Below are positions 1-64,000 of a stretch of 64,000 bases of DNA, piece by piece. The DNA is from Akkermansia muciniphila (GTDB lineage: Bacteria; Verrucomicrobiota; Verrucomicrobiia; Verrucomicrobiales; V1-33), in NCBI GenBank assembly GCA_945900785.1, contig CAMDJM010000019.1:1-64000 (forward strand), read 5' to 3'. Each line of letters begins with the position of its first letter. Positions within the stretch are counted from its first letter, which is position 1. The notes beneath the pieces are model-generated. The model had not been told where the DNA came from and made no database searches. It saw only the letters and a list, made by a program, of their open reading frames with translations. Position numbers and translations under genes: made by a program.

Positions 1-104
1 GGAAGCTTGGGTGACGGCAGCGGTAGCCATAAGATTTGGGGGTGGGGGTGGGGGTGAAGTAGACCCCTCCAATTTAGGCGGCTGTGGCTGGATGCAACAA
101 AAAA

Positions 105-134
105 GCCCGACTGGCTGCAATGAGCCAATCGGGC
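105..134 (-). terminator. Rho-independent terminator (minus strand)
   Basis: A 12-bp stem (GCCCGATTGGCT on the minus strand pairing with AGCCAGTCGGGC, one G-T pair) closes a 6-nt loop and runs straight into TTTTTT on the minus strand (plus positions 99-104). It would end the transcript carrying the 25-codon ORF and the Pro/Ala-rich membrane protein upstream. Confidence 0.8.
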
Positions 135-170
135 GTGAATGGTGGGAGCGGGAGGCTCCGTTGGGTTGTT

Positions 171-248
171 TTATTTTGCTATATAGGTCAGGGCAAAAGC
201 GGCAACCGCGGCAAAGGAGGCTAATGTAAGAAAGATGGCAGCACCCAT
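171..248 (-). CDS. putative 25-residue hydrophobic peptide
   Basis: A short reading frame starts at ATG 248 and stops at TAA 171. It encodes 25 residues that are almost all Ala, Phe, Leu, Ile and Val, ending TYIAK, so it would form one membrane helix with a charged tail. An in-frame TAA lies 12 bases upstream of the ATG, so the start cannot be further out. It sits 28 bases after the stop of the Pro/Ala-rich membrane protein and before a clear terminator on the same strand, which places it inside that transcript. No Shine-Dalgarno site is visible. It could be a chance frame; position and amphipathic layout are the only support. Confidence 0.35.
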   Translation of the reverse strand: MGAAIFLTLASFAAVAAFALTYIAK

Positions 249-276
249 GGGATTGGTAAGTTAGGAACGGGAGGGA

Positions 277-1062
277 TTAATCAATTTCAGGACGGACGGG
301 GATCGTTGGCTCCACATCCTTGTAAGTGCTCTTCACTTCCTCACCCACTTTTTTGTCGAAGGGAGAATAGTCCAGAGGCAGCTTGAAGGAGGCTTCGATG
401 TTGTCGGTTTTCCAAGCGGTGCGTTGGGCTTCGGTGGTGGCAGGGCCTTCAGAAAGAGCCCATCCATCCACAGAGGCGAAGGCGAGGAAGGCGGCAGCCA
501 AGGCCGCCACGAGCGCGAGCACGGACATGATATTGAGCGGGCCGGGATCGCTTTCATCATCATCATCGGCGATGGCCGCAGCGCGGATCGGGGCGCTGGA
601 GATGGCGGCGGTCGGAGCGGCGGACGGCATTTTCACCGTGGCGCGGGGCAGAGGCTGAGTGCCACCGGTGGCTGGGGCTGACCCAGCGGGACGGGCCAAG
701 GCTGGAGTCGCGGCGCGGGGAGGGGTGGCTCCCAGAGGAATGGTTTTACTGCCGACCGGAGCCACAGGAGGGGCCGGACGGGCGGGGGCTCCGGGGGCCG
801 TAGGGGCACTGGGGGCGGGAGGCGCACCACCCATGGAAGGCCGCGGCGGAGGACTGAGGGGCACCGTGGGAGCGGGAGGGCTGCCTACGGTAGGCCGGGG
901 AGCCAAGGGAATAGTAGCAGCCGGCGCATCACTGCCGGGTGCATTCGGGCGCAGGGTGATCCGCACAGTTTCCTTCTTCAAGGGCACGGCGGAGGTCTTG
1001 CTGGAGAGACCTACAGACGAGGTCTTTTTCACGGGTGGGAGTTCGTTTTCTTCTTGGCTCAT
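277..1062 (-). CDS. Pro/Ala-rich single-pass membrane protein, unknown function
   Basis: The product is about 261 residues when started at ATG 1062 (MSQEENELPP); a longer frame to 1098 adds an implausible leader. Residues about 35-165 are a low-complexity Pro/Ala/Thr-rich region likely to be disordered. It is followed by an acidic patch (ADDDDES), one strongly hydrophobic helix near residues 176-203, and a charged tail of about 58 residues. This order suggests a cytoplasmic disordered N-terminus, one membrane anchor and a short external domain. Pyrimidine-rich CCCTTTTCCC abuts the ATG and there is no Shine-Dalgarno site. I do not recognise the family. The frame, length and strand-specific terminator downstream support a real gene. 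Confidence 0.75.
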   Translation of the reverse strand: MSQEENELPPVKKTSSVGLSSKTSAVPLKKETVRITLRPNAPGSDAPAATIPLAPRPTVGSPPAPTVPLSPPPRPSMGGAPPAPSAPTAPGAPARPAPPVAPVGSKTIPLGATPPRAATPALARPAGSAPATGGTQPLPRATVKMPSAAPTAAISSAPIRAAAIADDDDESDPGPLNIMSVLALVAALAAAFLAFASVDGWALSEGPATTEAQRTAWKTDNIEASFKLPLDYSPFDKKVGEEVKSTYKDVEPTIPVRPEID

Positions 1063-1235
1063 GGGAAAAGGGCGGATTGGGAGAGGAATTAACCCCACTA
1101 GATGGCAGTTCCAACGGAGGGTGTCAACCTTTAGAGGGAAAAATGGGAAGTTTGAAAACAGGAAAATGGAGAATTAGTCGCATTTACGGACGGATTTGAA
1201 CGCTTCCGGGGGATTTTCCCCAATTCTTAATTCAA

Positions 1236-2516
1236 TCAGCCTCCGTTCCGCACCATCCGGACTTCATCGGCGATGATCCGGAGGGCCTCTCTCACGGTTT
1301 CGGGGGCTCCGGAACAGTTCAGCCGGAGGCACTCCGCCTGGTGTGGCCAAGGTCCGGACAGGCCAAAGAAAAAGTCTTCCCCTGGCACGACCAGCACCTG
1401 ACGCTTTTTGAGGCGCTGATAGAGTTCGCGGGTGGAAATGGGCAGGCCAGTCAGCCTCAGCCAGCGGAAGAAGGCCCCTTCGCAGCGGTGCAGGGACCAC
1501 CCGGCGTCCGCGCCGAAGGCTTCCTGCATCCATTGCCCGGCATCCCGGGCCCGGCTTTCATAAAAGGGACGGATCACCTGACGGGAAAGGTGGAGCACTT
1601 CATCCGAGTCCAGCAGCGGTTTCACCAGTTGCTGACCAATGTTGGTATTGGCCAGGCCGGTGACCGAGGTCATGGCGGCGATGGCGGAGGCGATTTCCGG
1701 CCGGGCGACCACAATGCCAGTGCGGGTGCCGGGCAAACCCAGCTTCGAAAGGCTGAGCGTTAGAATAATATGCCCGCCAAACAGCGGCTCCGCGTCCGTG
1801 AAGACCGCTCCGGGAAAGGGCAGGCCGTAGGCATTGTCAATGATGAGCGGGATGCCCGCCGCCAAAGCCAGCCCGGAAAGGCGCTTCATTTCCTCATTGG
1901 TCAGCACATTGCCCGTGGGATTGGTGGGGCGGGACACACAGATGGCCCCGATGTCGCCGCGGGCGAGTGCGGCTTCCACGGCGGGGAAGTGCACGCGGTA
2001 TTTAAATTCATTTCCCGGGAGAGCCTCAATGCCGGGTTGGCAGGCGGTGAATAAGTCAGGATGCAGCCCCTGATTGGCGTAGCCAATATATTCCGGCACC
2101 AGCGGCAGCAGGATCCGCCGCGTGCGGCCATCCGGCATGGGGCCGGCGAGGAGATTGAAGAGATGGAAAAAGGCGCTTTGCCCGCCTGCGGTGATGGCGA
2201 GGTGCGCAGGTGTCAGATCCCAGCCGCAGTGGCGCTGGAGGAATCCTGCCAGACTTTTCAAAAAGCCGGGATTGCCCTGCGGCGGATCATAATTGCCCAG
2301 AGTCCGCTCCAGCAGATCACCCTCCTCCATCAGTTCCTGCATCCGCCGCCGCCAGACCGCATCCACCGCCGGGATGTGCGCCGGATTTCCTCCACCCAGC
2401 ATGCGCATGCCGGGATCGGTGGTGAGAGCTTTGCCCAGGTCATCCATCAGCTCCAGGATACCGCTGCGTCCCGCGAGTCGGGAGCCTGAGGCGGAAAAAG
2501 GGTAGGGGGTCGTCAT
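1236..2516 (-). CDS. avtA: valine--pyruvate aminotransferase (AvtA-like)
   Basis: This is a fold-type I, PLP-dependent aminotransferase of 426 residues, the expected length for AvtA. AvtA exchanges amino groups between valine/2-oxoisovalerate and alanine/pyruvate in the cytoplasm. Family features are the N-terminal FSASGSRLAGRSGI stretch, the GGGNPAHIP substrate segment, NYDPPQGNP, TAGGQSAFFHLFNLLAG, the cofactor-aspartate region DNAYGLPFPG, and the PLP lysine in LSLSKLGLPGTR. The start at 2516 gives the family N-terminus. AATTCCCC lies directly before the ATG with no Shine-Dalgarno site. It stands alone, 121 bases from the protease gene upstream on the same strand. Reading it as AvtA rather than another class I aminotransferase rests on the N-terminal motifs. 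Confidence 0.9.
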   Translation of the reverse strand: MTTPYPFSASGSRLAGRSGILELMDDLGKALTTDPGMRMLGGGNPAHIPAVDAVWRRRMQELMEEGDLLERTLGNYDPPQGNPGFLKSLAGFLQRHCGWDLTPAHLAITAGGQSAFFHLFNLLAGPMPDGRTRRILLPLVPEYIGYANQGLHPDLFTACQPGIEALPGNEFKYRVHFPAVEAALARGDIGAICVSRPTNPTGNVLTNEEMKRLSGLALAAGIPLIIDNAYGLPFPGAVFTDAEPLFGGHIILTLSLSKLGLPGTRTGIVVARPEIASAIAAMTSVTGLANTNIGQQLVKPLLDSDEVLHLSRQVIRPFYESRARDAGQWMQEAFGADAGWSLHRCEGAFFRWLRLTGLPISTRELYQRLKKRQVLVVPGEDFFFGLSGPWPHQAECLRLNCSGAPETVREALRIIADEVRMVRNGG

Positions 2517-2638
2517 GGGGAATTGGAATGGGGAAGCAGGTAGAATTGATCCGTTTGCAGGATGATGTCAGGGAAAGGAGGGCAGCGCTCCATTTGGAGG
2601 TGCGCCCGGCCAAATCCAGTCATCCCCGGTGATCTGCC

Positions 2639-3880
2639 TCAGCCGATTTTCCGGAGGGCGGCCAGGCGTTGCACCATCGGTGGATGGGAGTAGTGCAGAA
2701 AAACCGTCAGGGGATGCGGGGTGGGATTGGAGAGAGTGTCCCGGGCCAGCCGCTTCAGGGCCGCGATCATGTCGGCGGCTCCCCCCGTGGCCCCGGCGGC
2801 ATAGGCGTCGGCCTCATACTCATGTTTCCGGCTCCACAGGCCACTCAGGATGCCCAGCACCGTCTGGGCAGGCTCAAAGAGGATCGTGAAGAACACCAAG
2901 CCCAGCCATAACACCGGAGCCTGCAGCCCAAAGGCCGCATGCAGCCCCGCATTGCCCAGCACCGTGCCCATCAGCAGAAACAGCACCGCCAACTGCAGCA
3001 CCGCCACGATCAGGCGCTGCACGATATGGCCGCGTTTGTAGTGTCCGATCTCATGCGCCAGCACCGCCAGCAGTTCCGGCTGCGGATGCTTTTCGATCAG
3101 GGTATCGTAAAGCGCGATGCGTTTGTTATTCCCGAATCCGGCAAAGAACGCATTGCCCTTGGTGGAGCGGCGGCTGCCATCAATCACGAAGAGTTCCTTC
3201 ACGGGAAACGCGCATTTTTCCGAAAGGGCATGGATCGCCGTTTTCAGGGATCCATCCTCCAGCGGGGTGAACTTGTTGAAAATCGGCATCAGGTAGCGCG
3301 GAGCGAGATATTGCAGCGCCAGCACCAGCACCGTGACCGCCAGCCACGCCCAGAGCCATGCGCCCGGGAACGTCCCAAACAGCCAGAGCAGCAGGGCCAG
3401 CACCGGCAATCCGATCACTCCGCCCAGCACCAGGCCTTTCACCAGATCCGCCAGGAACACCCCGGGCGTGGTTTTGTTGAAACCATATTTCGCCTCGATT
3501 TTGAACGTATCATACCAATCAAACGGCAAGCCCAGCAGCGTGCTGGCCCCATGCAGCAGAGTGATCCCGGCCAATCCCTGCAGAATCGGGGAAGGGCTCC
3601 AGCCACTGACTACCTGCTGCACCCAGCCAAAGCCCCCTGCCAGCCAAAACGCCAGAAACACCGCCAGCCGCACCCCACTGGAAATCAGGTCATGCCGGGC
3701 GCTTTCCCGGCTGTAAGCCTGGCTTTTCGCAAAGTCCTCTTCACTGAACACCTCCCGCAACTCCTCCGGCAGCGCCTGACCCAGTTGCTTCAGATTCAAC
3801 AGCACCGACACCGTCTCCAGCACAAAAAGCCCCACCACCGAGCTCAGCAAAAAAACAAACCACGGATTTTCAAAAGTCAT
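2639..3880 (-). CDS. M48 family metalloprotease (Ste24/CAAX prenyl protease 1-like)
   Basis: A multi-pass integral membrane zinc protease of about 413 residues starting MTFENPWFVFLL at 3880. The frame is open to 4000, but those 40 residues are unlike the family. The catalytic zinc motif HEIGH lies near residue 274 inside VLAHEIGHYKRGH, and the third ligand is in EYEADAYA near residue 352, the order expected for M48A. Hydrophobic segments flank the catalytic domain as in Ste24: several before residue 220 and two after the HExxH. Bacterial members are thought to act in membrane protein quality control; CAAX processing is not expected in bacteria. The 313-base gap to the next gene upstream suggests its own promoter. 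Confidence 0.9.
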   Translation of the reverse strand: MTFENPWFVFLLSSVVGLFVLETVSVLLNLKQLGQALPEELREVFSEEDFAKSQAYSRESARHDLISSGVRLAVFLAFWLAGGFGWVQQVVSGWSPSPILQGLAGITLLHGASTLLGLPFDWYDTFKIEAKYGFNKTTPGVFLADLVKGLVLGGVIGLPVLALLLWLFGTFPGAWLWAWLAVTVLVLALQYLAPRYLMPIFNKFTPLEDGSLKTAIHALSEKCAFPVKELFVIDGSRRSTKGNAFFAGFGNNKRIALYDTLIEKHPQPELLAVLAHEIGHYKRGHIVQRLIVAVLQLAVLFLLMGTVLGNAGLHAAFGLQAPVLWLGLVFFTILFEPAQTVLGILSGLWSRKHEYEADAYAAGATGGAADMIAALKRLARDTLSNPTPHPLTVFLHYSHPPMVQRLAALRKIG

Positions 3881-4193
3881 ACAGGAGAACGGGATGAGAA
3901 GGATTTCAGTTGGAACGGACCGGAAAAACAGCAGCAATGCAGGGACAGCACAAGGAAAGGAATGGACCCGGCCCTGCAAAGGAGTCACCAGTTTACACAA
4001 TCAGCCGCCCCGGCAAGCGCTCACGCAGGCGGGTGCCTTCCGGTTCGGCCTGATCCCGGAGGGGAAACGGCCCCAGGGCGTCCCGGCCGGATTTGCCCTG
4101 AACCCTCAACGGAGGGGCCATCAAGGGATAGGATCCGGAGGCATGAGCCCGGGGCGGCATCCCCTTCCGGCCGGCCGGCTCCTGACAGGAATA
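3881..4193. other. intergenic region, no recognisable gene
   Basis: This 313-base gap separates the Ste24-like gene from the thymidylyltransferase gene, both on the minus strand. Long plus-strand frames cross it but are only the antisense of the neighbours. I see GC-rich inverted patches (CCGGCCGGCCGG near 4167-4179) without a T-run, and no convincing terminator, RNA or small ORF. Confidence 0.5.
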
Positions 4194-5081
4194 TCACGCG
4201 CGCGCCGTGGCATCAGCCTCCGCGAGAACGCCTTCAAGGTAACGCCGGTAGTCAGGGCTGCGGGTGGCTGCGATGACCTTTTCAAAGCCGGCCCGGTCGA
4301 TGAAATTCCGGTTATAGGCGACTTCCTCAATGCAGGCGACCTTGAGATTCTGCTGGTGCTCGATGGTGGCGATGTAATTCCCAGCTTCCAGCAGACTGGC
4401 AGGGGTGCCGGTGTCCAGCCAGGCGATGCCACGGCCGAGCAGCCTCACTTCCAGTTGCCCATCGGCCAGATAGGCATTGTTGAGATCGGTGATTTCCAGC
4501 TCGCCCCGGGCACTGGGTTTCTGGAGCTTCACGCGCTCCACCACGGTTTCGTCATAGACGTAAAGGCCGGGCACCGCGTAATTGCTTTTGGGGTGCCGGG
4601 GCTTTTCCTCAATGCTGAGGACCTTTTGATGGCGGTCAAATTCCACGACTCCGAAGCGTTCCGGATCACGGACATGATAGCCAAAGACACAGGCCCCGCT
4701 TTCGATGGCGAGCGCAGAGCGGAAAAAGTCGAGCTTTCCGTAGAAAATATTATCTCCCAAAATGAGGGTGGCACCGGCACCAGCAAGGAAGTCCTCCGCC
4801 AGCAGAAAGGCCTGGGCAATGCCCTCCGGGGCAGCCTGCTCGATGTAAGTCAGGTTGATGCCAAGGTTTTTCCCATCGCCGAGGAGATTTTCAAAAGCAG
4901 GCAGGTCTTTGGGCGTGGAGATGATGAGAATGTCGCGGATGCCGCCCAGCATAAGGGTGGAGAGCGGATAATAGATCATCGGCTTGTCATAAATCGGGAG
5001 CAATTGCTTGCACGCGATGCGGGTGAGGGGGTCCAGCCGGGAGCCGGCCCCGCCAGCGAGGATGATGCCTTTTTTGGTCAT
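4194..5081 (-). CDS. rfbA: glucose-1-phosphate thymidylyltransferase
   Basis: A cytoplasmic nucleotidyltransferase of 295 residues that makes dTDP-glucose from dTTP and glucose-1-phosphate, the first step of dTDP-L-rhamnose synthesis for surface polysaccharide. The N-terminal nucleotide-binding signature reads GGAGSRLDPLT (usual form GGxGTRLxPLT), followed by the RmlA-typical KQLLPIYDKPMIYYPLSTL. Later family segments include LGDNIFYG, VFGYHVRDPERFGVVEF, EEKPRHPKSNYAVPGLYVYD and RGELEITDLNN. Length matches RmlA. The other rml genes are not adjacent, so it is either a scattered pathway gene or one of several copies. The pyrimidine stretch TTTTTCCTCAC precedes the ATG. Confidence 0.95.
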   Translation of the reverse strand: MTKKGIILAGGAGSRLDPLTRIACKQLLPIYDKPMIYYPLSTLMLGGIRDILIISTPKDLPAFENLLGDGKNLGINLTYIEQAAPEGIAQAFLLAEDFLAGAGATLILGDNIFYGKLDFFRSALAIESGACVFGYHVRDPERFGVVEFDRHQKVLSIEEKPRHPKSNYAVPGLYVYDETVVERVKLQKPSARGELEITDLNNAYLADGQLEVRLLGRGIAWLDTGTPASLLEAGNYIATIEHQQNLKVACIEEVAYNRNFIDRAGFEKVIAATRSPDYRRYLEGVLAEADATARA

Positions 5082-5190
5082 GTGAGGAAAAACGCCGGAG
5101 GGCCCGGCCTGGGATAGAGTAGCGGGGATTGTAATCGCCGGCTCCCATCCCGCAAGAGCCGCAATGAGGGGGCGCGGAGGCTTGAATTCC

Positions 5191-6153
5191 TCAAGCAGGG
5201 AGCTTTCTTCCGGCGACCGCCGTTTGAATTTCCTGATAGAGTTCCACCATGCGGGGGATGCGGGCCCCGGCGGCGAGGGCCTGGCGCACCGGCTCGCCCC
5301 AGATGGCTTCTACTTCGACCGGGCGGTTTTCCACGAAGTCGATCATGCTGGAGGGGCGGTAGGGACCCATGGCAGGGGTGCGGGAAATTTGATAGTCGGC
5401 CCAGCCTTCCGGCAGGGCGAGGCCGAGCGCGGCGGCGGCAGCGACGGATTCCTCCGCGAGCACCCGGGTTTTGGCGGCAAGGACAGGATCGCCCAGAATC
5501 TCTGCGGTGGTGACCCCGCCAGCACTGATGGCGAGGCCATTGAAGGGGATATTCCACACCAATTTTTTCCAGCGCACCACGGCTAGGCTGGGTTCCACCC
5601 GGGAGGGAATCAGGCAGGCATTGAGCATCGCGCTGATGCGTTCCGTGCGGGGACGGGGGGAGCCGGTGAATTCACCAAGGGCGACATCGCCGTCTGCAAT
5701 ATGGTCGATCACCCCGGGGCCCATGCGGTTGATGCAAACAAAACAGACCCCGCCCAGCACCTGATCCGGCCGGTGCAGGGAGGCGAGGTGCGCTTCATTG
5801 CCCAGCCCGTTTTGGAGGGTGACGATGACAGTGCCCGGATGAAGGAGCGGCGGCAGCAGACTGGCAAGAGCCGCATTGGCGGTGGTTTTGATCGCGATGA
5901 GGATGAGATCGCAGGGGCCGATCTCCGCCGTGCTGCCATAGGCCTGCACCGTGGGCAGGCTGAAATCGCCCGCACAGCTTTTCAGTTGAAGGCCATGGGC
6001 CCTGACGTGGGCGAGGTCGGCGCGCATCAGGAAATTCACCTCATGCCCGTGCTGGGCGAGGCGGGCTCCGTAATAACAACCCATGGCACCCGAGCCGATG
6101 ACCGCGATACGGGGCCGGGCAGGAAAACCGTCAATGGAGGAGGACAGGGACAT
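5191..6153 (-). CDS. panE: 2-dehydropantoate 2-reductase
   Basis: A cytoplasmic NADPH-dependent reductase of 320 residues that converts ketopantoate to pantoate in vitamin B5/coenzyme A synthesis. It has the N-terminal Rossmann motif IGSGAMGCYYGARLA (GxGxxG), IAIKTTAN with the family's conserved lysine, LQNGLGNE after the cofactor domain, and a C-terminal helical domain with the WKKLVWNIPFNGLA segment and a SSMIDFVENRPVEVEAIWG stretch close to the usual SM.QD...R..E. Length is normal. About 110 bases separate it from rfbA downstream. Other ketoacid reductases of the ApbA/PanE family are possible, so substrate is inferred. Confidence 0.9.
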   Translation of the reverse strand: MSLSSSIDGFPARPRIAVIGSGAMGCYYGARLAQHGHEVNFLMRADLAHVRAHGLQLKSCAGDFSLPTVQAYGSTAEIGPCDLILIAIKTTANAALASLLPPLLHPGTVIVTLQNGLGNEAHLASLHRPDQVLGGVCFVCINRMGPGVIDHIADGDVALGEFTGSPRPRTERISAMLNACLIPSRVEPSLAVVRWKKLVWNIPFNGLAISAGGVTTAEILGDPVLAAKTRVLAEESVAAAAALGLALPEGWADYQISRTPAMGPYRPSSMIDFVENRPVEVEAIWGEPVRQALAAGARIPRMVELYQEIQTAVAGRKLPA

Positions 6154-6247
6154 GTCCGGAATGTGGGATGCCGGGGCTGGAGCGCCAGCGGAAGATGAGC
6201 CTTCGCGCCACTACTTCCGCCTTCATCCCCATTGGCTCTATCAATCA

Positions 6248-6490
6248 TTAGCCGGAGGCGGGGATCCCGGCGGCTGAAGCCGCCCCGCCTGCGGCGAACT
6301 CGGTTTCGCCTACCTTGACCATGACGGGATGATATCCGGCCAGGACCGCAAAATAATCCGTCAGGCAGGTTTTGATTTCCCGGCCCCGGTAGGCATCGCC
6401 TACCAGAAAGGCCCCGGTGCTGCGGTGGCGGAAGACGATCCGCCGCAAAATGGGCCCCTCTCCATCCGGGTCCGGGCCAGTGGCTGGCAC
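6248..6490 (-). CDS. hypothetical 80-residue protein, in frame after the kinase stop
   Basis: A reading frame of protein-like composition with GC-rich third positions. It contains RRIVFRHRSTGAFLVGDAY and FAVLAGYHPVMVKVGETEF and ends in an Ala/Gly-rich tail encoded by a GC hairpin (6269-6284). The only reasonable start is GTG 6490; there is no ATG before it. It lies in the same frame as the kinase gene upstream, and the frame is open right back to that gene's TGA at 6527-6529. It may be a separate small gene or the severed or read-through tail of the kinase. I do not recognise the family. Confidence 0.45.
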   Translation of the reverse strand: MPATGPDPDGEGPILRRIVFRHRSTGAFLVGDAYRGREIKTCLTDYFAVLAGYHPVMVKVGETEFAAGGAASAAGIPASG

Positions 6491-6526
6491 CGGAAGCTTT
6501 TGCCACTCCTTGCTTTTGCTGAAGGC

Positions 6527-9500
6527 TCAGTCGTGCCCTGCCTGGCCTGACAAATCGCCCATGCCGAGGGTTTTCAGTCCGCTCATCAGCGCCTTCAAAT
6601 CCCAAACATAAATCTCGCGCCGGGTGCCGACGGCGGCGAAGTAGCGTCCGGTGGGACTGAGCGCGTTGCGCTCAAAGATTTCATCCAGCGGGGAATCGAG
6701 GTGAAAGAGAAGGCGCCACGTGCCTAGCTCAATGATGGCGATACGGGTCATGGTGTCATTCACGGCCATGAGTTTTCCGTCGTCGTTGAAACTGATCTGG
6801 CCGACCAGTCCCATGCTGCCGCGCTCCCGGCTGAACACGGGAGCCCAACGGACGGGATCCTCTCCATTGATCCGGAAGACCTGGTTCGCAGTGGAGCCGG
6901 CACAGGCGAACCATTGGCCGTCCGGACTGAATGCCGGGAAACTGCCGAAGCCGCAGGGGACAATATGCACTGGCTCTTCGCGAGGGCTCCGGAGATCGTA
7001 GAGTCGGATATGCGGCTGATGAAACGCTCCCACCGCCAGCCAGCGCCCGTCAGGGCTGAGTCCCACCGGATTGCTGTTGTCGGTGGTGAAAAAGGAGCGC
7101 GGTGCGGCTTCCCCGGAGTGCACCAGGACCCTGCCGTTTCCACCAAAGGCGAGGACCTTGCCGTCCCGGGAGGCGCAGGCATAGCTGCTATTCCAGGGTG
7201 CACCCGGGCCATAGGGCATGGGGGCCGGCAGGGCTGCCGGTGGCTGGCCGTTCCAAGCGGTTTCGTGCCGCCCGTCGCTGGTCAGAAAATTTGCCATGGA
7301 GGGTCCGGAGGAAAACAACACCTGGGCGGCCCCATGCGCGGGCAGGGTGGCATCCGGGGCACTGTTTTTCCGGTCAGTGCGCCAGGCTTCAAAGGCAGAG
7401 GGATGACCGGCGATGATCCATTCCTCCTTGGGCGGGAAGGAAAAGTTAACGCTGCGGTCCAACACCGCCGGCGGCTGGAGGATGCGCAGCACGGGCGAAG
7501 GCCGCCACTCCGCTGCGCCCGAGGTCCCCAGCAGCAGCCTGCGCCCAAGGCTGTAGCTCCAGCGTTCAAACACTGCCGGACGGCCCAGCATGACCCCGCG
7601 GGAGAGGTCGCAGTAGCCTGTCATGGACCAGGTGGAAAACACGAGGATGTCGCGGGAATCCAGGAAGATCATCTGAGTGCCGCGGTTCATGATTCGCTCT
7701 GGCACCGTGCCTGCGATTTCTCCAGTGGCGGCATTGAGGCTGACGATGCGCTCGCCGGACCGCACGGCGATGCGGCTGCTGTCTGCGGACCATGCCGCCG
7801 TCTGCTCGTCCGGGCCAGCGACTTTCCAAAGGATGCGCCCGGTGGCAACTTCCACGAGACACGCCGCCCCGCGGGTCGGGAGGGGAGCCAGCATGCCGGG
7901 CAATAGGGAGGTGAGGATCCTCGGAGCGGCGGCGGGGCGGTAGTCCTCGTCTATCAGAAGCACCAGTCTGCCATCCGGTGAGGGCCAAAGGCTCCGGGAC
8001 TGGTTAAACTCCGGGCGCTGATCCCGCAGGGGCCAGCCTCCAGGAGTGGACAGCGATACCCCAGTTGGCGTGGCAGAGATGTTCCGCTCCAGGCCTGGCA
8101 ACGTGAAAACCACCAGCCTTCCTGTAGAGGCTCGATGGATCAGGGAATCGCCCTTTTCCTCACCGAAGCGGAGCACAGAGGCGAAAGGTGGATCCGGCGG
8201 CAGGGTGGCGATGACCTTGCCGTCTGCCGTATCCAGCACCAACGCACTGCCATAGCGGCCCGCCAGAAGCAGGCGCTGGCCACCGCGGGAAAACTCCAGA
8301 GCACACAGCAGAGGCGGCGGCTCCAGCACGGTTAGGGTGCGCTGCCGATCGGGAGAGCCGGCCACATGCAGGATGATCATGGCAGGGCCCTTGGATTCAG
8401 CCGGAATAGGCTGGGTTTGGGCCGCCAGACCACTGTCCGCATCCAACGCGACCAGCGTTTCAGGGGTGCTCCATGAAATTTTTAAATCGCTGCGGAACAC
8501 AAACTCCGACCGGCTGAGCAGGAAGGTGGCATCATCAATCAGTTGAGGCGTGGCGTGGACGCGCGCCGCCTCCGCCGCAGTGCGCAGGGCCCGTGCCGCC
8601 GCGCCCACGCTGGGATCATGCCGCGCGGCATGGACCTGATCGTAGAGCGCCGCCAGTTCTGCCTGGTTGGCCCGCAGGCGCAGACTGCGCTCCCGGTCTG
8701 CCTGACCCTTCACCAGCCACGTGATCCCTAACGCCACCACGGCCACCGCCGCTGCGCCAAGGCCGGACCAGCGCAGCACTTTCAGGCGCCGCTCCATGCC
8801 GCGCAGTTTCTTCACCGAGCGGCCACTCGCCACCAGCGCGATGTCTGCCAGCATTTCCCGCGCCGTGTGATAGCGCCGCACCGGATCGCCCTCGCATGCA
8901 CGAAGGACGATTTCGTTCAACTCCAGGCGCTGATCAAAGTCGTATGCATGGGACCAATTCTGAGGCAGTTGCGGAAATTTCCCGCGGTCCAGTCCGGTCA
9001 GGACTTCGTAGAGCACTTTGCCCAGGGCGAAGATATCCGCCCGCTCCGTGCCCGGCCCTTCCAGCGGCACAAAACCCTCAGTGCCCACGTAGCTTCGGGA
9101 ACTCCCCGCCTCCGCCACCAGCCCGATGTCCCCCAGCTTCGGCACGCCACCGGCATACATGATATTGGACGGCTTCACATCGCGGTGGATGAGGCCTTGA
9201 TCGTGCAGGAATGCGAGGGCACCGCCCAGCGATTCCGCAAGGCGCAGGCAATCGGGGATATCGAGGGCCTTGCCTTCGGCGAGCCGCGCAGAGAGTGTCG
9301 CGGGGATGTATGGCCCGGGATCAACGGGATCTGTGCCGTCCGCCAGTTCCATCACATAATAAAACCATCCCATCTCCTCATGGCGGCCGATGTGCAGGAT
9401 GTCGATCAGCCCGTCATGGGCGCGGCTCACCGGCTCGCAGCGGCGGATGCCCTCAAATTCCCGCAGATAGGGCCGCTCGCTGTCAAAGGCCGCCCGGCGC

Positions 9501-9673
9501 ACAATCTTGACGGCGCGCAGGGTTCCCATCACATTGCGCGCCAGCCAGACCTCGCCATAGCTCCCGCGCCCGATGACGTGGAGCAGCGTATGGTCGGGAA
9601 TGGGAAATCCGTCAGCGGTTTGAGACACATCGTAAGCGTAACGCTGCCCGGTCAAAGTGCCACCGCTCTTCAT
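6527..9673 (-). CDS. Ser/Thr protein kinase with WD40-like C-terminal repeats
   Basis: About 1,048 residues from ATG 9673 (MKSGGTLTGQ), which sits 2 bases after the stop of the PD40 gene, so translation is probably coupled. A Hanks-type kinase domain is followed by one membrane helix and a propeller-like sensor. Visible motifs: glycine loop GRGSYGEVW (35-43), lysine in RAVKIV (near 56), HRDVKPSN near 163, and GDIGL near 181, where the usual DFG is DIG. The membrane helix is near 300-320 (AAAVAVVALGITWLV). Beyond about residue 390 are WD-like repeats (LSPDGRWLAVG, FSPDGQWFACAG, ending YVWDLKAL). It is the last kinase-sized gene of the run that begins with the ECF sigma factor at 24216, suggesting a shared signalling role. 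Confidence 0.9.
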   Translation of the reverse strand: MKSGGTLTGQRYAYDVSQTADGFPIPDHTLLHVIGRGSYGEVWLARNVMGTLRAVKIVRRAAFDSERPYLREFEGIRRCEPVSRAHDGLIDILHIGRHEEMGWFYYVMELADGTDPVDPGPYIPATLSARLAEGKALDIPDCLRLAESLGGALAFLHDQGLIHRDVKPSNIMYAGGVPKLGDIGLVAEAGSSRSYVGTEGFVPLEGPGTERADIFALGKVLYEVLTGLDRGKFPQLPQNWSHAYDFDQRLELNEIVLRACEGDPVRRYHTAREMLADIALVASGRSVKKLRGMERRLKVLRWSGLGAAAVAVVALGITWLVKGQADRERSLRLRANQAELAALYDQVHAARHDPSVGAAARALRTAAEAARVHATPQLIDDATFLLSRSEFVFRSDLKISWSTPETLVALDADSGLAAQTQPIPAESKGPAMIILHVAGSPDRQRTLTVLEPPPLLCALEFSRGGQRLLLAGRYGSALVLDTADGKVIATLPPDPPFASVLRFGEEKGDSLIHRASTGRLVVFTLPGLERNISATPTGVSLSTPGGWPLRDQRPEFNQSRSLWPSPDGRLVLLIDEDYRPAAAPRILTSLLPGMLAPLPTRGAACLVEVATGRILWKVAGPDEQTAAWSADSSRIAVRSGERIVSLNAATGEIAGTVPERIMNRGTQMIFLDSRDILVFSTWSMTGYCDLSRGVMLGRPAVFERWSYSLGRRLLLGTSGAAEWRPSPVLRILQPPAVLDRSVNFSFPPKEEWIIAGHPSAFEAWRTDRKNSAPDATLPAHGAAQVLFSSGPSMANFLTSDGRHETAWNGQPPAALPAPMPYGPGAPWNSSYACASRDGKVLAFGGNGRVLVHSGEAAPRSFFTTDNSNPVGLSPDGRWLAVGAFHQPHIRLYDLRSPREEPVHIVPCGFGSFPAFSPDGQWFACAGSTANQVFRINGEDPVRWAPVFSRERGSMGLVGQISFNDDGKLMAVNDTMTRIAIIELGTWRLLFHLDSPLDEIFERNALSPTGRYFAAVGTRREIYVWDLKALMSGLKTLGMGDLSGQAGHD

Positions 9674-9675
9674 AC

Positions 9676-10824
9676 TCAAGGAACAATGCCACCCACGAAG
9701 ACCACCGGGGCCGTGGAAATGCCAGGAGCAATATCGAACGGAGAAGTGATAGTCACCGCCTGCGGCTCCCCGCCCGTGACCGGCACCCGCCACACCCCAT
9801 TGAGCCCTCCGACCGTGCCAGCGGCGTAAAGCCACAGGCTGTTGGCCGACCACGCGCCGCCATAGGGGAAACCGTCTTCAGGGTCCGGCACCTGGGTCAG
9901 GGCGGTGCGGATCCCGCTGGCGGGGTCGATCAGCAGAAGATCGTGGCCGAGGTCGGTGCGGGTGTAGTTGGTGTTCCCATCACAAGCCGCGATCCAAGTG
10001 CCATTGGGCGACCACTGCGGCCAGGAATCCCCCAGTCCCGGCGGGGTAAAAATGTGTTTCGCTTCGCCAGTCCGCCGGGTGGCCAGTTGGGAGGGAATGC
10101 GGTGCGCAAAAACGACCCGGCTGTCGTCTGGACTGAAACTTGGCATGGCCTCCCGGCAATCCCCGTTGGAAAAAAGCGCCGCAGGCTGCCCGCCATTGAG
10201 CGTGGTGGTGTAGAGCCGGCCATCAACGCCGGAACCGTAGTCAAAAACGATCCGGAAATTGTCGCGTCTGAAACAATAATTGACAATGCTATAGGAGGTT
10301 CCGTTGTTGTAAATCAGCCGGGGATTATTCACCCCTGGATTGGAATTGACATCATAAGCGTAAATGTCAGCCGCCTCATGGCCCAGGGGGCCGGTGCCAT
10401 CCCGGGTCAGGAGAATCCAGCGGCCGTCCGGGGACAGGCGGGGGTAGCGCCCTGGCACCACGCCAGCCTCCTGCGTGCCATCCAGGCGGCACCGGTAAAT
10501 GATGGACGTGGCGCTGACCGGATTGCGGCGCTCGTAGTAGAGCCATGAGCCCGGCCCTGGCAGGGTCGCGGCCCGGTAAAAACGCTTTGGTTGCGCGCGG
10601 CCACCATAGTCCGTGAAGCGCAGCATCCCATCGGCGCCGACCGCTACCGGGCTTTGTGGAATCCAGTCCTCAAGGTTGGAGGAGGTTTGGGGCGTCATCA
10701 GTTCGCCGGGCGCGAGGGTAGTGGCCAGGGCGACCTGGGGGAAACCGTCAGGAACCAGAGTGATCTCCTGTGCGCGGGTGGTGGAAATGAGCAGGGCAGA
10801 CAGCAACAGGAGAACGGATTTCAT
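9676..10824 (-). CDS. secreted PD40/TolB-like beta-propeller protein
   Basis: A 382-residue protein with a clear signal peptide (cleavage after about residue 18, TRAQ). Residues about 20-90 form a module with SSNLEDW and RFYRAAT, like the C-terminal modules of other secreted proteins in this window. The rest carries PD40/WD40-like repeats: CRLDGTQ, RYPRLSPDGRWILLT, PSFSPDDSRVVFAHR, WPQWSPNGTWIAACDG, AWSANSLWLYAAG. These are typical of TolB-like propellers that bind other proteins in the periplasm or at the cell surface. It starts 15 bases after the stop of the 1,154-residue protein and ends 2 bases before the kinase start, so all three are probably one transcript. No enzymatic motif is seen. 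Confidence 0.8.
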   Translation of the reverse strand: MKSVLLLLSALLISTTRAQEITLVPDGFPQVALATTLAPGELMTPQTSSNLEDWIPQSPVAVGADGMLRFTDYGGRAQPKRFYRAATLPGPGSWLYYERRNPVSATSIIYRCRLDGTQEAGVVPGRYPRLSPDGRWILLTRDGTGPLGHEAADIYAYDVNSNPGVNNPRLIYNNGTSYSIVNYCFRRDNFRIVFDYGSGVDGRLYTTTLNGGQPAALFSNGDCREAMPSFSPDDSRVVFAHRIPSQLATRRTGEAKHIFTPPGLGDSWPQWSPNGTWIAACDGNTNYTRTDLGHDLLLIDPASGIRTALTQVPDPEDGFPYGGAWSANSLWLYAAGTVGGLNGVWRVPVTGGEPQAVTITSPFDIAPGISTAPVVFVGGIVP

Positions 10825-10839
10825 GGCGTGAGGAAAGAA

Positions 10840-13800
10840 TCAGGGTTGCGTGACGCGGATGCGGAAGAAGCTGCGGCCCTGCCCCTCCGCCGGGATGATG
10901 AATCTCATGCGCCCGTCCGGCAGAAACTGGGGCAATGCAGGGAGACGTTCCCACCCGGCGATCAGGCCAGAATTGGACTCCAGCGAGTAAACCAAGGTGC
11001 GGCGGCATTCCTCGCTGCAGGCCCAGGTGAGATCGATCATGCCTTCCGGAGAAACCGCGATGACTGGTTCAGGAAGGGGCAGCGGTCCCGGGATGGGCAG
11101 AACCAGCGGGACCGCACCGCCTGCCGGGCGGCCCGCAGGATCGGAGCCTGCGGCCTGTTCTGCGGCATTGGTGACCCCATCTCCATCAAAATCGTCCGTC
11201 TCATTTTGGCTCAGATTGCCAAAAAAAACGAGTTCCCAATCATCGCCCAGGCCGTCCCCATCGGCGTCACTGACGAGGCCACCGGGCAGCGTTTGCACCG
11301 TGAGGGAGATGACCTCCAGAGTGGCGTCAGCGCAGGCTGGCGGGGGAGGCGGCCGATCCGTGAAGCCACGCACCATCACCAGGGCACCGGCAGGCAATGT
11401 GAGGGAAGCCTGAAGCCGCCAGGGCTTGCCATCGCGCCCGACAAGTGCCAGGGGCACGGCATCGTTGTTCAAAACGGTGCAGTCAGGACGCCATGAATCA
11501 GCCAGAGCAGTCAAAGTCAGGGTGACTTCGGGACGCGGGGCGGGAAGGGCCAGGATGGCCACCAGAGCGGCCTGTGCAGCGGCAAGATCCGCCGCAGCCA
11601 GAGCGGTGACATCAAGGTATCCCTGGGGCAGATCCCCGCCACGGATGATGACGCGCAGGACGTCCACCGGCGCTGGATAGGCGGCGCTATTGCCGTCCGG
11701 ATCGGCAGCGGACGGTGGCTGCCACACGCCGTCGAACTTTTCAAAAAGATCGGCCGCGAGCAGCCGGAGCGCTGGCACGCCCGCATCGCCAGGCAGGTCC
11801 TGGACCGCGTTATTGATCAATTCATAAATCTGACCTGTCTGCCACGCCGGTTCATCTGCAGGGCCGGGAAGTTCCAATGCCGCGAGCTGCGCGGCGCTGA
11901 CACGGCGGGCTCCGGCATCGGTCAGGCCAGTGTCGAAAAGTGAAAGCCGCGTAGCCGGATCGGCCCCGCGCCCCACCAGGATATCATCGAGCTTTTTCTC
12001 AACGAGCAGAGCCACCAGGGAATCCACCGGAGAGAGCGTGGCCGTGATGTGGCGCGGCGTCTGGGCAGCCTCCGCTGCGGCCAGCGCGGCGATCCAGGCG
12101 GCGGCTTCAACCGCAGGCGGACCTCCGCTTGGCACATAGGCAATGTCAGGAGGAAGCGGCGGCGGCGGTGCCGGCACAAGGGCGATGCTTTGTGAGGCAT
12201 ACGACACGGTGCCTCCTTCCTCCCGGTTCCAGGAAGGCGCTGGTGTTAGGGAGATGAAGCGCGTCCCGCGGGGCACCGCGAGGTTTTCCATGACCACCCT
12301 GTCACCGGCAGGAATCGCCCCCGGCACGATGCGGGTGGCGAGGAGCGTGCCAGTTGTCGTGATGGCATCCACCCGTGTGCCGGGCTGGGGGGTGAAGGCA
12401 GGGTCCGGCCCGCCGGCCCGCCAGGAACGCAGCGTGGCCGTCAGGGTGATCCCCGTATCGCCGGGCCGTGGCGTCAGGGCAGGCGGCACGCTGGCGCGGT
12501 TGTTCGGATCGGTGCCGGCCAGCAGTTCAGCATCGTCATCCGCCCCGTCGCCGTCGTTGTCGTGGCCGCTGCTGGGATCCGGGATGCCCGACGCCAGTTC
12601 CACAAAGTCGGGCACGCCATCGTGATCGGAATCCAGAAACGTTCCCGCCCCGGGAAAGGTGTAAACCACCGTGCGCAGGGCGCTGTTCCGGAGGCCATCG
12701 CTCCCGTAGTAGGAGACGGTGGTGTCTGCGGTGAGCCACTGCGGTCCGCCACCCCAGAGTTGCCACGATCCGGCATCCAGGCGGTAAAAAACACTGACCC
12801 CTGCCGGTGCGGAGAAAGTGAGGGACTGCGCGGCCTCAAAGGACCCCGGGGTGGGCGCGATGGCTGGCTCCAGTTCCGGCGTATCATAGACCGGCCGCAG
12901 GCTGCTGATGGAAAGGTAGGATTCGAACTGATTTGCCAGAGCCTCGTCCGCGCCCGCCGGAGCCGGACCGAGCAGATAGGAGGCGGGCAGTTCCAGCCCG
13001 GCAGCCGTGCCGCCAAATAGCTCCGCCTCTGCTATCACGTCACCGCCCGCATAGGAAATGGAGCGCGTCCAATCACCCGCCTGCAATGCCGCCAGCGGAC
13101 GCGCCGATTCATCTACAAACGGCGGCCCGGCAAAAAGCAGCACATTCGCCCGCCCGGCATTGGCCGTCACCCCCGGGAGAGCCGCCGAAGCCAGCGCGGT
13201 ATAACCCGTGGGAGAGTCGCGGCGGTAAGGACGGAACGTCTGACTGCGGGCGGTGGCCGCCGGGCTGGATGACAACACAAAACTGCCGCCCCCGGCCAGC
13301 GTCGCCGCACGGAAGCGTTCATCCGCCAAGGGTGTCAGGCTCTCCACCAGCACTGGAGCATTGCTGCCATCAAAGGTGTAAATGCCCGCGCTGGTGCCGT
13401 CATCCAGGAGGACCAGCAGCCTGGGGCCATCCGGATCATCCAGCACCACGATCCAGGTGATGTTGCCTGACAAAAGGTGGGTGATCGCGGCCTCGGGCGC
13501 GAAGGTGTCCGCCGCCGGTTCGAGAATCCGGTGCACCTGAAGTTCCGGGGTCCCCGGCGTCCAGAATAACACCTGAACCAGATCGGATCCGGCTTCGAAG
13601 GTCGCGGCGGCATAGTGAGCTCCATCGGCCACGCCTGGCGCGATCAGCAAGGGCGGCGCGGCCGGGATCCCGGAATAGACGCGCAGTTCAGACCCGCCCG
13701 CTCCTCCAGCGAGGAACGCCGCTCCGGCTGCGCCGCCTGTCTTCAGCAGGATCGGCTGACCCTGACTCAATAGCATATCCTGAGGCTGGGTGGAGAGGAG

Positions 13801-14304
13801 CCCCGCGCCGGGATCGAATCCCGCCAGAACGTAAGGGGAGGACGCCGGATCCAGCGCACTGCCGGCGAGGAACTGCTCCCCAACCCCGAAGCCAGGCAAC
13901 GGCAGGGGTGCCAAGGCGTCAGGACCCACCGGCCCGGATACCGCCACGGGGATGCCGGCAGTGTTCACGTTGCCGGCAGGATGAATCAGCACGCGATTCG
14001 CTGATGGTGAGGTGATCGCGATGCCGTCGAGGCCGGGATCCAGAAAGCGTCCCACCGCCGCCGCCATCACCGGCACCGCACCCGCAGGCCGGGCCGGAGC
14101 CCAGGTCCAGGTTTCAGGGGCAGTTTGATAGCCAATGCGGATGACCCCGGCGGCCTTGTCGATGATGAGCGAGTCAGGACGCCCATCCCCATCGAAGTCG
14201 GCGGAAGCGAAGAACTCCGCCGCGCTCTCCGACATCCAGGGCGCGGCGTGCAACGCCGGAATCCCGAGGGCCAGCATCAAGGGGAGAAAAAGGGCAGTCT
14301 TCAT
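10840..14304 (-). CDS. large secreted protein with FG-GAP-like and calcium-binding repeats
   Basis: A 1,154-residue exported protein with a signal peptide ending near LHAAP. The first part has FG-GAP/VCBS-like units (FASADFDGDGRPDSLIIDKA). Two blocks of Asp/Gly-rich thrombospondin-type-3 or EF-hand-like calcium motifs occur near residues 555-600 (DSDHDGVPDF, DNDGDGADDD) and 1010-1045 (DADGDGLGDD, DDFDGDGVTN). The end has the YSLESNSGL...W...FFRIRV module seen in other exported proteins here. Its start overlaps the stop of the gene upstream by 4 bases (ATGA). It probably acts outside the cytoplasm as a structural or adhesive protein; this is inferred from its repeats. Confidence 0.8.
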   Translation of the reverse strand: MKTALFLPLMLALGIPALHAAPWMSESAAEFFASADFDGDGRPDSLIIDKAAGVIRIGYQTAPETWTWAPARPAGAVPVMAAAVGRFLDPGLDGIAITSPSANRVLIHPAGNVNTAGIPVAVSGPVGPDALAPLPLPGFGVGEQFLAGSALDPASSPYVLAGFDPGAGLLSTQPQDMLLSQGQPILLKTGGAAGAAFLAGGAGGSELRVYSGIPAAPPLLIAPGVADGAHYAAATFEAGSDLVQVLFWTPGTPELQVHRILEPAADTFAPEAAITHLLSGNITWIVVLDDPDGPRLLVLLDDGTSAGIYTFDGSNAPVLVESLTPLADERFRAATLAGGGSFVLSSSPAATARSQTFRPYRRDSPTGYTALASAALPGVTANAGRANVLLFAGPPFVDESARPLAALQAGDWTRSISYAGGDVIAEAELFGGTAAGLELPASYLLGPAPAGADEALANQFESYLSISSLRPVYDTPELEPAIAPTPGSFEAAQSLTFSAPAGVSVFYRLDAGSWQLWGGGPQWLTADTTVSYYGSDGLRNSALRTVVYTFPGAGTFLDSDHDGVPDFVELASGIPDPSSGHDNDGDGADDDAELLAGTDPNNRASVPPALTPRPGDTGITLTATLRSWRAGGPDPAFTPQPGTRVDAITTTGTLLATRIVPGAIPAGDRVVMENLAVPRGTRFISLTPAPSWNREEGGTVSYASQSIALVPAPPPPLPPDIAYVPSGGPPAVEAAAWIAALAAAEAAQTPRHITATLSPVDSLVALLVEKKLDDILVGRGADPATRLSLFDTGLTDAGARRVSAAQLAALELPGPADEPAWQTGQIYELINNAVQDLPGDAGVPALRLLAADLFEKFDGVWQPPSAADPDGNSAAYPAPVDVLRVIIRGGDLPQGYLDVTALAAADLAAAQAALVAILALPAPRPEVTLTLTALADSWRPDCTVLNNDAVPLALVGRDGKPWRLQASLTLPAGALVMVRGFTDRPPPPPACADATLEVISLTVQTLPGGLVSDADGDGLGDDWELVFFGNLSQNETDDFDGDGVTNAAEQAAGSDPAGRPAGGAVPLVLPIPGPLPLPEPVIAVSPEGMIDLTWACSEECRRTLVYSLESNSGLIAGWERLPALPQFLPDGRMRFIIPAEGQGRSFFRIRVTQP

Positions 14305-15593
14305 GGCGTGACAGTAACGATGTTAGTGCGGATGACGCGTTCGATCTCCCCTGTTTTGCCGAAGCGGACGATGTAGTATCGGTAGGCTGCGCCATGCAGC
14401 GCCGGCTGGGTGTCGAGCAGGAACAATTCCTCCGCCGAGTTTGTGGCAGGCGGGATCAGGGCGGTCATGAAGTAAGGGTCCTTGAGGGTTTGAATGTAGT
14501 AAATCCGCGGGGCCAGCGTGCGGGTCTCCGCGATGTCAGTCAGCAGCGGAGTCACCTGGACAAGGTCCCCGGAAACGCTTGGAAAATCCACATTGGCGAC
14601 CTGCGAGCGGTAGACCACGATAGGAAACAGTGGCACCCGCACCGTGGAGGATTTGCTCTCCGGCACTTTGAACAGGAAACTGTCAAAGGTGAGGACAGGG
14701 CCGCCAATAACGCTTTGGAAGGCGATTTCCTCCTTGGCTGCCGCGATGTCCGCCGCCGTCGGATTCAGGGCGGGGAACAAGTCCCCTTCCGGATAGTGTC
14801 CAGCGGGTGTCTCGAAATTGACGGGAATGGCCCCGACGCGGATGGCCAGCGGATAACGTTTGGCCAGGTCTGCGGCGGGAATCGTGCCCCCGGCCTGCGG
14901 CATCATTTCCGGCTGGCAGCGCAAGGCTTCCAGACGCGGCTCGACCTCCTTGCTCTCCATGATCTCCGGCAGGTTCCGGGCGGGCCACGGCAGGCATGGA
15001 TCTTCCGTGGGCACGGGCTCCGGTGCCGGCAGGTGCCAGTCGAAACTCTGCCCGTTGCTGCGTGCACTGTTGAGGCCGTTCCTTGTGACCGCGACCACCA
15101 CCAGTTTTTGAGTGATACGGGGATTGAGCTTCGGGATCGTAACCGTGAAGAGCGGCCCCGTTCCGATGCTGCCCTCGCCTGTGCCCACCGGGCCGGTGAG
15201 GATGCGCTGCGAGACTTTGAAGGTTTCCGCCACCGTGCCCCGGAGAATCGCGGTGATAGTGATAGGAGCGGTCGCGGCGGCCTTGCTGACTGCCGGCATG
15301 ACGGTGGGCCCCACGCGGACATTTTTTACGGCAGGGAGCGCTGGCGGCACGTCATTGATCAGAATCTCGAAATGATCCACGCCCGGCACAGGGCAGAAAA
15401 AGCGCAGAACCATCGCCGGTTCCGCAGCCGTGCCGGCTCCGAAAATAGGGGCCAGCACGGGAGCCGGCGGGCGGTTCGCAGTGGTGCACCCGAGACGCGT
15501 CAAGCGGCTGGAGTTGCCCTGACGGTCCACCACCTCCGCCCAATGGCACACCTCGCTAACCCCGAATGGCAACTCCTTGTCCTCAACCTTCAA
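14301..15593 (-). CDS. C-terminal part of a large secreted protein, cut off by an in-frame TGA
   Basis: The 430-residue frame has only a TTG (15593) as start, no signal peptide and no nearby ATG. It is in the same frame as the 715-codon gene upstream. The 30 codons between that gene's TGA (15684-15686) and 15593 are open and read as ordinary protein (CDQGPLTLIRSGLATFNP). The simplest reading is that this is the C-terminal third of one protein of about 1,176 codons. Content is beta-rich and resembles Fn3-type domains (CHWAEVVDRQGNSS, VPGVDHFEILINDVPPALP). Whether it is translated depends on read-through, on reinitiation at TTG, or on the TGA being a sequencing error. Confidence 0.6.
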   Translation of the reverse strand: MKVEDKELPFGVSEVCHWAEVVDRQGNSSRLTRLGCTTANRPPAPVLAPIFGAGTAAEPAMVLRFFCPVPGVDHFEILINDVPPALPAVKNVRVGPTVMPAVSKAAATAPITITAILRGTVAETFKVSQRILTGPVGTGEGSIGTGPLFTVTIPKLNPRITQKLVVVAVTRNGLNSARSNGQSFDWHLPAPEPVPTEDPCLPWPARNLPEIMESKEVEPRLEALRCQPEMMPQAGGTIPAADLAKRYPLAIRVGAIPVNFETPAGHYPEGDLFPALNPTAADIAAAKEEIAFQSVIGGPVLTFDSFLFKVPESKSSTVRVPLFPIVVYRSQVANVDFPSVSGDLVQVTPLLTDIAETRTLAPRIYYIQTLKDPYFMTALIPPATNSAEELFLLDTQPALHGAAYRYYIVRFGKTGEIERVIRTNIVTVTP

Positions 15594-15683
15594 CTGATTC
15601 GCGGCGGCGTTGACCGGGTTGAATGTGGCAAGGCCGCTCCGGATCAGCGTCAGCGGCCCCTGGTCGCACTGCCGGTGCAGCCG

Positions 15684-17831
15684 TCACTCCCGTGTGCCCC
15701 GCGTCAGGGTGAAATCCAGCCGCACCCCCAACACTTCGTCACGGCCCGGCGGACGCGTGATGAGCCCAGGACAGTCCGGCTGATAACCAAGATCCTGCAC
15801 CGTGGCAGAGAACAACAGTCTGAGGCGGTGTCCGTTGGCTGGGAGGGTGCTGCCAGGAAGATTCATCCGCACCCAGCCGGTTTCCCGGCCATCAATGGAC
15901 GCCACGCGGCAGGCCGCCATCTGCGGCCGCAGCAGCGCCAGGGCACGCCAGTCTTTGGGCACGGTCACCTCCACTTCGGCAAACTCCACAGTTCGGCCTG
16001 ACACCTGCTTTTCCTGCGAAGGAAAGAGCACGCGCACCGGATCCATGGTGACGCAGGCATCCTGCAAATCATTGGGGAAGAAGGCGAACTCCGCCCAGGC
16101 GATACTCTGATCCAGGCGTCGGCATTCAAAGATGAAGTGGTCCGTATCGTCCTCCGGCGCGCCCGCCGGATATAATTCATCAGTGCTGCTGACAAACTGC
16201 ACGAGCGGTCCAAGGCAGCGCGCCAGCACCTGACCCGTTGGTGCGTCCGGCCCGGCGCGTTCCCGCAGCGCCCCAAAGGCCGCGATGCTGTGCGGACTGA
16301 AATTGTGGCAGGTAAAATCATCCCCGGCCCGCACGGTGTAATACCAGGTGAAGTTCTTCCGGCCACTATCCATCAGGGGATCGCCATCGTCATCGCCCGC
16401 ATTCAAAACCTCGCCCTGATCATTCACCATGGTGGTCGGGTCGGGGGGATCGTCCGTGAATTCCTGCCGCGCTTGACCAGCCACATGGGTGATCACGGCA
16501 ATCCGGTAGGTGCTGTCCGGCTTCCGGCCCTGGCGCACCATCTCATTGGTGGAGGACCAGCGGTAAACGTGATAGCGCACGATCTTTTGCCGTCCGGCAT
16601 TGTCCGCAGATTTCCACGAAATTTTGAGCCGCTGCGTGCTGGTGTCCGTCGCGGCGTCATGTTGGTAGTCCACGTCCACCTTCACCCCGTCCGGGGCATT
16701 GGGAGGGATGATCTCACAGGCCGTGGCCAGGGCGGGCGGTGAGACGGCCCCGTCGTTCCCGAGAATGTCGCGCGCGGTGATGAAATAATAAAATGAGTCA
16801 CCATCGGCGAAGGCCCGGGTGCCATCGCGCTGGCGGCCATTGTCGTCGGAAAAGAGGATCGTGCGGTCATCGATGAACTTCATCATCGGGTCGCGCTGCG
16901 CGGGATCCACGTTGAGGTCGGTAAAGGTCTGGTTGCTCAACACGGCGGCATGATTCACCCGGCGCACCGGCGGTTCGGGCTCCGCCGCGAGCGCTAATAA
17001 CTGACTGGCGCTGGGCGATGCGGCGTCAAAACCATTGGCTGCGGCATACGCCTGGGTCATGCGCCAGACATTGAAGCCGTAGTGGGCCAACCCGGCGCAG
17101 CGCAGCGGATCCGGGGTGGACCAGCGCAATGGAATGACGAGGCTGGTGCGCGAGGTGAAGGTCGAATCATCGTTCTCCGGATGATCGCGCACTTCCCAGG
17201 CGCGGCCCGGTGCGGGCAATGGGGTATTCACGCCAGCGGTCACCGTGACCCGGCCCAGCACGCCAAGATCGCGCCCGGCAGCGGTATCGTATTCCCGCAC
17301 TTCGTAAGTCATGGTGGCACCGCTGGCGATCGGGTCCGCCGCTCCAAAACCAAGGGCCATATTGAAGCCCGCATGGAGCCGGCCGACCCCAAGCAAGGTT
17401 TGGAATTTTCCCGCCGGAGCGGTGCGGAAGATGGTCGAAAGCTTTTGGCCCAGGGTAAAGGTATTGCCCGCCGCCAGGGTTTCGCGGAAGAGGGTGTTCA
17501 CCGACTCCTCAAGTTCCGGGAGGGTGAAACCCAGCTTCACCGAGCGCTCCAGCAGCGCATTGATAGCCGCCGGATCTGTCTGACGCCGCACCACGGCGCG
17601 GAGCGTGTAATTGGCCACGGCAGCCGCGTCGCCCGGCTTGCTATAAACGGCAAAGGTGGCCGATGCGAGGGACGCAGGATCATTGGTCTGCCACGCGAGG
17701 TAGGCCCAGTCCTGGCCGGCGTCATCGCGGTGCGTAGCCCCAACGGTGAAGGCGGAGCGGTCCAGCAATTGCTGCGCGGAGGCATGCAGCACCCACGCGC
17801 CGAAGCTGAGAAGGAAAAGAATGATCTTCAT
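15684..17831 (-). CDS. large secreted Fn3-like protein, N-terminal part (ends at in-frame TGA)
   Basis: 715 residues with a signal peptide (cleavage near ASAQQ, about residue 20). The chain carries beta-sandwich segments of fibronectin type III character (LKISWKSADNAGRQKIVRYHVYRW, FYYFITARDILGNDGAVSPP) and scattered cysteines (RCLGPL, FECRR, QDACVTMD). The start at 17831 is 14 bases downstream of the giant LamG gene's stop. Its TGA is followed in the same frame by 460 more open codons (see the next entry downstream), so the true product may be about 1,176 residues. Exported, probably structural or adhesive; specific function unknown. Confidence 0.75.
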   Translation of the reverse strand: MKIILFLLSFGAWVLHASAQQLLDRSAFTVGATHRDDAGQDWAYLAWQTNDPASLASATFAVYSKPGDAAAVANYTLRAVVRRQTDPAAINALLERSVKLGFTLPELEESVNTLFRETLAAGNTFTLGQKLSTIFRTAPAGKFQTLLGVGRLHAGFNMALGFGAADPIASGATMTYEVREYDTAAGRDLGVLGRVTVTAGVNTPLPAPGRAWEVRDHPENDDSTFTSRTSLVIPLRWSTPDPLRCAGLAHYGFNVWRMTQAYAAANGFDAASPSASQLLALAAEPEPPVRRVNHAAVLSNQTFTDLNVDPAQRDPMMKFIDDRTILFSDDNGRQRDGTRAFADGDSFYYFITARDILGNDGAVSPPALATACEIIPPNAPDGVKVDVDYQHDAATDTSTQRLKISWKSADNAGRQKIVRYHVYRWSSTNEMVRQGRKPDSTYRIAVITHVAGQARQEFTDDPPDPTTMVNDQGEVLNAGDDDGDPLMDSGRKNFTWYYTVRAGDDFTCHNFSPHSIAAFGALRERAGPDAPTGQVLARCLGPLVQFVSSTDELYPAGAPEDDTDHFIFECRRLDQSIAWAEFAFFPNDLQDACVTMDPVRVLFPSQEKQVSGRTVEFAEVEVTVPKDWRALALLRPQMAACRVASIDGRETGWVRMNLPGSTLPANGHRLRLLFSATVQDLGYQPDCPGLITRPPGRDEVLGVRLDFTLTRGTRE

Positions 17832-17845
17832 ATGAGGCGTGTTCG

Positions 17846-20800
17846 TTAGAGTTCGTAGTCCCAGTTCCCGCCGTCATAGATGAGAGTGAGGCTGGCGCAG
17901 ATTTCGACGCAGAAGGGACAGGGCCCGATTTCCACACACAGGCTGCCTTCGCCGGTCATGCGCAGACCATCCGTGGAGAAGTCGAGACCGCGCTTTCTGC
18001 CGCGCAGAATGAACTCGGCATGGAAGCCGATCAGGCAGATGATATCGCCATCCAGTCCGAGGAGAAATTTCGCCCCGATCTCCGGCTCGGCTCCGGCGAG
18101 GTTGACGAAGAAGCCCATGCCCGCCCCGACCTTGATGCTCAGGAGACAACTGGTAGGAATGCCCAGCAATTCGTTCAGCGGAATCCAGCCTTCTGCATAG
18201 AAATAAACGCCGAGGAATGTTTGATCAGCGGCATCCGCAGCGCGCCCGATCACCTGCCGCGCGTCTGGTGCCCAGAGCAGGATGGGCTCCAGGGTGCAGG
18301 CCTTGCCAGCAAAGAATCCGCCCGCGAATTCCCAGCCACTCACTTCCACGCGGGCTCCGGCACTGATGAAAATTTCCTTTTTCCCAACCGCCACCGCGAG
18401 GGCGATTTGCTTGATTTTGAGCACCGCGAAATCAAGGCCGCCGGTGACTTTGACATAACCGCCGAAGTTCACCGGAACGGCGCTGGCCTCGGTGCCTTCG
18501 AGGGTAAATTTCACCCCAAGATCCGCGATCAGGCTGGGGCCTGCTTTCCAGCCCAGCTTGACCTGTTCCGCACCGATGGTGATCTCCGTCAGCTCTTTGC
18601 CAGCATTGGCACCACATCCGGGGCCGCCCCGGGAGGAGACATCCTTCACCTCAAGAAAGGCATGCAGATTCAGCTCCGCACCGTTCTCGCCGAGGAATGA
18701 TAGTTTGAACTCGCCGTCCACGCGCAGCAGGTTGAGTTTATCGCCAAGGATGACCGCGTGGCCGTTGATTTTGGCTACGGCTCCCGACTCGGAAATACCG
18801 CCGTCCGCCGCCCCGGTAAACTGTTGGAACTCCCCGGCGAGCCCTGCGGTAGCCTTGGCGAGGGCGGAGCGCACCATGTCATTGACCTGTTGAAAAACAC
18901 TATCCATCGCCGAGCCCAGGGCGTCATTCACATCGGCCAGGCGCTCGCGCAGGATGCGCTGCAGCTCCGTGCTGATGCGTGATGCCAGAAGCCGCTCCCG
19001 CAGGATGCGGCGGATGTCCTGCTTGAGATTCTCCACGGCCGCCGGGGCGCTCAGGTTCATCGCCGGGACGTAATAGGCGGTGAAGCGCGTTCCGATTTCC
19101 GTCTGTGCGGCATGGATCGCGGCGAGGATTTCCGGCTGGATCGCATTCAGGCGGGTCTTCACCTCTGCGGCGAAATTTCCCGCCGCATCCAGCGAGGTGA
19201 GGATGCGGGCAAAGGCCGCATCCAGGCCGTCCAGGGTGTCATCCAGCCCGGCGAAGGCTTCCTCCAGTTCCCCGGCTTCCACATCAAGGAATTGCCTCAC
19301 CGCTGCGCCGCCCAGCTGGGACAGCACCGGTGAGTTGAACTGCTGCAGCAATTGCTCCGCAAGGTTAGGCAGCAGATGCCGCTTCCCCGCACCGTCTCTG
19401 GCTAGAATGCCGCGGATACTCTGCGCGGCGGCCCGGCCCTCCACGACGCGGCGGCGGATTTCCCCTAGGACACTGGTGGCATCGCCCACGGTGCCCAGCG
19501 CACTCTGGAGCTGCGCCTGGAAGGTGGACACGAGGCCGGAATCGAAGGCATCGTCAAAAGTTTTCCTGAGCCCCGGGCCATCCCCAGGCGGGGACAGGTT
19601 GAGCTTCATATTGAGCCGGATCGCCAACTCGTCCGCGATGGGATCAATCGCGCGGTTGAGTGGCGCTTCGATCAGACTGCGGATCTGATTTTGGAGCATG
19701 GTTTCCATCGCGTCCAGTCCGCGCTGCATGATCTCCCGCTTCAGTCCCGCCCCGGCATTGTTGAACGCGGTAATCACGCCGGTGGCCTCGGTCAGTTCGT
19801 TGATGGCGAGATTGCCCAGACTGAAGTTGGGCAGGAAATCCTTGGAAAACCGCAGATCCGTTTTGTTGGGCCCCAGCGCGTTGATGCGTGTTTCCACGTT
19901 GAAGATAGGCAGCTCCGTGTTGCAGCCCTCCAGGGTGGAGAAGAGGCGGGCACCGTTGTTCCATTTCAAGGGACAGTCCTGGATCTTGACGATGCCTTTC
20001 CAGTTCCGGGTCGCCTTGACAAGCCAGTCGCGATTGTTGTTGGCACGGTAGGCTTCCCTGGTCACGCCTGGCGGCACTCCGGCGTGGCCGGGATCGAAGG
20101 TGGCCTGGGTCCAGTAGGTCTGCCCCGCTTCATTCCACCCGCCCATGAGGTCGAGAGGGGAGGTCGTGTTCCCCTGCTGTCCACTGGTGTGGACGTGGAC
20201 TCTGAGGTCTTCAAAAAAGGCGACGTCCGTCTTGGCCGCGAAGTGGAGGAATCCATTGGACGTGGCGACGTCCGGCGGATCGGCGGCGGCAGGCTTGCTG
20301 AAATAGGCCGGCGTATTTGGCACGAGGCTGTAATTGCTGCCCTGCGGACCGCGCAGGGGGATCGTGCCATGGAGGTGGAGCACGGAATCGAGGTCAGGGT
20401 ATTCCGAAAGGTAGGCCGCCAGTTCGGCTTTGGGCAGGAGACGGCCCTGGGCATCAATCGCCAGGCGCCCCACCAGCGTCGGCTGCACATGGGAAACCCA
20501 GGCCTCACAAGTCACCACCAGCCTGGGCGGCGGCATCACCGCCGGTGGACAGGTGCCGCCATTGGCAAATCCTATCGTGAGCGGACGGATTTCGGCGTTC
20601 CAGTAGAAGAGGTTTTTGTTCACCGTGACGGCCGGCATTTCCAACCGGCTCATGCGTCCGAAGCAATTGAGGTATAGCTTTTCAAAGTCCTGACTGAAGC
20701 GGGAATAGCCGCCCACGGTGAGCACGCCATTGATGCCGGAGTCCATGTTTTCATTGCCGAGGAAGGAGAGCCGGTAGCGGTCAATCTGAAGGTTGAATCC

Positions 20801-23509
20801 ATCGACGATGAAGGTCCCGGCGATGCTGCCGCGCAGCACCTGATGCAGGCCGCTGACCCCGCTGGAGCGGGCGTAGTATTTGCAGCAGGCGCGCAGGGGT
20901 TTATTCTCAAATAACTGATCGCCCAGCCGGCAGGATGCGAGCAGAGCCCCATCGGCAGGGATGGCAAAATTAAACCCGCCATAACTCGCCGTGCCCGCCG
21001 CGTAAGCCGCCGTGCCGGGACGTTCCGGCGGATAGATGCCATCCGCCGGGAGAGTGCTGCTGCCAGTGTGGAGCAATACGCCAGGCCGGTCTGACGCCGC
21101 CAGCGTGGTCTGATCGCCGCGCAGCGCAAAGCCTGGGGCCATGAAGCTGCCAATGGTGACGCCATGCACCGTCTGCGCGAACTCAGCCGCCCCGCGATAG
21201 CCCCACTGAATATCCGTGGGAGCACCCAACGCGCCATCCGCTACCAAACCACCATCCGGAGTGATGCCCAGCATTCCATTGCCGGAGACAAATGACAGGC
21301 CCAGCGGGCCGATGCCGGTGCCGGAGTCCACGCACACCGCGCAATCGCGCCCCTGCGGAATGAGGAGCGGAGCCGCCAGGGTCACCCCGCCCGCAGAGGT
21401 GAACTGGTCATCGGCGATGGAGGCCGTGCCTCCGCTCATCGCCACAGCCGCGCCTCCTGGCAGATGGGTGGTGAAGGTGTGGGCCGCCATGCCGATGCCC
21501 GCCGCGTAAAGCCGCGCCGTGCCACCGGGCCCTACCCGGGCTTCCACCGGGCCGGAAATGGTGGCCGCCTTCTCGAGCCAGGCATCGTTGGAGGCCTTCT
21601 TCCCCGCGCCCGCCGGCAGACCAGTGGCGGCCGCGAGATCACTGACTTCCTTCTTCCTCACCGATTGTGCGGAAATGAGCCCGGTGGCCCGCACCACACC
21701 CAGCGCCAGATCGCACTCGATCCCGCCCACCTTGATGAGCAGCGGCTTGGACTCCTCACAAACAAACAGCGTGCCCGGCGCATAAACCAGCACCGGATTC
21801 ACGGGGCGCAAATCCTGACCAAGCGCAGGCGAGAACGAAATCGAAGGCTCGAGGAGGCGCGTTTGATCCGTCAGGGAATAGCCAAATCCGGTGGGAAAGA
21901 AAACCGTCACAGAGGCCGAGGCCCCGGCAGGGAACAGTCCCGCGACGGCAACGGATCTCAGGATGACCGCACCGCGGCGGATGCGGATCCCGTTCACCGT
22001 TTCCGTGTCTACTGCCGGACCGGTGACTGTGGCGGTGCCACTGACACTGACCGCGTGGTGGGTCACGGGATCGATGGTGGCGGTAAACGTGCCGTCAAAG
22101 GTCCGCTCCGGCCAGCCCGCCAGATAGGCCCCGCCTGCCGGAATGGTGAGGATGACATTCCCCCCGGATGGGGCCGGGGCGCTGCCCAGCGAGGTAAAGA
22201 TCGTCTCCGTCCCGCCCAGCCCGCCAAAAAACAGATGCCCGCTGAGCACTGTGAAATTGGCAGCGGTGGTGGTGACATTGCCACCCGGGAGCACCGCCCC
22301 GTCCGACTCCTCGTGGGTCATCGTGACCGTAGCCCGATAGGACCGGCCCGGCAGATAGGCGGCGAGCCCGGCGGCCGGTGCCAGGGGGATCGTGGCGGCC
22401 ACGGGGCTCACCGCCGGCACCGCGGGGCTGGCGCTGCGGCTGTTGATCGTGACCTGTTGGGTGAAGGTGTCCTGCGCCAGTGGCACCGGCGTGTTGTCCC
22501 CGGCATCGGCCACCGATACCGTGAAGGTGACCGGCACCGCCGCCGCTGCGATGGGCAGATTGGGATCGTCCAGCCGGATCAAATTCCCGGTGACATTGAC
22601 CGCAGGAGGGGAAGGCGCTGGGGAGTCCGTAATCAGCCAGGTGCGGCTGAAGGACGCAGTCGAAAGACTGCCAAGCACATTCCACCACGCGTCACCGGCG
22701 GGGTCGGTGCGGCGCACGGGCGCGTCCGAGGGGATCCACTCCGGGGCATTGACCAAGGTGCCGTGCCGCGCCGCTGCCGTGCTGTCGGTCAGGGCCGGGC
22801 CGGCCCCATTATCCACCCGCCAGGAGCCCACGAGTCCCGCCTCGTTGCCGAGGGGGCCGCGCTGACCGAGCAGGCGCACGTAGTTCGCATCCAGCTCCCG
22901 CGACCAGAGCGTGACCTCGTCGATATCGCCCGTAAAGCATGGATAGGGACTCCCGCTATAGCGCCCGATCAGCATCGGCTGTGTGCTGGTGGAGGCCGCA
23001 GGCCCGGCAAGGCTCCACCCCAGGGTTTCCTTTAAAAGACCGTCCACATAGAGCCTGCCTCCGCCAAGGCTGACCGTGAAAACCACATGATGCCATGAGC
23101 CATCCGCCACAAAGCCGCCATCCAGGCCCAGCGGACTGCGGAAAACACTCCCACCGGCAGTCGTCGCATAAAACGCCTGAATTTTCCCGGCATTGAGCAG
23201 GACCGACCAGCCATTGCCACTGGCATCCGCATATTTTGAAACTACCCCCCGCACCGTCGCTGACGATTCTGTGGTCCGGATCCATGCCGAAACGGTGAAT
23301 GGATAACTATTCATGGCCGTGGCGTGGGGCACCGTCACATAGCGCACTCCGCCGTCGAAACGCAGGGCTGAGCCCGGATCGTAAGGCCCCTGCGCCCGGC
23401 CCGGCCCCGCCAGCACCAACCCCAGGAACGCGAAAAGAAAACCACGGAGCAGCCGCCCTGGAGCCCGGAGCGCAGTTCGTTTTGGGAGAAAAGGGATGCG
23501 CAGCGTCAT
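17846..23509 (-). CDS. giant exported LamG-domain protein (1,887 aa)
   Basis: Started at ATG 23509 (MTLRIPFLPKR); 14 extra upstream codons are possible. A signal peptide ends near GRAQ (about residue 40). Residues about 50-210 form a LamG/concanavalin-like domain (LRFDGGVRYVTVPH, SWHHVVFTVSLGGGRLYVDG, IDEVTLWSREL). A long beta-rich region with cadherin/Calx-like stretches follows. Residues about 1250-1560 are strongly helical with possible coiled coil (IRRILRERLLASRISTELQR). The last 330 residues are beta-rich and amphipathic with unusual cysteines (GSLCVEIGPCPFCVEICAS). It is the first and largest gene after the ECF sigma factor and probably its main target or partner. Function unknown; a surface or outer-membrane structural role is inferred. 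Confidence 0.8.
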   Translation of the reverse strand: MTLRIPFLPKRTALRAPGRLLRGFLFAFLGLVLAGPGRAQGPYDPGSALRFDGGVRYVTVPHATAMNSYPFTVSAWIRTTESSATVRGVVSKYADASGNGWSVLLNAGKIQAFYATTAGGSVFRSPLGLDGGFVADGSWHHVVFTVSLGGGRLYVDGLLKETLGWSLAGPAASTSTQPMLIGRYSGSPYPCFTGDIDEVTLWSRELDANYVRLLGQRGPLGNEAGLVGSWRVDNGAGPALTDSTAAARHGTLVNAPEWIPSDAPVRRTDPAGDAWWNVLGSLSTASFSRTWLITDSPAPSPPAVNVTGNLIRLDDPNLPIAAAAVPVTFTVSVADAGDNTPVPLAQDTFTQQVTINSRSASPAVPAVSPVAATIPLAPAAGLAAYLPGRSYRATVTMTHEESDGAVLPGGNVTTTAANFTVLSGHLFFGGLGGTETIFTSLGSAPAPSGGNVILTIPAGGAYLAGWPERTFDGTFTATIDPVTHHAVSVSGTATVTGPAVDTETVNGIRIRRGAVILRSVAVAGLFPAGASASVTVFFPTGFGYSLTDQTRLLEPSISFSPALGQDLRPVNPVLVYAPGTLFVCEESKPLLIKVGGIECDLALGVVRATGLISAQSVRKKEVSDLAAATGLPAGAGKKASNDAWLEKAATISGPVEARVGPGGTARLYAAGIGMAAHTFTTHLPGGAAVAMSGGTASIADDQFTSAGGVTLAAPLLIPQGRDCAVCVDSGTGIGPLGLSFVSGNGMLGITPDGGLVADGALGAPTDIQWGYRGAAEFAQTVHGVTIGSFMAPGFALRGDQTTLAASDRPGVLLHTGSSTLPADGIYPPERPGTAAYAAGTASYGGFNFAIPADGALLASCRLGDQLFENKPLRACCKYYARSSGVSGLHQVLRGSIAGTFIVDGFNLQIDRYRLSFLGNENMDSGINGVLTVGGYSRFSQDFEKLYLNCFGRMSRLEMPAVTVNKNLFYWNAEIRPLTIGFANGGTCPPAVMPPPRLVVTCEAWVSHVQPTLVGRLAIDAQGRLLPKAELAAYLSEYPDLDSVLHLHGTIPLRGPQGSNYSLVPNTPAYFSKPAAADPPDVATSNGFLHFAAKTDVAFFEDLRVHVHTSGQQGNTTSPLDLMGGWNEAGQTYWTQATFDPGHAGVPPGVTREAYRANNNRDWLVKATRNWKGIVKIQDCPLKWNNGARLFSTLEGCNTELPIFNVETRINALGPNKTDLRFSKDFLPNFSLGNLAINELTEATGVITAFNNAGAGLKREIMQRGLDAMETMLQNQIRSLIEAPLNRAIDPIADELAIRLNMKLNLSPPGDGPGLRKTFDDAFDSGLVSTFQAQLQSALGTVGDATSVLGEIRRRVVEGRAAAQSIRGILARDGAGKRHLLPNLAEQLLQQFNSPVLSQLGGAAVRQFLDVEAGELEEAFAGLDDTLDGLDAAFARILTSLDAAGNFAAEVKTRLNAIQPEILAAIHAAQTEIGTRFTAYYVPAMNLSAPAAVENLKQDIRRILRERLLASRISTELQRILRERLADVNDALGSAMDSVFQQVNDMVRSALAKATAGLAGEFQQFTGAADGGISESGAVAKINGHAVILGDKLNLLRVDGEFKLSFLGENGAELNLHAFLEVKDVSSRGGPGCGANAGKELTEITIGAEQVKLGWKAGPSLIADLGVKFTLEGTEASAVPVNFGGYVKVTGGLDFAVLKIKQIALAVAVGKKEIFISAGARVEVSGWEFAGGFFAGKACTLEPILLWAPDARQVIGRAADAADQTFLGVYFYAEGWIPLNELLGIPTSCLLSIKVGAGMGFFVNLAGAEPEIGAKFLLGLDGDIICLIGFHAEFILRGRKRGLDFSTDGLRMTGEGSLCVEIGPCPFCVEICASLTLIYDGGNWDYEL

Positions 23510-23577
23510 ATTACCAAGCTGCTTTCCCCCGCCGGGCCCCTGGTCTTGCAACTTTCTGCGGAAAAGTTTCGCCCCGC

Positions 23578-24216
23578 TTATTCCAGCTCCTTGCGGAGCC
23601 GGGCGATTTCCTGCTTCACCACCCTCCCGACCCGGTGGCGGGCCAGATAGATTTGCGGCCGGCTCAGGGAAAGCGCGGCGGCGATTTGCTCAACACTCCA
23701 ACCCTGCACGGTGGAAAGCTGAAAAATCTGGATCGCCCGCGCCGGGAATTGCCCGTGCACCAGCCGCAGCGCCCGATCCAGAATGTGCTGCCGCCATTCC
23801 GACTCCCAAGCCACCTCCATCTCCTCACAAACCCCGGCCACTACCGCCCCGCCCGACGCGATGGCGTCGCGCTGCGCCTCCGGCAGTTCCACCCGACGGG
23901 CGGCGTCGCGGCTGCGTTCGGCATAGTGATCCGCGATATGGTTGCGTGTCACCCGTCCCAGCCAGGCTTTAAACGATCCCTTGTCCCGGTCATAACGAAA
24001 AAGCGGCATCTGCCGCGCCACGGCGGTGATGGTTTCCTGCACCACCTCCTCAGCCTCCTGACGCTGCAGCCCGGAACGCCGGCAAACCTGAAACACCAGC
24101 GCCCCGTAATTGTCCACAAACTCCCGCCAGCCCGCTGCATCGGAGGCATGCTGCAAACGCGAGAGCAGGCTGCTTCGCGTGGGCAGGAAATCATCGTTGG
24201 ATGGAGCCGGGGACAT
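23578..24216 (-). CDS. ECF-type RNA polymerase sigma factor
   Basis: A 212-residue sigma-70 family protein. Region 2 lies near residues 30-100 (WREFVDNYGALVFQVCRRSG, AEEVVQETITAVARQM, FKAWLGRVTRNHIADHYAE). Region 4, near 145-205, has the helix-turn-helix GWSVEQIAAALSLSRPQIYLARHRVGRVV. The opening TRSSLLSRLQHASDAAGWREF is typical of ECF factors found beside Ser/Thr kinases in Planctomycetes and Verrucomicrobia (family knowledge). It heads a minus-strand run of exported proteins ending in a Ser/Thr kinase, with 68 bases to the LamG gene. No anti-sigma gene is next to it; the kinase may take that role (inference). Confidence 0.9.
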   Translation of the reverse strand: MSPAPSNDDFLPTRSSLLSRLQHASDAAGWREFVDNYGALVFQVCRRSGLQRQEAEEVVQETITAVARQMPLFRYDRDKGSFKAWLGRVTRNHIADHYAERSRDAARRVELPEAQRDAIASGGAVVAGVCEEMEVAWESEWRQHILDRALRLVHGQFPARAIQIFQLSTVQGWSVEQIAAALSLSRPQIYLARHRVGRVVKQEIARLRKELE

Positions 24217-24255
24217 CAGCGGGTGGAGTGAGCATCTCCTTTCCGCGATGAGATG

Positions 24256-24786
24256 TCAAATTTCGACTCCGGCGTCGGATTCCAGTTCGCCCGCCCGCTG
24301 AAGCATGGAGGTCCAAAGAGTGTCGGAAATCCAGAATCGTGCTTTGTCCCGAAGCGCGTCCATCAGGGGTTTGATCCGGGCAATCCGGCCCGATCGCTTG
24401 GCAGCGAGGAGAACGCCCAGAGTGCCTATGAATGGGATGCCGTGGATGGAAGCTGCGGCTCGGGCGGCGGTATCGTCGAGAATCAGCAGCGGGTTGCGGT
24501 CGGAATATTCCAAGGCGGTGGCGATGCATTCGGCTTCGCCCCAATGGAGGCTTTGCTTCAGATGATTGAGCAGGATGCTGTTGCCCGGTGGCAGCACTGT
24601 CAGTTTTCCGTTGTGAGCAAAGGCAGTGGCGCTGGGGAATTTGCCTGCTTTGGAATTCAATTCAGTGACCACAGCCGGTGGGACCGAGAGGGCTCCCAGT
24701 TCACTTTCCAACAAATCAAAACAACCAATCTCCGCGAAATTGATCAGCGGCGTGGTGTTGGAGATAATCAGTCGGTTTCCCGCCAT
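24256..24786 (-). CDS. DUF3368 PIN-like toxin
   Basis: A 176-residue protein of the DUF3368 family, PIN-domain relatives of VapC and probable RNases. Motifs: ISNTTPLINFAEIG with the first acidic/Ser-Asn site, HWGEAECIATALE, LILDDTAARAAA, and the family C-terminal GTLGVLLAAKRSGRIARIKPLMDAL. Its first 19 bases overlap the end of the upstream UPF0175 gene, the usual toxin-antitoxin arrangement (antitoxin first). The pair sits between two unrelated sigma factor-kinase runs, like an independent insertion. The SNTTP version replaces the classical VapC first Asp, as usual in DUF3368, so the catalytic set is not complete by simple VapC rules. Confidence 0.85.
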   Translation of the reverse strand: MAGNRLIISNTTPLINFAEIGCFDLLESELGALSVPPAVVTELNSKAGKFPSATAFAHNGKLTVLPPGNSILLNHLKQSLHWGEAECIATALEYSDRNPLLILDDTAARAAASIHGIPFIGTLGVLLAAKRSGRIARIKPLMDALRDKARFWISDTLWTSMLQRAGELESDAGVEI

Positions 24787-25037
24787 GCCTGGAGATTTTT
24801 AAGATCCTGTGTCACATCCTCATCAGTCAAGGGATGGGGGATATGATGTTGCCCGAGGTAGTAGTGCCATTCGGCTTTCTCCATCCCAGCCATGCGGCAG
24901 GCGGCCCCTCCGGGAAGGATGCCGTCGGCATAAAGCGCTGCGGCCAGTCTGCGCTGGAATTCCGCTTCCATGCCTTGGCGCGGCAGGCGGGCGGCGGCCA
25001 CGGCCTCCGGTGGGATGGTAAGAACAAGTGGTTCCAT
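24768..25037 (-). CDS. UPF0175 family antitoxin
   Basis: About 89 residues from ATG 25037 (MEPLVLTIPPEAV); a TTG 15 bases further up is a less likely start. The UPF0175 pattern is clear: FQRRLAAALYADGILPGGAACRMAGM, then HYYLGQHHIPHPLTDEDVTQDLKNLQAW, which corresponds to the family's helix-turn-helix-like core and acidic tail. Members pair with DUF3368 or PIN toxins and probably bind their own promoter. Overlap with the toxin supports co-translation. Confidence 0.85.
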   Translation of the reverse strand: MEPLVLTIPPEAVAAARLPRQGMEAEFQRRLAAALYADGILPGGAACRMAGMEKAEWHYYLGQHHIPHPLTDEDVTQDLKNLQAWRETD

Positions 25038-25106
25038 GGTATGAAGATGCAATGGATTTACCAGGGATGCAACGCAGGTTCCATTTGGGAAATCCGTGGT
25101 CTTTCG

Positions 25107-25274
25107 TCAGGGATTCAGCTTTGCCCAATAGGCAATCGACATGAGCGCGGCCACGATCAGGATCAGGAAGAGCACCGTTTTGAGAAGACTGGAACGGTAG
25201 CGCAGGTGCGGCGTGGCGGCGATGATCTGTTGGTATTCCGGGGAGAAGATCATTTTGGATTTGGCCGCGAGCAT
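25107..25274 (-). CDS. small single-pass membrane protein (48 or 55 aa)
   Basis: A frame with ATG at 25274 (55 residues) or at 25253 (48 residues) and TGA at 25107. It has a polar N-terminus (FSPEYQQIIAATPHLRYRSS), one membrane helix (TVLFLILIVAALMSIA) and a short tail WAKLNP; the positive residues before the helix predict an inside N-terminus. The 55-residue version starts only 15 bases after the TAG of the WD40/discoidin kinase, so it is probably the last gene of that transcript and may be a partner or regulator of the kinase. No Shine-Dalgarno site. I do not recognise a family. Confidence 0.65.
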   Translation of the reverse strand: MLAAKSKMIFSPEYQQIIAATPHLRYRSSLLKTVLFLILIVAALMSIAYWAKLNP

Positions 25275-25289
25275 CAGGCAGAGGATGTG

Positions 25290-28200
25290 CTAGTCTCCGA
25301 TGACGCCGATCTCGGCGGCGTTGCCCACGGGGTTGCCTCCGTGGTTGGACTTGATGCTGACGAGAACATAGCGGCCCTGCTGCACGGGACAGGGGAGAAT
25401 TTGGGGGAAAGGGACGCGTTCGATGCGGGCGCGTGCAGGGGAGGGAAAGGCGTCAGGGTTGTCGCTGACACTGAATTCGAGATCCTTGGCGACACTGGGC
25501 GTCAGTTCGGACATGGCGAGGTAAACGAGCCCGCGGATACGATGGGAGGCCCCGAGGTCGATGACGATTTCATGAGGGGGTGGAGCGAGGGTTTTAGTCC
25601 ACCGGCTGTGCCAGAGGGTAGCGGGATCGCCATCAATGGCTTGTTCCGCCGGGTAAATTCCCTCGTTGCTGGAGACGCGGTGGATTTTCCAGCCGGTTTT
25701 TGCAATTTCGCCAGGGACGGGAAAAAGAGGGGCGATGATGTCACGGAGAGGCAGCGGGCCGGGAGTGGCTCCAGAGGCGGGACCGGCTTCCAGGCGCCAA
25801 ATCCGGTCAAGGCTGCCGAATTCGTAGCATTCGGCGGCGAGGAGTTTTCCGGTGGGACTGAAGCGCAGGCCCTGCGGGCTTTCGGGGGTGTGCCATTGCC
25901 GGATCATTTGCCGCGTGGTGGAGTCCCAGAGCCGGACCGTCAGATCGCTGGAAGCGGTGGCCAGCGTTGGCATTTGAGGATGCCAGGCGAGGGCGGTGAC
26001 AGGGCCGTTGTGGGCACGGAATTCCTGGAGAATGGCCAGCGATTCACTGTCCCGGATGCGGACCTGGCTATCGTCTCCCGCTTCGGCAAACCGGCGGCCG
26101 TCCGGGGCAATGGCAAGGGCTTGCAGCCCGGAGCCATGGGGGATCTGGCGGATGATTTTCCCAGTGACAGCGTCCCAGAGGATGATGCTGGTCTGCGTGC
26201 CCTCACGCACCAACCCTATCAAACGATCGCCGCCATGCACCCAGCCGCAGTTCTGCACGGTCATTTGCGGGTCGCCTTCTACCCGGGGCAGGGCCTGGCC
26301 GCCTCCCGTCTCAAGGATATCCAGGCGGCTGCCGTTTGCACTGGGGGGTCCTTCGACGCCGCTGCTCAGGGCGAGGAATTTTCCGGTAGGACTCAGACGC
26401 AACTTGCGGCCAAATAAAGCGGGTTGGAATTCGCTGATCGTTTCGAGGGCTTCTCCGGTCGTTTTCGTCGATTTCCGCAGGATCCGCATGATTTGCCAGT
26501 CGCCGGACAGGGGCGGGAGCAGGACTGCCGCGAGACTTCCGTCGGGGGTGGTATCTGCTTTGCACTCGATGTAGGTGGGCGGCGTCCACAGGCGCAGCAT
26601 CCCGTCGGGCTGGATCCGGTTCAATCCCCAGTGGCGGCCTCCCGGGCGGGTCGTATTGGAGAAGAGGAGATCATCCGTGCCCATGAAGGCCAGGGCCGAG
26701 TCGGGTGCGGAACCCATTTGAAGGAGCAGCGGGGGACTACCGAGGTTCCAGACCCGGGCCTTCGAGCCTGATACTATCATTTCTCCGGAGAGGGGATGAA
26801 TGCGCAGTGAGGTCAAGGAACCCGCACCTCCGAGCACCGCTGTCACAAAGGCTCCCGTGCGGGCGTTCCAGAGTTGAAGGCTCTGCCGGCCATCGGGGTT
26901 ATTATATCCGGTGATCAGGAATTCACCGCCGGGGGTGAGGGCTAATCCGAGGGCGAATTTGGGCAACTTGGGTGCCAGTTCGAACCGTTTTTGACCGCTT
27001 TCCAGATCGAGGCAGCGGACAAGGCCGGCGTGAGTGCTGGTAATGACCGTCTGTCCGTCCGGAGGGATCACCATGGTTAAAGAATATTCTTCATTTTCCT
27101 GCGCGATTTGCCGGATCAGGGATCCATTCCGGCCGTTGACTAACTGAAGGCCCTTCTCCCTGCTGTATTGGAGCACTTCACTGCCGCCTGGCCTGAATGT
27201 GCCCTGAACGCCCACTCCATTCCTGGACTTGAACTGCCAGAGCAATTGCCCGGTCGCCGCTGTCCAGACGTCCATGCTTTGGAAAGGCGAATCAAGGTCC
27301 AGCCCAAACCGCAGGAGGAGGCCTTCGGGGCCGAACTCGAGGTAGTGGATGGGGGCCGTCGGCCAGTTTCGTTCCAATTTCCCGGAGCGCGCCGCATAAA
27401 TCGCGATGCCACCCCCATTTTGCCGCGTCACCGCAAGCCATTGGCCATCGGCAGAAAAAGCCATGGGCATGATGCCGGGAGGGGCTGGGGTGGAGAATTC
27501 AGGAGTGAATTCAAGGAGGCGTTCCCCGGTGCGCACGTTGAGGATGGAAACTTTCCCTTCGCTGTTGGAAGCGGCAAATACCCCCTCACGCGTGGGATCG
27601 GCAGCGGTGGAGAGGAGGTCGCTCCATTGCTGCAGGGAGGTGTCCGATTCGCGCCACAGATAGTCCCAATCCTGCGACCGGAGATCGGGCGTGACCCCGT
27701 CGAGAGCGCCTTGCATGGCAAGGCCATTTCCCTCACGCAGGGCACTTTCGGCTACCGCGAGCCGGGCGTGGGCGAAGGCTTGGCGGGCTGCCTCCTTTTC
27801 CCTTTGGGCGATGCGTTCCTGAGCGATGGCATTCCGTTCGCTGGCGATCAGCTTCACGACAAATCCCACACTGAACAGGAGCAAGACGGTCAGAAGGGCG
27901 GCGACGACTTTGTGCCGCATGAGAAACAATTGGAGCAATCTGCCGGCACCGGCCTGTTGGGCGCGCGTGGCAAATCCGTTTTGCCAAGCTTCGATTTCCG
28001 CACTCAGGGAGAGCACCTGATCGTAACGTGCCGCCGGATCATGCTGCAGCGCTTTCATCGCGACGGCGGATAAAGCCGCAGGCACGGTCCAAGGGAGGGT
28101 TAGTCCCGTTTTTGAATGTTTGGGAGATCCGGCCTGGTCGGGTGGCAGTCCCTGTTTTCCCTTCAGAGCGGGGGCGGTAATCCTGGCAGATCTCACATTG

Positions 28201-28979
28201 CCGAGGATTTCCCCGTTGGTGGTGCCTTCGACCGGGGGGTGGAGGGTGAGGATGGCATAGAGAATGGCCCCGAGCGCGTAAATGTCAGAGCGTTCGTCGA
28301 GTTCCCCATTGCGGCCCATCGCCTGTTCCGGGGACATGTAGTGAGGCGTGCCCACCACGGACCCCTGCAGGGTGACGCCAAAGGAGCAGGCATCCATCGC
28401 GGGCGGTAAAAGGGGATCCGGCCCGCTGCATTCATCCATCCGCTTCGCCAATCCCCAATCCATTACCAGCACCTCCCCAAACTCACCCACCATGATGTTT
28501 TCCGGCTTCAGGTCGCGATGGAGGACCCGTTTGCTATGGGAGAAGGCCATGGCGTCGCAGATTTTGCGGTAAATGAGGAGCAGGCGGCCCAGAGTGAATT
28601 CGCGGATGGTGTCAGGATGGTCCCGGCGCAGGTCATCGAGAATGGCTTGCAGGATGCGGCCATTCACCAGCTTCATGGCGTAGAAGAGCGGCAGCCCGTC
28701 CTCCCAGACAATGTCGTGGATGGGCACGATGTTGGGATGCGCCAGCTGGGCCAGCACCTCCGCTTCACGCAGAAACCGCTGCCGCATGACCGGGTCGGCA
28801 TCGGCATCCTGCAGCATGATCTTCACCGCGACGGTGCGTCCCAGTTTTTCATCCTGTGCTTCCATCACACTGCCCATGCCGCCGCGGGCGATTACCGGTC
28901 CTAAATGATAATTGTCCGCTCCGGTGGCAGGCCCGCCAGGATAAGGGGGGGGATCAGGCCCGGGGGCTTCCGCTTTCAC
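25290..28979 (-). CDS. Ser/Thr protein kinase with WD40 repeats and discoidin-like C-terminus
   Basis: 1,229 residues. The Hanks kinase domain covers about 24-330: glycine loop IARGGMGSV (30-38), catalytic lysine in TVAVKIM (53), [10 protein letters not shown] near 154, and VMDWGLAK near 175, where DFG is DWG, a form common in PVC kinases. [10 protein letters not shown] is the activation-loop end. One membrane helix is near 355-376 ([18 protein letters not shown]), followed by a charged helical stretch and WD40-like repeats to about 1080 ([23 protein letters not shown]). The last 135 residues resemble an F5/8-type C (discoidin) domain ([34 protein letters not shown]). Its ATG overlaps the sigma factor TGA by 4 bases, so the two are co-translated. 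Confidence 0.92.
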
Positions 28980-29716
28980 GGCTGTCCTCCCGCCAGCACG
29001 CCCCGAAGCCAGATCATTTCCTCCCCATGCTCTGCCGGCGATAACGTGGTGAGGGCGATTTCCTCCGTCAGCAGTTCGCGGAATTTTTCCCGCTGGCGAC
29101 AGACGAGGATGCGGGAACTGGCCTCGCTGGAGCCGATCCGGGTGGCAATGTCCCGGTAGGAGGGGGGCTCCTCCTCCAGAGTTACGAAGGGCAATAACAT
29201 ATCGAAGACCTCGGGGCGGCGGCTCTTGGTGAACGAGGCCTTGAGCTTGCCCACCATTTTGGCAATAAGTTCATGAGCCCACGTGCGATAAAAAAGCGTC
29301 TCGGGGTCCCGGGAGTCCTGCGGCTCAAGGGCGTAGCGTTCCTCCGCCCCCATTTCGTCGAAGGAGACATGCGGCCTCAGGCCTCCCCGCTTTTGGGTGT
29401 TGTCGTGGCGCGCCTGATCGCTGAGCATTTGTTTGAGGCAACCCAGCAGAAAGGAGCGCAGTTTGTTATCCTCGTGCTGCATGGACTGGATGGTATTCCG
29501 CTCAATCAGCCGCTGAAAAAAGCTTTGGGTCAGGTCTTCCGCATTGGCTGCACTGTGCCCGCTGCGGCGGAGGAAGGCATAAATGGGATACCAGTAATGC
29601 CCGCAGAGCTGGTCCATGGCCTGCTTTGCCTCTGCGGGGTCCTCACTCCGGGCGGCCCGGACCATGGTCCAATGCGTCACGGGGAAGGTCGCTTGGGAAC
29701 GCTGGGGGGAATTCAT
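28976..29716 (-). CDS. ECF-type RNA polymerase sigma factor, kinase-linked
   Basis: About 246 residues from ATG 29716 ([11 protein letters not shown]); 13 extra codons upstream are possible. The start [14 protein letters not shown], then [34 protein letters not shown], marks the ECF type found in operons with WD40 Ser/Thr kinases in Planctomycetes and Verrucomicrobia (family knowledge). Region 2 covers about 35-115 and region 4 about 180-225 ([35 protein letters not shown]). It overlaps the kinase gene by 4 bases and is divergent from the seven-gene exported-protein run that starts at 29911, making both its kinase partner and those genes plausible targets. Confidence 0.9.
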
Positions 29717-29747
29717 GCAGGTAGGAAAAATGGCGTGGCAAACCTCC

Positions 29748-29760
29748 GGTATCAAATACC
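29748..29760. promoter_or_regulatory. small palindrome in the divergent control region
   Basis: GGTAT-CAA-ATACC, a 5-bp inverted repeat, lies 31 bases upstream of the sigma factor start in the 194-base region between the sigma-kinase operon and the exported-protein genes. A second short palindrome (GTTCCGAAC, 29763-29771) is next to it. They could be operators or part of ECF promoter recognition, but this is only a pattern; no clear -35/-10 pair is visible. Confidence 0.25.
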
Positions 29761-29910
29761 CGTTCCGAACCGTCCGTCACCTTTATTCTTTAGGACAGCG
29801 GCGGCGGCTGGGGGAATTTCGCCGCGACGGTGGCCTCTTTGCAAAAAGTTCCGCCATTTTTGTAACGCCCAATTAAAAACGGGGTTGGGACTGGTTGAGA
29901 GCCCTCACCC

Positions 29911-30762
29911 ATGAAACGCCGCCGCCCCCTGCTTCCCGCCCTGTTCTGCTGCCTTCCTATCCTCACCGGTCCGGCCCTGGCTTTTCCCCCCGCTCCCTCC
30001 TACTCGCTGTTTGGACTGGTCCGCGACCAAACCGGCCAGACCCTCACCGCCGAAGGAGCCCAGCTCATCCTGCTCAAGGGAACCACGGAGGTGGGCCGCT
30101 CCCCGATTTCTTTCTCGCGGATCGATCAGAGTTATGAACTCGAAATCCGCCTCGATCAAAACCGACCCGGCACCACCCTCTACTCCGAAAAAGCCATCAC
30201 TTCCCAAGGCCTCTTCAGCATTGCCGTCGAGATGAATGGAAGCCGGTTCTATCCCATTGAGGCCACCGGCAGCCTGACCGCCGGCAAGGGCAGCGAGCGG
30301 GTGCGGTTGGACCTCAACCTCGGGCAGGACACCGACCGCGACGGTCTGCCGGACGTCTGGGAGCAATGGCAGCTCTACCAGTCCGGCCGTTTCCCCGACG
30401 ATAACGGCAACTGGGACCTCAGCCTGATTGACCGGAACGGCGACTTTGATGGCGATGGGCGGAGCAATTTCCTGGAATACGTCGCCGGCACCTTTGCCGG
30501 GGATGCCACCGAGAAGCTCGACCTCCAGATCAAGGAGAAGCTGGACACCCAAATCCGCTTCGAGTTCTACGCAATCACCGGCAAGACCTACACTATCGAG
30601 CGCACCACTGATGCCAAAAGCTGGACCCGGGTGCCCTTTTCCATCGGAAACGCCCCGGCCGCCGACCTGAGCTATACCGCGACCGATGCCGCCATCCTCT
30701 CCGCCTTCACTGCCCCGCAAGCCGGGGCCCCCAAAGAATTCTTCCGCCTCACCGTCCGATGA
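29911..30762 (+). CDS. secreted protein with calcium-binding TSP3-like motif
   Basis: 283 residues with a signal peptide (cleavage near ALAFPP, about residue 25). Residues about 30-130 form a beta domain (YSLFGLVRDQTGQTL) resembling carboxypeptidase-regulatory-like folds. Two Asp-rich loops follow: DTDRDGLPDVWEQW and DRNGDFDGDGRSNFLEY, typical thrombospondin-type-3 calcium sites. The end carries the YTIERTTDAKSW...EFFRLTV module shared with other exported proteins in the window. The stop overlaps the next start by 4 bases (ATGA). It is the first gene of the seven-gene plus-strand run, and CTCACCC abuts its ATG. Function unknown. Confidence 0.8.
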   Translation: MKRRRPLLPALFCCLPILTGPALAFPPAPSYSLFGLVRDQTGQTLTAEGAQLILLKGTTEVGRSPISFSRIDQSYELEIRLDQNRPGTTLYSEKAITSQGLFSIAVEMNGSRFYPIEATGSLTAGKGSERVRLDLNLGQDTDRDGLPDVWEQWQLYQSGRFPDDNGNWDLSLIDRNGDFDGDGRSNFLEYVAGTFAGDATEKLDLQIKEKLDTQIRFEFYAITGKTYTIERTTDAKSWTRVPFSIGNAPAADLSYTATDAAILSAFTAPQAGAPKEFFRLTVR

Positions 30763-32501
30763 AACCTCTCCGCTCCCGCCTTCCCGGCATCTCCCTTCTG
30801 TCCCTGATCTGCCTCACCACTGCGGCTCAGGCCCAGTGGCAATCCACCAACTACACCCTGAAGGGCGGCTGGAATGCCATCTACCTGCACGGCGAAGCCA
30901 CCTACGCCCCACCCGCCACCCTGTTCAGCGCCAATCCCCAAGTCCTTGAAGTCTGGCGCTGGAATCCCAATCCGAATCAGGTGCAATTCACCACCTCCCC
31001 GCTCCTGCCCACGCCGGGCACGCCGGAATGGACGGTGTGGAAACGCGATGGCAGCGTGACCGCTCTCACCGGACTGACCGGGCAAAACGCCTATCTGGTC
31101 CGGTGCTCCGGCACCACTGCCAACACCTACACCGTCACCCTGCCGCAAAAACCGCTGCCGCCCGCCTCCAAGTGGGTGCGCAATGGGGCCAATCTCCTCG
31201 GGTTCCCGTCCAAACTCAACGCCACCTACCCGACGTTCCAAAACTATTTCACCTCCTTCCCGGCCGCCATCGCCGCGAATGTCAAAATCTTCAAATACAC
31301 CGGAGGCGAACTGAGTGCCACCAATCCGCTCCAGATCTTCTCTCCCAATGCGGAACGGCTCGACCGGAATCAGGCCTACTGGTTCGACTCCGAAGTGGTC
31401 GGCAATTTTTATGCTCCCATCGAGATCAGCCTGAGCGTGTCCGGCGGGCTGGATTTTGGCCGGAATGGTTCCATCATCACCGCCCGCGTGCTGAACCGCA
31501 CCGCCGCCGTGATGGGCCTGACGATTGCTCCGGTGGCTTCCAATGCCGCGCCTTCCGGTCAGGAAGCCATCACCGGCAGCGTCCCGGTGACCCGCCGGAC
31601 CTTCAGTTCCACTACCGCCGCCTGGGAGGAAACCCCCATCGCCACCGCCTACACCGAAGTCATCGCCCCGCAGAGCAGTGTGGAACTCAGCTTCGGCATC
31701 AACCGGGCCGCACCCGTCATGACGGCAGGGGCTCCGGGAGCGTTATTTGCGTCCCTGCTGCGCCTCACAGACGCAGGCAATCAATTTGACATCCTCCTGC
31801 CAGTGCAGGCCCGGAAGACTTCGCTCGCCGGGCTGTGGATCGGCGAGGCCACGGTAAATGCCGTGGAGAGCAAAGCCGATGCCAATGCCGTCACTCCCAC
31901 CGGACGCGGCTATCCGCTCCGTTACGTGATCCACGTGGCGGACGATGGCACCGCCCGCGTCCTTTCCCAGGTCTTCATGGGGCCCATGGCTGCCGCCCCC
32001 AACGACTTCGGCCTTTGCACCAAGGAGATTGGACTAAAGTCCGACCGGAAGACCGATGCCAGCCGCATCGTCTCCGTCCACCTCCCGCTGAACCGCGTGC
32101 TCGATGGTGTCGCGGATCCTCTGGATCCGCTGGAAGCCGCAGGCAGCGGCAGCGTCGCCATGGGAGTTGACCTCATCCGCACCGTCAGGATCCCGTTTAA
32201 TGACCCGACCAATCCCTTTGTCCATCAATACCACCCGGACCACGATAACAAGTCCGCCGCAGGCGTGGCCCTCGTGGCCGGGCAGGAAAGTTATAACATC
32301 GAACGCCGGATCACCTTCAGCTTCACCGCCGCCCCGCCGCTAGGCAGCACGGTCACCACCGGCTGGGGCAGCAGCGTGATCGGCGGCACCTACGCGGAAA
32401 CCGTCCAAGGACTGCACAAAGACACCACCGGCCTCGACCTCATCGGAACCTTCGAACTCCGCCGCGCCTCCGAACTCGGCTCCATCACCATCAATCCTTA
32501 G
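30759..32501 (+). CDS. exported protein of unknown function
   Basis: 580 residues with a signal peptide (cleavage near AQAQW, about residue 26). The mature start, YTLKGGWNAIYLHGEATYA, and later blocks (VWRWNPNPNQVQF, GQNAYLVRCSG, WVRNGANLLGFPS, FKYTGGELS, NQAYWFDSE) suggest a beta-rich fold. The C-terminal half (LAGLWIGEATVNAVE, YPLRYVIHVADDGTARVLSQVF, NIERRITFSFTA) has a region that may pack with partner proteins. I do not recognise a named domain or any catalytic motif. Overlap with the 283-residue gene and 64 bases to the S74 protein place it in one transcript with them. Confidence 0.75.
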   Translation: MKPLRSRLPGISLLSLICLTTAAQAQWQSTNYTLKGGWNAIYLHGEATYAPPATLFSANPQVLEVWRWNPNPNQVQFTTSPLLPTPGTPEWTVWKRDGSVTALTGLTGQNAYLVRCSGTTANTYTVTLPQKPLPPASKWVRNGANLLGFPSKLNATYPTFQNYFTSFPAAIAANVKIFKYTGGELSATNPLQIFSPNAERLDRNQAYWFDSEVVGNFYAPIEISLSVSGGLDFGRNGSIITARVLNRTAAVMGLTIAPVASNAAPSGQEAITGSVPVTRRTFSSTTAAWEETPIATAYTEVIAPQSSVELSFGINRAAPVMTAGAPGALFASLLRLTDAGNQFDILLPVQARKTSLAGLWIGEATVNAVESKADANAVTPTGRGYPLRYVIHVADDGTARVLSQVFMGPMAAAPNDFGLCTKEIGLKSDRKTDASRIVSVHLPLNRVLDGVADPLDPLEAAGSGSVAMGVDLIRTVRIPFNDPTNPFVHQYHPDHDNKSAAGVALVAGQESYNIERRITFSFTAAPPLGSTVTTGWGSSVIGGTYAETVQGLHKDTTGLDLIGTFELRRASELGSITINP

Positions 32502-32508
32502 CAAAACA

Positions 32509-32530
32509 GATCCGACCGATCAGTCGGATC
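32509..32530 (+). other. intercistronic hairpin
   Basis: Perfect 8-bp inverted repeat GATCCGAC / GTCGGATC with a 6-nt loop, 8 bases after the stop of the 580-residue gene, followed by a partial copy (AGTCAGATCC). There is no T-run, so it is more likely an RNA-stabilising or processing element than a terminator. Confidence 0.5.
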
Positions 32531-32565
32531 AGTCAGATCCCAAACCCAACCCACTTTTCAAAATC

Positions 32566-34584
32566 ATGAAAACCACCCGTCTTCCCCTTCTGCTGGCCGG
32601 CTTCCTCTCCCTCTCCAGCCTGCTGCACGCCCAGACCATCACCTCCGGCGTGCCCGGGTTCATCAGCTATCAGGGCCGGGTCCTCGACTCCGCCGGAGCG
32701 CCCGTCGGCACCGGCACCCCGGTGAACCGCACCGTTACCTTCCGCGTCTGGGATCATCCGTCGAACGTGCTCGCCGCCAACCTCATCTACTCCGAGCAGC
32801 AGACGGTCACCATTGCCGATGGCAAGTTCAGCGTGCTGGTCGGCCAGGGTGTGGCCACCACCGGGGGCTTACCCTTCAGCGAAACCCCCTATGGCCCCGG
32901 GGCCAGTCCCGTCGTCAGCATTGCCAATGCCTTCAATGGCAGCGGACGCTACCTCGGTGTGACAGTGGATGATGGCACGGTGGCGGTGGACAATGAAATC
33001 GCACCCCGCCAGCAGATCGTCAGCTCCGCCTTCGCCTTTCGCTCGAAGTTTGCCGAGACGCTCGGCACCAACAATACCACGGCCCTGACGGTGCTCGATT
33101 CAGGCAATATCGGCGTCGGCAACACTTCCCCTACCGGCCGCTTCACCGTCACCGCGCCCGTCACCAGCACCACCACCATCAATCCGCAATTCCTCCTCAC
33201 CGATAGCGCGGATCCAAACGAAAGCCTGCGCATCGGGGTGGACAGCACCGGCAGTGCAGGCAATGGCAGCGGCTTCCTCCAGTCCTGGAAAGAAAACTTC
33301 GGCGCGACCAACCTCCTGCTCAATCCCAACGGCGGCAATGTCGGCATCGGCACCAACGCTCCCCAGGGCCGATTGCACGTGGTGGACACCGGCCTAAGCG
33401 TTTACACAAGCAACGGCACCTCCGGAGGGTTCGCGAAAGATGGACTCACCGTCGATTCCAACCCTGGCGCCGGCTTCTCGTCGATGGTCATCAACTCAAA
33501 TCACAGTAGTGTTGCTGACCGGGGTATTCTTAACGTCAAGCGCACGGGTGTCAGCCAATTCTACGTCCGGACCGACGGCAACGTCGGCATCGGCACTGCG
33601 GCTCCAGGTTATAAACTGCAGGTGCAGGGCTCACTTTGGTCGCAAAGCTTGGACACTGGAACTGCAAACATGGGGCCTTCCCGGATCTTAGGAACCGGGC
33701 GGAATACCGGGCAGGGCGGGCTCTATCTTGAGTGGGGCAACCAGTCACCGGGAAGCTACGGTCAATCATACATCCTCAATAATCAGGAGGCTGGTAACCC
33801 GGGGATATTTCTGGGTGAGGTCAACAACGCGCACTCGATCAATTGGAGTCTTTTCACCCAGCCCAGCAGAACGGACATCAATGGTCACATCTATGCCTGG
33901 AGCTTCCAGGCGACCTCCGACGAACGCACCAAGTCCGTGGTGGGACGGTCCAGCTCCGAAGCCGATCTCGATATCGTGCGGAAGTTGCGCGTGACCGACT
34001 ACCATTTCATCGACCAAAAACGCGGGACCGGGTTGCAGAAAGGATTTATCGCCCAGGAGGTGAAAACAGTGGTGCCTGAGGCAGTCAGGAGCACTGGGAA
34101 GAATTTTATTCCCAGTGTTTACGCCGAGGCCAAAAAGCTGACCTTTGATGAGGACTCCCAGACCCTGAGTATCACGATGGCGAAGGCCCATGATTTGAAA
34201 GTGGGGGACTTCGTTGAGATGACGGAGGATGGAACACGCCATGAATGGAAAGTATCCGGGGTGAAGGATGACAAGACCTTTGCCGTCGGGCCGGTGAAGG
34301 AGGTTCCCGCGAAGCTGTTCGTCTATGGAAAGCAGGTGCCGGATCTCCTGGCTGTGGACTACGACAGACTGTTCGTCTCGGGCATAGGGGCGATCCAGGA
34401 ACTCGTGAAGCAGGTGGATGCCGTAAAGTTGGAAAACACCGATCTCAAAAGCAAGCTCGCTGCCAGCGAAAAACGCCTCGCGGAAATGTCCGCCACGGAC
34501 CAGGCCTTCGAAGCCAAATTGACCGCCCTCGAAAAGCGGATCTCCACCGGTAAAGCGGATCTGAAAACGGTCTCCACCCAGTAG
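32566..34584 (+). CDS. exported tail-fibre-like protein with S74 chaperone domain
   Basis: 672 residues, signal peptide (cleavage near HAQT, about residue 22). Residues about 30-165 form a module starting FISYQGRVLDSAG and ending near VSSAFAFRSK that also starts the 604-residue RCC1 protein. The middle repeats the phrase GNxGIGTxxPxxxLxV at least three times. Near residue 451, SDERTKSVVG begins a peptidase S74/endosialidase-chaperone domain (GFIAQEVKTVVPEAV), with an inserted beta segment and a terminal coiled coil (LLAVDYDRLFVSGIGAIQELV onward). S74 domains help trimers of phage fibres fold and then cut themselves off at the SDxRxK serine (family knowledge). Here the domain sits on a secreted bacterial protein, suggesting a trimeric surface fibre. 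Confidence 0.85.
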   Translation: MKTTRLPLLLAGFLSLSSLLHAQTITSGVPGFISYQGRVLDSAGAPVGTGTPVNRTVTFRVWDHPSNVLAANLIYSEQQTVTIADGKFSVLVGQGVATTGGLPFSETPYGPGASPVVSIANAFNGSGRYLGVTVDDGTVAVDNEIAPRQQIVSSAFAFRSKFAETLGTNNTTALTVLDSGNIGVGNTSPTGRFTVTAPVTSTTTINPQFLLTDSADPNESLRIGVDSTGSAGNGSGFLQSWKENFGATNLLLNPNGGNVGIGTNAPQGRLHVVDTGLSVYTSNGTSGGFAKDGLTVDSNPGAGFSSMVINSNHSSVADRGILNVKRTGVSQFYVRTDGNVGIGTAAPGYKLQVQGSLWSQSLDTGTANMGPSRILGTGRNTGQGGLYLEWGNQSPGSYGQSYILNNQEAGNPGIFLGEVNNAHSINWSLFTQPSRTDINGHIYAWSFQATSDERTKSVVGRSSSEADLDIVRKLRVTDYHFIDQKRGTGLQKGFIAQEVKTVVPEAVRSTGKNFIPSVYAEAKKLTFDEDSQTLSITMAKAHDLKVGDFVEMTEDGTRHEWKVSGVKDDKTFAVGPVKEVPAKLFVYGKQVPDLLAVDYDRLFVSGIGAIQELVKQVDAVKLENTDLKSKLAASEKRLAEMSATDQAFEAKLTALEKRISTGKADLKTVSTQ

Positions 34585-34630
34585 GTCTCCCCCCCCGCTT
34601 CTTTTAGCTGCCCCCCCTGACATCTTCTCA

Positions 34631-37600
34631 ATGCTTATGAACCTTTACCGTTTCCTGTTCTTTGCGCTCTGGGCCTTGCCCTTTGCGCTCCCGGCACATG
34701 CGCAGTTTGAGATCGAAGGAGGGGTCGAAAACCTGCTGGACTCCCGCCGTGCGGCGGCCTCGGCTGTTGTTTCCGGGGGCTCGCTGAGCGCGATCACCGT
34801 GACGAATCCCGGTGCCACCTATGCATCGGTGCCGGAGATCATCATCGCGGCTCCCCTCAGCGCCGGCACCACCGCCCGGGCGACGGCGCTCGTCAGTGGC
34901 GGCCAGATCACGATCATCACGATCACCCCCGGCTTCGCCGGCACCGGCTACAGCGACACCCGCCCGCCCGCCATATTCATCGCTCCACCGCGGACTCCCT
35001 CGGGAACCCCCGCCTCCACGCCGCAATTTGCCGGGGTGGCCGCCACCTCCGCCACTGCGGGAGCCATCGACTCCCGGTCAGTGCCTCCCAGCGTCATCAC
35101 TGCCGCAAACGTCAATGTGGCAGGCACCTTCGGCAGCACCGCAGCCGGGCGTTATCCGAGGGCCACAGATAACACTTTTTCCGCCACCCCCATCGTCACC
35201 GCAGTCCTCGTGGACGCGGGCTTCGGCTACAGCTTTGCCTCTGGGGTGCCGCTCTATTTCATGGGAGATGAAATCCAGCGCCCCGCCATCAGTTGGGATG
35301 GTTCCATCGCCGCACAGTCCTACTGGCGGGCTGAACCGGTGCAGGCGGGGGAGACCTTCGCCAATGCCTACCTCACCAACCTCAACGGTGCCCCGCTGCC
35401 GCAACAAGGCACCGTGACCGTGACATCCAGCGCCACGGGCAGCAGCACCGTGACCGTGAGCAGCGTGCCGCCCGGTCTCACCGTCGGAGCCACCTTGCTC
35501 GGCCAACGAATCAATCTCATCAGCGGCACCGCCATCACGCTGGCTGGGAATGCCAACCAAACCATCAGCGCCGCTACGGCGGTGAACTTCAGCGCCTACC
35601 AGCCGTATTATTTCAGCCCGCACGCCAACAAAGTTTTTGCCAGCCAGCCCGGACGCGTGACCATCACCTGGGTGTCCGCCTCGCCCGATACCAGCGCACC
35701 GACTGAAACCGGGAACGGCACCTATAAATTCCGGCGCGAAACCTTTGCCGTCTCTTCCGCCTCACGAATTCCCGCGAGAACCATCTTTTGGACGGAAAAG
35801 AGCTTCAAGGGGCCGCTGGTTCAGATCCCGCAGGGCCGTATCGAAAGAGCAAATCCGGTTTACAACGCCACGATCCCGGGCATGACCACGGAGTATGTCC
35901 CAGTAGGGAGCAATCCAAGTGCCTTTGGCCAGCAGGAGCAGCGCACCATCTGGTTTGACAATGAATTCGGACTCGCGGCCCTGCACGCCTACAATGCGGA
36001 GGGCCGCATTTTCATCGAGTATCTGGGTGCCGCCAGCCAAACCAATAGTGCAGTGCATCAATTCCTCGGGGCGGATATTCTTGATATCAAACGGGTGCCC
36101 GAGGTCCTGACCATCGAGACCAAACTGGGGGAATCCTTACGGCCCCGGCAGGAAGCCGCGCAAAACGGTGATGACGAGATGATTGCCAATGTGGTGAATC
36201 TGAATCTGGGCGGCCGGCCGTTGATTGATTCCAATCCCCGCCCCGACGGCACCTCCGACTACGTGGCCGTCCGCGAAAACCTGGACCCGGATAAAGTTGC
36301 CATCTACTGGCTGGAGCCAAGGGATGCCGGAATTCATTTCCTGGCCCCGCCGTCCGCCCCCGGACTGTCCATCAATTGGCCGAAGTTCAAGCGCAACTAC
36401 ACCCAGATCTGGCCCGCTGCCTTGTCCGATTATGAACCCATCACCGTTGAAGCAACTGGTAACCGGATCGCCAACGGACCAAAGTTCGCCGCCGACTCCC
36501 TGCCCGAACTCAAATTCCAGGATGATCCGGCCGAGGCTGAAACCAAGGTCGATGCCCAAAGCCAACGGCTATTGGTGGATCTGAGACAAAGCACGGACCA
36601 GACGAACCGCACGCTCCTGAAATTCAGTCCCACCGATGGATCGCTCGCCGCATGGTATGTCAGGCTCTACATCCAGTCCCAAGACAAAGTGGGCTCCGCA
36701 GCCGTGGATGAAGATCCCGATACCGATGGACCCGGGCCGGATACCGCGTCGCCGGCAAGGCCCGCAGTTTACACCCTGAATGACCTGAACGCGGACGGCA
36801 TCGCGGACTGGTCGCCAACCTCCCCGGCCACGGGGTCCGGCGGCAGCACCACCGCAACCGTAGGCCAACGGATCGAAACGCCCAGCCCGGCCTATGAACC
36901 CGGTGGCTACATCGCCGCCGGACGCTGCTACTCGGCAGCCGCCTATGTCGATCCATTTACGGCGGGCGTTCCCGCCGCAGCGAAGGGCGGCATCATCCCG
37001 GTCAATGCGCTGGCCACGGACCGGAACCTGACAGTTTGGTGGTTGAAAACCGTCACCGCTCCCAGCAGCAAATTTTCCTCCTTCCATGTCCCGGCCATCG
37101 CGGCACGATATACCGTCAGCTTCCCATCGGAGTCCTATACCGCCACCACGACGACGCCTCACGGTCTGACCGTCGGCGCGACGCTCACGGTGCCCCAGTT
37201 TGTCTTCACCCCCGCCAATGTGCCACCAGGCCACTACACCGTGTCGTCCGTGACCGACGCCACTACGGTGGTGATTCGTCCGCAGGAACTGGTGATCGCA
37301 TCCGGCAAGGGCATTGAGAATCCCGGCCTCACCTCCGAGCAGGCGGCAGGCAGCATCTATGTGCAAAACGATCCGGCCCAGATCGGTTACAATCCGAATG
37401 AAGAGCACGCCCTGATGCTCCAAAGCAACACCTTCGCCCTGCGCGATGACTTGAATACCGACGCCAGTTCCAAGCCCTTCGTGCTCATCCAATACACGGA
37501 GCCCGGCACCTCCCGACCCGCGATGCGCGTGGTGAAGGTGCAGCGTGCAAGCGCCACCTATCCGCTGACCTACGACAAGATCGCCGGCACCCCGGCACAA

Positions 37601-40600
37601 CCGCCGATGCCACTGACCGCGCTGCCGTTGCCACTGAAAGAAGACGGAACCGTGCGCAACACCGAGGTCGCCGCCGCTCCTGATACCGCGGCGGGCGCGG
37701 GCGCTCCCGCGGCTTACAACAAGTTCACCTTTGAAGACCGCAATGGCCAACACTGGATCTACCGTGGCCCGCACAATGGCGGCACGCCCAGCTTCGGCAT
37801 GAAATTCTATTATTATCTGCGCGAGGGATTTAACTTTCCGGCCCTGTCCGCCGCCAATCAACCGGTCACCGGCAGCATCCAGCCCTACATCGCCGCAGAC
37901 AGCGGGCAGCCGCAAAACGGCGGGGATGCCATCATCCTCACCTACTTCCCGAAATGGCCGGATGATCCCACGCTGCCCAAGCCCGAGCCGGTCGGCGTGC
38001 TGCAGACCGCCGAAACCCTTACCCTCGCGAAAGACGGGCTGCCGCAAGTGCGTGGCCAGAGCAGCGCCCAGATTCTTTACCAGCAATCCATCGCCAACAC
38101 GGGCATCACCAAGCCCGCCGTGGCGCTGCACGATCCTACCCGGGCAAAATTGATCCGCCTGGACGCTGCCGCCGTGCAACTCAACGCCTTGCCCGCTTCC
38201 ATCCAGACCACTTCCTACGCGGGCAAGCTTTTTTTCCAAAATCTCCCCCCCAATCTTCAAAACCGTTTTTATTTCGATGCCAATGCCGGGCCCAAAGGAT
38301 CGCTGGTCCTAACCGGGGAATTCATCAATGTGCCGGTGGGTGAGGACTATTTGAATCTCAACCAACTCAGTTCCAATGATGTCCCCGCTCTTAGCGAAGT
38401 CTCCGCTCTGAAAGCGCTCTGCCCCGCGACGGATGGGGCCAATAAGAATAAATGGAACGCCGCCATCGACGGCCTCTCCACCAAGCTCGAAACCTTCCGC
38501 GAGAGCGCCACCGTGCCCGGCACCTGGGTGCCCAATCCCGCCCTCGACCGAACCATCGGCATCAGCCAACGGGCCGACATCACGGATCCCGACACCGCCG
38601 TGGACAGCTACGCTCTCAGCTCCACCGGTTCCGGCACCGGCTATGTGACGCTTGTTTTCAACAACGGCAATAACCCTGCTCAGACCGATCCCGGCAACCC
38701 CGTGGACGTGCAGATCATCAAGGTCAGCCCGGATCTCTATCCCGGCGATATCAAGGTATTGCTGGCCAGCAACCCCCTGGACGAGAAAGTCGTGCTGCGC
38801 CACAGCGGCGACTATGGCGGCCACCCGGAGAACTTCGAGTTTGAGTGGCGCTACGGCTTCCCGGTCAACAGCAGCAATCCCCCGATCAGCGGATTCACCG
38901 CCTCCGCCACCGCCTCCCTGGGGCTTAGCGCGGCCAGTTTCACCATTGCCGGCGGCACGACGGAATATTCCACCGCTCCTGACGTTACCATCAGCGGCGG
39001 TGGAGGCAGCGGAGCTACGGCCAATGCCGTGCTCACTGCCAACACGGTGAGTGGAATCACCATCCTCAATCCCGGCACCGGCTATACCGGCGCACCCACC
39101 ATCACCTTCAGCGGGGGCACCATCAGCACCCCCGGAATCGATCCCTCCGGCACCGGCAACGCGGCCAAATTCGTGGTCTCCGGCATCAACGTGACGAATG
39201 GGGGCTCGCTTTATGCCGCCGTTCCGGATGTTATTCTATCCAGCGGTGGGGGATCCGGTGCGACCGCTGTCGCCGTCCTCACTTCAGGATCTGTCGCCTC
39301 GGTCACCCTGACCGATGGAGGTGCGGACTACACCGGTCCGCCCACCGTCACTTTCCCTGCGCCACCGCCGCGGATTGATTTGGCGGCAACCCTTGGTGAT
39401 TGGCAGAGACCCGATGGCACGCTCGTCAACACGGTTCTGGTCGGTGGCTCACCCGCCGTCATCAGCGTCCCTGCCGTGTTGATGGGAGACACCTGGTTCA
39501 CCATGGCCTACCGGCTCAAGGGGCAGGCCGAAGGCGTGGGCTGGTCCGACTGGACCCCGCCGGTGCAGGTCGAAGGCTGGATCAAGCGGGTGCTGGCGAG
39601 GATTACCCCATTCAATCAGCGCATGGACAATCTATATAACACCTCCGTGAACACGGATGTCAGCCTGCTGACCCAGGCCGGCCAGCGCTGGGAAGGAAAC
39701 ATCGCGCTCAATCTGGAAAACATCAACGACGCCGGCCTGATTGAAATCTACGAGACCGTGCTCAACCGCGGGAAGTCCTTCACGATCGGCTCGGGTATTG
39801 ATCTGGATTCCGCCAACCAGGCGCTGATCCTGGCCGCCGGCTACCTGAACGACCTCTACACCATCCTCGGCAACGAAGCCTACGCCGACGCGGCGAATCC
39901 TACCATTTCCATCGACGACCAAACCACCGTCACCGAAGTCAATACCAGCCGCTTCTCCTTCGAGGGCCAGGTCGCCAGTTCACTTGATGAGGAACTCGCG
40001 CTGCTGCGCGGACGGGATGACTTTGGGAATCCGGATGTCAAACTGGCCCCGGCCTACAACCGCCTGTTCTGGAACTACACCCGCGGCATCAACAGCGGCG
40101 AGGTGCTCTACGCGGTGAATTACAACATCAAGGAAAAGTCCGGCGGCGCCAGCGCCGATGGCAAGGTGGATGCCGCCGATGCGCTGCGCATGTTCCCGCA
40201 GGGCCATGGCGATGCCTATGGCCACTATCTCACGGCCCTCACCGGATATTACAAACTGCTGACCCATCCCGACTTCACCTGGATCCCCAGCGCCGAATCC
40301 GTTACCGTGCTGGGCCAGTCGGTCCTAGTGGACTACAAGGACGAGCGGAAATTTGCCGCCGCCGCCGGCAATGTGGCCCGCACCGCGCAGCAAATCTTCG
40401 CCCTCGTGCAGCGGCAAAGTTATCAGGACGATCCCGCTGCGGGCTGGAGTCATTTCCAGGACGGCAAAGTCAACCCCCGGACCGCCGTCTCGCGCTACCA
40501 GGGGCTCGACGAGACCGCCAGCCGTTCCGCCCAGGGAAGCTTCTACCACTGGATCACCGGCAATGCCCTGCTCCCTGACAAGGATACCGATCCCAACCAC

Positions 40601-43267
40601 ACCGGCGTGCAGATCGTGGACCGCACCACCGTGCCTGAACTCGATGAACTCGTCGCCGCCGCCAATGTTTTCCAATCCGGCATGGATCTCGCCAATGCGC
40701 ACCTCAACCCCCTTGGTCTCAGCCCGGGTGCCATCGCCTTTGACATCTCCCCCGCCGAACACAAAGCCGGCAACTCCCACTACGAGCAGATCAACAGCCG
40801 CGCCCTGCGTGCCGTTTTGAATGCCAAAGGCTCCTTCGATCAAGCCGCCAAAATGACCCGCCTGCTCCGCAATCAGGAAAACCAGATCGCCGACCGGCAG
40901 GATGCCATCCTCGATCAGGAGAGTGCGGCCATTGCCGCCCTCGAGGAAATCTATGGCACTCCCTATGCAGGGGACATCGGACCAGGAAAACCTTATGCCC
41001 AGGGATACTCCGGGCCGGATCTGCTGCGGTGGTCCATCATTGAGCGGCCCACGGATTTCGTGGATACCAGCAAACCGGTCACGGTGACCCTCCAGGTGCC
41101 GGTCGGAGTGAGGAGCTTCTCCGACAGCGATCTCTCGAAGATTGTGAAGGACCATTTCGGGGGCATCGGAGCGGTGGGACTCGCCGAGGACGGCCTGGTT
41201 GGACTAACCGAACTTCTGGGAGCCCCGGTCATCAATCTGCACCCCTCGAACCGAATCACCAGGATCGGGCTGCTGGAGGTGGTCGATTTGCTGGGACTCA
41301 ATCCTGCCGATCCTATCGAAAAGCAGTTCGAGGAGTATTTTGACTGGCACACCGAGAAGAAAATCTTCACAGTTTCCCCGGATCAATTTGTCCAGTTTTC
41401 CAACGTGATCGATCCGTCAGGAGGCTTGGGCAACCGTGCCAAAGCGGGCGAATTGCAGAAAGCCCTGCTTGAGGCCCACCTTGCGCAGGTGGCAATGCTG
41501 GAAGCCAACTGGAAACTCCAGGAACTCAATGCCACCCTGAAACGGCAAGGCGAGGTTTTTGAAAATCTCGCGCTGAGCCACCTCAACCACCTCGACGCCA
41601 AAGCCAACGCCATTCCCGCAACGGAGGCGCTCCGCCAAACCATCGCCGTGCTCAATGCCGTTTCCGCCAAACTGAAAGACGCCAAGGAGGTCGTGGAGGA
41701 CATTGCCGAAACGGTGGATGAAGCCATTCCCGACACCGTGGGCTTGGCCAGTGATGTCGCCGCCCCGGCGGAAACCGCCATCCAGGCGGCGGAAACCACC
41801 GCCAAGGTCGGCCTGACATGGAGTCAGCGGGCGGTGGAACTGACGTCCGCTGTGCTGGGCATCACCCTGGAGTCGCTGCCGGATCAGCTGGAGAAATACC
41901 TGTCCATTCTGGACTTCAATCAGCAGGAATTGCAGGCCACCTTCGAGATGGAAAACACCTATCGCCAACTGGCCGGCAAGCACTTTGAGTTCGTCCAACT
42001 GGCGGCGGCTTATCAGAGTGCCAATCAAAATGTCCGCAATCTGATTTACAAAGGGCAAAAGGTGCTGGCCGACCGGGAAACCTTCCGCCAGCGCGCCGCC
42101 GCCGTCATCACCGGCTACCGCACCAAGGACCTCACCTTCCGCACCTTCCGCAACGAAGCCCTCGAGCAATACCGCACCCTCTTTGATCTTGCCAGCCGCT
42201 ATACCTACCTCGCTGCTAAAAGCTACGACTACGAAACCGGTTTGCTGGGCACCCCCGCTGGCCAGGCCGTGATCAACAAAATCGTCGCCTCCCGCGCCCT
42301 GGGCGATCTCACCGGAGGCGTTCCCCAGGCCACGGTCAGCACGCTGGGTGATGCGGGACTGGCGGGCACCATGGCGCAACTCAATGCCGACTTCTCCGTC
42401 GCCGAAGGCCGCCTCGGGATCAACAATCCTGACCAATACGGCACCCTCTTCAGCCTGCGGGGGGAACTCTTCCGCATCCTCTCGGATGACAGCATCACCA
42501 GTGATGATGATGCCTGGAAACAAACCCTGGAGCAGTCCATCAGTGCCAATCTCCTCGCGGATGCGGATGTGGCCCGGTATTGCAATAACCTCCGCAAGCC
42601 GGATGGCACGCCGGTGCCGGGCATTATCATCCCCTTCAGCACCACCATCCAGCATGGGAAGAATTTCTTCGGCCTGCCCGGGGCCTCGGGCGACCACGCC
42701 TACACCCCGACCAGTTATTCCACCAAGATCAGCAGTGCCGGGATTGTGCTCAAAGGCTACGTCGGCATGGACCCCTACGCCATCGGCACCCCCGGTGCCG
42801 GTGGTCCCGCCAGCAATGCCCCGAACGCCCTGATGGCCACGCCCTACGTTTACCTGATTCCGGTGGGCATGGATTCCATGCTGGCCCCGCCTCTCGGCGA
42901 TACCAATACCGTGCGCAGGTGGACGGTGCATGACCAAGCCCTGCCGCTGCCTTACAACCTGGGAGCCACCAGCTTCAATACCACCCAATTCTTCACCGCG
43001 AATGGCACGCTCAGTTCCCAGCCCTGGATCCTGCGCAAACACCAAGCCTTCCGCCCCGTCAGCGATCCGGCCTTCTTCTATAGCAATATTCCGTTGGAGT
43101 TCACCAACTCCCGCCTGATCGGCCGCAGCGTGTGGAACAGCCAATGGAAGATCGTCATCCCCGCCAACACCCTGCTCAACAACGAGCAGGAAGGCCTGAA
43201 CCGCTTCGTCGCCAGCGTGAAGGACATCCAACTCTTCCTGCGCACCTACAGCCATAGCGGAAACTGA
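34631..43267 (+). CDS. giant exported protein (2,878 aa) with glycine-rich beta repeats and helical C-terminal region
   Basis: The start is ATG 34631 or the in-frame ATG 34637; a signal peptide ends near PAHAQF (about residue 25). Two blocks of a glycine-rich repeat (SGGGGSGATAxAVLT..VxxITxxNPGTGYTGAPTITF) occur at residues about 36-115 and 1430-1575. A region near 1835-1860 has a dockerin-like GKVDAADALRMF stretch. Residues about 2280-2750 are helix-rich with likely coiled coil, and the tail is beta-rich. No catalytic motif is seen. The helical C-terminal half is loosely reminiscent of large toxin-complex or adhesin proteins, but I cannot prove kinship. Its TGA overlaps the next ATG by one base (TGATG), so the RCC1-S74 protein is co-translated and is the likeliest partner. 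Confidence 0.85.
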   Translation: MLMNLYRFLFFALWALPFALPAHAQFEIEGGVENLLDSRRAAASAVVSGGSLSAITVTNPGATYASVPEIIIAAPLSAGTTARATALVSGGQITIITITPGFAGTGYSDTRPPAIFIAPPRTPSGTPASTPQFAGVAATSATAGAIDSRSVPPSVITAANVNVAGTFGSTAAGRYPRATDNTFSATPIVTAVLVDAGFGYSFASGVPLYFMGDEIQRPAISWDGSIAAQSYWRAEPVQAGETFANAYLTNLNGAPLPQQGTVTVTSSATGSSTVTVSSVPPGLTVGATLLGQRINLISGTAITLAGNANQTISAATAVNFSAYQPYYFSPHANKVFASQPGRVTITWVSASPDTSAPTETGNGTYKFRRETFAVSSASRIPARTIFWTEKSFKGPLVQIPQGRIERANPVYNATIPGMTTEYVPVGSNPSAFGQQEQRTIWFDNEFGLAALHAYNAEGRIFIEYLGAASQTNSAVHQFLGADILDIKRVPEVLTIETKLGESLRPRQEAAQNGDDEMIANVVNLNLGGRPLIDSNPRPDGTSDYVAVRENLDPDKVAIYWLEPRDAGIHFLAPPSAPGLSINWPKFKRNYTQIWPAALSDYEPITVEATGNRIANGPKFAADSLPELKFQDDPAEAETKVDAQSQRLLVDLRQSTDQTNRTLLKFSPTDGSLAAWYVRLYIQSQDKVGSAAVDEDPDTDGPGPDTASPARPAVYTLNDLNADGIADWSPTSPATGSGGSTTATVGQRIETPSPAYEPGGYIAAGRCYSAAAYVDPFTAGVPAAAKGGIIPVNALATDRNLTVWWLKTVTAPSSKFSSFHVPAIAARYTVSFPSESYTATTTTPHGLTVGATLTVPQFVFTPANVPPGHYTVSSVTDATTVVIRPQELVIASGKGIENPGLTSEQAAGSIYVQNDPAQIGYNPNEEHALMLQSNTFALRDDLNTDASSKPFVLIQYTEPGTSRPAMRVVKVQRASATYPLTYDKIAGTPAQPPMPLTALPLPLKEDGTVRNTEVAAAPDTAAGAGAPAAYNKFTFEDRNGQHWIYRGPHNGGTPSFGMKFYYYLREGFNFPALSAANQPVTGSIQPYIAADSGQPQNGGDAIILTYFPKWPDDPTLPKPEPVGVLQTAETLTLAKDGLPQVRGQSSAQILYQQSIANTGITKPAVALHDPTRAKLIRLDAAAVQLNALPASIQTTSYAGKLFFQNLPPNLQNRFYFDANAGPKGSLVLTGEFINVPVGEDYLNLNQLSSNDVPALSEVSALKALCPATDGANKNKWNAAIDGLSTKLETFRESATVPGTWVPNPALDRTIGISQRADITDPDTAVDSYALSSTGSGTGYVTLVFNNGNNPAQTDPGNPVDVQIIKVSPDLYPGDIKVLLASNPLDEKVVLRHSGDYGGHPENFEFEWRYGFPVNSSNPPISGFTASATASLGLSAASFTIAGGTTEYSTAPDVTISGGGGSGATANAVLTANTVSGITILNPGTGYTGAPTITFSGGTISTPGIDPSGTGNAAKFVVSGINVTNGGSLYAAVPDVILSSGGGSGATAVAVLTSGSVASVTLTDGGADYTGPPTVTFPAPPPRIDLAATLGDWQRPDGTLVNTVLVGGSPAVISVPAVLMGDTWFTMAYRLKGQAEGVGWSDWTPPVQVEGWIKRVLARITPFNQRMDNLYNTSVNTDVSLLTQAGQRWEGNIALNLENINDAGLIEIYETVLNRGKSFTIGSGIDLDSANQALILAAGYLNDLYTILGNEAYADAANPTISIDDQTTVTEVNTSRFSFEGQVASSLDEELALLRGRDDFGNPDVKLAPAYNRLFWNYTRGINSGEVLYAVNYNIKEKSGGASADGKVDAADALRMFPQGHGDAYGHYLTALTGYYKLLTHPDFTWIPSAESVTVLGQSVLVDYKDERKFAAAAGNVARTAQQIFALVQRQSYQDDPAAGWSHFQDGKVNPRTAVSRYQGLDETASRSAQGSFYHWITGNALLPDKDTDPNHTGVQIVDRTTVPELDELVAAANVFQSGMDLANAHLNPLGLSPGAIAFDISPAEHKAGNSHYEQINSRALRAVLNAKGSFDQAAKMTRLLRNQENQIADRQDAILDQESAAIAALEEIYGTPYAGDIGPGKPYAQGYSGPDLLRWSIIERPTDFVDTSKPVTVTLQVPVGVRSFSDSDLSKIVKDHFGGIGAVGLAEDGLVGLTELLGAPVINLHPSNRITRIGLLEVVDLLGLNPADPIEKQFEEYFDWHTEKKIFTVSPDQFVQFSNVIDPSGGLGNRAKAGELQKALLEAHLAQVAMLEANWKLQELNATLKRQGEVFENLALSHLNHLDAKANAIPATEALRQTIAVLNAVSAKLKDAKEVVEDIAETVDEAIPDTVGLASDVAAPAETAIQAAETTAKVGLTWSQRAVELTSAVLGITLESLPDQLEKYLSILDFNQQELQATFEMENTYRQLAGKHFEFVQLAAAYQSANQNVRNLIYKGQKVLADRETFRQRAAAVITGYRTKDLTFRTFRNEALEQYRTLFDLASRYTYLAAKSYDYETGLLGTPAGQAVINKIVASRALGDLTGGVPQATVSTLGDAGLAGTMAQLNADFSVAEGRLGINNPDQYGTLFSLRGELFRILSDDSITSDDDAWKQTLEQSISANLLADADVARYCNNLRKPDGTPVPGIIIPFSTTIQHGKNFFGLPGASGDHAYTPTSYSTKISSAGIVLKGYVGMDPYAIGTPGAGGPASNAPNALMATPYVYLIPVGMDSMLAPPLGDTNTVRRWTVHDQALPLPYNLGATSFNTTQFFTANGTLSSQPWILRKHQAFRPVSDPAFFYSNIPLEFTNSRLIGRSVWNSQWKIVIPANTLLNNEQEGLNRFVASVKDIQLFLRTYSHSGN

Positions 43268-45081
43268 TGAACAAAACCATGAGTGTTCACCCCGCCCTGC
43301 TCCGTCGTCTCCTGACTGTCCTGATCTGGGCCGCCTGGCAAACCTCCGCGTGGGCCGCAGTGCCCGCCCTGCTCAACCACCAGGGCCGCATCGCCGTCAA
43401 CACGGTGAACTTTGACGGCACCGGCCAGTTCAAGTTCGCCCTCGTCAATGGCAACGGCACGATCAGCTATTGGAGCAACGACGGCACCAGCGCGGCCGGG
43501 TCGCAACCCGCCGCCGCCGTTGCCCTGACCGTCACCAAGGGCCTCTACGCGGTGCTCCTCGGCGACACCTCTCTCACCAACATGACTGCCGTCCCCGCCG
43601 CGGTCTTCAACAATGCCGACGTGCGCCTCCGGGTCTGGTTCAACGATGGCGTCATCGGCTTTCAGCAAATCACTCCGGATCAGCGCTTCGCCGCCGCGCC
43701 GTATGCGCTCGTGGCCACCAAAGTCGAGCAGGTTCTTATCAGCGATATTCTCACCCCACCCGCCAGGCCGGTGGTGGCTTGGGGCAGAAATGATGCCGGT
43801 CAAACCACGGTGCCGGTCCTCACCGGGGTGGCAGCGGTGGCAGCGGGCACCACTCAGAGCCTGGCTTTGTTGAAAAATGGCACCGTGATCCCATGGGGGA
43901 CGGGCCCCACCGTTCCTCCGGGACTCACCGGGGTCACGCACATCGCGGCCGGAACCGGTCATTTTCTGGCCCGCAAAAGTGATGGCAGCGTGGTGGCATG
44001 GGGGGCTAACACCTATGCCCAGGCTCCCGCCTCCACCGGCATCACCACCGCGACAGAGGTGGCCGCCGGCGAAAAGCACAGTCTTGCCCTCCTCGCCAAT
44101 GGCACCGTGGCCGCATGGGGCGATAACAGTTTCCAGCAAACCACCATCCCCGGCACCGTGGTCAATATCACGGCCATCGCCGCCGGCTACGACCACAGCC
44201 TGGCTCTGACAGCATCAGGCGCCGTCATCGCATGGGGACGCAACGGCAACCAGCAATGCGACGTCCCCGCCGGATTGACCGGCGTGGTCGCGATTGGTGC
44301 CGGCGCCTATCACAGCTTGGCTGTGAAAAGCGATGGAACCGTCACCGCGTGGGGATTGAACCGCGGCGGGCAAACCACAGTTCCGGACGGCCTGACCGGG
44401 ATCTCGAAAGTAGCGGGAGGTTATACTTTCAGCGTGGCTTTGAAAACGGACGGCACCCTGACTGCCTGGGGCAATAACTCTTACGGTCAGACCATCCTGC
44501 CGGCGGAGGGCGTCAACGTGACCGCCATCGCCGCCGGAGAGCATCACGCCCTCGCCCTGCGGGCCGACCTCATCCCCGGCCAGGTGGCACGGCGGGATCA
44601 ACCCAATGTCTTTGTCCCCGGCGTGGGCATCGGCCGGACCGCTGCGGTCAACGCCCTCGAAGTGGAGGGGCAGGCTTCCAAAACCACCGCCAGCAATTGG
44701 TTCGCCAACTCCGACCGCCGTATCAAAACCGACATCGCCCCGCTCACCGGAGCGCTCGAAAAGCTCGATCAGGTCCGGCTGGTGGACTTCCGCTACACCG
44801 AAGCCTACCGCGCCGCCCATCCCGGCATTGCGGACAAGCACTATCTGAACGTCGTGGCCCAGGAATTTGCCCAGGTCTTTCCCGATCACGTCCAAAGCAG
44901 CGGCGAAGCCCTGCCTGACGGCTCACCCATCCTCCAGGTGGACACCTATCCCCTGACCATTTATTCCGCCGCCGCCGTCCAGGAACTGCACCGGGCCATG
45001 AAAGCCAGGGATGAGGAAATCGCGGCACTGAAACAACGGCTCGACCGCCTCGAAAAACTCTTCCTTCCGTCTGTCCCATAG
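43267..45081 (+). CDS. exported RCC1-repeat propeller with S74 chaperone domain
   Basis: 604 residues with a signal peptide (cleavage near AWAAVP, about residue 31). An N-terminal module (LLNHQGRIAVNTV ... RFAAAPYALVATK) matches that of the 672-residue S74 protein. Residues about 165-435 hold seven RCC1-type repeats of about 38 residues (xxVAAGxxHSLALxxxGTVxAWGxN), enough for a complete seven-bladed propeller. Near residue 481, NSDRRIKTDIAPL starts an S74 tail-fibre chaperone domain (LNVVAQEFAQVFPDHV), ending in a coiled coil (REMKARDEEIAALKQR-like). The combination suggests a trimeric propeller-tipped surface fibre or head. One-base overlap with the giant gene implies coupled expression. Confidence 0.88.
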   Translation: MNKTMSVHPALLRRLLTVLIWAAWQTSAWAAVPALLNHQGRIAVNTVNFDGTGQFKFALVNGNGTISYWSNDGTSAAGSQPAAAVALTVTKGLYAVLLGDTSLTNMTAVPAAVFNNADVRLRVWFNDGVIGFQQITPDQRFAAAPYALVATKVEQVLISDILTPPARPVVAWGRNDAGQTTVPVLTGVAAVAAGTTQSLALLKNGTVIPWGTGPTVPPGLTGVTHIAAGTGHFLARKSDGSVVAWGANTYAQAPASTGITTATEVAAGEKHSLALLANGTVAAWGDNSFQQTTIPGTVVNITAIAAGYDHSLALTASGAVIAWGRNGNQQCDVPAGLTGVVAIGAGAYHSLAVKSDGTVTAWGLNRGGQTTVPDGLTGISKVAGGYTFSVALKTDGTLTAWGNNSYGQTILPAEGVNVTAIAAGEHHALALRADLIPGQVARRDQPNVFVPGVGIGRTAAVNALEVEGQASKTTASNWFANSDRRIKTDIAPLTGALEKLDQVRLVDFRYTEAYRAAHPGIADKHYLNVVAQEFAQVFPDHVQSSGEALPDGSPILQVDTYPLTIYSAAAVQELHRAMKARDEEIAALKQRLDRLEKLFLPSVP

Positions 45082-45125
45082 CAGATGGTGCCCGGCCACG
45101 GACCACCCAACATCCTGTTTCAGCC

Positions 45126-46097
45126 ATGACTTCCACCTGCCTCCGCCGCCTCGTTTGCGGTTCCGTCGCGGCCCTGCCGGTTGGCCCGGTGCTGGCGCAG
45201 CCCTATCAACTCGCTTCTGCCGTTTTGGATCAGGGCGGTTCGCGCGGTTCCAGCGCCAATTATACCATCAATGGGTCCACCGCTCCGGGGCTGGCTGGCA
45301 GCTCCGCCAACTACCGCCTGCGCCCCGGATTCCCCGGCCAACTCACGGATGCCGTTTCCCTGGGTCTCAGCGCCCCATCCCCCACCGTCAATGAAACCGG
45401 CACCAGCCAACTGTCTGCCTCCCTGACTTTTGATGACAGCACCCGGCTGCCACTGGCCGCCAACACCCTCTCATGGAGTGTCCTGTCGGGCCCCATCGCG
45501 ACCATCGATGCCGCGGGCCTCGCCACGGCTGAAGCCGTATATCAAAATACCAACGCTACGATTCAAGGTGCCTCTGCCGGTGTCTCCGGCATCTTTGCTT
45601 TCAGCGTCATCGAGTCCATCCCTGATAACTTCCGGCTCTATGCCGGAGACCAGTTGCCGGACCCTTGGCAAGTGCAGTTCCTCGGCCTTGAGAACCCCCT
45701 CGGTGGTCAAACCGCGAACCCCGATGGCGATGCCCTGAACAATCTGCTGGAATACGCCTTCGGGACCGATCCTGCCAACCTGCTCTCCGGTCCCGGGGAC
45801 ATCAGCTATCATGCCGGCGTTGTCACTCAGCGCGGCCAACCGAAGCTGAGTTTAAGCGCCAACCCGGGGGGCGTCACTTTCCTCGCGGTGTTTGGCCGGA
45901 GAAAGGATTACCTGACGGCGGGCCTCACTTATACCGTGCAGTTCAGCGCCGACCTCACGGGCTGGCAAAACAGCAGCGCGACTCCCAACGTGATCGCCTC
46001 CGACGCGGAGATGGACGCGGTCTCCGTGCGGTATCCCTTTTTTCTTTCCGATGGCCGCAAGGCCCAATTTTTCCGGGTGCGGGTGACGATTCAATAA
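45126..46097 (+). CDS. secreted protein with Ca-loop and C-terminal FFR module
   Basis: 323 residues; signal peptide cleaved near VLAQPY (about residue 25). The start SAVLDQGGSRGSSANYTINGS is a form common in exported proteins of this phylum. A Big/cohesin-like beta segment follows (SWSVLSGPIATIDAAGLATA), then NPDGDALNNLLEYAFGTDP, a thrombospondin-type-3-like calcium loop, and the terminal module LTYTVQFSADLTGW ... AQFFRVRV. It sits 44 bases after the RCC1-S74 gene and 1 base before the PEP-CTERM gene. No catalytic residues recognised; probably a surface protein. Confidence 0.75.
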   Translation: MTSTCLRRLVCGSVAALPVGPVLAQPYQLASAVLDQGGSRGSSANYTINGSTAPGLAGSSANYRLRPGFPGQLTDAVSLGLSAPSPTVNETGTSQLSASLTFDDSTRLPLAANTLSWSVLSGPIATIDAAGLATAEAVYQNTNATIQGASAGVSGIFAFSVIESIPDNFRLYAGDQLPDPWQVQFLGLENPLGGQTANPDGDALNNLLEYAFGTDPANLLSGPGDISYHAGVVTQRGQPKLSLSANPGGVTFLAVFGRRKDYLTAGLTYTVQFSADLTGWQNSSATPNVIASDAEMDAVSVRYPFFLSDGRKAQFFRVRVTIQ

Positions 46098-46098
46098 C

Positions 46099-47289
46099 AT
46101 GAAAATCCCTGTTTCCATTCTGGTCCTTGCCCTCGCTTCCGCCGCGCCTGCCGCCACCCTCTACAGCGGCCTCCAGGACATCGCCATCCCGACCGATTTC
46201 AATGGGGTGTATCTGGACCTGGATGCCGGCACCACTTTCCATGGCACCACCACCGGCGCACCCGTGGGTTGGGATATCAATCCGTTCTTCGGGGGGGCTG
46301 GAATCGCCAACAGCCCTTCCTTCCAACCGGTCCGGACCGGGACGGGCAATCTGGATGCGATCATAAATCTGGGGGAGGGACCCTTGGTTTCGTCAGGGCA
46401 GACGTATTCCAGCGGCTTTGGCGGTTCAGGCGATGATAATCAACACATCGGACCCGCCGCTGCACAATTTCAAGCCGCTCAGGATGGATACCTCGGTTTC
46501 AAATTCACCAAAAATGGCAGTGCGACGTTCTGGTATGGTTGGATGCGGGTCAGCCTGAGCAAAAATGACACGGGATCCGTCATCAGGGACTGGGGATATG
46601 ATGATAGCGGGGCCTCCATCAATGTCGGCCGCGTCCAGCAAAGTGCTCCGGTTGCCGGGAAACAACAGGTCACTCTTTCTCCCGGGCTTGGGGAAATTTT
46701 CAGTCTGGGTTCCGCCATCACGGATACCGGGGGCAACATCAACAGCGTCCTGAAAACGGGTGCCGGCAGCACCATTCTCGCCGCCGCCAACACCTACTCC
46801 GGCCGCACCAGTATTGAGGGCGGATCGCTCCTTCTGGGGTCCGGCTCCGCGCTCCCTGCCTCCGCTCCGATGACGCTTAGCGGTGCCAAATTGGAGACAG
46901 GCGGTTTCAGTGCCTCCACCGGCCCGCTCAGCCAATCGTCGGGCGTGATCGATTTCGGAAGCGGAGCCACCGGCAGTCTGACTTTTTCGGATACGGGCAC
47001 CTGGACTGGGAAGCTCTCCATTTGGAACTGGACCGGCACCGCCAATACGGCTGGCAACACAGGCACCGACCGGCTTATTTTCAATGCAAATACCGGTCTG
47101 GGGGCGGGTCCCCGTGACTTGAGCACTGTCCAATTCTTTTCGGATAATGGACTGAATCCGATCGGGGGAAGCTCCGTATTCGCCGGCAATGAAATCGTTC
47201 CCGTCCCTGAACCTACCGTTCTGGTGACTGGAACTCTGCTCGCCCTGATGGTCCTGCGCCATGAAACCACGCGCCGGCGCCCCAGATAG
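46099..47289 (+). CDS. PEP-CTERM protein with autotransporter-associated beta-strand repeat
   Basis: 396 residues, signal peptide (cleavage near APAATL, about residue 19). Near residues 214-254 is a passenger-type repeat (VLKTGAGSTILAAANTYSGRTS ... GGSLLLGSGSALP). The C-terminus is a sorting tag: VPVPEP, a hydrophobic helix (TVLVTGTLLALMVLR), then basic HETTRRRPR, as in PEP-CTERM proteins that an exosortase cuts and anchors or releases (family knowledge). No exosortase gene is in this window. The gene starts one base after the preceding stop, the last of the seven-gene run, and converges with the next minus-strand gene with 2 bases between the stops. Confidence 0.85.
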   Translation: MKIPVSILVLALASAAPAATLYSGLQDIAIPTDFNGVYLDLDAGTTFHGTTTGAPVGWDINPFFGGAGIANSPSFQPVRTGTGNLDAIINLGEGPLVSSGQTYSSGFGGSGDDNQHIGPAAAQFQAAQDGYLGFKFTKNGSATFWYGWMRVSLSKNDTGSVIRDWGYDDSGASINVGRVQQSAPVAGKQQVTLSPGLGEIFSLGSAITDTGGNINSVLKTGAGSTILAAANTYSGRTSIEGGSLLLGSGSALPASAPMTLSGAKLETGGFSASTGPLSQSSGVIDFGSGATGSLTFSDTGTWTGKLSIWNWTGTANTAGNTGTDRLIFNANTGLGAGPRDLSTVQFFSDNGLNPIGGSSVFAGNEIVPVPEPTVLVTGTLLALMVLRHETTRRRPR

Positions 47290-47291
47290 GG

Positions 47292-48962
47292 TCACTTGGC
47301 ATGGGTCGCCTCGGAGCACCACGACCCCACTTCCAGCGGGGTGAAGATTTTGCCGATGATGCGGCGGAGGAGGCCTTTTAAATTGGGGTTTTCGAGGTCC
47401 TGGAGGGAGCGGATGGCTTGTTCCTTGTAACGGTCGAGCAGGTCCTGGGCGTGGTTCAGGGCTTTGTCGCGGTCGCCGGCGAAGCGCTCGGTGGTGAGGC
47501 AGGCGATGAGGTTGACGGCGGGGCGGTGGGTGGCGTCAGGAGCGGCGAGCGAGGCGTCGGCGAGGTGGTCTTCAAGGTCGTCCTTGATTTGATAGGCGAT
47601 ACCGAGGGCTTCGCTGAAGGCGAGGAGCGGGGCTTCGTTTTCATCAAGGGCTCCGGCGTGGGCAGCGCCGAGGAGGAGGGCGACGGAGAAGGCCGGGGCG
47701 GTTTTGAGGCGAAAGATTTCGAGGATCTGGCCGCTGGTGAGTGGGCTGGGATTTTGCTGCCAGGCGAGTTCCGCGCCCTGGCCGCGGCAAAGATCCCTCT
47801 GACCGCTGGCGGCGATGCGGATGAGCGGGGCGATTTGATGGCCGGGCAGGCCGCAGTCGGCGATGAGACGATAACCTTCCCCGATGAGCAGATCACCGGC
47901 ATTCAAAGCCGCAGGCAGGCCGTGGGTGGCATGCAGGGTGGCCTGGCCATAGCGGGTGGCGTCTCCGTCCTCAATGTCGTCATGGATCAGGCTGGCTTTG
48001 TGGAAGCACTCTACAGCGAGGGAGAGTTTTTGGATGGAAGGTGTGAAAGGCGCGGTGGGATCGGCGCGGAGGGCCTGGCTGACGGCGGTGGTGAGGTAGG
48101 GCCGCCAGCGGTTGCCCGGACCGGTGAGGGCTTCGCGGGCGAGGGTCTCAGCGGCACCTTCCGGGGCTCCGGCGAGGGTGGTTAGCGTTTCCGGGGTGAA
48201 CCAAGTGCGGACTTCCTCATGCAGGGCGTTGAGGTTGAGGCGGCGGGTTTTGTCATCGCTGGTGAGGTGCAGGTAGTCCCAGACCCAGTCGATATCCACG
48301 GTGGTGTCGATGCAGTCGTCCTGCAGGAGGGGCACCGCGATAGCTGGAATGGCCGCAGCTTCCACGTAAGGGAAGGTGCGTTCCAGAACGGGCAGGCAGG
48401 AAATGCCGACGATGGCTTCGATTTTCCCGGTCTGGATGAGGGACATCACGATGGCGGACCCTTCAGCCACCAGCACCGCATAACCAAGGCGCTCGGCTTC
48501 GTTTTGGAAGTCCTGGATGGTGCAAAGGCCGCATTGTTTGCACAGGAGGCCGAATTCATCGAATGGCGCCGGGCATTTGCTTTCCACCCGCAGGCACTTC
48601 GGCATGAGCAGGAGGCGGCGCTCATAGGGAATGGTGGCGAGGGATTCGCGCCAGATTTCGTTGGAAAGGAGGACGCCGGTGTAGTCGAGGTGGATGGGAC
48701 CAATGCCGGTTTCCTGGACGATGCGCTGGGCGAGGATGCGGAGTTCGTCTCCGGGGATGGGAGGCACGGGTTTTTCGCGTTCCACAAAAGCGCGGATGTA
48801 AGCGAGCAGGGCATCGCGTTCCGGCTTGGTCTGCGGGATGTTTTTCTTCGGCTGGCGGAAGCGCCGCGTGGTCGGTGGCAAGGCCGGAGGCAGGGTAACT
48901 GCGACCAAAGGGACAGGCACAGAGGACGCAGGAAGGGAGACGGCAGGGGCGGCGACGGACAT
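47292..48962 (-). CDS. DUF116 - polyprenyl synthetase fusion protein
   Basis: 556 residues in one uninterrupted frame. Residues about 60-245 form a DUF116 domain with the cysteine cluster CLR..C near 122-130 and CKQCGLC near 141-147, then CLPVLERTFPYVEAAAIPAIAVPL; such clusters suggest metal or Fe-S binding. Residues about 265-530 form a trans-isoprenyl diphosphate synthase: first Asp-rich motif HDDIEDGD near 328, second KDDLEDHL near 461, with GDLLIGEGY and FRLKTAPAFSVALLLGAA. The first motif is DDxxD (short type). The reaction is probably chain elongation of IPP with allylic diphosphate; the role of DUF116 is unknown. CCTTTCCCC abuts the ATG. The Pro/Ala-rich first 30 residues may be disordered. 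Confidence 0.88.
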   Translation of the reverse strand: MSVAAPAVSLPASSVPVPLVAVTLPPALPPTTRRFRQPKKNIPQTKPERDALLAYIRAFVEREKPVPPIPGDELRILAQRIVQETGIGPIHLDYTGVLLSNEIWRESLATIPYERRLLLMPKCLRVESKCPAPFDEFGLLCKQCGLCTIQDFQNEAERLGYAVLVAEGSAIVMSLIQTGKIEAIVGISCLPVLERTFPYVEAAAIPAIAVPLLQDDCIDTTVDIDWVWDYLHLTSDDKTRRLNLNALHEEVRTWFTPETLTTLAGAPEGAAETLAREALTGPGNRWRPYLTTAVSQALRADPTAPFTPSIQKLSLAVECFHKASLIHDDIEDGDATRYGQATLHATHGLPAALNAGDLLIGEGYRLIADCGLPGHQIAPLIRIAASGQRDLCRGQGAELAWQQNPSPLTSGQILEIFRLKTAPAFSVALLLGAAHAGALDENEAPLLAFSEALGIAYQIKDDLEDHLADASLAAPDATHRPAVNLIACLTTERFAGDRDKALNHAQDLLDRYKEQAIRSLQDLENPNLKGLLRRIIGKIFTPLEVGSWCSEATHAK

Positions 48963-49173
48963 GGGGAAAGGGGCGATTTGGGGTAGGAACGCTGGGGGAC
49001 GTTACAGGGCAGCGGGGAAAATGCCAAGCTGCATTGCAGGAGACGGGAAATTGCTTGCAAAAGACGTATTCTCTGGCGGCGGCCTGTCAATAAAGCCACC
49101 CGAAGCAACCGCTTCTCCGCAAACGCAATCCATGTGGTGCTGGACACAGGCCGCCACTGGGTGCAGGCCAAGA

Positions 49174-49644
49174 TTAAATGCGGCGGGCACAGGTGCCTTT
49201 TTGGCGCAGTTCATCGCAACTGGCCTCAATGCGGATGGCGCTGGTCTCCGGCCGGAAGCCGAGGCGGCGCGTGATGCAGTCCTCCAGGAGGCTGAGGTGC
49301 AGGTCTTCAAATTCTACGACCTTTTGGCAATCAAGGCAGATCAGGTGATTATGGTGGGGGTGGTCGACAAAATTTGGGTCATAGTAGGTTTGGTCCCGGC
49401 CGAGATCGATCTCCTTGAGCAGTCCGCTCTCCACCAGCAGGCTGAGGGTGCGGTAAAGCGTGGCCCGCGAGGCGGTGGCGTCGATTTTGCGGGCCCGCTC
49501 CCAGAGTTCCTCGGCGGTAAAGTGGTCCGTGGTATTAAAAGCCGCTTCTATAATGACGTCGCGCTGGCGGGTATGGCGCAAGCCTTTGGCAGCGATGAAT
49601 TCTTCGACCCTTTCTCGGATGGCCGGACTGATGGACGAGGACAT
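49174..49644 (-). CDS. Fur family transcriptional regulator
   Basis: 156 residues starting MSSSISPAIRE at ATG 49644; a GTG 9 bases further up is also open. AAAGGTGG lies 4 bases before the ATG and is a rare good Shine-Dalgarno-like site here. The winged helix has LRHTRQRDVIIEAAF, HFTAEELWERARK and SRATLYRTLSLLVESGLLKEI. The metal-binding region has HPHHNHLICLDCQKVVEFEDLHL. The usual second CxxC at the end is replaced by CDELRQKGTC (a CX8C spacing), so metal choice (Fe, Zn, or peroxide sensing as in PerR) cannot be decided. It lies about 93 bases downstream of the SRP RNA on the same strand. Confidence 0.9.
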   Translation of the reverse strand: MSSSISPAIRERVEEFIAAKGLRHTRQRDVIIEAAFNTTDHFTAEELWERARKIDATASRATLYRTLSLLVESGLLKEIDLGRDQTYYDPNFVDHPHHNHLICLDCQKVVEFEDLHLSLLEDCITRRLGFRPETSAIRIEASCDELRQKGTCARRI

Positions 49645-49654
49645 GGGGTCCACC

Positions 49655-49681
49655 TTTATAGAGGGACGGCCTTCCCGTCAA
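49655..49681 (-). promoter_or_regulatory. candidate promoter of the Fur-family gene
   Basis: On the minus strand TTGACG (49676-49681) and TATAAA (49655-49660) are separated by 15 bases, near-consensus boxes with a short spacer. The start point would then fall only a few bases from the ATG at 49644, so a leaderless transcript is possible and the Shine-Dalgarno reading would be lost. The two readings compete. Confidence 0.35.
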
Positions 49682-49736
49682 CTGCCGGAGGCCGCAATTG
49701 GCGAAAGCTGGCCAAGTCCCGTCGGTGCTCCCCGTG

Positions 49737-49844
49737 AAAAAGTGCTGTCAGAGAACTACGGCAGAGCCGGACGAACTACCGTTGCTTCCTTCCGGACCTG
49801 GCGGGGTTTGCCCGCCGGCACTCCATAGCCCCTGACAGCGCTTC
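49737..49844 (-). ncRNA. ffs: small signal recognition particle RNA (4.5S type)
   Basis: The conserved SRP apical loop GGTCCGGAAGGAAGCA occurs on the minus strand at plus positions 49783-49798, next to GCGGGCAAACCCCGCC, as in many bacterial small SRP RNAs. A long base-paired stem closes the molecule: CTGACAGC (49744-49751 on the minus strand) pairs with GCTGTCAG (49832-49839). A T-run (plus 49737-49741) directly follows the stem and acts as terminator. Length about 100 nt, with no Alu domain visible. It would bind Ffh and deliver nascent membrane and secreted proteins; the many exported proteins nearby depend on that route in general, not because of position. Confidence 0.95.
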
Positions 49845-50047
49845 AGCCTTGCACCGGCGGCGGAAGGAGCAAGCCGGAAATCGCCGGGCCCTGAATTTTC
49901 ATGGAAATTTCAGGAAAGGAAGGAATTATCGCCGTTCGAGTAAAAATTCTTGCCTCCAAGGAGGAAATTCGTGTTGTGTTCAGGTCCGATCCTCTTTAAA
50001 CAGGCGGAGAGCCCTTTTTTAAAAATCAGACCCGGACTAAAAAGATT

Positions 50048-51040
50048 ATGTGGAAGCCCCTATCGATTGTTTCAGGCGTTGCCTTGCTGGCCGCCGGTGG
50101 TATTGAATATGTCATGGTGAGACCGCAATTGATTGCGGAAAAAACCCAGTTGGCCAATGCCGGCGGCAATAAAAAGACCGCCGAGAAATCACGGACAGCC
50201 ATGGAGGCCGCAGTGAAGACCTCCGAAGCCGATCTCGCGAAGGTCAAGGACAAGCTGACCACGGAAGAAAAAGCCAAGGCGGAAGCCGCCGCCAAAAAGG
50301 ATGAGGTCGCCAAACTGGTGGAGGAAGCCACTGCTGCCAAGGAAGCCGCTTCGAAAGATCTCGCCGAAGTGGAGCAAAAAATGAAGGACATGGGGGGCAT
50401 CGACACCATGGTCGCTGAAATGAAATCCCAGGAAGCCAAGCGCGTCGAATACGACAAGCAAATCTCCACTGCCAAATCTGAGATTGAATCTTCCCTCGCT
50501 GGCAAAGCGGTGCTCGACAAGCAGATCAGCGAAATCAAACGCATTGATAACTGGCAACAGACCGGCACCATGGCCGCTGGCTTCCGCAGCCGTATCACCG
50601 CCGTGAACCCTGATTGGGGGTTTGTCACCATTGGAGCTGGCAACGCCGCCTCCGTCGTGCGCCAGGCAAAACTGGATGTTGTCCGCGGCAGCTCAGTCGT
50701 TGGCAAACTCATCGTTACCAGCATCTCTCCCAACTCCTCCTCTGCTGAAATCGTGCCCGGCTCCGTCGCTCCGGGAGATTCCATTCTTCCTGGCGACCAG
50801 GTCAAAACCGGCTCCGGCTCCATGCCAGGCAGCGCCCCCGCCGCTCCTGCTGCTGCGAAACCGGCTCCTGCAAAGGCTGCCACCCCGGAAGCCCCTGCTC
50901 CTGAAGGCGCGAAACCAGCCGCTGAAGCCGATCCCTTCGCCCCCGCTGCCGATACCCCTGCTGCTCCTGCCACCCCAGCCGCTGAGGCTCCGGCTGATGC
51001 GGAACCCGCCCCGGCTGTCGACCCTGCCATGACCAAATAA
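50048..51040 (+). CDS. membrane-anchored coiled-coil protein with C-terminal beta domain
   Basis: 330 residues. The N-terminal hydrophobic stretch (LSIVSGVALLAAGGIEYVMV) is a signal anchor. Residues about 35-170 form a Lys/Glu/Ala-rich coiled coil. Residues about 175-255 hold a compact beta domain (RITAVNPDWGFVTIGAG, VVRGSSVVGKLIVTSI, GDSILPGDQVK) that recurs in the next gene and resembles FlgT-C-like folds. A Pro/Ala tail of about 75 residues ends it. No Shine-Dalgarno site (AAAAAGATT before ATG). It starts the three-gene plus-strand set and is divergent from the SRP RNA with about 200 bases between. It may tie periplasmic parts to the inner membrane; this is inferred. Confidence 0.8.
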   Translation: MWKPLSIVSGVALLAAGGIEYVMVRPQLIAEKTQLANAGGNKKTAEKSRTAMEAAVKTSEADLAKVKDKLTTEEKAKAEAAAKKDEVAKLVEEATAAKEAASKDLAEVEQKMKDMGGIDTMVAEMKSQEAKRVEYDKQISTAKSEIESSLAGKAVLDKQISEIKRIDNWQQTGTMAAGFRSRITAVNPDWGFVTIGAGNAASVVRQAKLDVVRGSSVVGKLIVTSISPNSSSAEIVPGSVAPGDSILPGDQVKTGSGSMPGSAPAAPAAAKPAPAKAATPEAPAPEGAKPAAEADPFAPAADTPAAPATPAAEAPADAEPAPAVDPAMTK

Positions 51041-51070
51041 GTCTCTCCACCCCCTTCCCACTATTTCCCT

Positions 51071-51856
51071 ATGAAGCTATTTGTATTCCTTGGCCTGCTT
51101 GGTTCCGTTGGAGGAGCTGCCCTCGCCTTCCTGACCCGCACTTCTCTCGTCGACACCCGGAAGGAGAAGGACGGCTTGAACCGTGAGATCGTAGAAATCC
51201 ACAAAGAAATGACTGAGAAGGCCGCGTCGATCACCGCGACCAATCAATCAGTAACCGACACCAACACCAACGCCAAAAACGAGGCCTTGAGCACGAAGGC
51301 TCTCCTCAGCGACATCAAAGGCAAAGAAGCAGAGGTGGAAGCGGCCAAAAAAGAAACTGAGGAAATCGGGGCCAAAAAGCAGTCCATGCAGGAGGAAATC
51401 AATCGAATCCTCGGAAGCTCCGGCACCATGGAAGAGATCCTCGCGAAAAACGAACAACTGAAGAAGGACAATGATGCCAAGGTCGAGGAACTGGACAAGA
51501 TCTCCAAGGAGGCCGAAGTGGCCAAAAAGGCCATCGTCGAGAGCCAAAACCTGATCACCCGCCTGAAACAACAACAGGCCACCCGTGCCAAAGCCATCTC
51601 CTTGGCCAGCCGCACTGGCACCGTTTCCGCTGTAAACCCGGATTTCGGCTTCGTCATCGTGAATCTTGGTCAAAACCAGGGCGTCAGCAGCGAGTCCCGC
51701 CTTCTTGTCAAACGCGGCAGCCAGTTGATTGGCAAGCTGAACATCGTCCAAATCGAAGCAAACACCACGGTGGCTGATATTGCCGTGAAATCGATCACCC
51801 CTGGCTTCGAAATCCAGCCTGGCGATGAAGTGGTCTTCGAGAACAGCCCGACCTGA
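51071..51856 (+). CDS. membrane-anchored coiled-coil protein, paralogue of the preceding gene
   Basis: 261 residues: a signal anchor (KLFVFLGLLGSVGGAALAFL), a coiled coil to about residue 175, and the beta domain GTVSAVNPDFGFVIVNLG ... LVKRGSQLIGKLNIVQIE ... FEIQPGDEVV. The match of AVNPDxGFV, GKL and PGD spacing to the 330-residue protein shows they come from one duplication; this copy lacks the Pro/Ala tail. The start has ATTTCCCTATGAAGCT, identical to the start of the next gene, and no Shine-Dalgarno site. Thirty bases separate it from the preceding gene, so they are one transcript; they may form a hetero-oligomer. Confidence 0.8.
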   Translation: MKLFVFLGLLGSVGGAALAFLTRTSLVDTRKEKDGLNREIVEIHKEMTEKAASITATNQSVTDTNTNAKNEALSTKALLSDIKGKEAEVEAAKKETEEIGAKKQSMQEEINRILGSSGTMEEILAKNEQLKKDNDAKVEELDKISKEAEVAKKAIVESQNLITRLKQQQATRAKAISLASRTGTVSAVNPDFGFVIVNLGQNQGVSSESRLLVKRGSQLIGKLNIVQIEANTTVADIAVKSITPGFEIQPGDEVVFENSPT

Positions 51857-51882
51857 TTTGCTCCCCGTTTTTTCATTTCCCT

Positions 51883-52077
51883 ATGAAGCTTCTCTGTTTA
51901 TCCGCTTTAGCCTTGGCACTGGCAGGAATTTGCGCCTGCGAAAGCCCGGACGGCGGACGAAAGAAAAAACGCACCCGCCCTCCGCTTCCAGGAGAGGAAG
52001 CCAGCGAGTTGTCCTGGAGCCGGCCCACCAAATCGAGTGAGATCTCCTCACCCTTCGGGCTGCCCACCTCCAGGTAA
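51883..52077 (+). CDS. small lipoprotein
   Basis: 64 residues with a hydrophobic signal and a lipobox-like site (GICAC: the second Cys has -1 Ala), followed by a charged, disordered chain (PDGGRKKKRTRPPLPGEE). It follows the coiled-coil pair by 26 bases and ends before a strong terminator. The 16 bases around its ATG are identical to those of the preceding gene. It may be a lipid-anchored partner of the two coiled-coil proteins. Too short for family assignment. Confidence 0.65.
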   Translation: MKLLCLSALALALAGICACESPDGGRKKKRTRPPLPGEEASELSWSRPTKSSEISSPFGLPTSR

Positions 52078-52116
52078 TATTTGCAGGCAGGTTTCACTCC
52101 AGGCAAACCCTCCCGC

Positions 52117-52144
52117 AAAAGCCCATGGTCAGCCATGGGCTTTT
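52117..52144. terminator. bidirectional Rho-independent terminator
   Basis: GCCCATGG / CCATGGGC (8-bp perfect stem, 4-nt loop at 52129-52132) flanked by AAAA on the left and TTTT on the right, so it can work from both sides. It sits between the plus-strand coiled-coil/lipoprotein set and the convergent minus-strand DUF1549/DUF1553 gene. Confidence 0.88.
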
Positions 52145-52158
52145 CCATGTCCGGAATC

Positions 52159-54033
52159 TCAGTCGATGTAAATGAATTCGTTCAGGTTCAACATCACGCG
52201 GCATAGTTCGGGGAGGCTATGCCGGTCCAGGTATTCCTGACAGTCAGCTTTTTCAGCCGGACGGGGCGGGCGTTGCAGGGTGAGTTGGAAAACATGGTGA
52301 ATCCGGGAATCCTGGTCCTGCCCTGCCAGATCCTGAACCCGCGCGGCGAGGGCTTCGGCGGTTTGTTTGGCGAAGGGGCTATTCAGGAGGGTGAGGGCCT
52401 GGGGCGCGACCGTGGAGACGCTGCGCCGGGCGCAGGAGGTGGAGTTGTCCGGAAGATCAAAGGTCTCCAGCAGGGGCACCCGGGTATTGCGTTTTTGCAC
52501 GAGGAAAATGCTGCGGGCCCCCTGCTCTGGTTCAGGCGAAGGATACCAGCCTTTGGTCTTTTCCTTGTTATCATCGAGAAAGGCAGGATTCGATTGCAGC
52601 AGATCCGGCGGCAGATCCGGCCAGACGGGAGGACCTTCTTTCTTTTCGTTCAGCAGTCCGGAAACTGCCAGCATCGCATCGCGCAATTGTTCCGCGCTGA
52701 GGCGGCGGGGCTGCCGGGTGGCAAAAGTTGCCGGGAGGCTGCCGCCGGCCTGCCGGTAGGTGGCACTCCCGAGAATGGTCCTGATCAATTGTTTTACTGA
52801 CCAATTTTGCCGCATGAACTCCCCGGCCAGCCAGTCGAGCAGGGCAGGATCATGGGGGAGTTCGCCGGCGAGGCCAAAATCATTTGGAGTCGCCACCAGC
52901 GGATGTTGCATCAGACTTTGCCACAGCCGGTTCACCATAACGCGGGAGGCGAGAGGATTTTTGGGGGCCGTGATCCAACGGGCCAAGGCAAGGCGACGGC
53001 CGGAACTCTGTGCATTCGGAGGGGTTGGAATCTCAGCTGCGTTGGGATCCAATGCCGAGAGAAACCCGGGGGACACCCGCTCCCCGGCGGTTTTGTAATT
53101 CCCCTGCTGCAGGATGTGGGTCACCGGTATATCCTGTGCCGCGTCCCGCATTTGGAAGTTATCAGTAAAGGTCACTGGAGCAAAAAAGGCCCGCAGCCGG
53201 TAATGATCGGCTTGGATCAGCGGATCATATTTGTGATCATGGCAACGGCAGCAGCTCATCGTCAGGCCGAGAAAGCCGCTGCCGGTCGTTTGCGTCAGAT
53301 CCGTCAGCAATTCGTCGCGGGCGCGGTCCTGCTCATTGAAAGCGGCCGCTGAATTGTCCCATGGCCCCAGCCGCAGGAAGCCGGTGGCGATTTGAAATTC
53401 CGACGCCTGAGGTCCGGATAGGGTGTCGTTGGCCAGCTCATCCCCCGCGAGTTGCTCGGTGATGAATTGATCGTATGGCTTGTCAGCATTGAAGGCGCGG
53501 ATCACGTAATCGCGGTAGCGGTAGGCCAGCGGACGGAACTCATCCCAGTCGAAGCCATTGCTGTCGCTGTAGCGGACTACATCCAGCCACAGACGGGCGA
53601 AGTGCACGCCAAAGTGGGGAGACGCCAGCAGCTCCCCGGTCAGGACGGAGGCGGCCGCAGCCAGGCCGTCGCTGTCCGCCTTTGCCAAAAATTCAGCCAT
53701 CTGACCCACCGTGGGGGGCAGTCCGCTCAGATCGAAATACAGGCGCCGGGCGAGGGTGCGGGCGTCGGCTGCGGATGGGGCAGGGAGTGACCGGGCCTTC
53801 AAATACGTCAGGATCAGCCGGTCAATTTCCAGGCTCTGCCTGCCTTCATGAGGTTCATCCGGGAGCACTGGAGGGGTTACCGGTTTGAGGGACCAGAGGT
53901 CCAGCCTTTGCCCGCGGAAACTGACCACCACGGGATTCCGCGCATCGGACCAAGCGTCGCCAATCCTTTCGGGCATCTCACTGGCGGGGAGGCCTGACGC
54001 AGTGCTCATCAACAAAATCAGGATCCATTTCAT
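52159..54033 (-). CDS. DUF1549/DUF1553 domain protein (PVC type)
   Basis: 624 residues with a signal peptide (about residue 17). This is a PVC-type protein with DUF1549 first (IDRLILTYLKARSLPAPS, LARRLYFDLSGLPPT, FARLWLDVVRYSDSNGF) and DUF1553 in the second half (RRLALARWITAPKNPLASRVMVNRLWQSL, RLSAEQLRDAMLAVSG, LLNSPFAKQTAEALAAR). A CxxCH-like element, SCCRCHDHK, near residue 261 could bind haem c. The N-terminal cytochrome domain seen in many relatives is missing. Its ATG overlaps the DUF1501 stop by 4 bases; this pair is widespread in PVC genomes and linked to polysaccharide or sulfated-compound breakdown, but the reaction is unknown. Confidence 0.88.
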   Translation of the reverse strand: MKWILILLMSTASGLPASEMPERIGDAWSDARNPVVVSFRGQRLDLWSLKPVTPPVLPDEPHEGRQSLEIDRLILTYLKARSLPAPSAADARTLARRLYFDLSGLPPTVGQMAEFLAKADSDGLAAAASVLTGELLASPHFGVHFARLWLDVVRYSDSNGFDWDEFRPLAYRYRDYVIRAFNADKPYDQFITEQLAGDELANDTLSGPQASEFQIATGFLRLGPWDNSAAAFNEQDRARDELLTDLTQTTGSGFLGLTMSCCRCHDHKYDPLIQADHYRLRAFFAPVTFTDNFQMRDAAQDIPVTHILQQGNYKTAGERVSPGFLSALDPNAAEIPTPPNAQSSGRRLALARWITAPKNPLASRVMVNRLWQSLMQHPLVATPNDFGLAGELPHDPALLDWLAGEFMRQNWSVKQLIRTILGSATYRQAGGSLPATFATRQPRRLSAEQLRDAMLAVSGLLNEKKEGPPVWPDLPPDLLQSNPAFLDDNKEKTKGWYPSPEPEQGARSIFLVQKRNTRVPLLETFDLPDNSTSCARRSVSTVAPQALTLLNSPFAKQTAEALAARVQDLAGQDQDSRIHHVFQLTLQRPPRPAEKADCQEYLDRHSLPELCRVMLNLNEFIYID

Positions 54034-55478
54034 ACAAAAACCTCCTTGATGATTTCAGCCTGCCCGGCCACTCCAGTAAGCCGTTCCTGCCGGCCATTGG
54101 AGTCAAAAAACAGGCTGCTGTGATTGAGTCCGAGCAGTTGAAGAATGGTGGCATGGAGGTCATGCACGGGCAAGGGCCGTTCGATGGCCTGGTAACCGAC
54201 TTCATCCGTGGCTCCGATGCGTTGACCGGGTTTTACCCCGCCGCCGGCCATCCAAATCGTGAATCCTGCAGCATTGTGATTGCGGCCGCCGTCTCCCTGC
54301 ATGATGGGGGTGCGGCCGAACTCGCTAGCCCAGATCACGAGGGTTTCGTCCAGCATGCCGCTTTGTTTCAGGTCCTTGAGCAGGGCCGCGATGGGCTGGT
54401 CGGTCCAGCGGGCCCGGGGGGTGTGGTTGTCCGCCAGCTTGGCGTGGGCGTCCCAGCCGTCCTTGTCAGGCATGTCGTAGAGTTGCACAAAACGGACCCC
54501 GCGCTCCACGAGGCGGCGGGCCATGAGACACTTCCGGCCAAAATTCCGGGTTCGCTCCTCTTCATGCTCCAGCCCATAGTCACGTTGCAGGGCTGGGGAT
54601 TCCTTTTCCAATCCTCCCACTTCCATCGCCGACGATTGCATCCGGTAGGCCAGTTCATAACTGGCGACGCGCGCGTCCAGTTCCGTGAGGCCGGGGCGGT
54701 CCCGGCGATGGTCCAAATTCAATTTTTGCAGCAGGTCCAGGGAAGCACGTTGCCCGGTGGCGAATTCCTCCGGCGGCATCAGGTCCAGCACCGGCACCCC
54801 CTTGTCGCGGAGCCGGGTGGGCTGGAACGCTGCCGGCAAAAATCCATTGCCGTAATTCGCCGCACCGCCGAGGGGACCGGCATCATAAAGCACCACATAG
54901 CTGGGCAGATTGTGGTTCAGGGTGCCCAGCCCATAGGTGGTCCACGATCCCAGACTGGCCTTGCCGGCCCGGATGTCGCCGGTGTGCATTTGATAACTGG
55001 CCGGGGCATGGTTATTGGAATCCGCCTGCATGGAGTGGATGAAACAAAGCTGGTCCACCTGCTCAGCTACTTTGGGAAAGAGTTCACTCACCCACATGCC
55101 GGACTGGCCGTATTGCTTCCATTGATAGGGGCTGCCCAGGATTTCATCCTTGCAGCCGTGCAGCACATTGGCCTGTTTTGTTGCCAGAATGGACTGGCGG
55201 ATGCTGTCAGGGAGCTTTTGGCCGTGGAGCTTTTGCAAAGTGGGTTTGTAGTCAAAGGTATCCATCTGCGATGGCCCGCCCACCATGTAGAGAAAGATCA
55301 CCGACTTTGCCCGGGCCGGGAAATCCGGTATCCGGGGGGCCACCGGCAGCAAGGGATCCATGGCGCGGCCGCGCCCTGCCAGGGCTTCCTGCTGGAGGAG
55401 GGCTTGCAAGGCCACGCCTCCAAATCCCATACCCAATTTTCCAAGGAAGCGGCGTCGGTTGAGGAAAAAATGTCTCAT
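54030..55478 (-). CDS. DUF1501 domain protein (Tat-exported)
   Basis: 482 residues with an N-terminal twin-arginine signal (NRRRFLGKLGMGFGGVALQALL). DUF1501 proteins are distant relatives of alkaline phosphatase/sulfatases. Motifs are KSVIFLYMVGGPSQMDTFDYKP, FIHSMQADSNNHAPA, MHTGDIRAGKASLGSW, GVRFVQLYDMPDKDGWDAHAKL and VIWASEFGRTPIMQGDGGRNHN, with His/Asp residues placed as in metal-dependent hydrolases. It starts 71 bases after the truncated sigma gene and overlaps the DUF1549/DUF1553 gene. The two products probably act together outside the cytoplasm; substrate unknown. Confidence 0.9.
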   Translation of the reverse strand: MRHFFLNRRRFLGKLGMGFGGVALQALLQQEALAGRGRAMDPLLPVAPRIPDFPARAKSVIFLYMVGGPSQMDTFDYKPTLQKLHGQKLPDSIRQSILATKQANVLHGCKDEILGSPYQWKQYGQSGMWVSELFPKVAEQVDQLCFIHSMQADSNNHAPASYQMHTGDIRAGKASLGSWTTYGLGTLNHNLPSYVVLYDAGPLGGAANYGNGFLPAAFQPTRLRDKGVPVLDLMPPEEFATGQRASLDLLQKLNLDHRRDRPGLTELDARVASYELAYRMQSSAMEVGGLEKESPALQRDYGLEHEEERTRNFGRKCLMARRLVERGVRFVQLYDMPDKDGWDAHAKLADNHTPRARWTDQPIAALLKDLKQSGMLDETLVIWASEFGRTPIMQGDGGRNHNAAGFTIWMAGGGVKPGQRIGATDEVGYQAIERPLPVHDLHATILQLLGLNHSSLFFDSNGRQERLTGVAGQAEIIKEVFV

Positions 55479-55549
55479 TTGCGTTATTTTAAATGATCGG
55501 CTTTCGGTTTCGCCACGAAAGCAGAATCGGCGGGGAAAGTGCTTCGATC

Positions 55550-55864
55550 TCAGGGTTCGGCTGCGACAACCTTGTCGGCCAACCGGGCGACGAGTTCGTC
55601 ATCAAACACATGGCGGTCCCGGGACCGGTCCCGCAAATAAGCCAGCGCCTCATAGCGTGCGACACCGAACGCCCACTTCCGAAAATTCCGGGCTTCCTCA
55701 AATCCGCCGATTTTTTCCCAAACGACAACCGCGACATCCTGCATCACCTCGGACGCATCTGCACGGGTCGGAACCAAAGAGCGCACAAACATGCGCAACG
55801 CCGGTTCGTGCTCGGTAAAGAGCCTCAAAAACTGGCGGTTTTGATCGTCACTCTGCAAATGCAT
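55550..55864 (-). pseudogene. ECF sigma factor truncated after region 2
   Basis: 104 residues with the start and region 2 of the Rhodopirellula/Verrucomicrobium-type ECF sigma family (RQFLRLFTEHEPALRMFVRSLVP, ASEVMQDVAVVVWEKIGGF, NFRKWAFGVARYEALAYLRDR, VFDDELVARLAD). The chain stops at KVVAAEP where intact members continue into region 4 (total about 170-180 residues). No region-4 sequence is visible in any frame in the 71 bases to the DUF1501 start. It cannot bind the -35 box in the usual way. In other PVC genomes this sigma type precedes DUF1553/DUF1501 genes, so it is probably the deleted former regulator. Confidence 0.75.
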
Positions 55865-55995
55865 CTCCCCCTATATCTCCGGATCCGCGTCCCATTTACC
55901 AGGTAATTTTTGATTCTTCTGAATGACCGCACGCGAAACCACTTTGACGATGCCCCGAAATGCCTGATCCGGATGGAATTTAGAGGATATCAGTC

Positions 55996-56077
55996 CGAAT
56001 CCATCAAGCTGGAAAAGACATTTAGGGTATTTTTCCAGAGAACCCATTCGCGTTTATTCGCGTTCATTGGCGGTTAA
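55996..56077. repeat. palindromic repeat, copy 1
   Basis: 82-base copy of the element CGAATCCATCAAGCTGGAAA ... GCGTTCATTGGCGGTTAA. It holds an inner hairpin CTGGAAAA/TTTTCCAG. The reverse strand supplies the last codons and the TAA stop of the GxxExxY gene (TANERE-stop). It differs from the other two copies at a few bases, e.g. GTTTATTCGCG for GTTGATTCGCG. Confidence 0.85.
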
Positions 56078-56467
56078 ACCTGCTTCCAAAATGACCCGTT
56101 TCACTTCGAGTTTGGCGTGCTTGAAGTTGATGATAAGGCCGAGCGGGAGGCCGGTCACGCGCAGGTAGTTGAGCATCTGAGCCAGTTCGTAGTCAGTGAT
56201 GCGGTCGATTGTTTTCGTGTCCACGATGATGCTGCCGTGAAGGATGAGGTCAGGAATGAACTCGCCGACGCGGCAGCCTTTGTAATCGACGGGGAAGCGC
56301 GGCTGTTGGTCGTAAGAGATTTTGCGGAGGCGGCATTCCACCACCAATGCGTTCTCGTAAATTTTTTCGTTCAGGCCGTTTCCGATCGTGTTGTGCACTT
56401 CCATGGCGGCTCCGGTGATGGCATAAACTTCATCTTTGAAAAGTAGTGGTTTTGGGAAAAAGGCCAT
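56054..56467 (-). CDS. GxxExxY protein (PD-(D/E)XK nuclease superfamily)
   Basis: 137 residues. The name motif lies in HNTIGNGLNEKIYENALVVECRLRKI. The nuclease-like core follows: VGEFIPDLILHGSIIVDTKTIDRIT, giving D...(x)K-type acidic residues, and LNYLRVTGLPLGLIINF. These short proteins are widespread, often in many copies, with no proven function. The gene begins in one repeat copy (ATG right after TTAAAAAACGC on the minus strand) and takes its last codons and stop from another (copy 1), so gene and repeat form one unit. Confidence 0.85.
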   Translation of the reverse strand: MAFFPKPLLFKDEVYAITGAAMEVHNTIGNGLNEKIYENALVVECRLRKISYDQQPRFPVDYKGCRVGEFIPDLILHGSIIVDTKTIDRITDYELAQMLNYLRVTGLPLGLIINFKHAKLEVKRVILEAGLTANERE

Positions 56468-56586
56468 GCGTTTTTTAATTAACCGCCAATGAACGCCAAT
56501 GAACGCGAATCCATCAAGCTGGAAAGGGCTTTTGTGGGATTTTCCAGAGAATCCATTCGCGTTGATTCGCGTTCATTGGCGGTTAA
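56462..56586. repeat. palindromic repeat, copy 2 (long form)
   Basis: 125 bases that match copy 3 almost throughout. The span from TTAACCGCCAATGAACGC (near 56478) to GCGTTCATTGGCGGTTAA (56586) is a long imperfect palindrome of about 110 bases with the inner hairpin CTGGAAA/TTTCCAG. It overlaps the start of the GxxExxY gene. The middle (AGGGCTTTTGTGGGAT) differs from copies 1 and 3. Confidence 0.88.
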
Positions 56587-56643
56587 ATCCTGCCATTTTT
56601 CTTTTTCGTCCCTGAAAAGCAGGGACTTGCGGAAGTCGGCCAT
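56479..56643 (-). pseudogene. remnant of a second GxxExxY unit
   Basis: Starts MADFRKSLLFRDE, matching the intact neighbour's MAFFPKPLLFKDE over 13 codons, then jumps after KEKWQD to LTANERE, the neighbour's C-terminal residues. About 115 codons between are missing. Because this repeat copy has GAATCAACGC where copy 1 has GAATAAACGC, the stop codon is absent and the frame runs on through the repeat. It is an internally deleted copy framed by repeats 2 and 3. Confidence 0.7.
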
Positions 56644-56763
56644 GCGTTTTTTAATTAACCGCCAATGAACGCCAATGAACGCGAATCCATCAAGCTGGAA
56701 AAGACATTTAGGGCATTTTTCCAGAGAATCCATCCGCGTTGATTCGCGTTCATTGGCGGTTAA
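56639..56763. repeat. palindromic repeat, copy 3 (long form)
   Basis: 125-base direct copy of the repeat at 56462-56586, 177 bases further on, with the same TTAATTAACCGCC ... GGCGGTTAA ends and inner hairpin CTGGAAAA/TTTTCCAG. It ends about 70 bases before the stop of the convergent-side tex gene. Confidence 0.88.
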
Positions 56764-56834
56764 ACCCGGTTTGTCCTCCTCTTCCGGATGGGGGGACCGA
56801 GGACGGAGGCGGGTATGAGGCGGAGGCGTTGTCG

Positions 56835-59183
56835 CTATTTTTTTTTCTGGGCTTGGCTGAACCAGTCGTTACCTCCGCCGAAGGGATTGCCCATGCCGGT
56901 GCCGATGCCCCCGCTTTGCTGGGGGCGTTGGCCGCCGACATCACGGCGAGGTGGGCCGCCGTTGCCATTGCCGGGACCGTTTTGGCCGGGGGGCTTGCCG
57001 GACTTTTTCTCGAAGTCGGGTTTGGCTTTCATGCTGAGGGCGATGCGGTTCCGGGGGAGGTCGACTTCCATGACGGTGACCTGGACGGGCTGGCCGACTT
57101 TGACGACTTCGCTGGCGTCCTTGATGAAGTGGTCGGCGAGCTGGCTGACGTGGATGAGGCCGTCCTGGTGGACGCCGATGTCGCAGAAGGCCCCGAAGGC
57201 GGCGACATTGGTGATGATGCCGGGAAGCTTCATGCCGACCTGGAGGTCGGTGGGTTTATCGACGCCTTCGGCGAAGGCAAAGGCTTCAAATGTCCGGCGC
57301 GGGTCGCGGCCGGGTTTGGCGAGTTCGGCCACGATATCGGTCAGGGTGGGGAGGCCAACTTCGGGGGTGACGTAGCTTTGCAATTTGATGGAGGCGCGTT
57401 TCTTTTCGTCCTTGATGAGGTCGGTCACGGTGCAGCCGGCGTCGGTGGCCATTTTTTCCACTAACGCGTAGCGCTCGGGGTGGACGGCGCTGCTGTCGAG
57501 GGGGTGGGTGGCCCCCCGGATGCGGAGGAAGCCGGCGGCTTGCTCAAAGGCTTTGTCGCCGAGGCGGGGGACTTTTTTGAGGTCGGCGCGGGTGGTGAAG
57601 GGGCCATTGGCGTGGCGGAAGGCGACGATGTTTTCGGCGATGCCGCTGTTCAGTCCGGAGACGTAGGACAACAATTGCTTGGAAGCGGTGTTGAGTTCCA
57701 CGCCGACGCCGTTGACGCAACTTTGCACGCAGTCGTCCAGGGTGTTCTTTAAAAGGTTTTGTTCCACGTCGTGCTGGTATTGGCCGACGCCGATGGACTT
57801 GGGGTCGATCTTCACCAGCTCGGCCAGGGGATCCATCAAACGGCGGCCGATGGAGACCGCTCCGCGGACGGTGAGGTCGTGATCGGGGAACTCCTCGCGG
57901 GCGGCGTCGCTGGCACTGTAGATGCTGGCGCCGGATTCGTTGACCATAACGATGGTGATGGCGGCGGGGAGCTTGAGCTTGCGGATGAAGGCTTCGGTCT
58001 CGCGGCCGGCGGTGCCGTTGCCGATGGCGATGGCTTCGATTTTGTGTTTTTCGATCAGGGTGAGGACGGTGCGGGCGGCTTCTACCATCTGGCCCTGACT
58101 GCCGGCGGTGGGGTAGATGACGTCGTTGTGGAGGAGCTTGCCCTGGGCGTCGAGCACGACGGTTTTGCAGCCGGTGCGGAAGCCGGGGTCGATGGCGAGG
58201 GTGCGTTTTTCGCCCAGCGGGGCCGCGAGCATGAGTTCGCGGAGGTTTTCCGAGAAGATGCGGGAGGCTTCGAGGTCGGCTTTTTTCTTGGAGTTTAACC
58301 GGAGTTCCGTTTCCATGCCGGGGAAGAGGAGGCGCTTGCAGCCATCTGTTATGGCGAGGGCGATCTGGTCGGCGGCGGGGCCGCGGCCGGTGAGGAAGAG
58401 GCGCTTGGCGGCGTCAAAGCCACGGTCGTCCGGGATGGTGACGCGGAGCATGAGGAAGCCTTCTTTTTCGCCCCGGCGCATGGCGAGGAGGCGGTGGGAC
58501 GGGACCGCTTTGAGGGCTTCCGACCAGTCGAAGTAGTCGCGGAATTTGGCAGCGGCTTCGTCGGTGTCTTTGCCCATGAGGACTTTGCTGGCGAGGGTGG
58601 ATTCTTCCTCGTAGATCTTGCGGACGGCGGCGCGGACGGCGGCGTCATCGCTCATGCGCTCGCTGATGATGTCGCGGGCTCCTGACAAGGCTTCCTCGGT
58701 GGTTTTGATGTGGAGTTCAGCGTCAGGGCCGTCGGTTTTGATGTATTTGGCCGCTTCGGTGGTGGGATTGACGGAAACGTTGGCCTGTTCGGCAGTGAGC
58801 CAGTCGGCGAGGGGCTCGAGGCCTTTTTCCTTGGCGATGGTGGCGCGGGTGCGGCGTTTCGGGCGGTAGGGGGCGAAGATGTCCTCGAGCCGGGCCATGG
58901 TTTCGGCTTTGAGGAGGGCCGTCTTGAGGGAATCGGTGAGGAGTTTCCGTTCTTCGAGGGATTTGAGGATGGCGGCGCGGCGGGCGTCGAGTTCGGCGAG
59001 CTGGACGAGCCGGTCGCGGATGTTGGTGATGGCGACCTCGTCAAGTTCACCGGTGACCTCCTTACGGTAGCGGGCGATGAAGGGGACGGTGCCGCCTTCG
59101 GCGATGAGTTCGGCAGTGGCGGCGACCTGGGCAGGACGGAGTTTCAGTTCGGCGGCGACGCGGGCGATGTATTCGGGATTCAT
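56835..59183 (-). CDS. tex: Tex-like S1 RNA-binding transcription accessory protein
   Basis: 782 residues, normal for Tex. The N-terminal helical domain has GGTVPFIARYRKEVTGELDE and EDIFAPYRPKRRTRATIAKEKGLEPLADWL. The YqgF-like RNase H fold is near 325-440 (RTLAIDPGFRTGCKTVVLD, EAIAIGNGTAGRETEAFI). A helix-hairpin-helix region is near 480-560 (LLSYVSGLNSGIAENIVAFR). The S1 domain is near 650-720 (GIITNVAAFGAFCDIGVHQDGLIHVSQL). The tail is Gly/Pro/Gln-rich. Tex binds RNA/DNA and affects transcription and RNA stability in the cytoplasm. TTTTTCCCC abuts the ATG, and a tandem octamer repeat lies upstream. Confidence 0.96.
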   Translation of the reverse strand: MNPEYIARVAAELKLRPAQVAATAELIAEGGTVPFIARYRKEVTGELDEVAITNIRDRLVQLAELDARRAAILKSLEERKLLTDSLKTALLKAETMARLEDIFAPYRPKRRTRATIAKEKGLEPLADWLTAEQANVSVNPTTEAAKYIKTDGPDAELHIKTTEEALSGARDIISERMSDDAAVRAAVRKIYEEESTLASKVLMGKDTDEAAAKFRDYFDWSEALKAVPSHRLLAMRRGEKEGFLMLRVTIPDDRGFDAAKRLFLTGRGPAADQIALAITDGCKRLLFPGMETELRLNSKKKADLEASRIFSENLRELMLAAPLGEKRTLAIDPGFRTGCKTVVLDAQGKLLHNDVIYPTAGSQGQMVEAARTVLTLIEKHKIEAIAIGNGTAGRETEAFIRKLKLPAAITIVMVNESGASIYSASDAAREEFPDHDLTVRGAVSIGRRLMDPLAELVKIDPKSIGVGQYQHDVEQNLLKNTLDDCVQSCVNGVGVELNTASKQLLSYVSGLNSGIAENIVAFRHANGPFTTRADLKKVPRLGDKAFEQAAGFLRIRGATHPLDSSAVHPERYALVEKMATDAGCTVTDLIKDEKKRASIKLQSYVTPEVGLPTLTDIVAELAKPGRDPRRTFEAFAFAEGVDKPTDLQVGMKLPGIITNVAAFGAFCDIGVHQDGLIHVSQLADHFIKDASEVVKVGQPVQVTVMEVDLPRNRIALSMKAKPDFEKKSGKPPGQNGPGNGNGGPPRRDVGGQRPQQSGGIGTGMGNPFGGGNDWFSQAQKKK

Positions 59184-59477
59184 GGGGAAAAATTAGCAAA
59201 TGGGAAACTGGGAAATTGGGAAATGGGGAAATGGGGAAATGGGGAAATGGGGAAAGTTGGAAAGTTGGAAAATTTAGATTTGGAAAATTGGGGCGCGGGA
59301 TTGGCGCGGGAGGCGGCATTAGCAGGCATGGGAGGGCGATGCAAAGGGGGAAGAAAATCTTTACCCGCTTGACGGACTAACTTTAATTTCCAACTCCGGT
59401 TACCCTGCGGTGATGATTGGCAGGACCGTGGGGTTGGCGCTTGCCTTGGCTGGGTTTCACAATGACCGGGCGGGGGC
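59184..59477. other. intergenic region between tex and the zinc-ribbon protein gene
   Basis: 294 bases. The part next to tex is a G/A-rich simple repeat (see next entry). The rest shows no clear gene, terminator or promoter; a short plus-strand frame starting at 59410 is the antisense of the neighbour's 3' end. Confidence 0.5.
59219..59254. repeat. tandem octamer repeat upstream of tex
   Basis: Four tandem copies of AATGGGGA (minus strand TCCCCATT) with degenerate units on both sides (GGGAAACTGGGAAATTGGG before, AAAGTTGGAAAGTTGG after), 36-71 bases upstream of the tex ATG. On the tex strand the units read TTTCCCCAT, the same string as the tex start context. Confidence 0.8.
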
Positions 59478-60716
59478 TCAGGGGACTTCCGGCAGCGCAG
59501 TGGGCACCTTGCCGGGCGTGTTCACCTGGTCCGTAGCCTCCGGCACGTCATCCTTCCGGAAAATCCAGCCGCTTTCGAGGACTTCGGTGATTTCGAGTTG
59601 GCGGTCGTTGGTGCTATTCACAGGGTAGCGGACGCGCAGGACGGCGAGAACGCTGGGGGCATCCAGTAAGGTTTTTTTAATCTGCAGATCAACCGGGCCA
59701 TTGATCGGGACATAGCCGTAGAAAACATGATCACTGTGGAGATCGCTGATGCGGTAGGAGCGGTGGGTGGTCGCCGAGGGGAAGTCCATGTTGAAGTATT
59801 CCGTAGGACTGATCACGGCGCGGACCAACACGGGGGTGCGGGGCCGCTTTTGGCGCAGTTCCGGCCAAGGAAGTTCACAATAGCCGACGAAGCTTTCCCA
59901 ATCCACGAGGAACCCCTCCTTGGTTTTCTCCAAGCCCAAGGGAATCGTCGTGAAATCCTTCAGGCGAAGACTGAGCAGAATGAAGTCGCCCCGGACTTCA
60001 AGATCGGGCTTTTCGCCGAGGACGAGGGGCGTCCAGGGATTTTCAGCGTTGTAATATTTGATGAGCTTGGGGCCGACGCGCCGGGGATCACGGATAAAGG
60101 GGAGGAGGTCGCTGGCAGTGGGGGCAGTGCAGAAGTTTTGAATGGTTTCCCAGAGCTGCTCGCTGAAATCCGAAGTGGCAAGGGTCTCGAGGGTCTTTGG
60201 AGCAATTACCGCAGCCACGGGACGGGGGCCGGTTCGCTTGACGCTTTTCCAGAAAACGCCGACCATCACGAGCAGGATGACGGCGGTCGCGCAGTAAAGG
60301 GCAAAGAGGATGCGGCGGGAGCGGGCGGAACGCTGCCGGCGCTGGGGCGCGGTGTCCCAATTGGTAAGATTTTTGGAGTGCTTGAGCTTCCGCATGTCCC
60401 GCCGTTTCATGACGGGATTATTGGGGTCGACGCGGTAAGTGTCCTCGGTGGTGCGGCGCAGACGTTCCTTGAAAGCATCTTCCACGCTGGTAGCGGCTGT
60501 GTCCTTGCGGGACTCCACCCCCAGCTTCCGCCGGGGATCAACAATCATGACCGAAGGCGTGAAGCCCTTGTTGGGGGTAAGGGTAGGGGTAGGGTCGGGC
60601 ACATAGACCCCGGTTTTACAGCCGGGGCAGCCCACGGTGGTGCCAATGGCGCTCCGCGGGGCGCGCAGCTTGCCACCGCACGATTGGCAGTTTAGGACGA
60701 TTTCCGGCTGGGACAT
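59478..60716 (-). CDS. zinc-ribbon single-pass membrane protein, unknown function
   Basis: 412 residues. An N-terminal zinc ribbon has two CxxC pairs (NCQSCGGKLRAP and VGCPGCKTGVYVP, residues about 9-35). A charged linker with many Arg/Lys (KRRDMRKLKHSK) leads to one membrane helix near 135-158 (LFALYCATAVILLVMVGVFW). About 250 residues follow outside, with SDLLPFIRDPRRVGPKLIKYY, LLSLRLKDFTTIPLGLE and SYRISDLHSDHVFYGYVPI. Verrucomicrobial genomes hold many such zinc-ribbon membrane proteins; I know no function. It is the only gene between tex and the CotH gene. Confidence 0.8.
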   Translation of the reverse strand: MSQPEIVLNCQSCGGKLRAPRSAIGTTVGCPGCKTGVYVPDPTPTLTPNKGFTPSVMIVDPRRKLGVESRKDTAATSVEDAFKERLRRTTEDTYRVDPNNPVMKRRDMRKLKHSKNLTNWDTAPQRRQRSARSRRILFALYCATAVILLVMVGVFWKSVKRTGPRPVAAVIAPKTLETLATSDFSEQLWETIQNFCTAPTASDLLPFIRDPRRVGPKLIKYYNAENPWTPLVLGEKPDLEVRGDFILLSLRLKDFTTIPLGLEKTKEGFLVDWESFVGYCELPWPELRQKRPRTPVLVRAVISPTEYFNMDFPSATTHRSYRISDLHSDHVFYGYVPINGPVDLQIKKTLLDAPSVLAVLRVRYPVNSTNDRQLEITEVLESGWIFRKDDVPEATDQVNTPGKVPTALPEVP

Positions 60717-60832
60717 AGGCTCTTAATAGCAGCGCCAGTCTGGTGATGCATCACGGGAATGCAATCATTTTACCTTAATTATTGTGTAAAATACCGGTCT
60801 CCATGGTGGATTTAATGGGGAATAGGCTTTCC

Positions 60833-63800
60833 TCAGGGCAAGGGTAGCGCCCGCAGGCGGAAGTAGCGGCGGGTGATGCTGCCGGGAACGATTTTTTCCC
60901 AAGTCTCGAGCGAGGCCCCATTCGGCAAGGATTGAGTGCCTGCCAGCGTCAGATCTGCCTGCCAGTCCACAAGGTCCAGGGAGGATTCCACGATCAGGGT
61001 ATAACCTGCAACGGCTGCGGCCGGCAGCCGGGGGAAGCTGATCTGCAGCACCTGACTGCCTCCCCGGCCGGGCAGGACAGACCATGGCACCGGTGCTGCC
61101 GGCACCTTGGCCATGGGATCCGTGCCGATCAGCCATTCGATCAGATTGGGAAACCCATCCAGGTCTGCATCCGCTGAGGGACCGGAACGGGCAGGATCCG
61201 TCAGCACCGCAGGGTGGAACGACCAGGCGGCCCATGACTGATAGGTCAAAACGGGCGGTGTGCCCGCAGGGAAGCCCCCGGGAGCTGCCGAAGCCGTCCA
61301 TGAAGCAGGCAGGTCAGGGTCTGGATTGGTGCCTGGGTTGACGAGCACCAGCGAGGAGCCGCGGCCAGCTGCGGCGGTGGGCCAGGGAGCCGCTTCATCG
61401 TAGGTGAAAACCTTGACCGGAGTGGAATTGGAAGCGATTTCCAAGCGGACCAGTTCCCCTTCGTTTTTGAGGCTGCCAAAGTATTCCCCACCCAGCACTG
61501 CATCAATTCCTGCCCCATAGCGCAGGCGCAGCGCGGAGGCATTTTTGGCGACAAGGCGGCGCTGCCCGGGATCAATAACGGGGCGGCTGGTGGTATCGAA
61601 GCCAAAGGTGATGCCAAATTGGAAGCGCAGCATGGTCAGGTCGACTGGGGCAGGACCGATGTTTTGCAGCACGATATATTCAAAATCCTGGGCATCCGTG
61701 TAGCCAGCTGCGGCCTCTGCGGTGGTGAGAGCCGGCGGGTGATACATGATTTCGGAGATCACGGTGTTTGTTCCCGTGGCAGGCACCGTAGCCAGGGCAA
61801 AACGCGCTTCCGTTAGAGGGCTCCACTCGTTGGTGGTGGTATTGCGGACCCGGGTGCGGATGGTGGTGGAGGAAGCATTGAAGCTGATAGGACCGTTGTA
61901 GGTGCGGGCACCGGATGCCACCGTGCTGCCCCAGCTGCGTGGATCAGAGCCATCCACTGTATAGTAAATAACAGATCCTGCGGGCGCGGCGTGGGAGATG
62001 CCCAGAAGAAAGCCGGCCGCAATGGTGCCGCCATGCTGGCTGAATACCGGCGGCAGGGTGAGCGGCCAGAGAGTATCAGACAGACTATTGTCCTGATTGG
62101 GATCCCGGAACTGTCCCCTGGTGGTGCCGGAGGCATTCGGAAAAAGGGTGGCGCGGCGGCCGGTGGAGGGGTTGATCCAGTTCGTGAACCATGAGGCATC
62201 CGGGGTCAGGCCGGCCAGGCTCATCAGCGGGCTGATTTCAGCCTGGCACCCGGCGCGGCGCGGCGAGGTTTTGCTGTCAGTGAGCGCCCCGCCGTTGAAA
62301 AGATGCTTCTGGATCCGGTCGGCAAAGATTAGCCGGAACTCCGGGCTGGTCATGAGCCTCCGGAACATGACCGGGATGGGAGTGTTGTTATTCGGCCCGG
62401 CGGTGGAAAGCAGATCGTCGCGCAGGGTTTGGTAGGCAGGGCCCTTGCCTCCCATGTCAAAGCCGCCTTCCGCGTCCCAGACATAGCAGCGCCAGATGCC
62501 CGTGGCGCTGCGCTCGCGGGCCATCGCCCAATTGTTATGCGGCCAGTCCCACATCGCACTCCAGGTATTCAGCAGGATGTAATCAGCAAAATTTGTCACA
62601 TCAAGGACCTGCCGCAGGGCATCCCAATTGGCCTTTACATTCAGATCCGCATTCAGGCGGGGCTGCAGCACAGTGCCCCAATGAACGCTGTCCCCATCCT
62701 CAAAAACGCCGATGTAATTCACATCCCAGGCCTCGCTGCTCTTGTAGTGGCTCTGCATGAAGGCCTCACGGATGCGCTCCACTACGTTGTAGTATCCTTT
62801 GAAATAGCCATTCAGGTAAACCGAAGCAAACCTGCCGACGGTGCCCTCGTGGCCCATGTCTGTCCAAAGCCGGCGGATGAACTCATCGCGGATGAAGGGA
62901 GTGCCAATATCGTTTTTCCCGGCCCGCAGCCGGAATTCCTCAAAGTGCCGGACTTCCGTCTCGGGGATCAGGGCATGGTTGATGGAGCTGGCGCCATAGT
63001 CACTGCGGAAGAAGATATTGAATGACGGCTTCAGCGTGGCATTGGCATCCCAAAGGGTCTTGCTGGGCCCATCATTCAACACCAGCCGTGGCCGGGAATA
63101 GGGACTGGAAGACACGCGCAGGCCGATGGATTCCCGGATCCCCGTTCGGTTGTCAGGATAACAGTATTCCAGAAAGGAAGGCCGCTCGTATGGGCGGCTG
63201 CCGGAATCCGGATCGGTCAGGCGGCCATCCCCCACCGGGATGTTATAATCGGCCGCCAGGTTGGCTCCCCAGATCCCGGCATTATAGTTGCCCCCCTGGA
63301 TGGCAAGGATTCCCAATGGCTTGTAGAAAGTGCGCCCGGCCTCCCCGGAGAGCAGCACTGCGGGGGCGGTGCGGAGACTGGAATGCTGGTTGATCAAATA
63401 GGTGTTCGTAACCACAGGCGAGGGCACCAGCCCCGGCACAAGGCTCCGGGCCGAAATCACGTGGCCTATCCGGTCACTGATCATCGGGAGATTCAATGGC
63501 ACCGTGTAGGTCAGGCCGTTGGTTGCCGAGGGTTCACTGCCATCAATGGTATACCGGATCAGCGCTCCGGGGGTGGGGCTGGCCAGCGTCAGATTAATAA
63601 CTCCGGTGCGGAACCCCCCCGGGGTGCTGAACGCAGGTGCGTCCGCGATGCCAGCCTGCCAGACCCCTGTATTGGGCTGGCCAGGCGTAGCGGTCCGGAG
63701 GTAGCCCCATTGGCTGGTGACAGGATCCCGGCCCCAGGAGTGGAAGGAATCCTGCGGAGGATAGCCAGGATCGAGGGCGTCCACGATGGCCCCGGCGGAA

Positions 63801-64000
63801 TTGGATAGCGCCAGGTATTCGCCATTTGACCCGAGGCTGAAGGGGGCATGCCGCCAGGCTGCTCCGGCGGGAGCCGGGCGGTTGTCCGCCACAATAACGA
63901 GGGAGGCACCTGCCGGGAGCGTGGTGCCGGCCGGTATCAGGTATTTTCGTGGCAGGCCACGGTCATCCGTCAGCGCCCAGTGGGCAAGGTCAACGGCATC
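60833..64000 (-). CDS. CotH kinase/lamin-tail exported protein, 5' end beyond the window
   Basis: At least 1,055 residues; the frame is open to the window edge, and the in-window GTG at 63892 is not the real start. In order: a lamin-tail domain at the edge (RKYLIPAGTTLPAGASLVIV ... SLGSNGEYLALSN), a chitobiase-type beta domain (GALIRYTIDGSEPSATNG), a CotH kinase-like domain (HFEEFRLRAGKNDIGTPFIRDEF, ASVYLNGYFKGYYNVVERI, NNWAMARE), a second beta domain (GSVIYYTVDGSDPRSWG), a second lamin tail (NTVISEIMYHPPAL) and the terminal YTLIVESSLDLVDW ... YFRLRAL module. CotH kinases phosphorylate proteins in spores of other bacteria; the role in PVC bacteria is unknown. Confidence 0.9.
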   Translation of the reverse strand, partial: DAVDLAHWALTDDRGLPRKYLIPAGTTLPAGASLVIVADNRPAPAGAAWRHAPFSLGSNGEYLALSNSAGAIVDALDPGYPPQDSFHSWGRDPVTSQWGYLRTATPGQPNTGVWQAGIADAPAFSTPGGFRTGVINLTLASPTPGALIRYTIDGSEPSATNGLTYTVPLNLPMISDRIGHVISARSLVPGLVPSPVVTNTYLINQHSSLRTAPAVLLSGEAGRTFYKPLGILAIQGGNYNAGIWGANLAADYNIPVGDGRLTDPDSGSRPYERPSFLEYCYPDNRTGIRESIGLRVSSSPYSRPRLVLNDGPSKTLWDANATLKPSFNIFFRSDYGASSINHALIPETEVRHFEEFRLRAGKNDIGTPFIRDEFIRRLWTDMGHEGTVGRFASVYLNGYFKGYYNVVERIREAFMQSHYKSSEAWDVNYIGVFEDGDSVHWGTVLQPRLNADLNVKANWDALRQVLDVTNFADYILLNTWSAMWDWPHNNWAMARERSATGIWRCYVWDAEGGFDMGGKGPAYQTLRDDLLSTAGPNNNTPIPVMFRRLMTSPEFRLIFADRIQKHLFNGGALTDSKTSPRRAGCQAEISPLMSLAGLTPDASWFTNWINPSTGRRATLFPNASGTTRGQFRDPNQDNSLSDTLWPLTLPPVFSQHGGTIAAGFLLGISHAAPAGSVIYYTVDGSDPRSWGSTVASGARTYNGPISFNASSTTIRTRVRNTTTNEWSPLTEARFALATVPATGTNTVISEIMYHPPALTTAEAAAGYTDAQDFEYIVLQNIGPAPVDLTMLRFQFGITFGFDTTSRPVIDPGQRRLVAKNASALRLRYGAGIDAVLGGEYFGSLKNEGELVRLEIASNSTPVKVFTYDEAAPWPTAAAGRGSSLVLVNPGTNPDPDLPASWTASAAPGGFPAGTPPVLTYQSWAAWSFHPAVLTDPARSGPSADADLDGFPNLIEWLIGTDPMAKVPAAPVPWSVLPGRGGSQVLQISFPRLPAAAVAGYTLIVESSLDLVDWQADLTLAGTQSLPNGASLETWEKIVPGSITRRYFRLRALPLP

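What the first reader, a model, noticed from the sequence alone, without database searches (positions are those of the whole stretch)
55996..56763. GxxExxY gene framed by three copies of a long palindromic repeat that supplies its start region and stop codon
Copies at 55996-56077, 56462-56586 and 56639-56763 share CGAATCCATCAAGCTGGAAA...GCGTTCATTGGCGGTTAA. The long form is a near-complete palindrome of about 110 bases with an inner hairpin. The gene's ATG follows one copy at once, and its last codons TANERE plus TAA are read from another. Gene and repeat therefore look like a single mobile or amplifying unit, and the PD-(D/E)XK fold of GxxExxY proteins could act on the hairpin.
Basis: partly seen in the sequence, partly recalled or inferred. 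Interest (0 to 1): 0.75.

Follow-up and report, generated by a model that had tools for sequence, protein, structure and literature searches.

The report
Nuclease gene with REPIN-like palindromes
A small bacterial nuclease gene of unknown role is framed, in this genome and in many bacterial phyla, by inverted DNA arms built from a three-fold repeated word that differs between kinds of the nuclease. This points to an undescribed selfish or domesticated element that resembles REPIN/RAYT systems but uses an unrelated enzyme.

Summary
The GxxExxY gene (56054-56467, minus) lies between inverted arms belonging to three palindrome copies, one truncated.

The pattern is general. Of window-type GxxExxY genes from several phyla, 75/80 are bracketed by inverted repeats, against 5/981 control positions. 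The arms follow one rule, AACC + CRCNRAT x3 at exactly 10-bp spacing. Other GxxExxY subfamilies have other words. The word follows the protein tree (10 changes; shuffles at least 37), and copies within one genome usually differ in word.

Across 195 genomes of the phylum, 1497 of 1512 arm copies lie in the 104 genomes with GxxExxY. Most arms are solo. Elements sit just after stop codons in gene rows, leave no target duplication, and are present or absent at one site (pheS-pheT), yet can persist for long (carA-purA). A clade with a broken active site lacks arms.

Best reading: a REPIN/RAYT-like partnership with a PD-(D/E)XK nuclease in place of the HUH enzyme. Binding and cutting are inferred, not shown. 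Four-helix-bundle (TIGR02436) genes have a similar frame, so a shared mobiliser is not excluded.

The parts
56054..56467 (-). GxxExxY gene, 137 aa, PD-(D/E)XK nuclease family; active-site residues E34, D73, D83, K85 present
   Evidence: TIGR04256 5e-38, PF13366 1.1e-35; AF2 model pLDDT 93; closest solved folds are Cas4/RecB-type nucleases; residues by alignment
56479..56586 (.). Full palindrome (arm 56479-56510, core, arm 56555-56586) upstream of the gene
56655..56763 (.). Second full palindrome (arms 56655-56686 and 56732-56763), inner hairpin about 56695-56724
55996..56077 (.). Truncated palindrome downstream of the gene: core plus one arm (56046-56077), which supplies the codons TANERE and the stop
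56587..56654 (-). Internally deleted GxxExxY remnant (MADFRKSLLFRDE..., then LTANERE from the next arm) between the two full palindromes
   Evidence: First 50 nt align to the gene's start, score 26 against a shuffle maximum of 14.5; ORF
56481..56510 (+). Arm: AACCGCCAATGAACGCCAATGAACGCGAAT, three CGCNAAT words at 10-bp spacing
   Evidence: pattern hit; arm logo from 237 arms
56046..56075 (-). Arm on the far side of the gene, inverted: AACCGCCAATGAACGCGAATAAACGCGAAT
56555..56584 (-). Arm of the upstream palindrome
56657..56686 (+). Arm of the second palindrome
56732..56761 (-). Arm of the second palindrome, 71 bp after the stop codon of tex
56835..59183 (-). tex (host gene), co-directional and just upstream of the element; no GxxExxY follows tex in other genomes of the family
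55550..55864 (-). Short ECF sigma-70 gene (region 2 only), next co-directional host gene

Best explanation
The locus is a nuclease-palindrome partnership that works like REPIN/RAYT. The GxxExxY protein is the recogniser of its own arms: three copies of a short word, phased at about one helical turn, inverted on either side of its gene and on either side of short cores (the palindromes). The palindromes, and cut-down copies such as the one in the window, are the non-autonomous form that spreads to other intergenic sites. The gene copy spreads rarely, settles just after stop codons inside gene rows so that it is transcribed with them, and can then stay for a long time. Shown here: the anatomy, its generality, the word-protein match, the genome-level dependence of arms on GxxExxY, presence/absence at orthologous sites, and absence of arms at catalytically broken paralogues. 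Inferred: that the protein binds the words, cuts in or beside the palindrome, and that host repair or replication then copies the palindrome.
For: Bracketing inverted repeats at 75/80 window-type genes from several phyla against 5/981 control positions; with gapped scoring, 70/79 and 64/119 (all subfamilies in the order) against 19/2781; 26 of 27 pheS genes scored as a control are negative. Arm logo: three CRCNRAT words at exactly 10 bp, inverted across the gene. Word class changes 10 times on the protein tree against at least 37 in 200 shuffles (order set 8 against at least 28); most genomes with 2-6 copies hold different words. 1497/1512 arms lie in GxxExxY-bearing genomes; 48/48 arm-rich genomes have the gene; Fisher p 2e-18. 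Exact copies of one gene's arm recur at solo places (G015). pheS-pheT holds a framed GxxExxY in 5 genomes and only 18-187 bp in the 15 others where the pair is adjacent. Cut-down gene copy in the window. Active site intact: 139/166 framed; broken: 2/29. Framed copies also in Bacteroides and Sphingomonas.
Against: No binding or cutting data. A linked passenger gene would also covary with its frame. The broken-active-site set is essentially one clade, so that contrast is not replicated on the tree. G015 has 70 arms but its one GxxExxY has lost the catalytic lysine. TIGR02436 four-helix-bundle genes, not nucleases, have a similar frame with 7-nt words (16/27). Y1 transposase presence also correlates with arms among GxxExxY genomes (67/93 against 2/11). 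27 of 166 intact genes have no clear frame. No target duplication marks an insertion event.
Confidence: 0.6

Rival explanations
1. Shared-mobiliser reading: iterated-arm palindromes are moved by some other machinery in trans (host replication or recombination, a Y1 transposase or a reverse transcriptase). GxxExxY and four-helix-bundle genes are passengers that became trapped between arms.
For: TIGR02436 genes, a different fold, are framed by iterated 7-mers in the same genomes (16/27 with score >=20). Y1 transposases are common in these genomes, and among GxxExxY genomes arms are commoner where Y1 is present (67/93 against 2/11). The G015 gene copy is catalytically altered yet 70 arms remain.
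Against: Different words for different GxxExxY subfamilies within one genome do not fit one shared recogniser. Y1 without GxxExxY gives almost no arms (5/45 genomes, 11 copies), while two genomes without a detected Y1 have 31 and 21 arms. REPs of RAYT type are single small palindromes, many with a GTAG-like tag, not three-word arms (PMC3733652, PMC8266576).
Confidence: 0.2
2. Homing reading: GxxExxY is a homing-type endonuclease. Solo palindromes are its empty sites; it cuts them, and its own gene, lying between matching arms, is copied in by break repair.
For: A gene between two arms equals a palindrome with the gene in place of the core (window anatomy). No target duplication. Independent arrivals at the same site, pheS-pheT. 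PD-(D/E)XK homing enzymes exist, e.g. I-Bth0305I, which is among the weak structure matches.
Against: Solo arms far outnumber genes (median 4 arms per gene, up to 70), so the palindromes must spread on their own. No pair was found in which a solo palindrome in one genome is the same palindrome filled by the gene in a close relative; the solo arms at pheS-pheT in G027 and G003 carry other words.
Confidence: 0.12
3. Regulatory or RNA reading: the inverted repeats are RNA hairpins, terminators or processing sites that belong to the transcription unit, not mobile DNA; comparable to 23S rRNA intervening sequences, where repeats frame a small ORF and are cut from the transcript.
For: Strong hairpins; elements are co-directional with the gene row and start within 60 bp of an upstream 3' end in 44/60 loci.
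Against: Three exact 10-bp-phased words per arm, with word identity that follows the protein, are not needed for a hairpin. Solo copies and presence/absence at orthologous sites. No Rfam family.
Confidence: 0.06
4. Coincidental neighbourhood: ordinary genome repeats that happen to lie beside the gene.
For: None found beyond the single locus.
Against: 75/80 against 5/981; 48/48 arm-rich genomes carry the gene.
Confidence: 0.01

Closest known systems
REPIN/RAYT (REPtron, TnpA-REP) systems
   Same: Short palindromes made of two inverted units, dispersed between genes; a few diverse cognate nuclease genes per genome, flanked by their own unit; several flavours in one genome, each with its own gene; long vertical persistence of the gene (PMC3116915, PMC8266576, PMC8049555).
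   Different: Enzyme is PD-(D/E)XK, not HUH/Y1. Each arm is three tandem 7-mers at 10 bp instead of one small hairpin with a GTAG-like tag. The gene itself sits between inverted arms, inside gene rows.
23S rRNA intervening sequences / four-helix-bundle (TIGR02436) elements
   Same: Small ORF framed by inverted repeats (knowledge for the rRNA elements); in these same genomes the TIGR02436 genes also have iterated-word frames.
   Different: Different protein fold and different word (7-nt period, AGTTNAA-like); the GxxExxY elements examined lie between protein-coding genes.
MITEs and IS-derived miniature elements
   Same: Cut-down copies keep the ends and lose the gene body (window 56587-56654).
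   Different: No target site duplication; no transposase of a known family; copies are few at the gene level.
Tn7-type TnsA / PD-(D/E)XK homing endonucleases
   Same: PD-(D/E)XK nuclease used for mobility; several recognition words at each end, as TnsB sites at Tn7 ends (knowledge).
   Different: No partner transposase gene was seen beside the window gene; not a homing enzyme inside an intron or gene.

Membership tests
GxxExxY (TIGR04256 / PF13366 PDDEXK_3) | Profile match above the curated cut-off | tested here: met
   130 bits (cut-off 35) and 123 bits (cut-off 22)
GxxExxY (TIGR04256 / PF13366 PDDEXK_3) | PD-(D/E)XK active-site residues and fold | tested here: met
   E34, D73, D83, K85 present; AF2 model pLDDT 93; weak but consistent matches to Cas4, LHK-exonuclease and Holliday-junction resolvase folds
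GxxExxY (TIGR04256 / PF13366 PDDEXK_3) | Nuclease activity | not testable with these tools
   needs biochemistry
REPIN/RAYT | Dispersed extragenic inverted pairs of a short unit | tested here: met
   solo inverted pairs in G000 C12 and G015; 1512 arms in 195 genomes
REPIN/RAYT | Cognate gene flanked by the unit; flavour matches the gene | tested here: met
REPIN/RAYT | Enzyme is a Y1/HUH transposase | tested here: not met
   enzyme is PD-(D/E)XK; Y1 alone does not explain the arms
REPIN/RAYT | Unit carries a GTAG/CGTC-like tag beside a small palindrome | tested here: not met
   arm logo AACC + (CRCNRAT) x3 has no such tag
23S rRNA intervening sequence | Inserted in rRNA with a four-helix-bundle ORF | tested here: not met
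   sites are next to protein genes; protein is PD-(D/E)XK
DDE-type insertion sequence / MITE | Terminal inverted repeats with target site duplication | tested here: not met
   inverted repeats yes, no duplication in 64 elements
Homing endonuclease element | Filled and empty versions of the same recognition site | tested here: inconclusive
   pheS-pheT filled and empty across genomes, but no cognate solo palindrome at the empty site

The most novel reading that the evidence does not exclude
GxxExxY genes with their three-word inverted arms are a separate, bacteria-wide class of self-spreading or domesticated DNA element, driven by a Cas4/RecB-like PD-(D/E)XK nuclease that reads phased words, with no HUH, DDE or recombinase partner. 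Each protein subfamily would have its own readable word code.
Probability: 0.4. Interest if true: 0.9.

Novelty: new variant of a known kind. Interest (0 to 1): 0.78.

Why it matters
GxxExxY proteins are widespread (104/195 genomes of this phylum, up to 12 copies each), but full-text searches of the held library found essentially no functional study. If the reading is right, an unexplained protein family gets a role and a predicted DNA target written beside each gene. It would also be a second, unrelated enzyme solution to the REPIN/RAYT way of life, which bears on why bacteria keep repeat populations at all. The word-protein pairing over many subfamilies would be a ready-made data set for decoding recognition by a small nuclease.

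Tried and rejected
Target site duplications: none. Conserved RNA family: only sub-threshold hairpin hits to miRNA models, taken as chance. A clean empty site for the window copy itself: tex neighbours are rearranged in the relatives, so absence after tex is shown but not a clean empty site; pheS-pheT served instead. Phylogenetically independent test of active site against arms: only about 3 independent pairs, no power. Viral contigs, phages and E. coli: no match to the window sequence or protein. Plasmids: 7 distant homologues, used to extend the taxonomic range. A 20-protein alignment was too diverse for the locus search and was replaced by the window subfamily. Literature.

Full report
WHAT IS IN THE WINDOW. 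The GxxExxY gene runs from 56467 down to 56054 on the minus strand (137 aa; TIGR04256 130 bits, PF13366 123 bits). Around it are five copies of a 32-nt arm in alternating orientation: 56046-56077, 56479-56510, 56555-56586, 56655-56686 and 56732-56763. Pairs of arms enclose either a core of 44-45 nt with its own small hairpin (the palindromes 56479-56586 and 56655-56763), or the gene, or a 68-nt spacer. A third palindrome downstream of the gene has lost its outer arm. The arm next to the gene's end supplies TANERE and the stop. The 68-nt spacer (56587-56654) is a cut-down gene: its first 50 nt align with the gene's start (score 26; best of 1000 shuffles 14.5), giving MADFRKSLLFRDE against MAFFPKPLLFKDE, after which it runs into the arm's LTANERE. 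The window therefore holds one whole unit, one deletion derivative and a truncated copy in a row. The row starts 71 bp after the stop codon of tex and is co-directional with it.

THE OWN GENOME. The arm end has only 11 hits genome-wide with up to 3 mismatches, 7 of them in the window. One is a solo palindrome of about 110 bp on contig C12, with the same ends and another core, in a row of tRNA-like pieces between a Ro-like and an RtcB-like gene (gene names by eye). The genome has four GxxExxY genes. Two others are also framed, by different arms (C87: AACCACGGATTTCACGGATGACACGGAT; C26: CCACGGATGGCACGGATGAAACGGAT); the fourth (C27) has no frame and no intact active site.

GENERALITY. A search with the window subfamily returned the best 80 loci from named GTDB genomes: Verrucomicrobiota, Planctomycetota, Lentisphaerota, Kiritimatiellae, Hydrogenedentota, Mariprofundus and Bacteroidota MAGs. 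Ungapped inverted repeats of score >=14 bracket 75/80 genes against 5/981 same-size positions in the same loci; at >=18 it is 53/80 against 0/981. Gapped scoring at >=20 gives 70/79 for these, 64/119 for all GxxExxY genes taken from 57 genomes of the order, and 19/2781 controls. pheS genes scored the same way are negative, 26 of 27. Outside these groups, distant homologues on a Bacteroides replicon and a Sphingomonas replicon are framed by their own arms (CACAGAG-like between radA and the next gene; CGCGAAG-like between fabD and fabG).

ANATOMY OF THE ARMS. The logo of 237 window-type arms is AACC RC NRAT NNA CRC NRAT NNA CRC NRAT: three 7-mers at exactly 10-bp spacing, pointing inward on both sides of the gene. 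Within one arm the three words tend to be the same. Other subfamilies have other words (CRCRGAG, ACAGGATT, CRCNRAA) with spacings of about 8-10. No target site duplication is seen in 64 elements. In 44 of 60 loci the upstream border lies within 60 bp of the 3' end of a co-directional gene.

WORD FOLLOWS PROTEIN. On a tree of 195 GxxExxY proteins the word class changes 10 times, against at least 37 in 200 shuffles; within the order set 8 against at least 28. Twenty genomes hold 2-6 framed copies, and in most of them the words differ between copies. Linkage alone could give part of this. But one shared recogniser in trans would make words uniform within a genome, and they are not.

ACTIVE SITE. 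Of 166 proteins with E, D, D/E and K in place, 139 are framed (score >=18); of 29 with a broken active site, 2 are. The broken set is essentially one clade (4 changes on the tree), so this is one evolutionary contrast, not many. One of the two exceptions is the single GxxExxY of genome G015 (K85T), which nevertheless has 70 arms.

GENOME-LEVEL DEPENDENCE. In 195 genomes drawn over the phylum, 104 have GxxExxY and 76 have window-type arms: both in 69, arms without the gene in 7 (Fisher p 2e-18). Of 1512 arm copies, 1497 lie in GxxExxY genomes; all 48 genomes with 8 or more arms have the gene. The reversed pattern, used as control, has no hit in any genome. These counts are not corrected for relatedness. 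Y1/REP-type transposases, the natural rival, do not substitute: Y1 without GxxExxY gives arms in 5/45 genomes (11 copies), and two GxxExxY genomes with no detected Y1 have 31 and 21 arms; still, among GxxExxY genomes arms are commoner with Y1 (67/93 against 2/11), which is unexplained.

MOBILITY AND PERSISTENCE. Between pheS and pheT, 15 genomes have 18-187 bp and five have 514-752 bp filled by a framed GxxExxY. Those five carry at least two different word classes, hence at least two arrivals; two short sites carry solo arms of other words. After tex, none of the family relatives whose tex surroundings were read has the window element. In contrast, eight genomes of Verrucomicrobiaceae and related families share a framed GxxExxY between carA and purA (gene names by eye from the protein ends), with protein identity (mean 0.72) above background (0.60) and correlated with that of the flanking genes: long vertical residence with arms kept. 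In G015, exact copies of the gene's arm recur at several solo places.

STRUCTURE. The AF2 model is confident (pLDDT 93). Foldseek gives weak matches, led by Cas4-type proteins (SSO0001, Argonaute-associated Cas4), LHK-exonuclease, the R2 retrotransposon protein and a Holliday-junction resolvase, which fits a PD-(D/E)XK nuclease. No solved structure is related by sequence.

INTERPRETATION. The parallel with REPIN/RAYT is close: few, diverse, vertically kept genes per genome, each with its own flavour of palindrome, the palindromes being the part that multiplies (PMC3116915, PMC8266576). The enzyme and the ends are different, so this is not a member; it would work like one. That the protein binds and cuts its arms is inference. 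The main reason for caution is that TIGR02436 four-helix-bundle genes in the same genomes also have iterated-word frames (7-nt period, 16/27), so the architecture may be older or wider than GxxExxY, or may depend on a shared process.

LITERATURE. Full-text searches for GxxExxY, PDDEXK_3, TIGR04256 and PF13366 gave three incidental mentions and no functional study. The library holds open-licence papers only, so an earlier description cannot be excluded.

Noticed in passing
L284-L313 (TIGR02436 loci in relatives; own copy L300): Four-helix-bundle (TIGR02436) genes are also framed by inverted repeats made of iterated 7-mers (e.g. AGTTTAAAGTTTCAAGTT, GGTTGATGGTTGATGG): 16 of 27 with score >=20.
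   Followed up: partly
L004 1140-1720 (G000 C12 about 31,000): The solo palindrome lies in a row of tRNA-like fragments between a Ro/TROVE-like and an RtcB-like gene (gene names by eye), as in RNA-repair operons.
   Followed up: no
L013 / G000 C26 43437-43727: The GxxExxY copy between pheS and pheT of the own genome is frameshifted near its C-terminus and looks like a recent pseudogene or an assembly error.
   Followed up: partly
L014 / G000 C27 9976-10317 and about 26 relatives: A GxxExxY clade with broken active-site residues and no frame; possibly a domesticated, non-nuclease branch.
   Followed up: partly
L058 about 145-400: Six direct arms in a row at exactly 45-bp spacing upstream of a GxxExxY gene, an array of arms rather than a palindrome.
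   Followed up: no
window 55550-55864 (-): ECF sigma gene of the Rhodopirellula/Verrucomicrobium family that is only 104 aa and covers region 2 alone; looks truncated.
   Followed up: no
L169 1086-3200 (G002 C330): In a same-genus relative an ATPase-like gene sits after tex between two copies of the tex C-terminal end (80 bp, 94%), with a degraded arm right after the first tex stop.
   Followed up: partly
G027 (L274) and G003 (L255) pheS-pheT gaps: Solo arms of other words in the same gap that holds framed GxxExxY genes elsewhere; the gap looks like a repeated landing site.
   Followed up: partly
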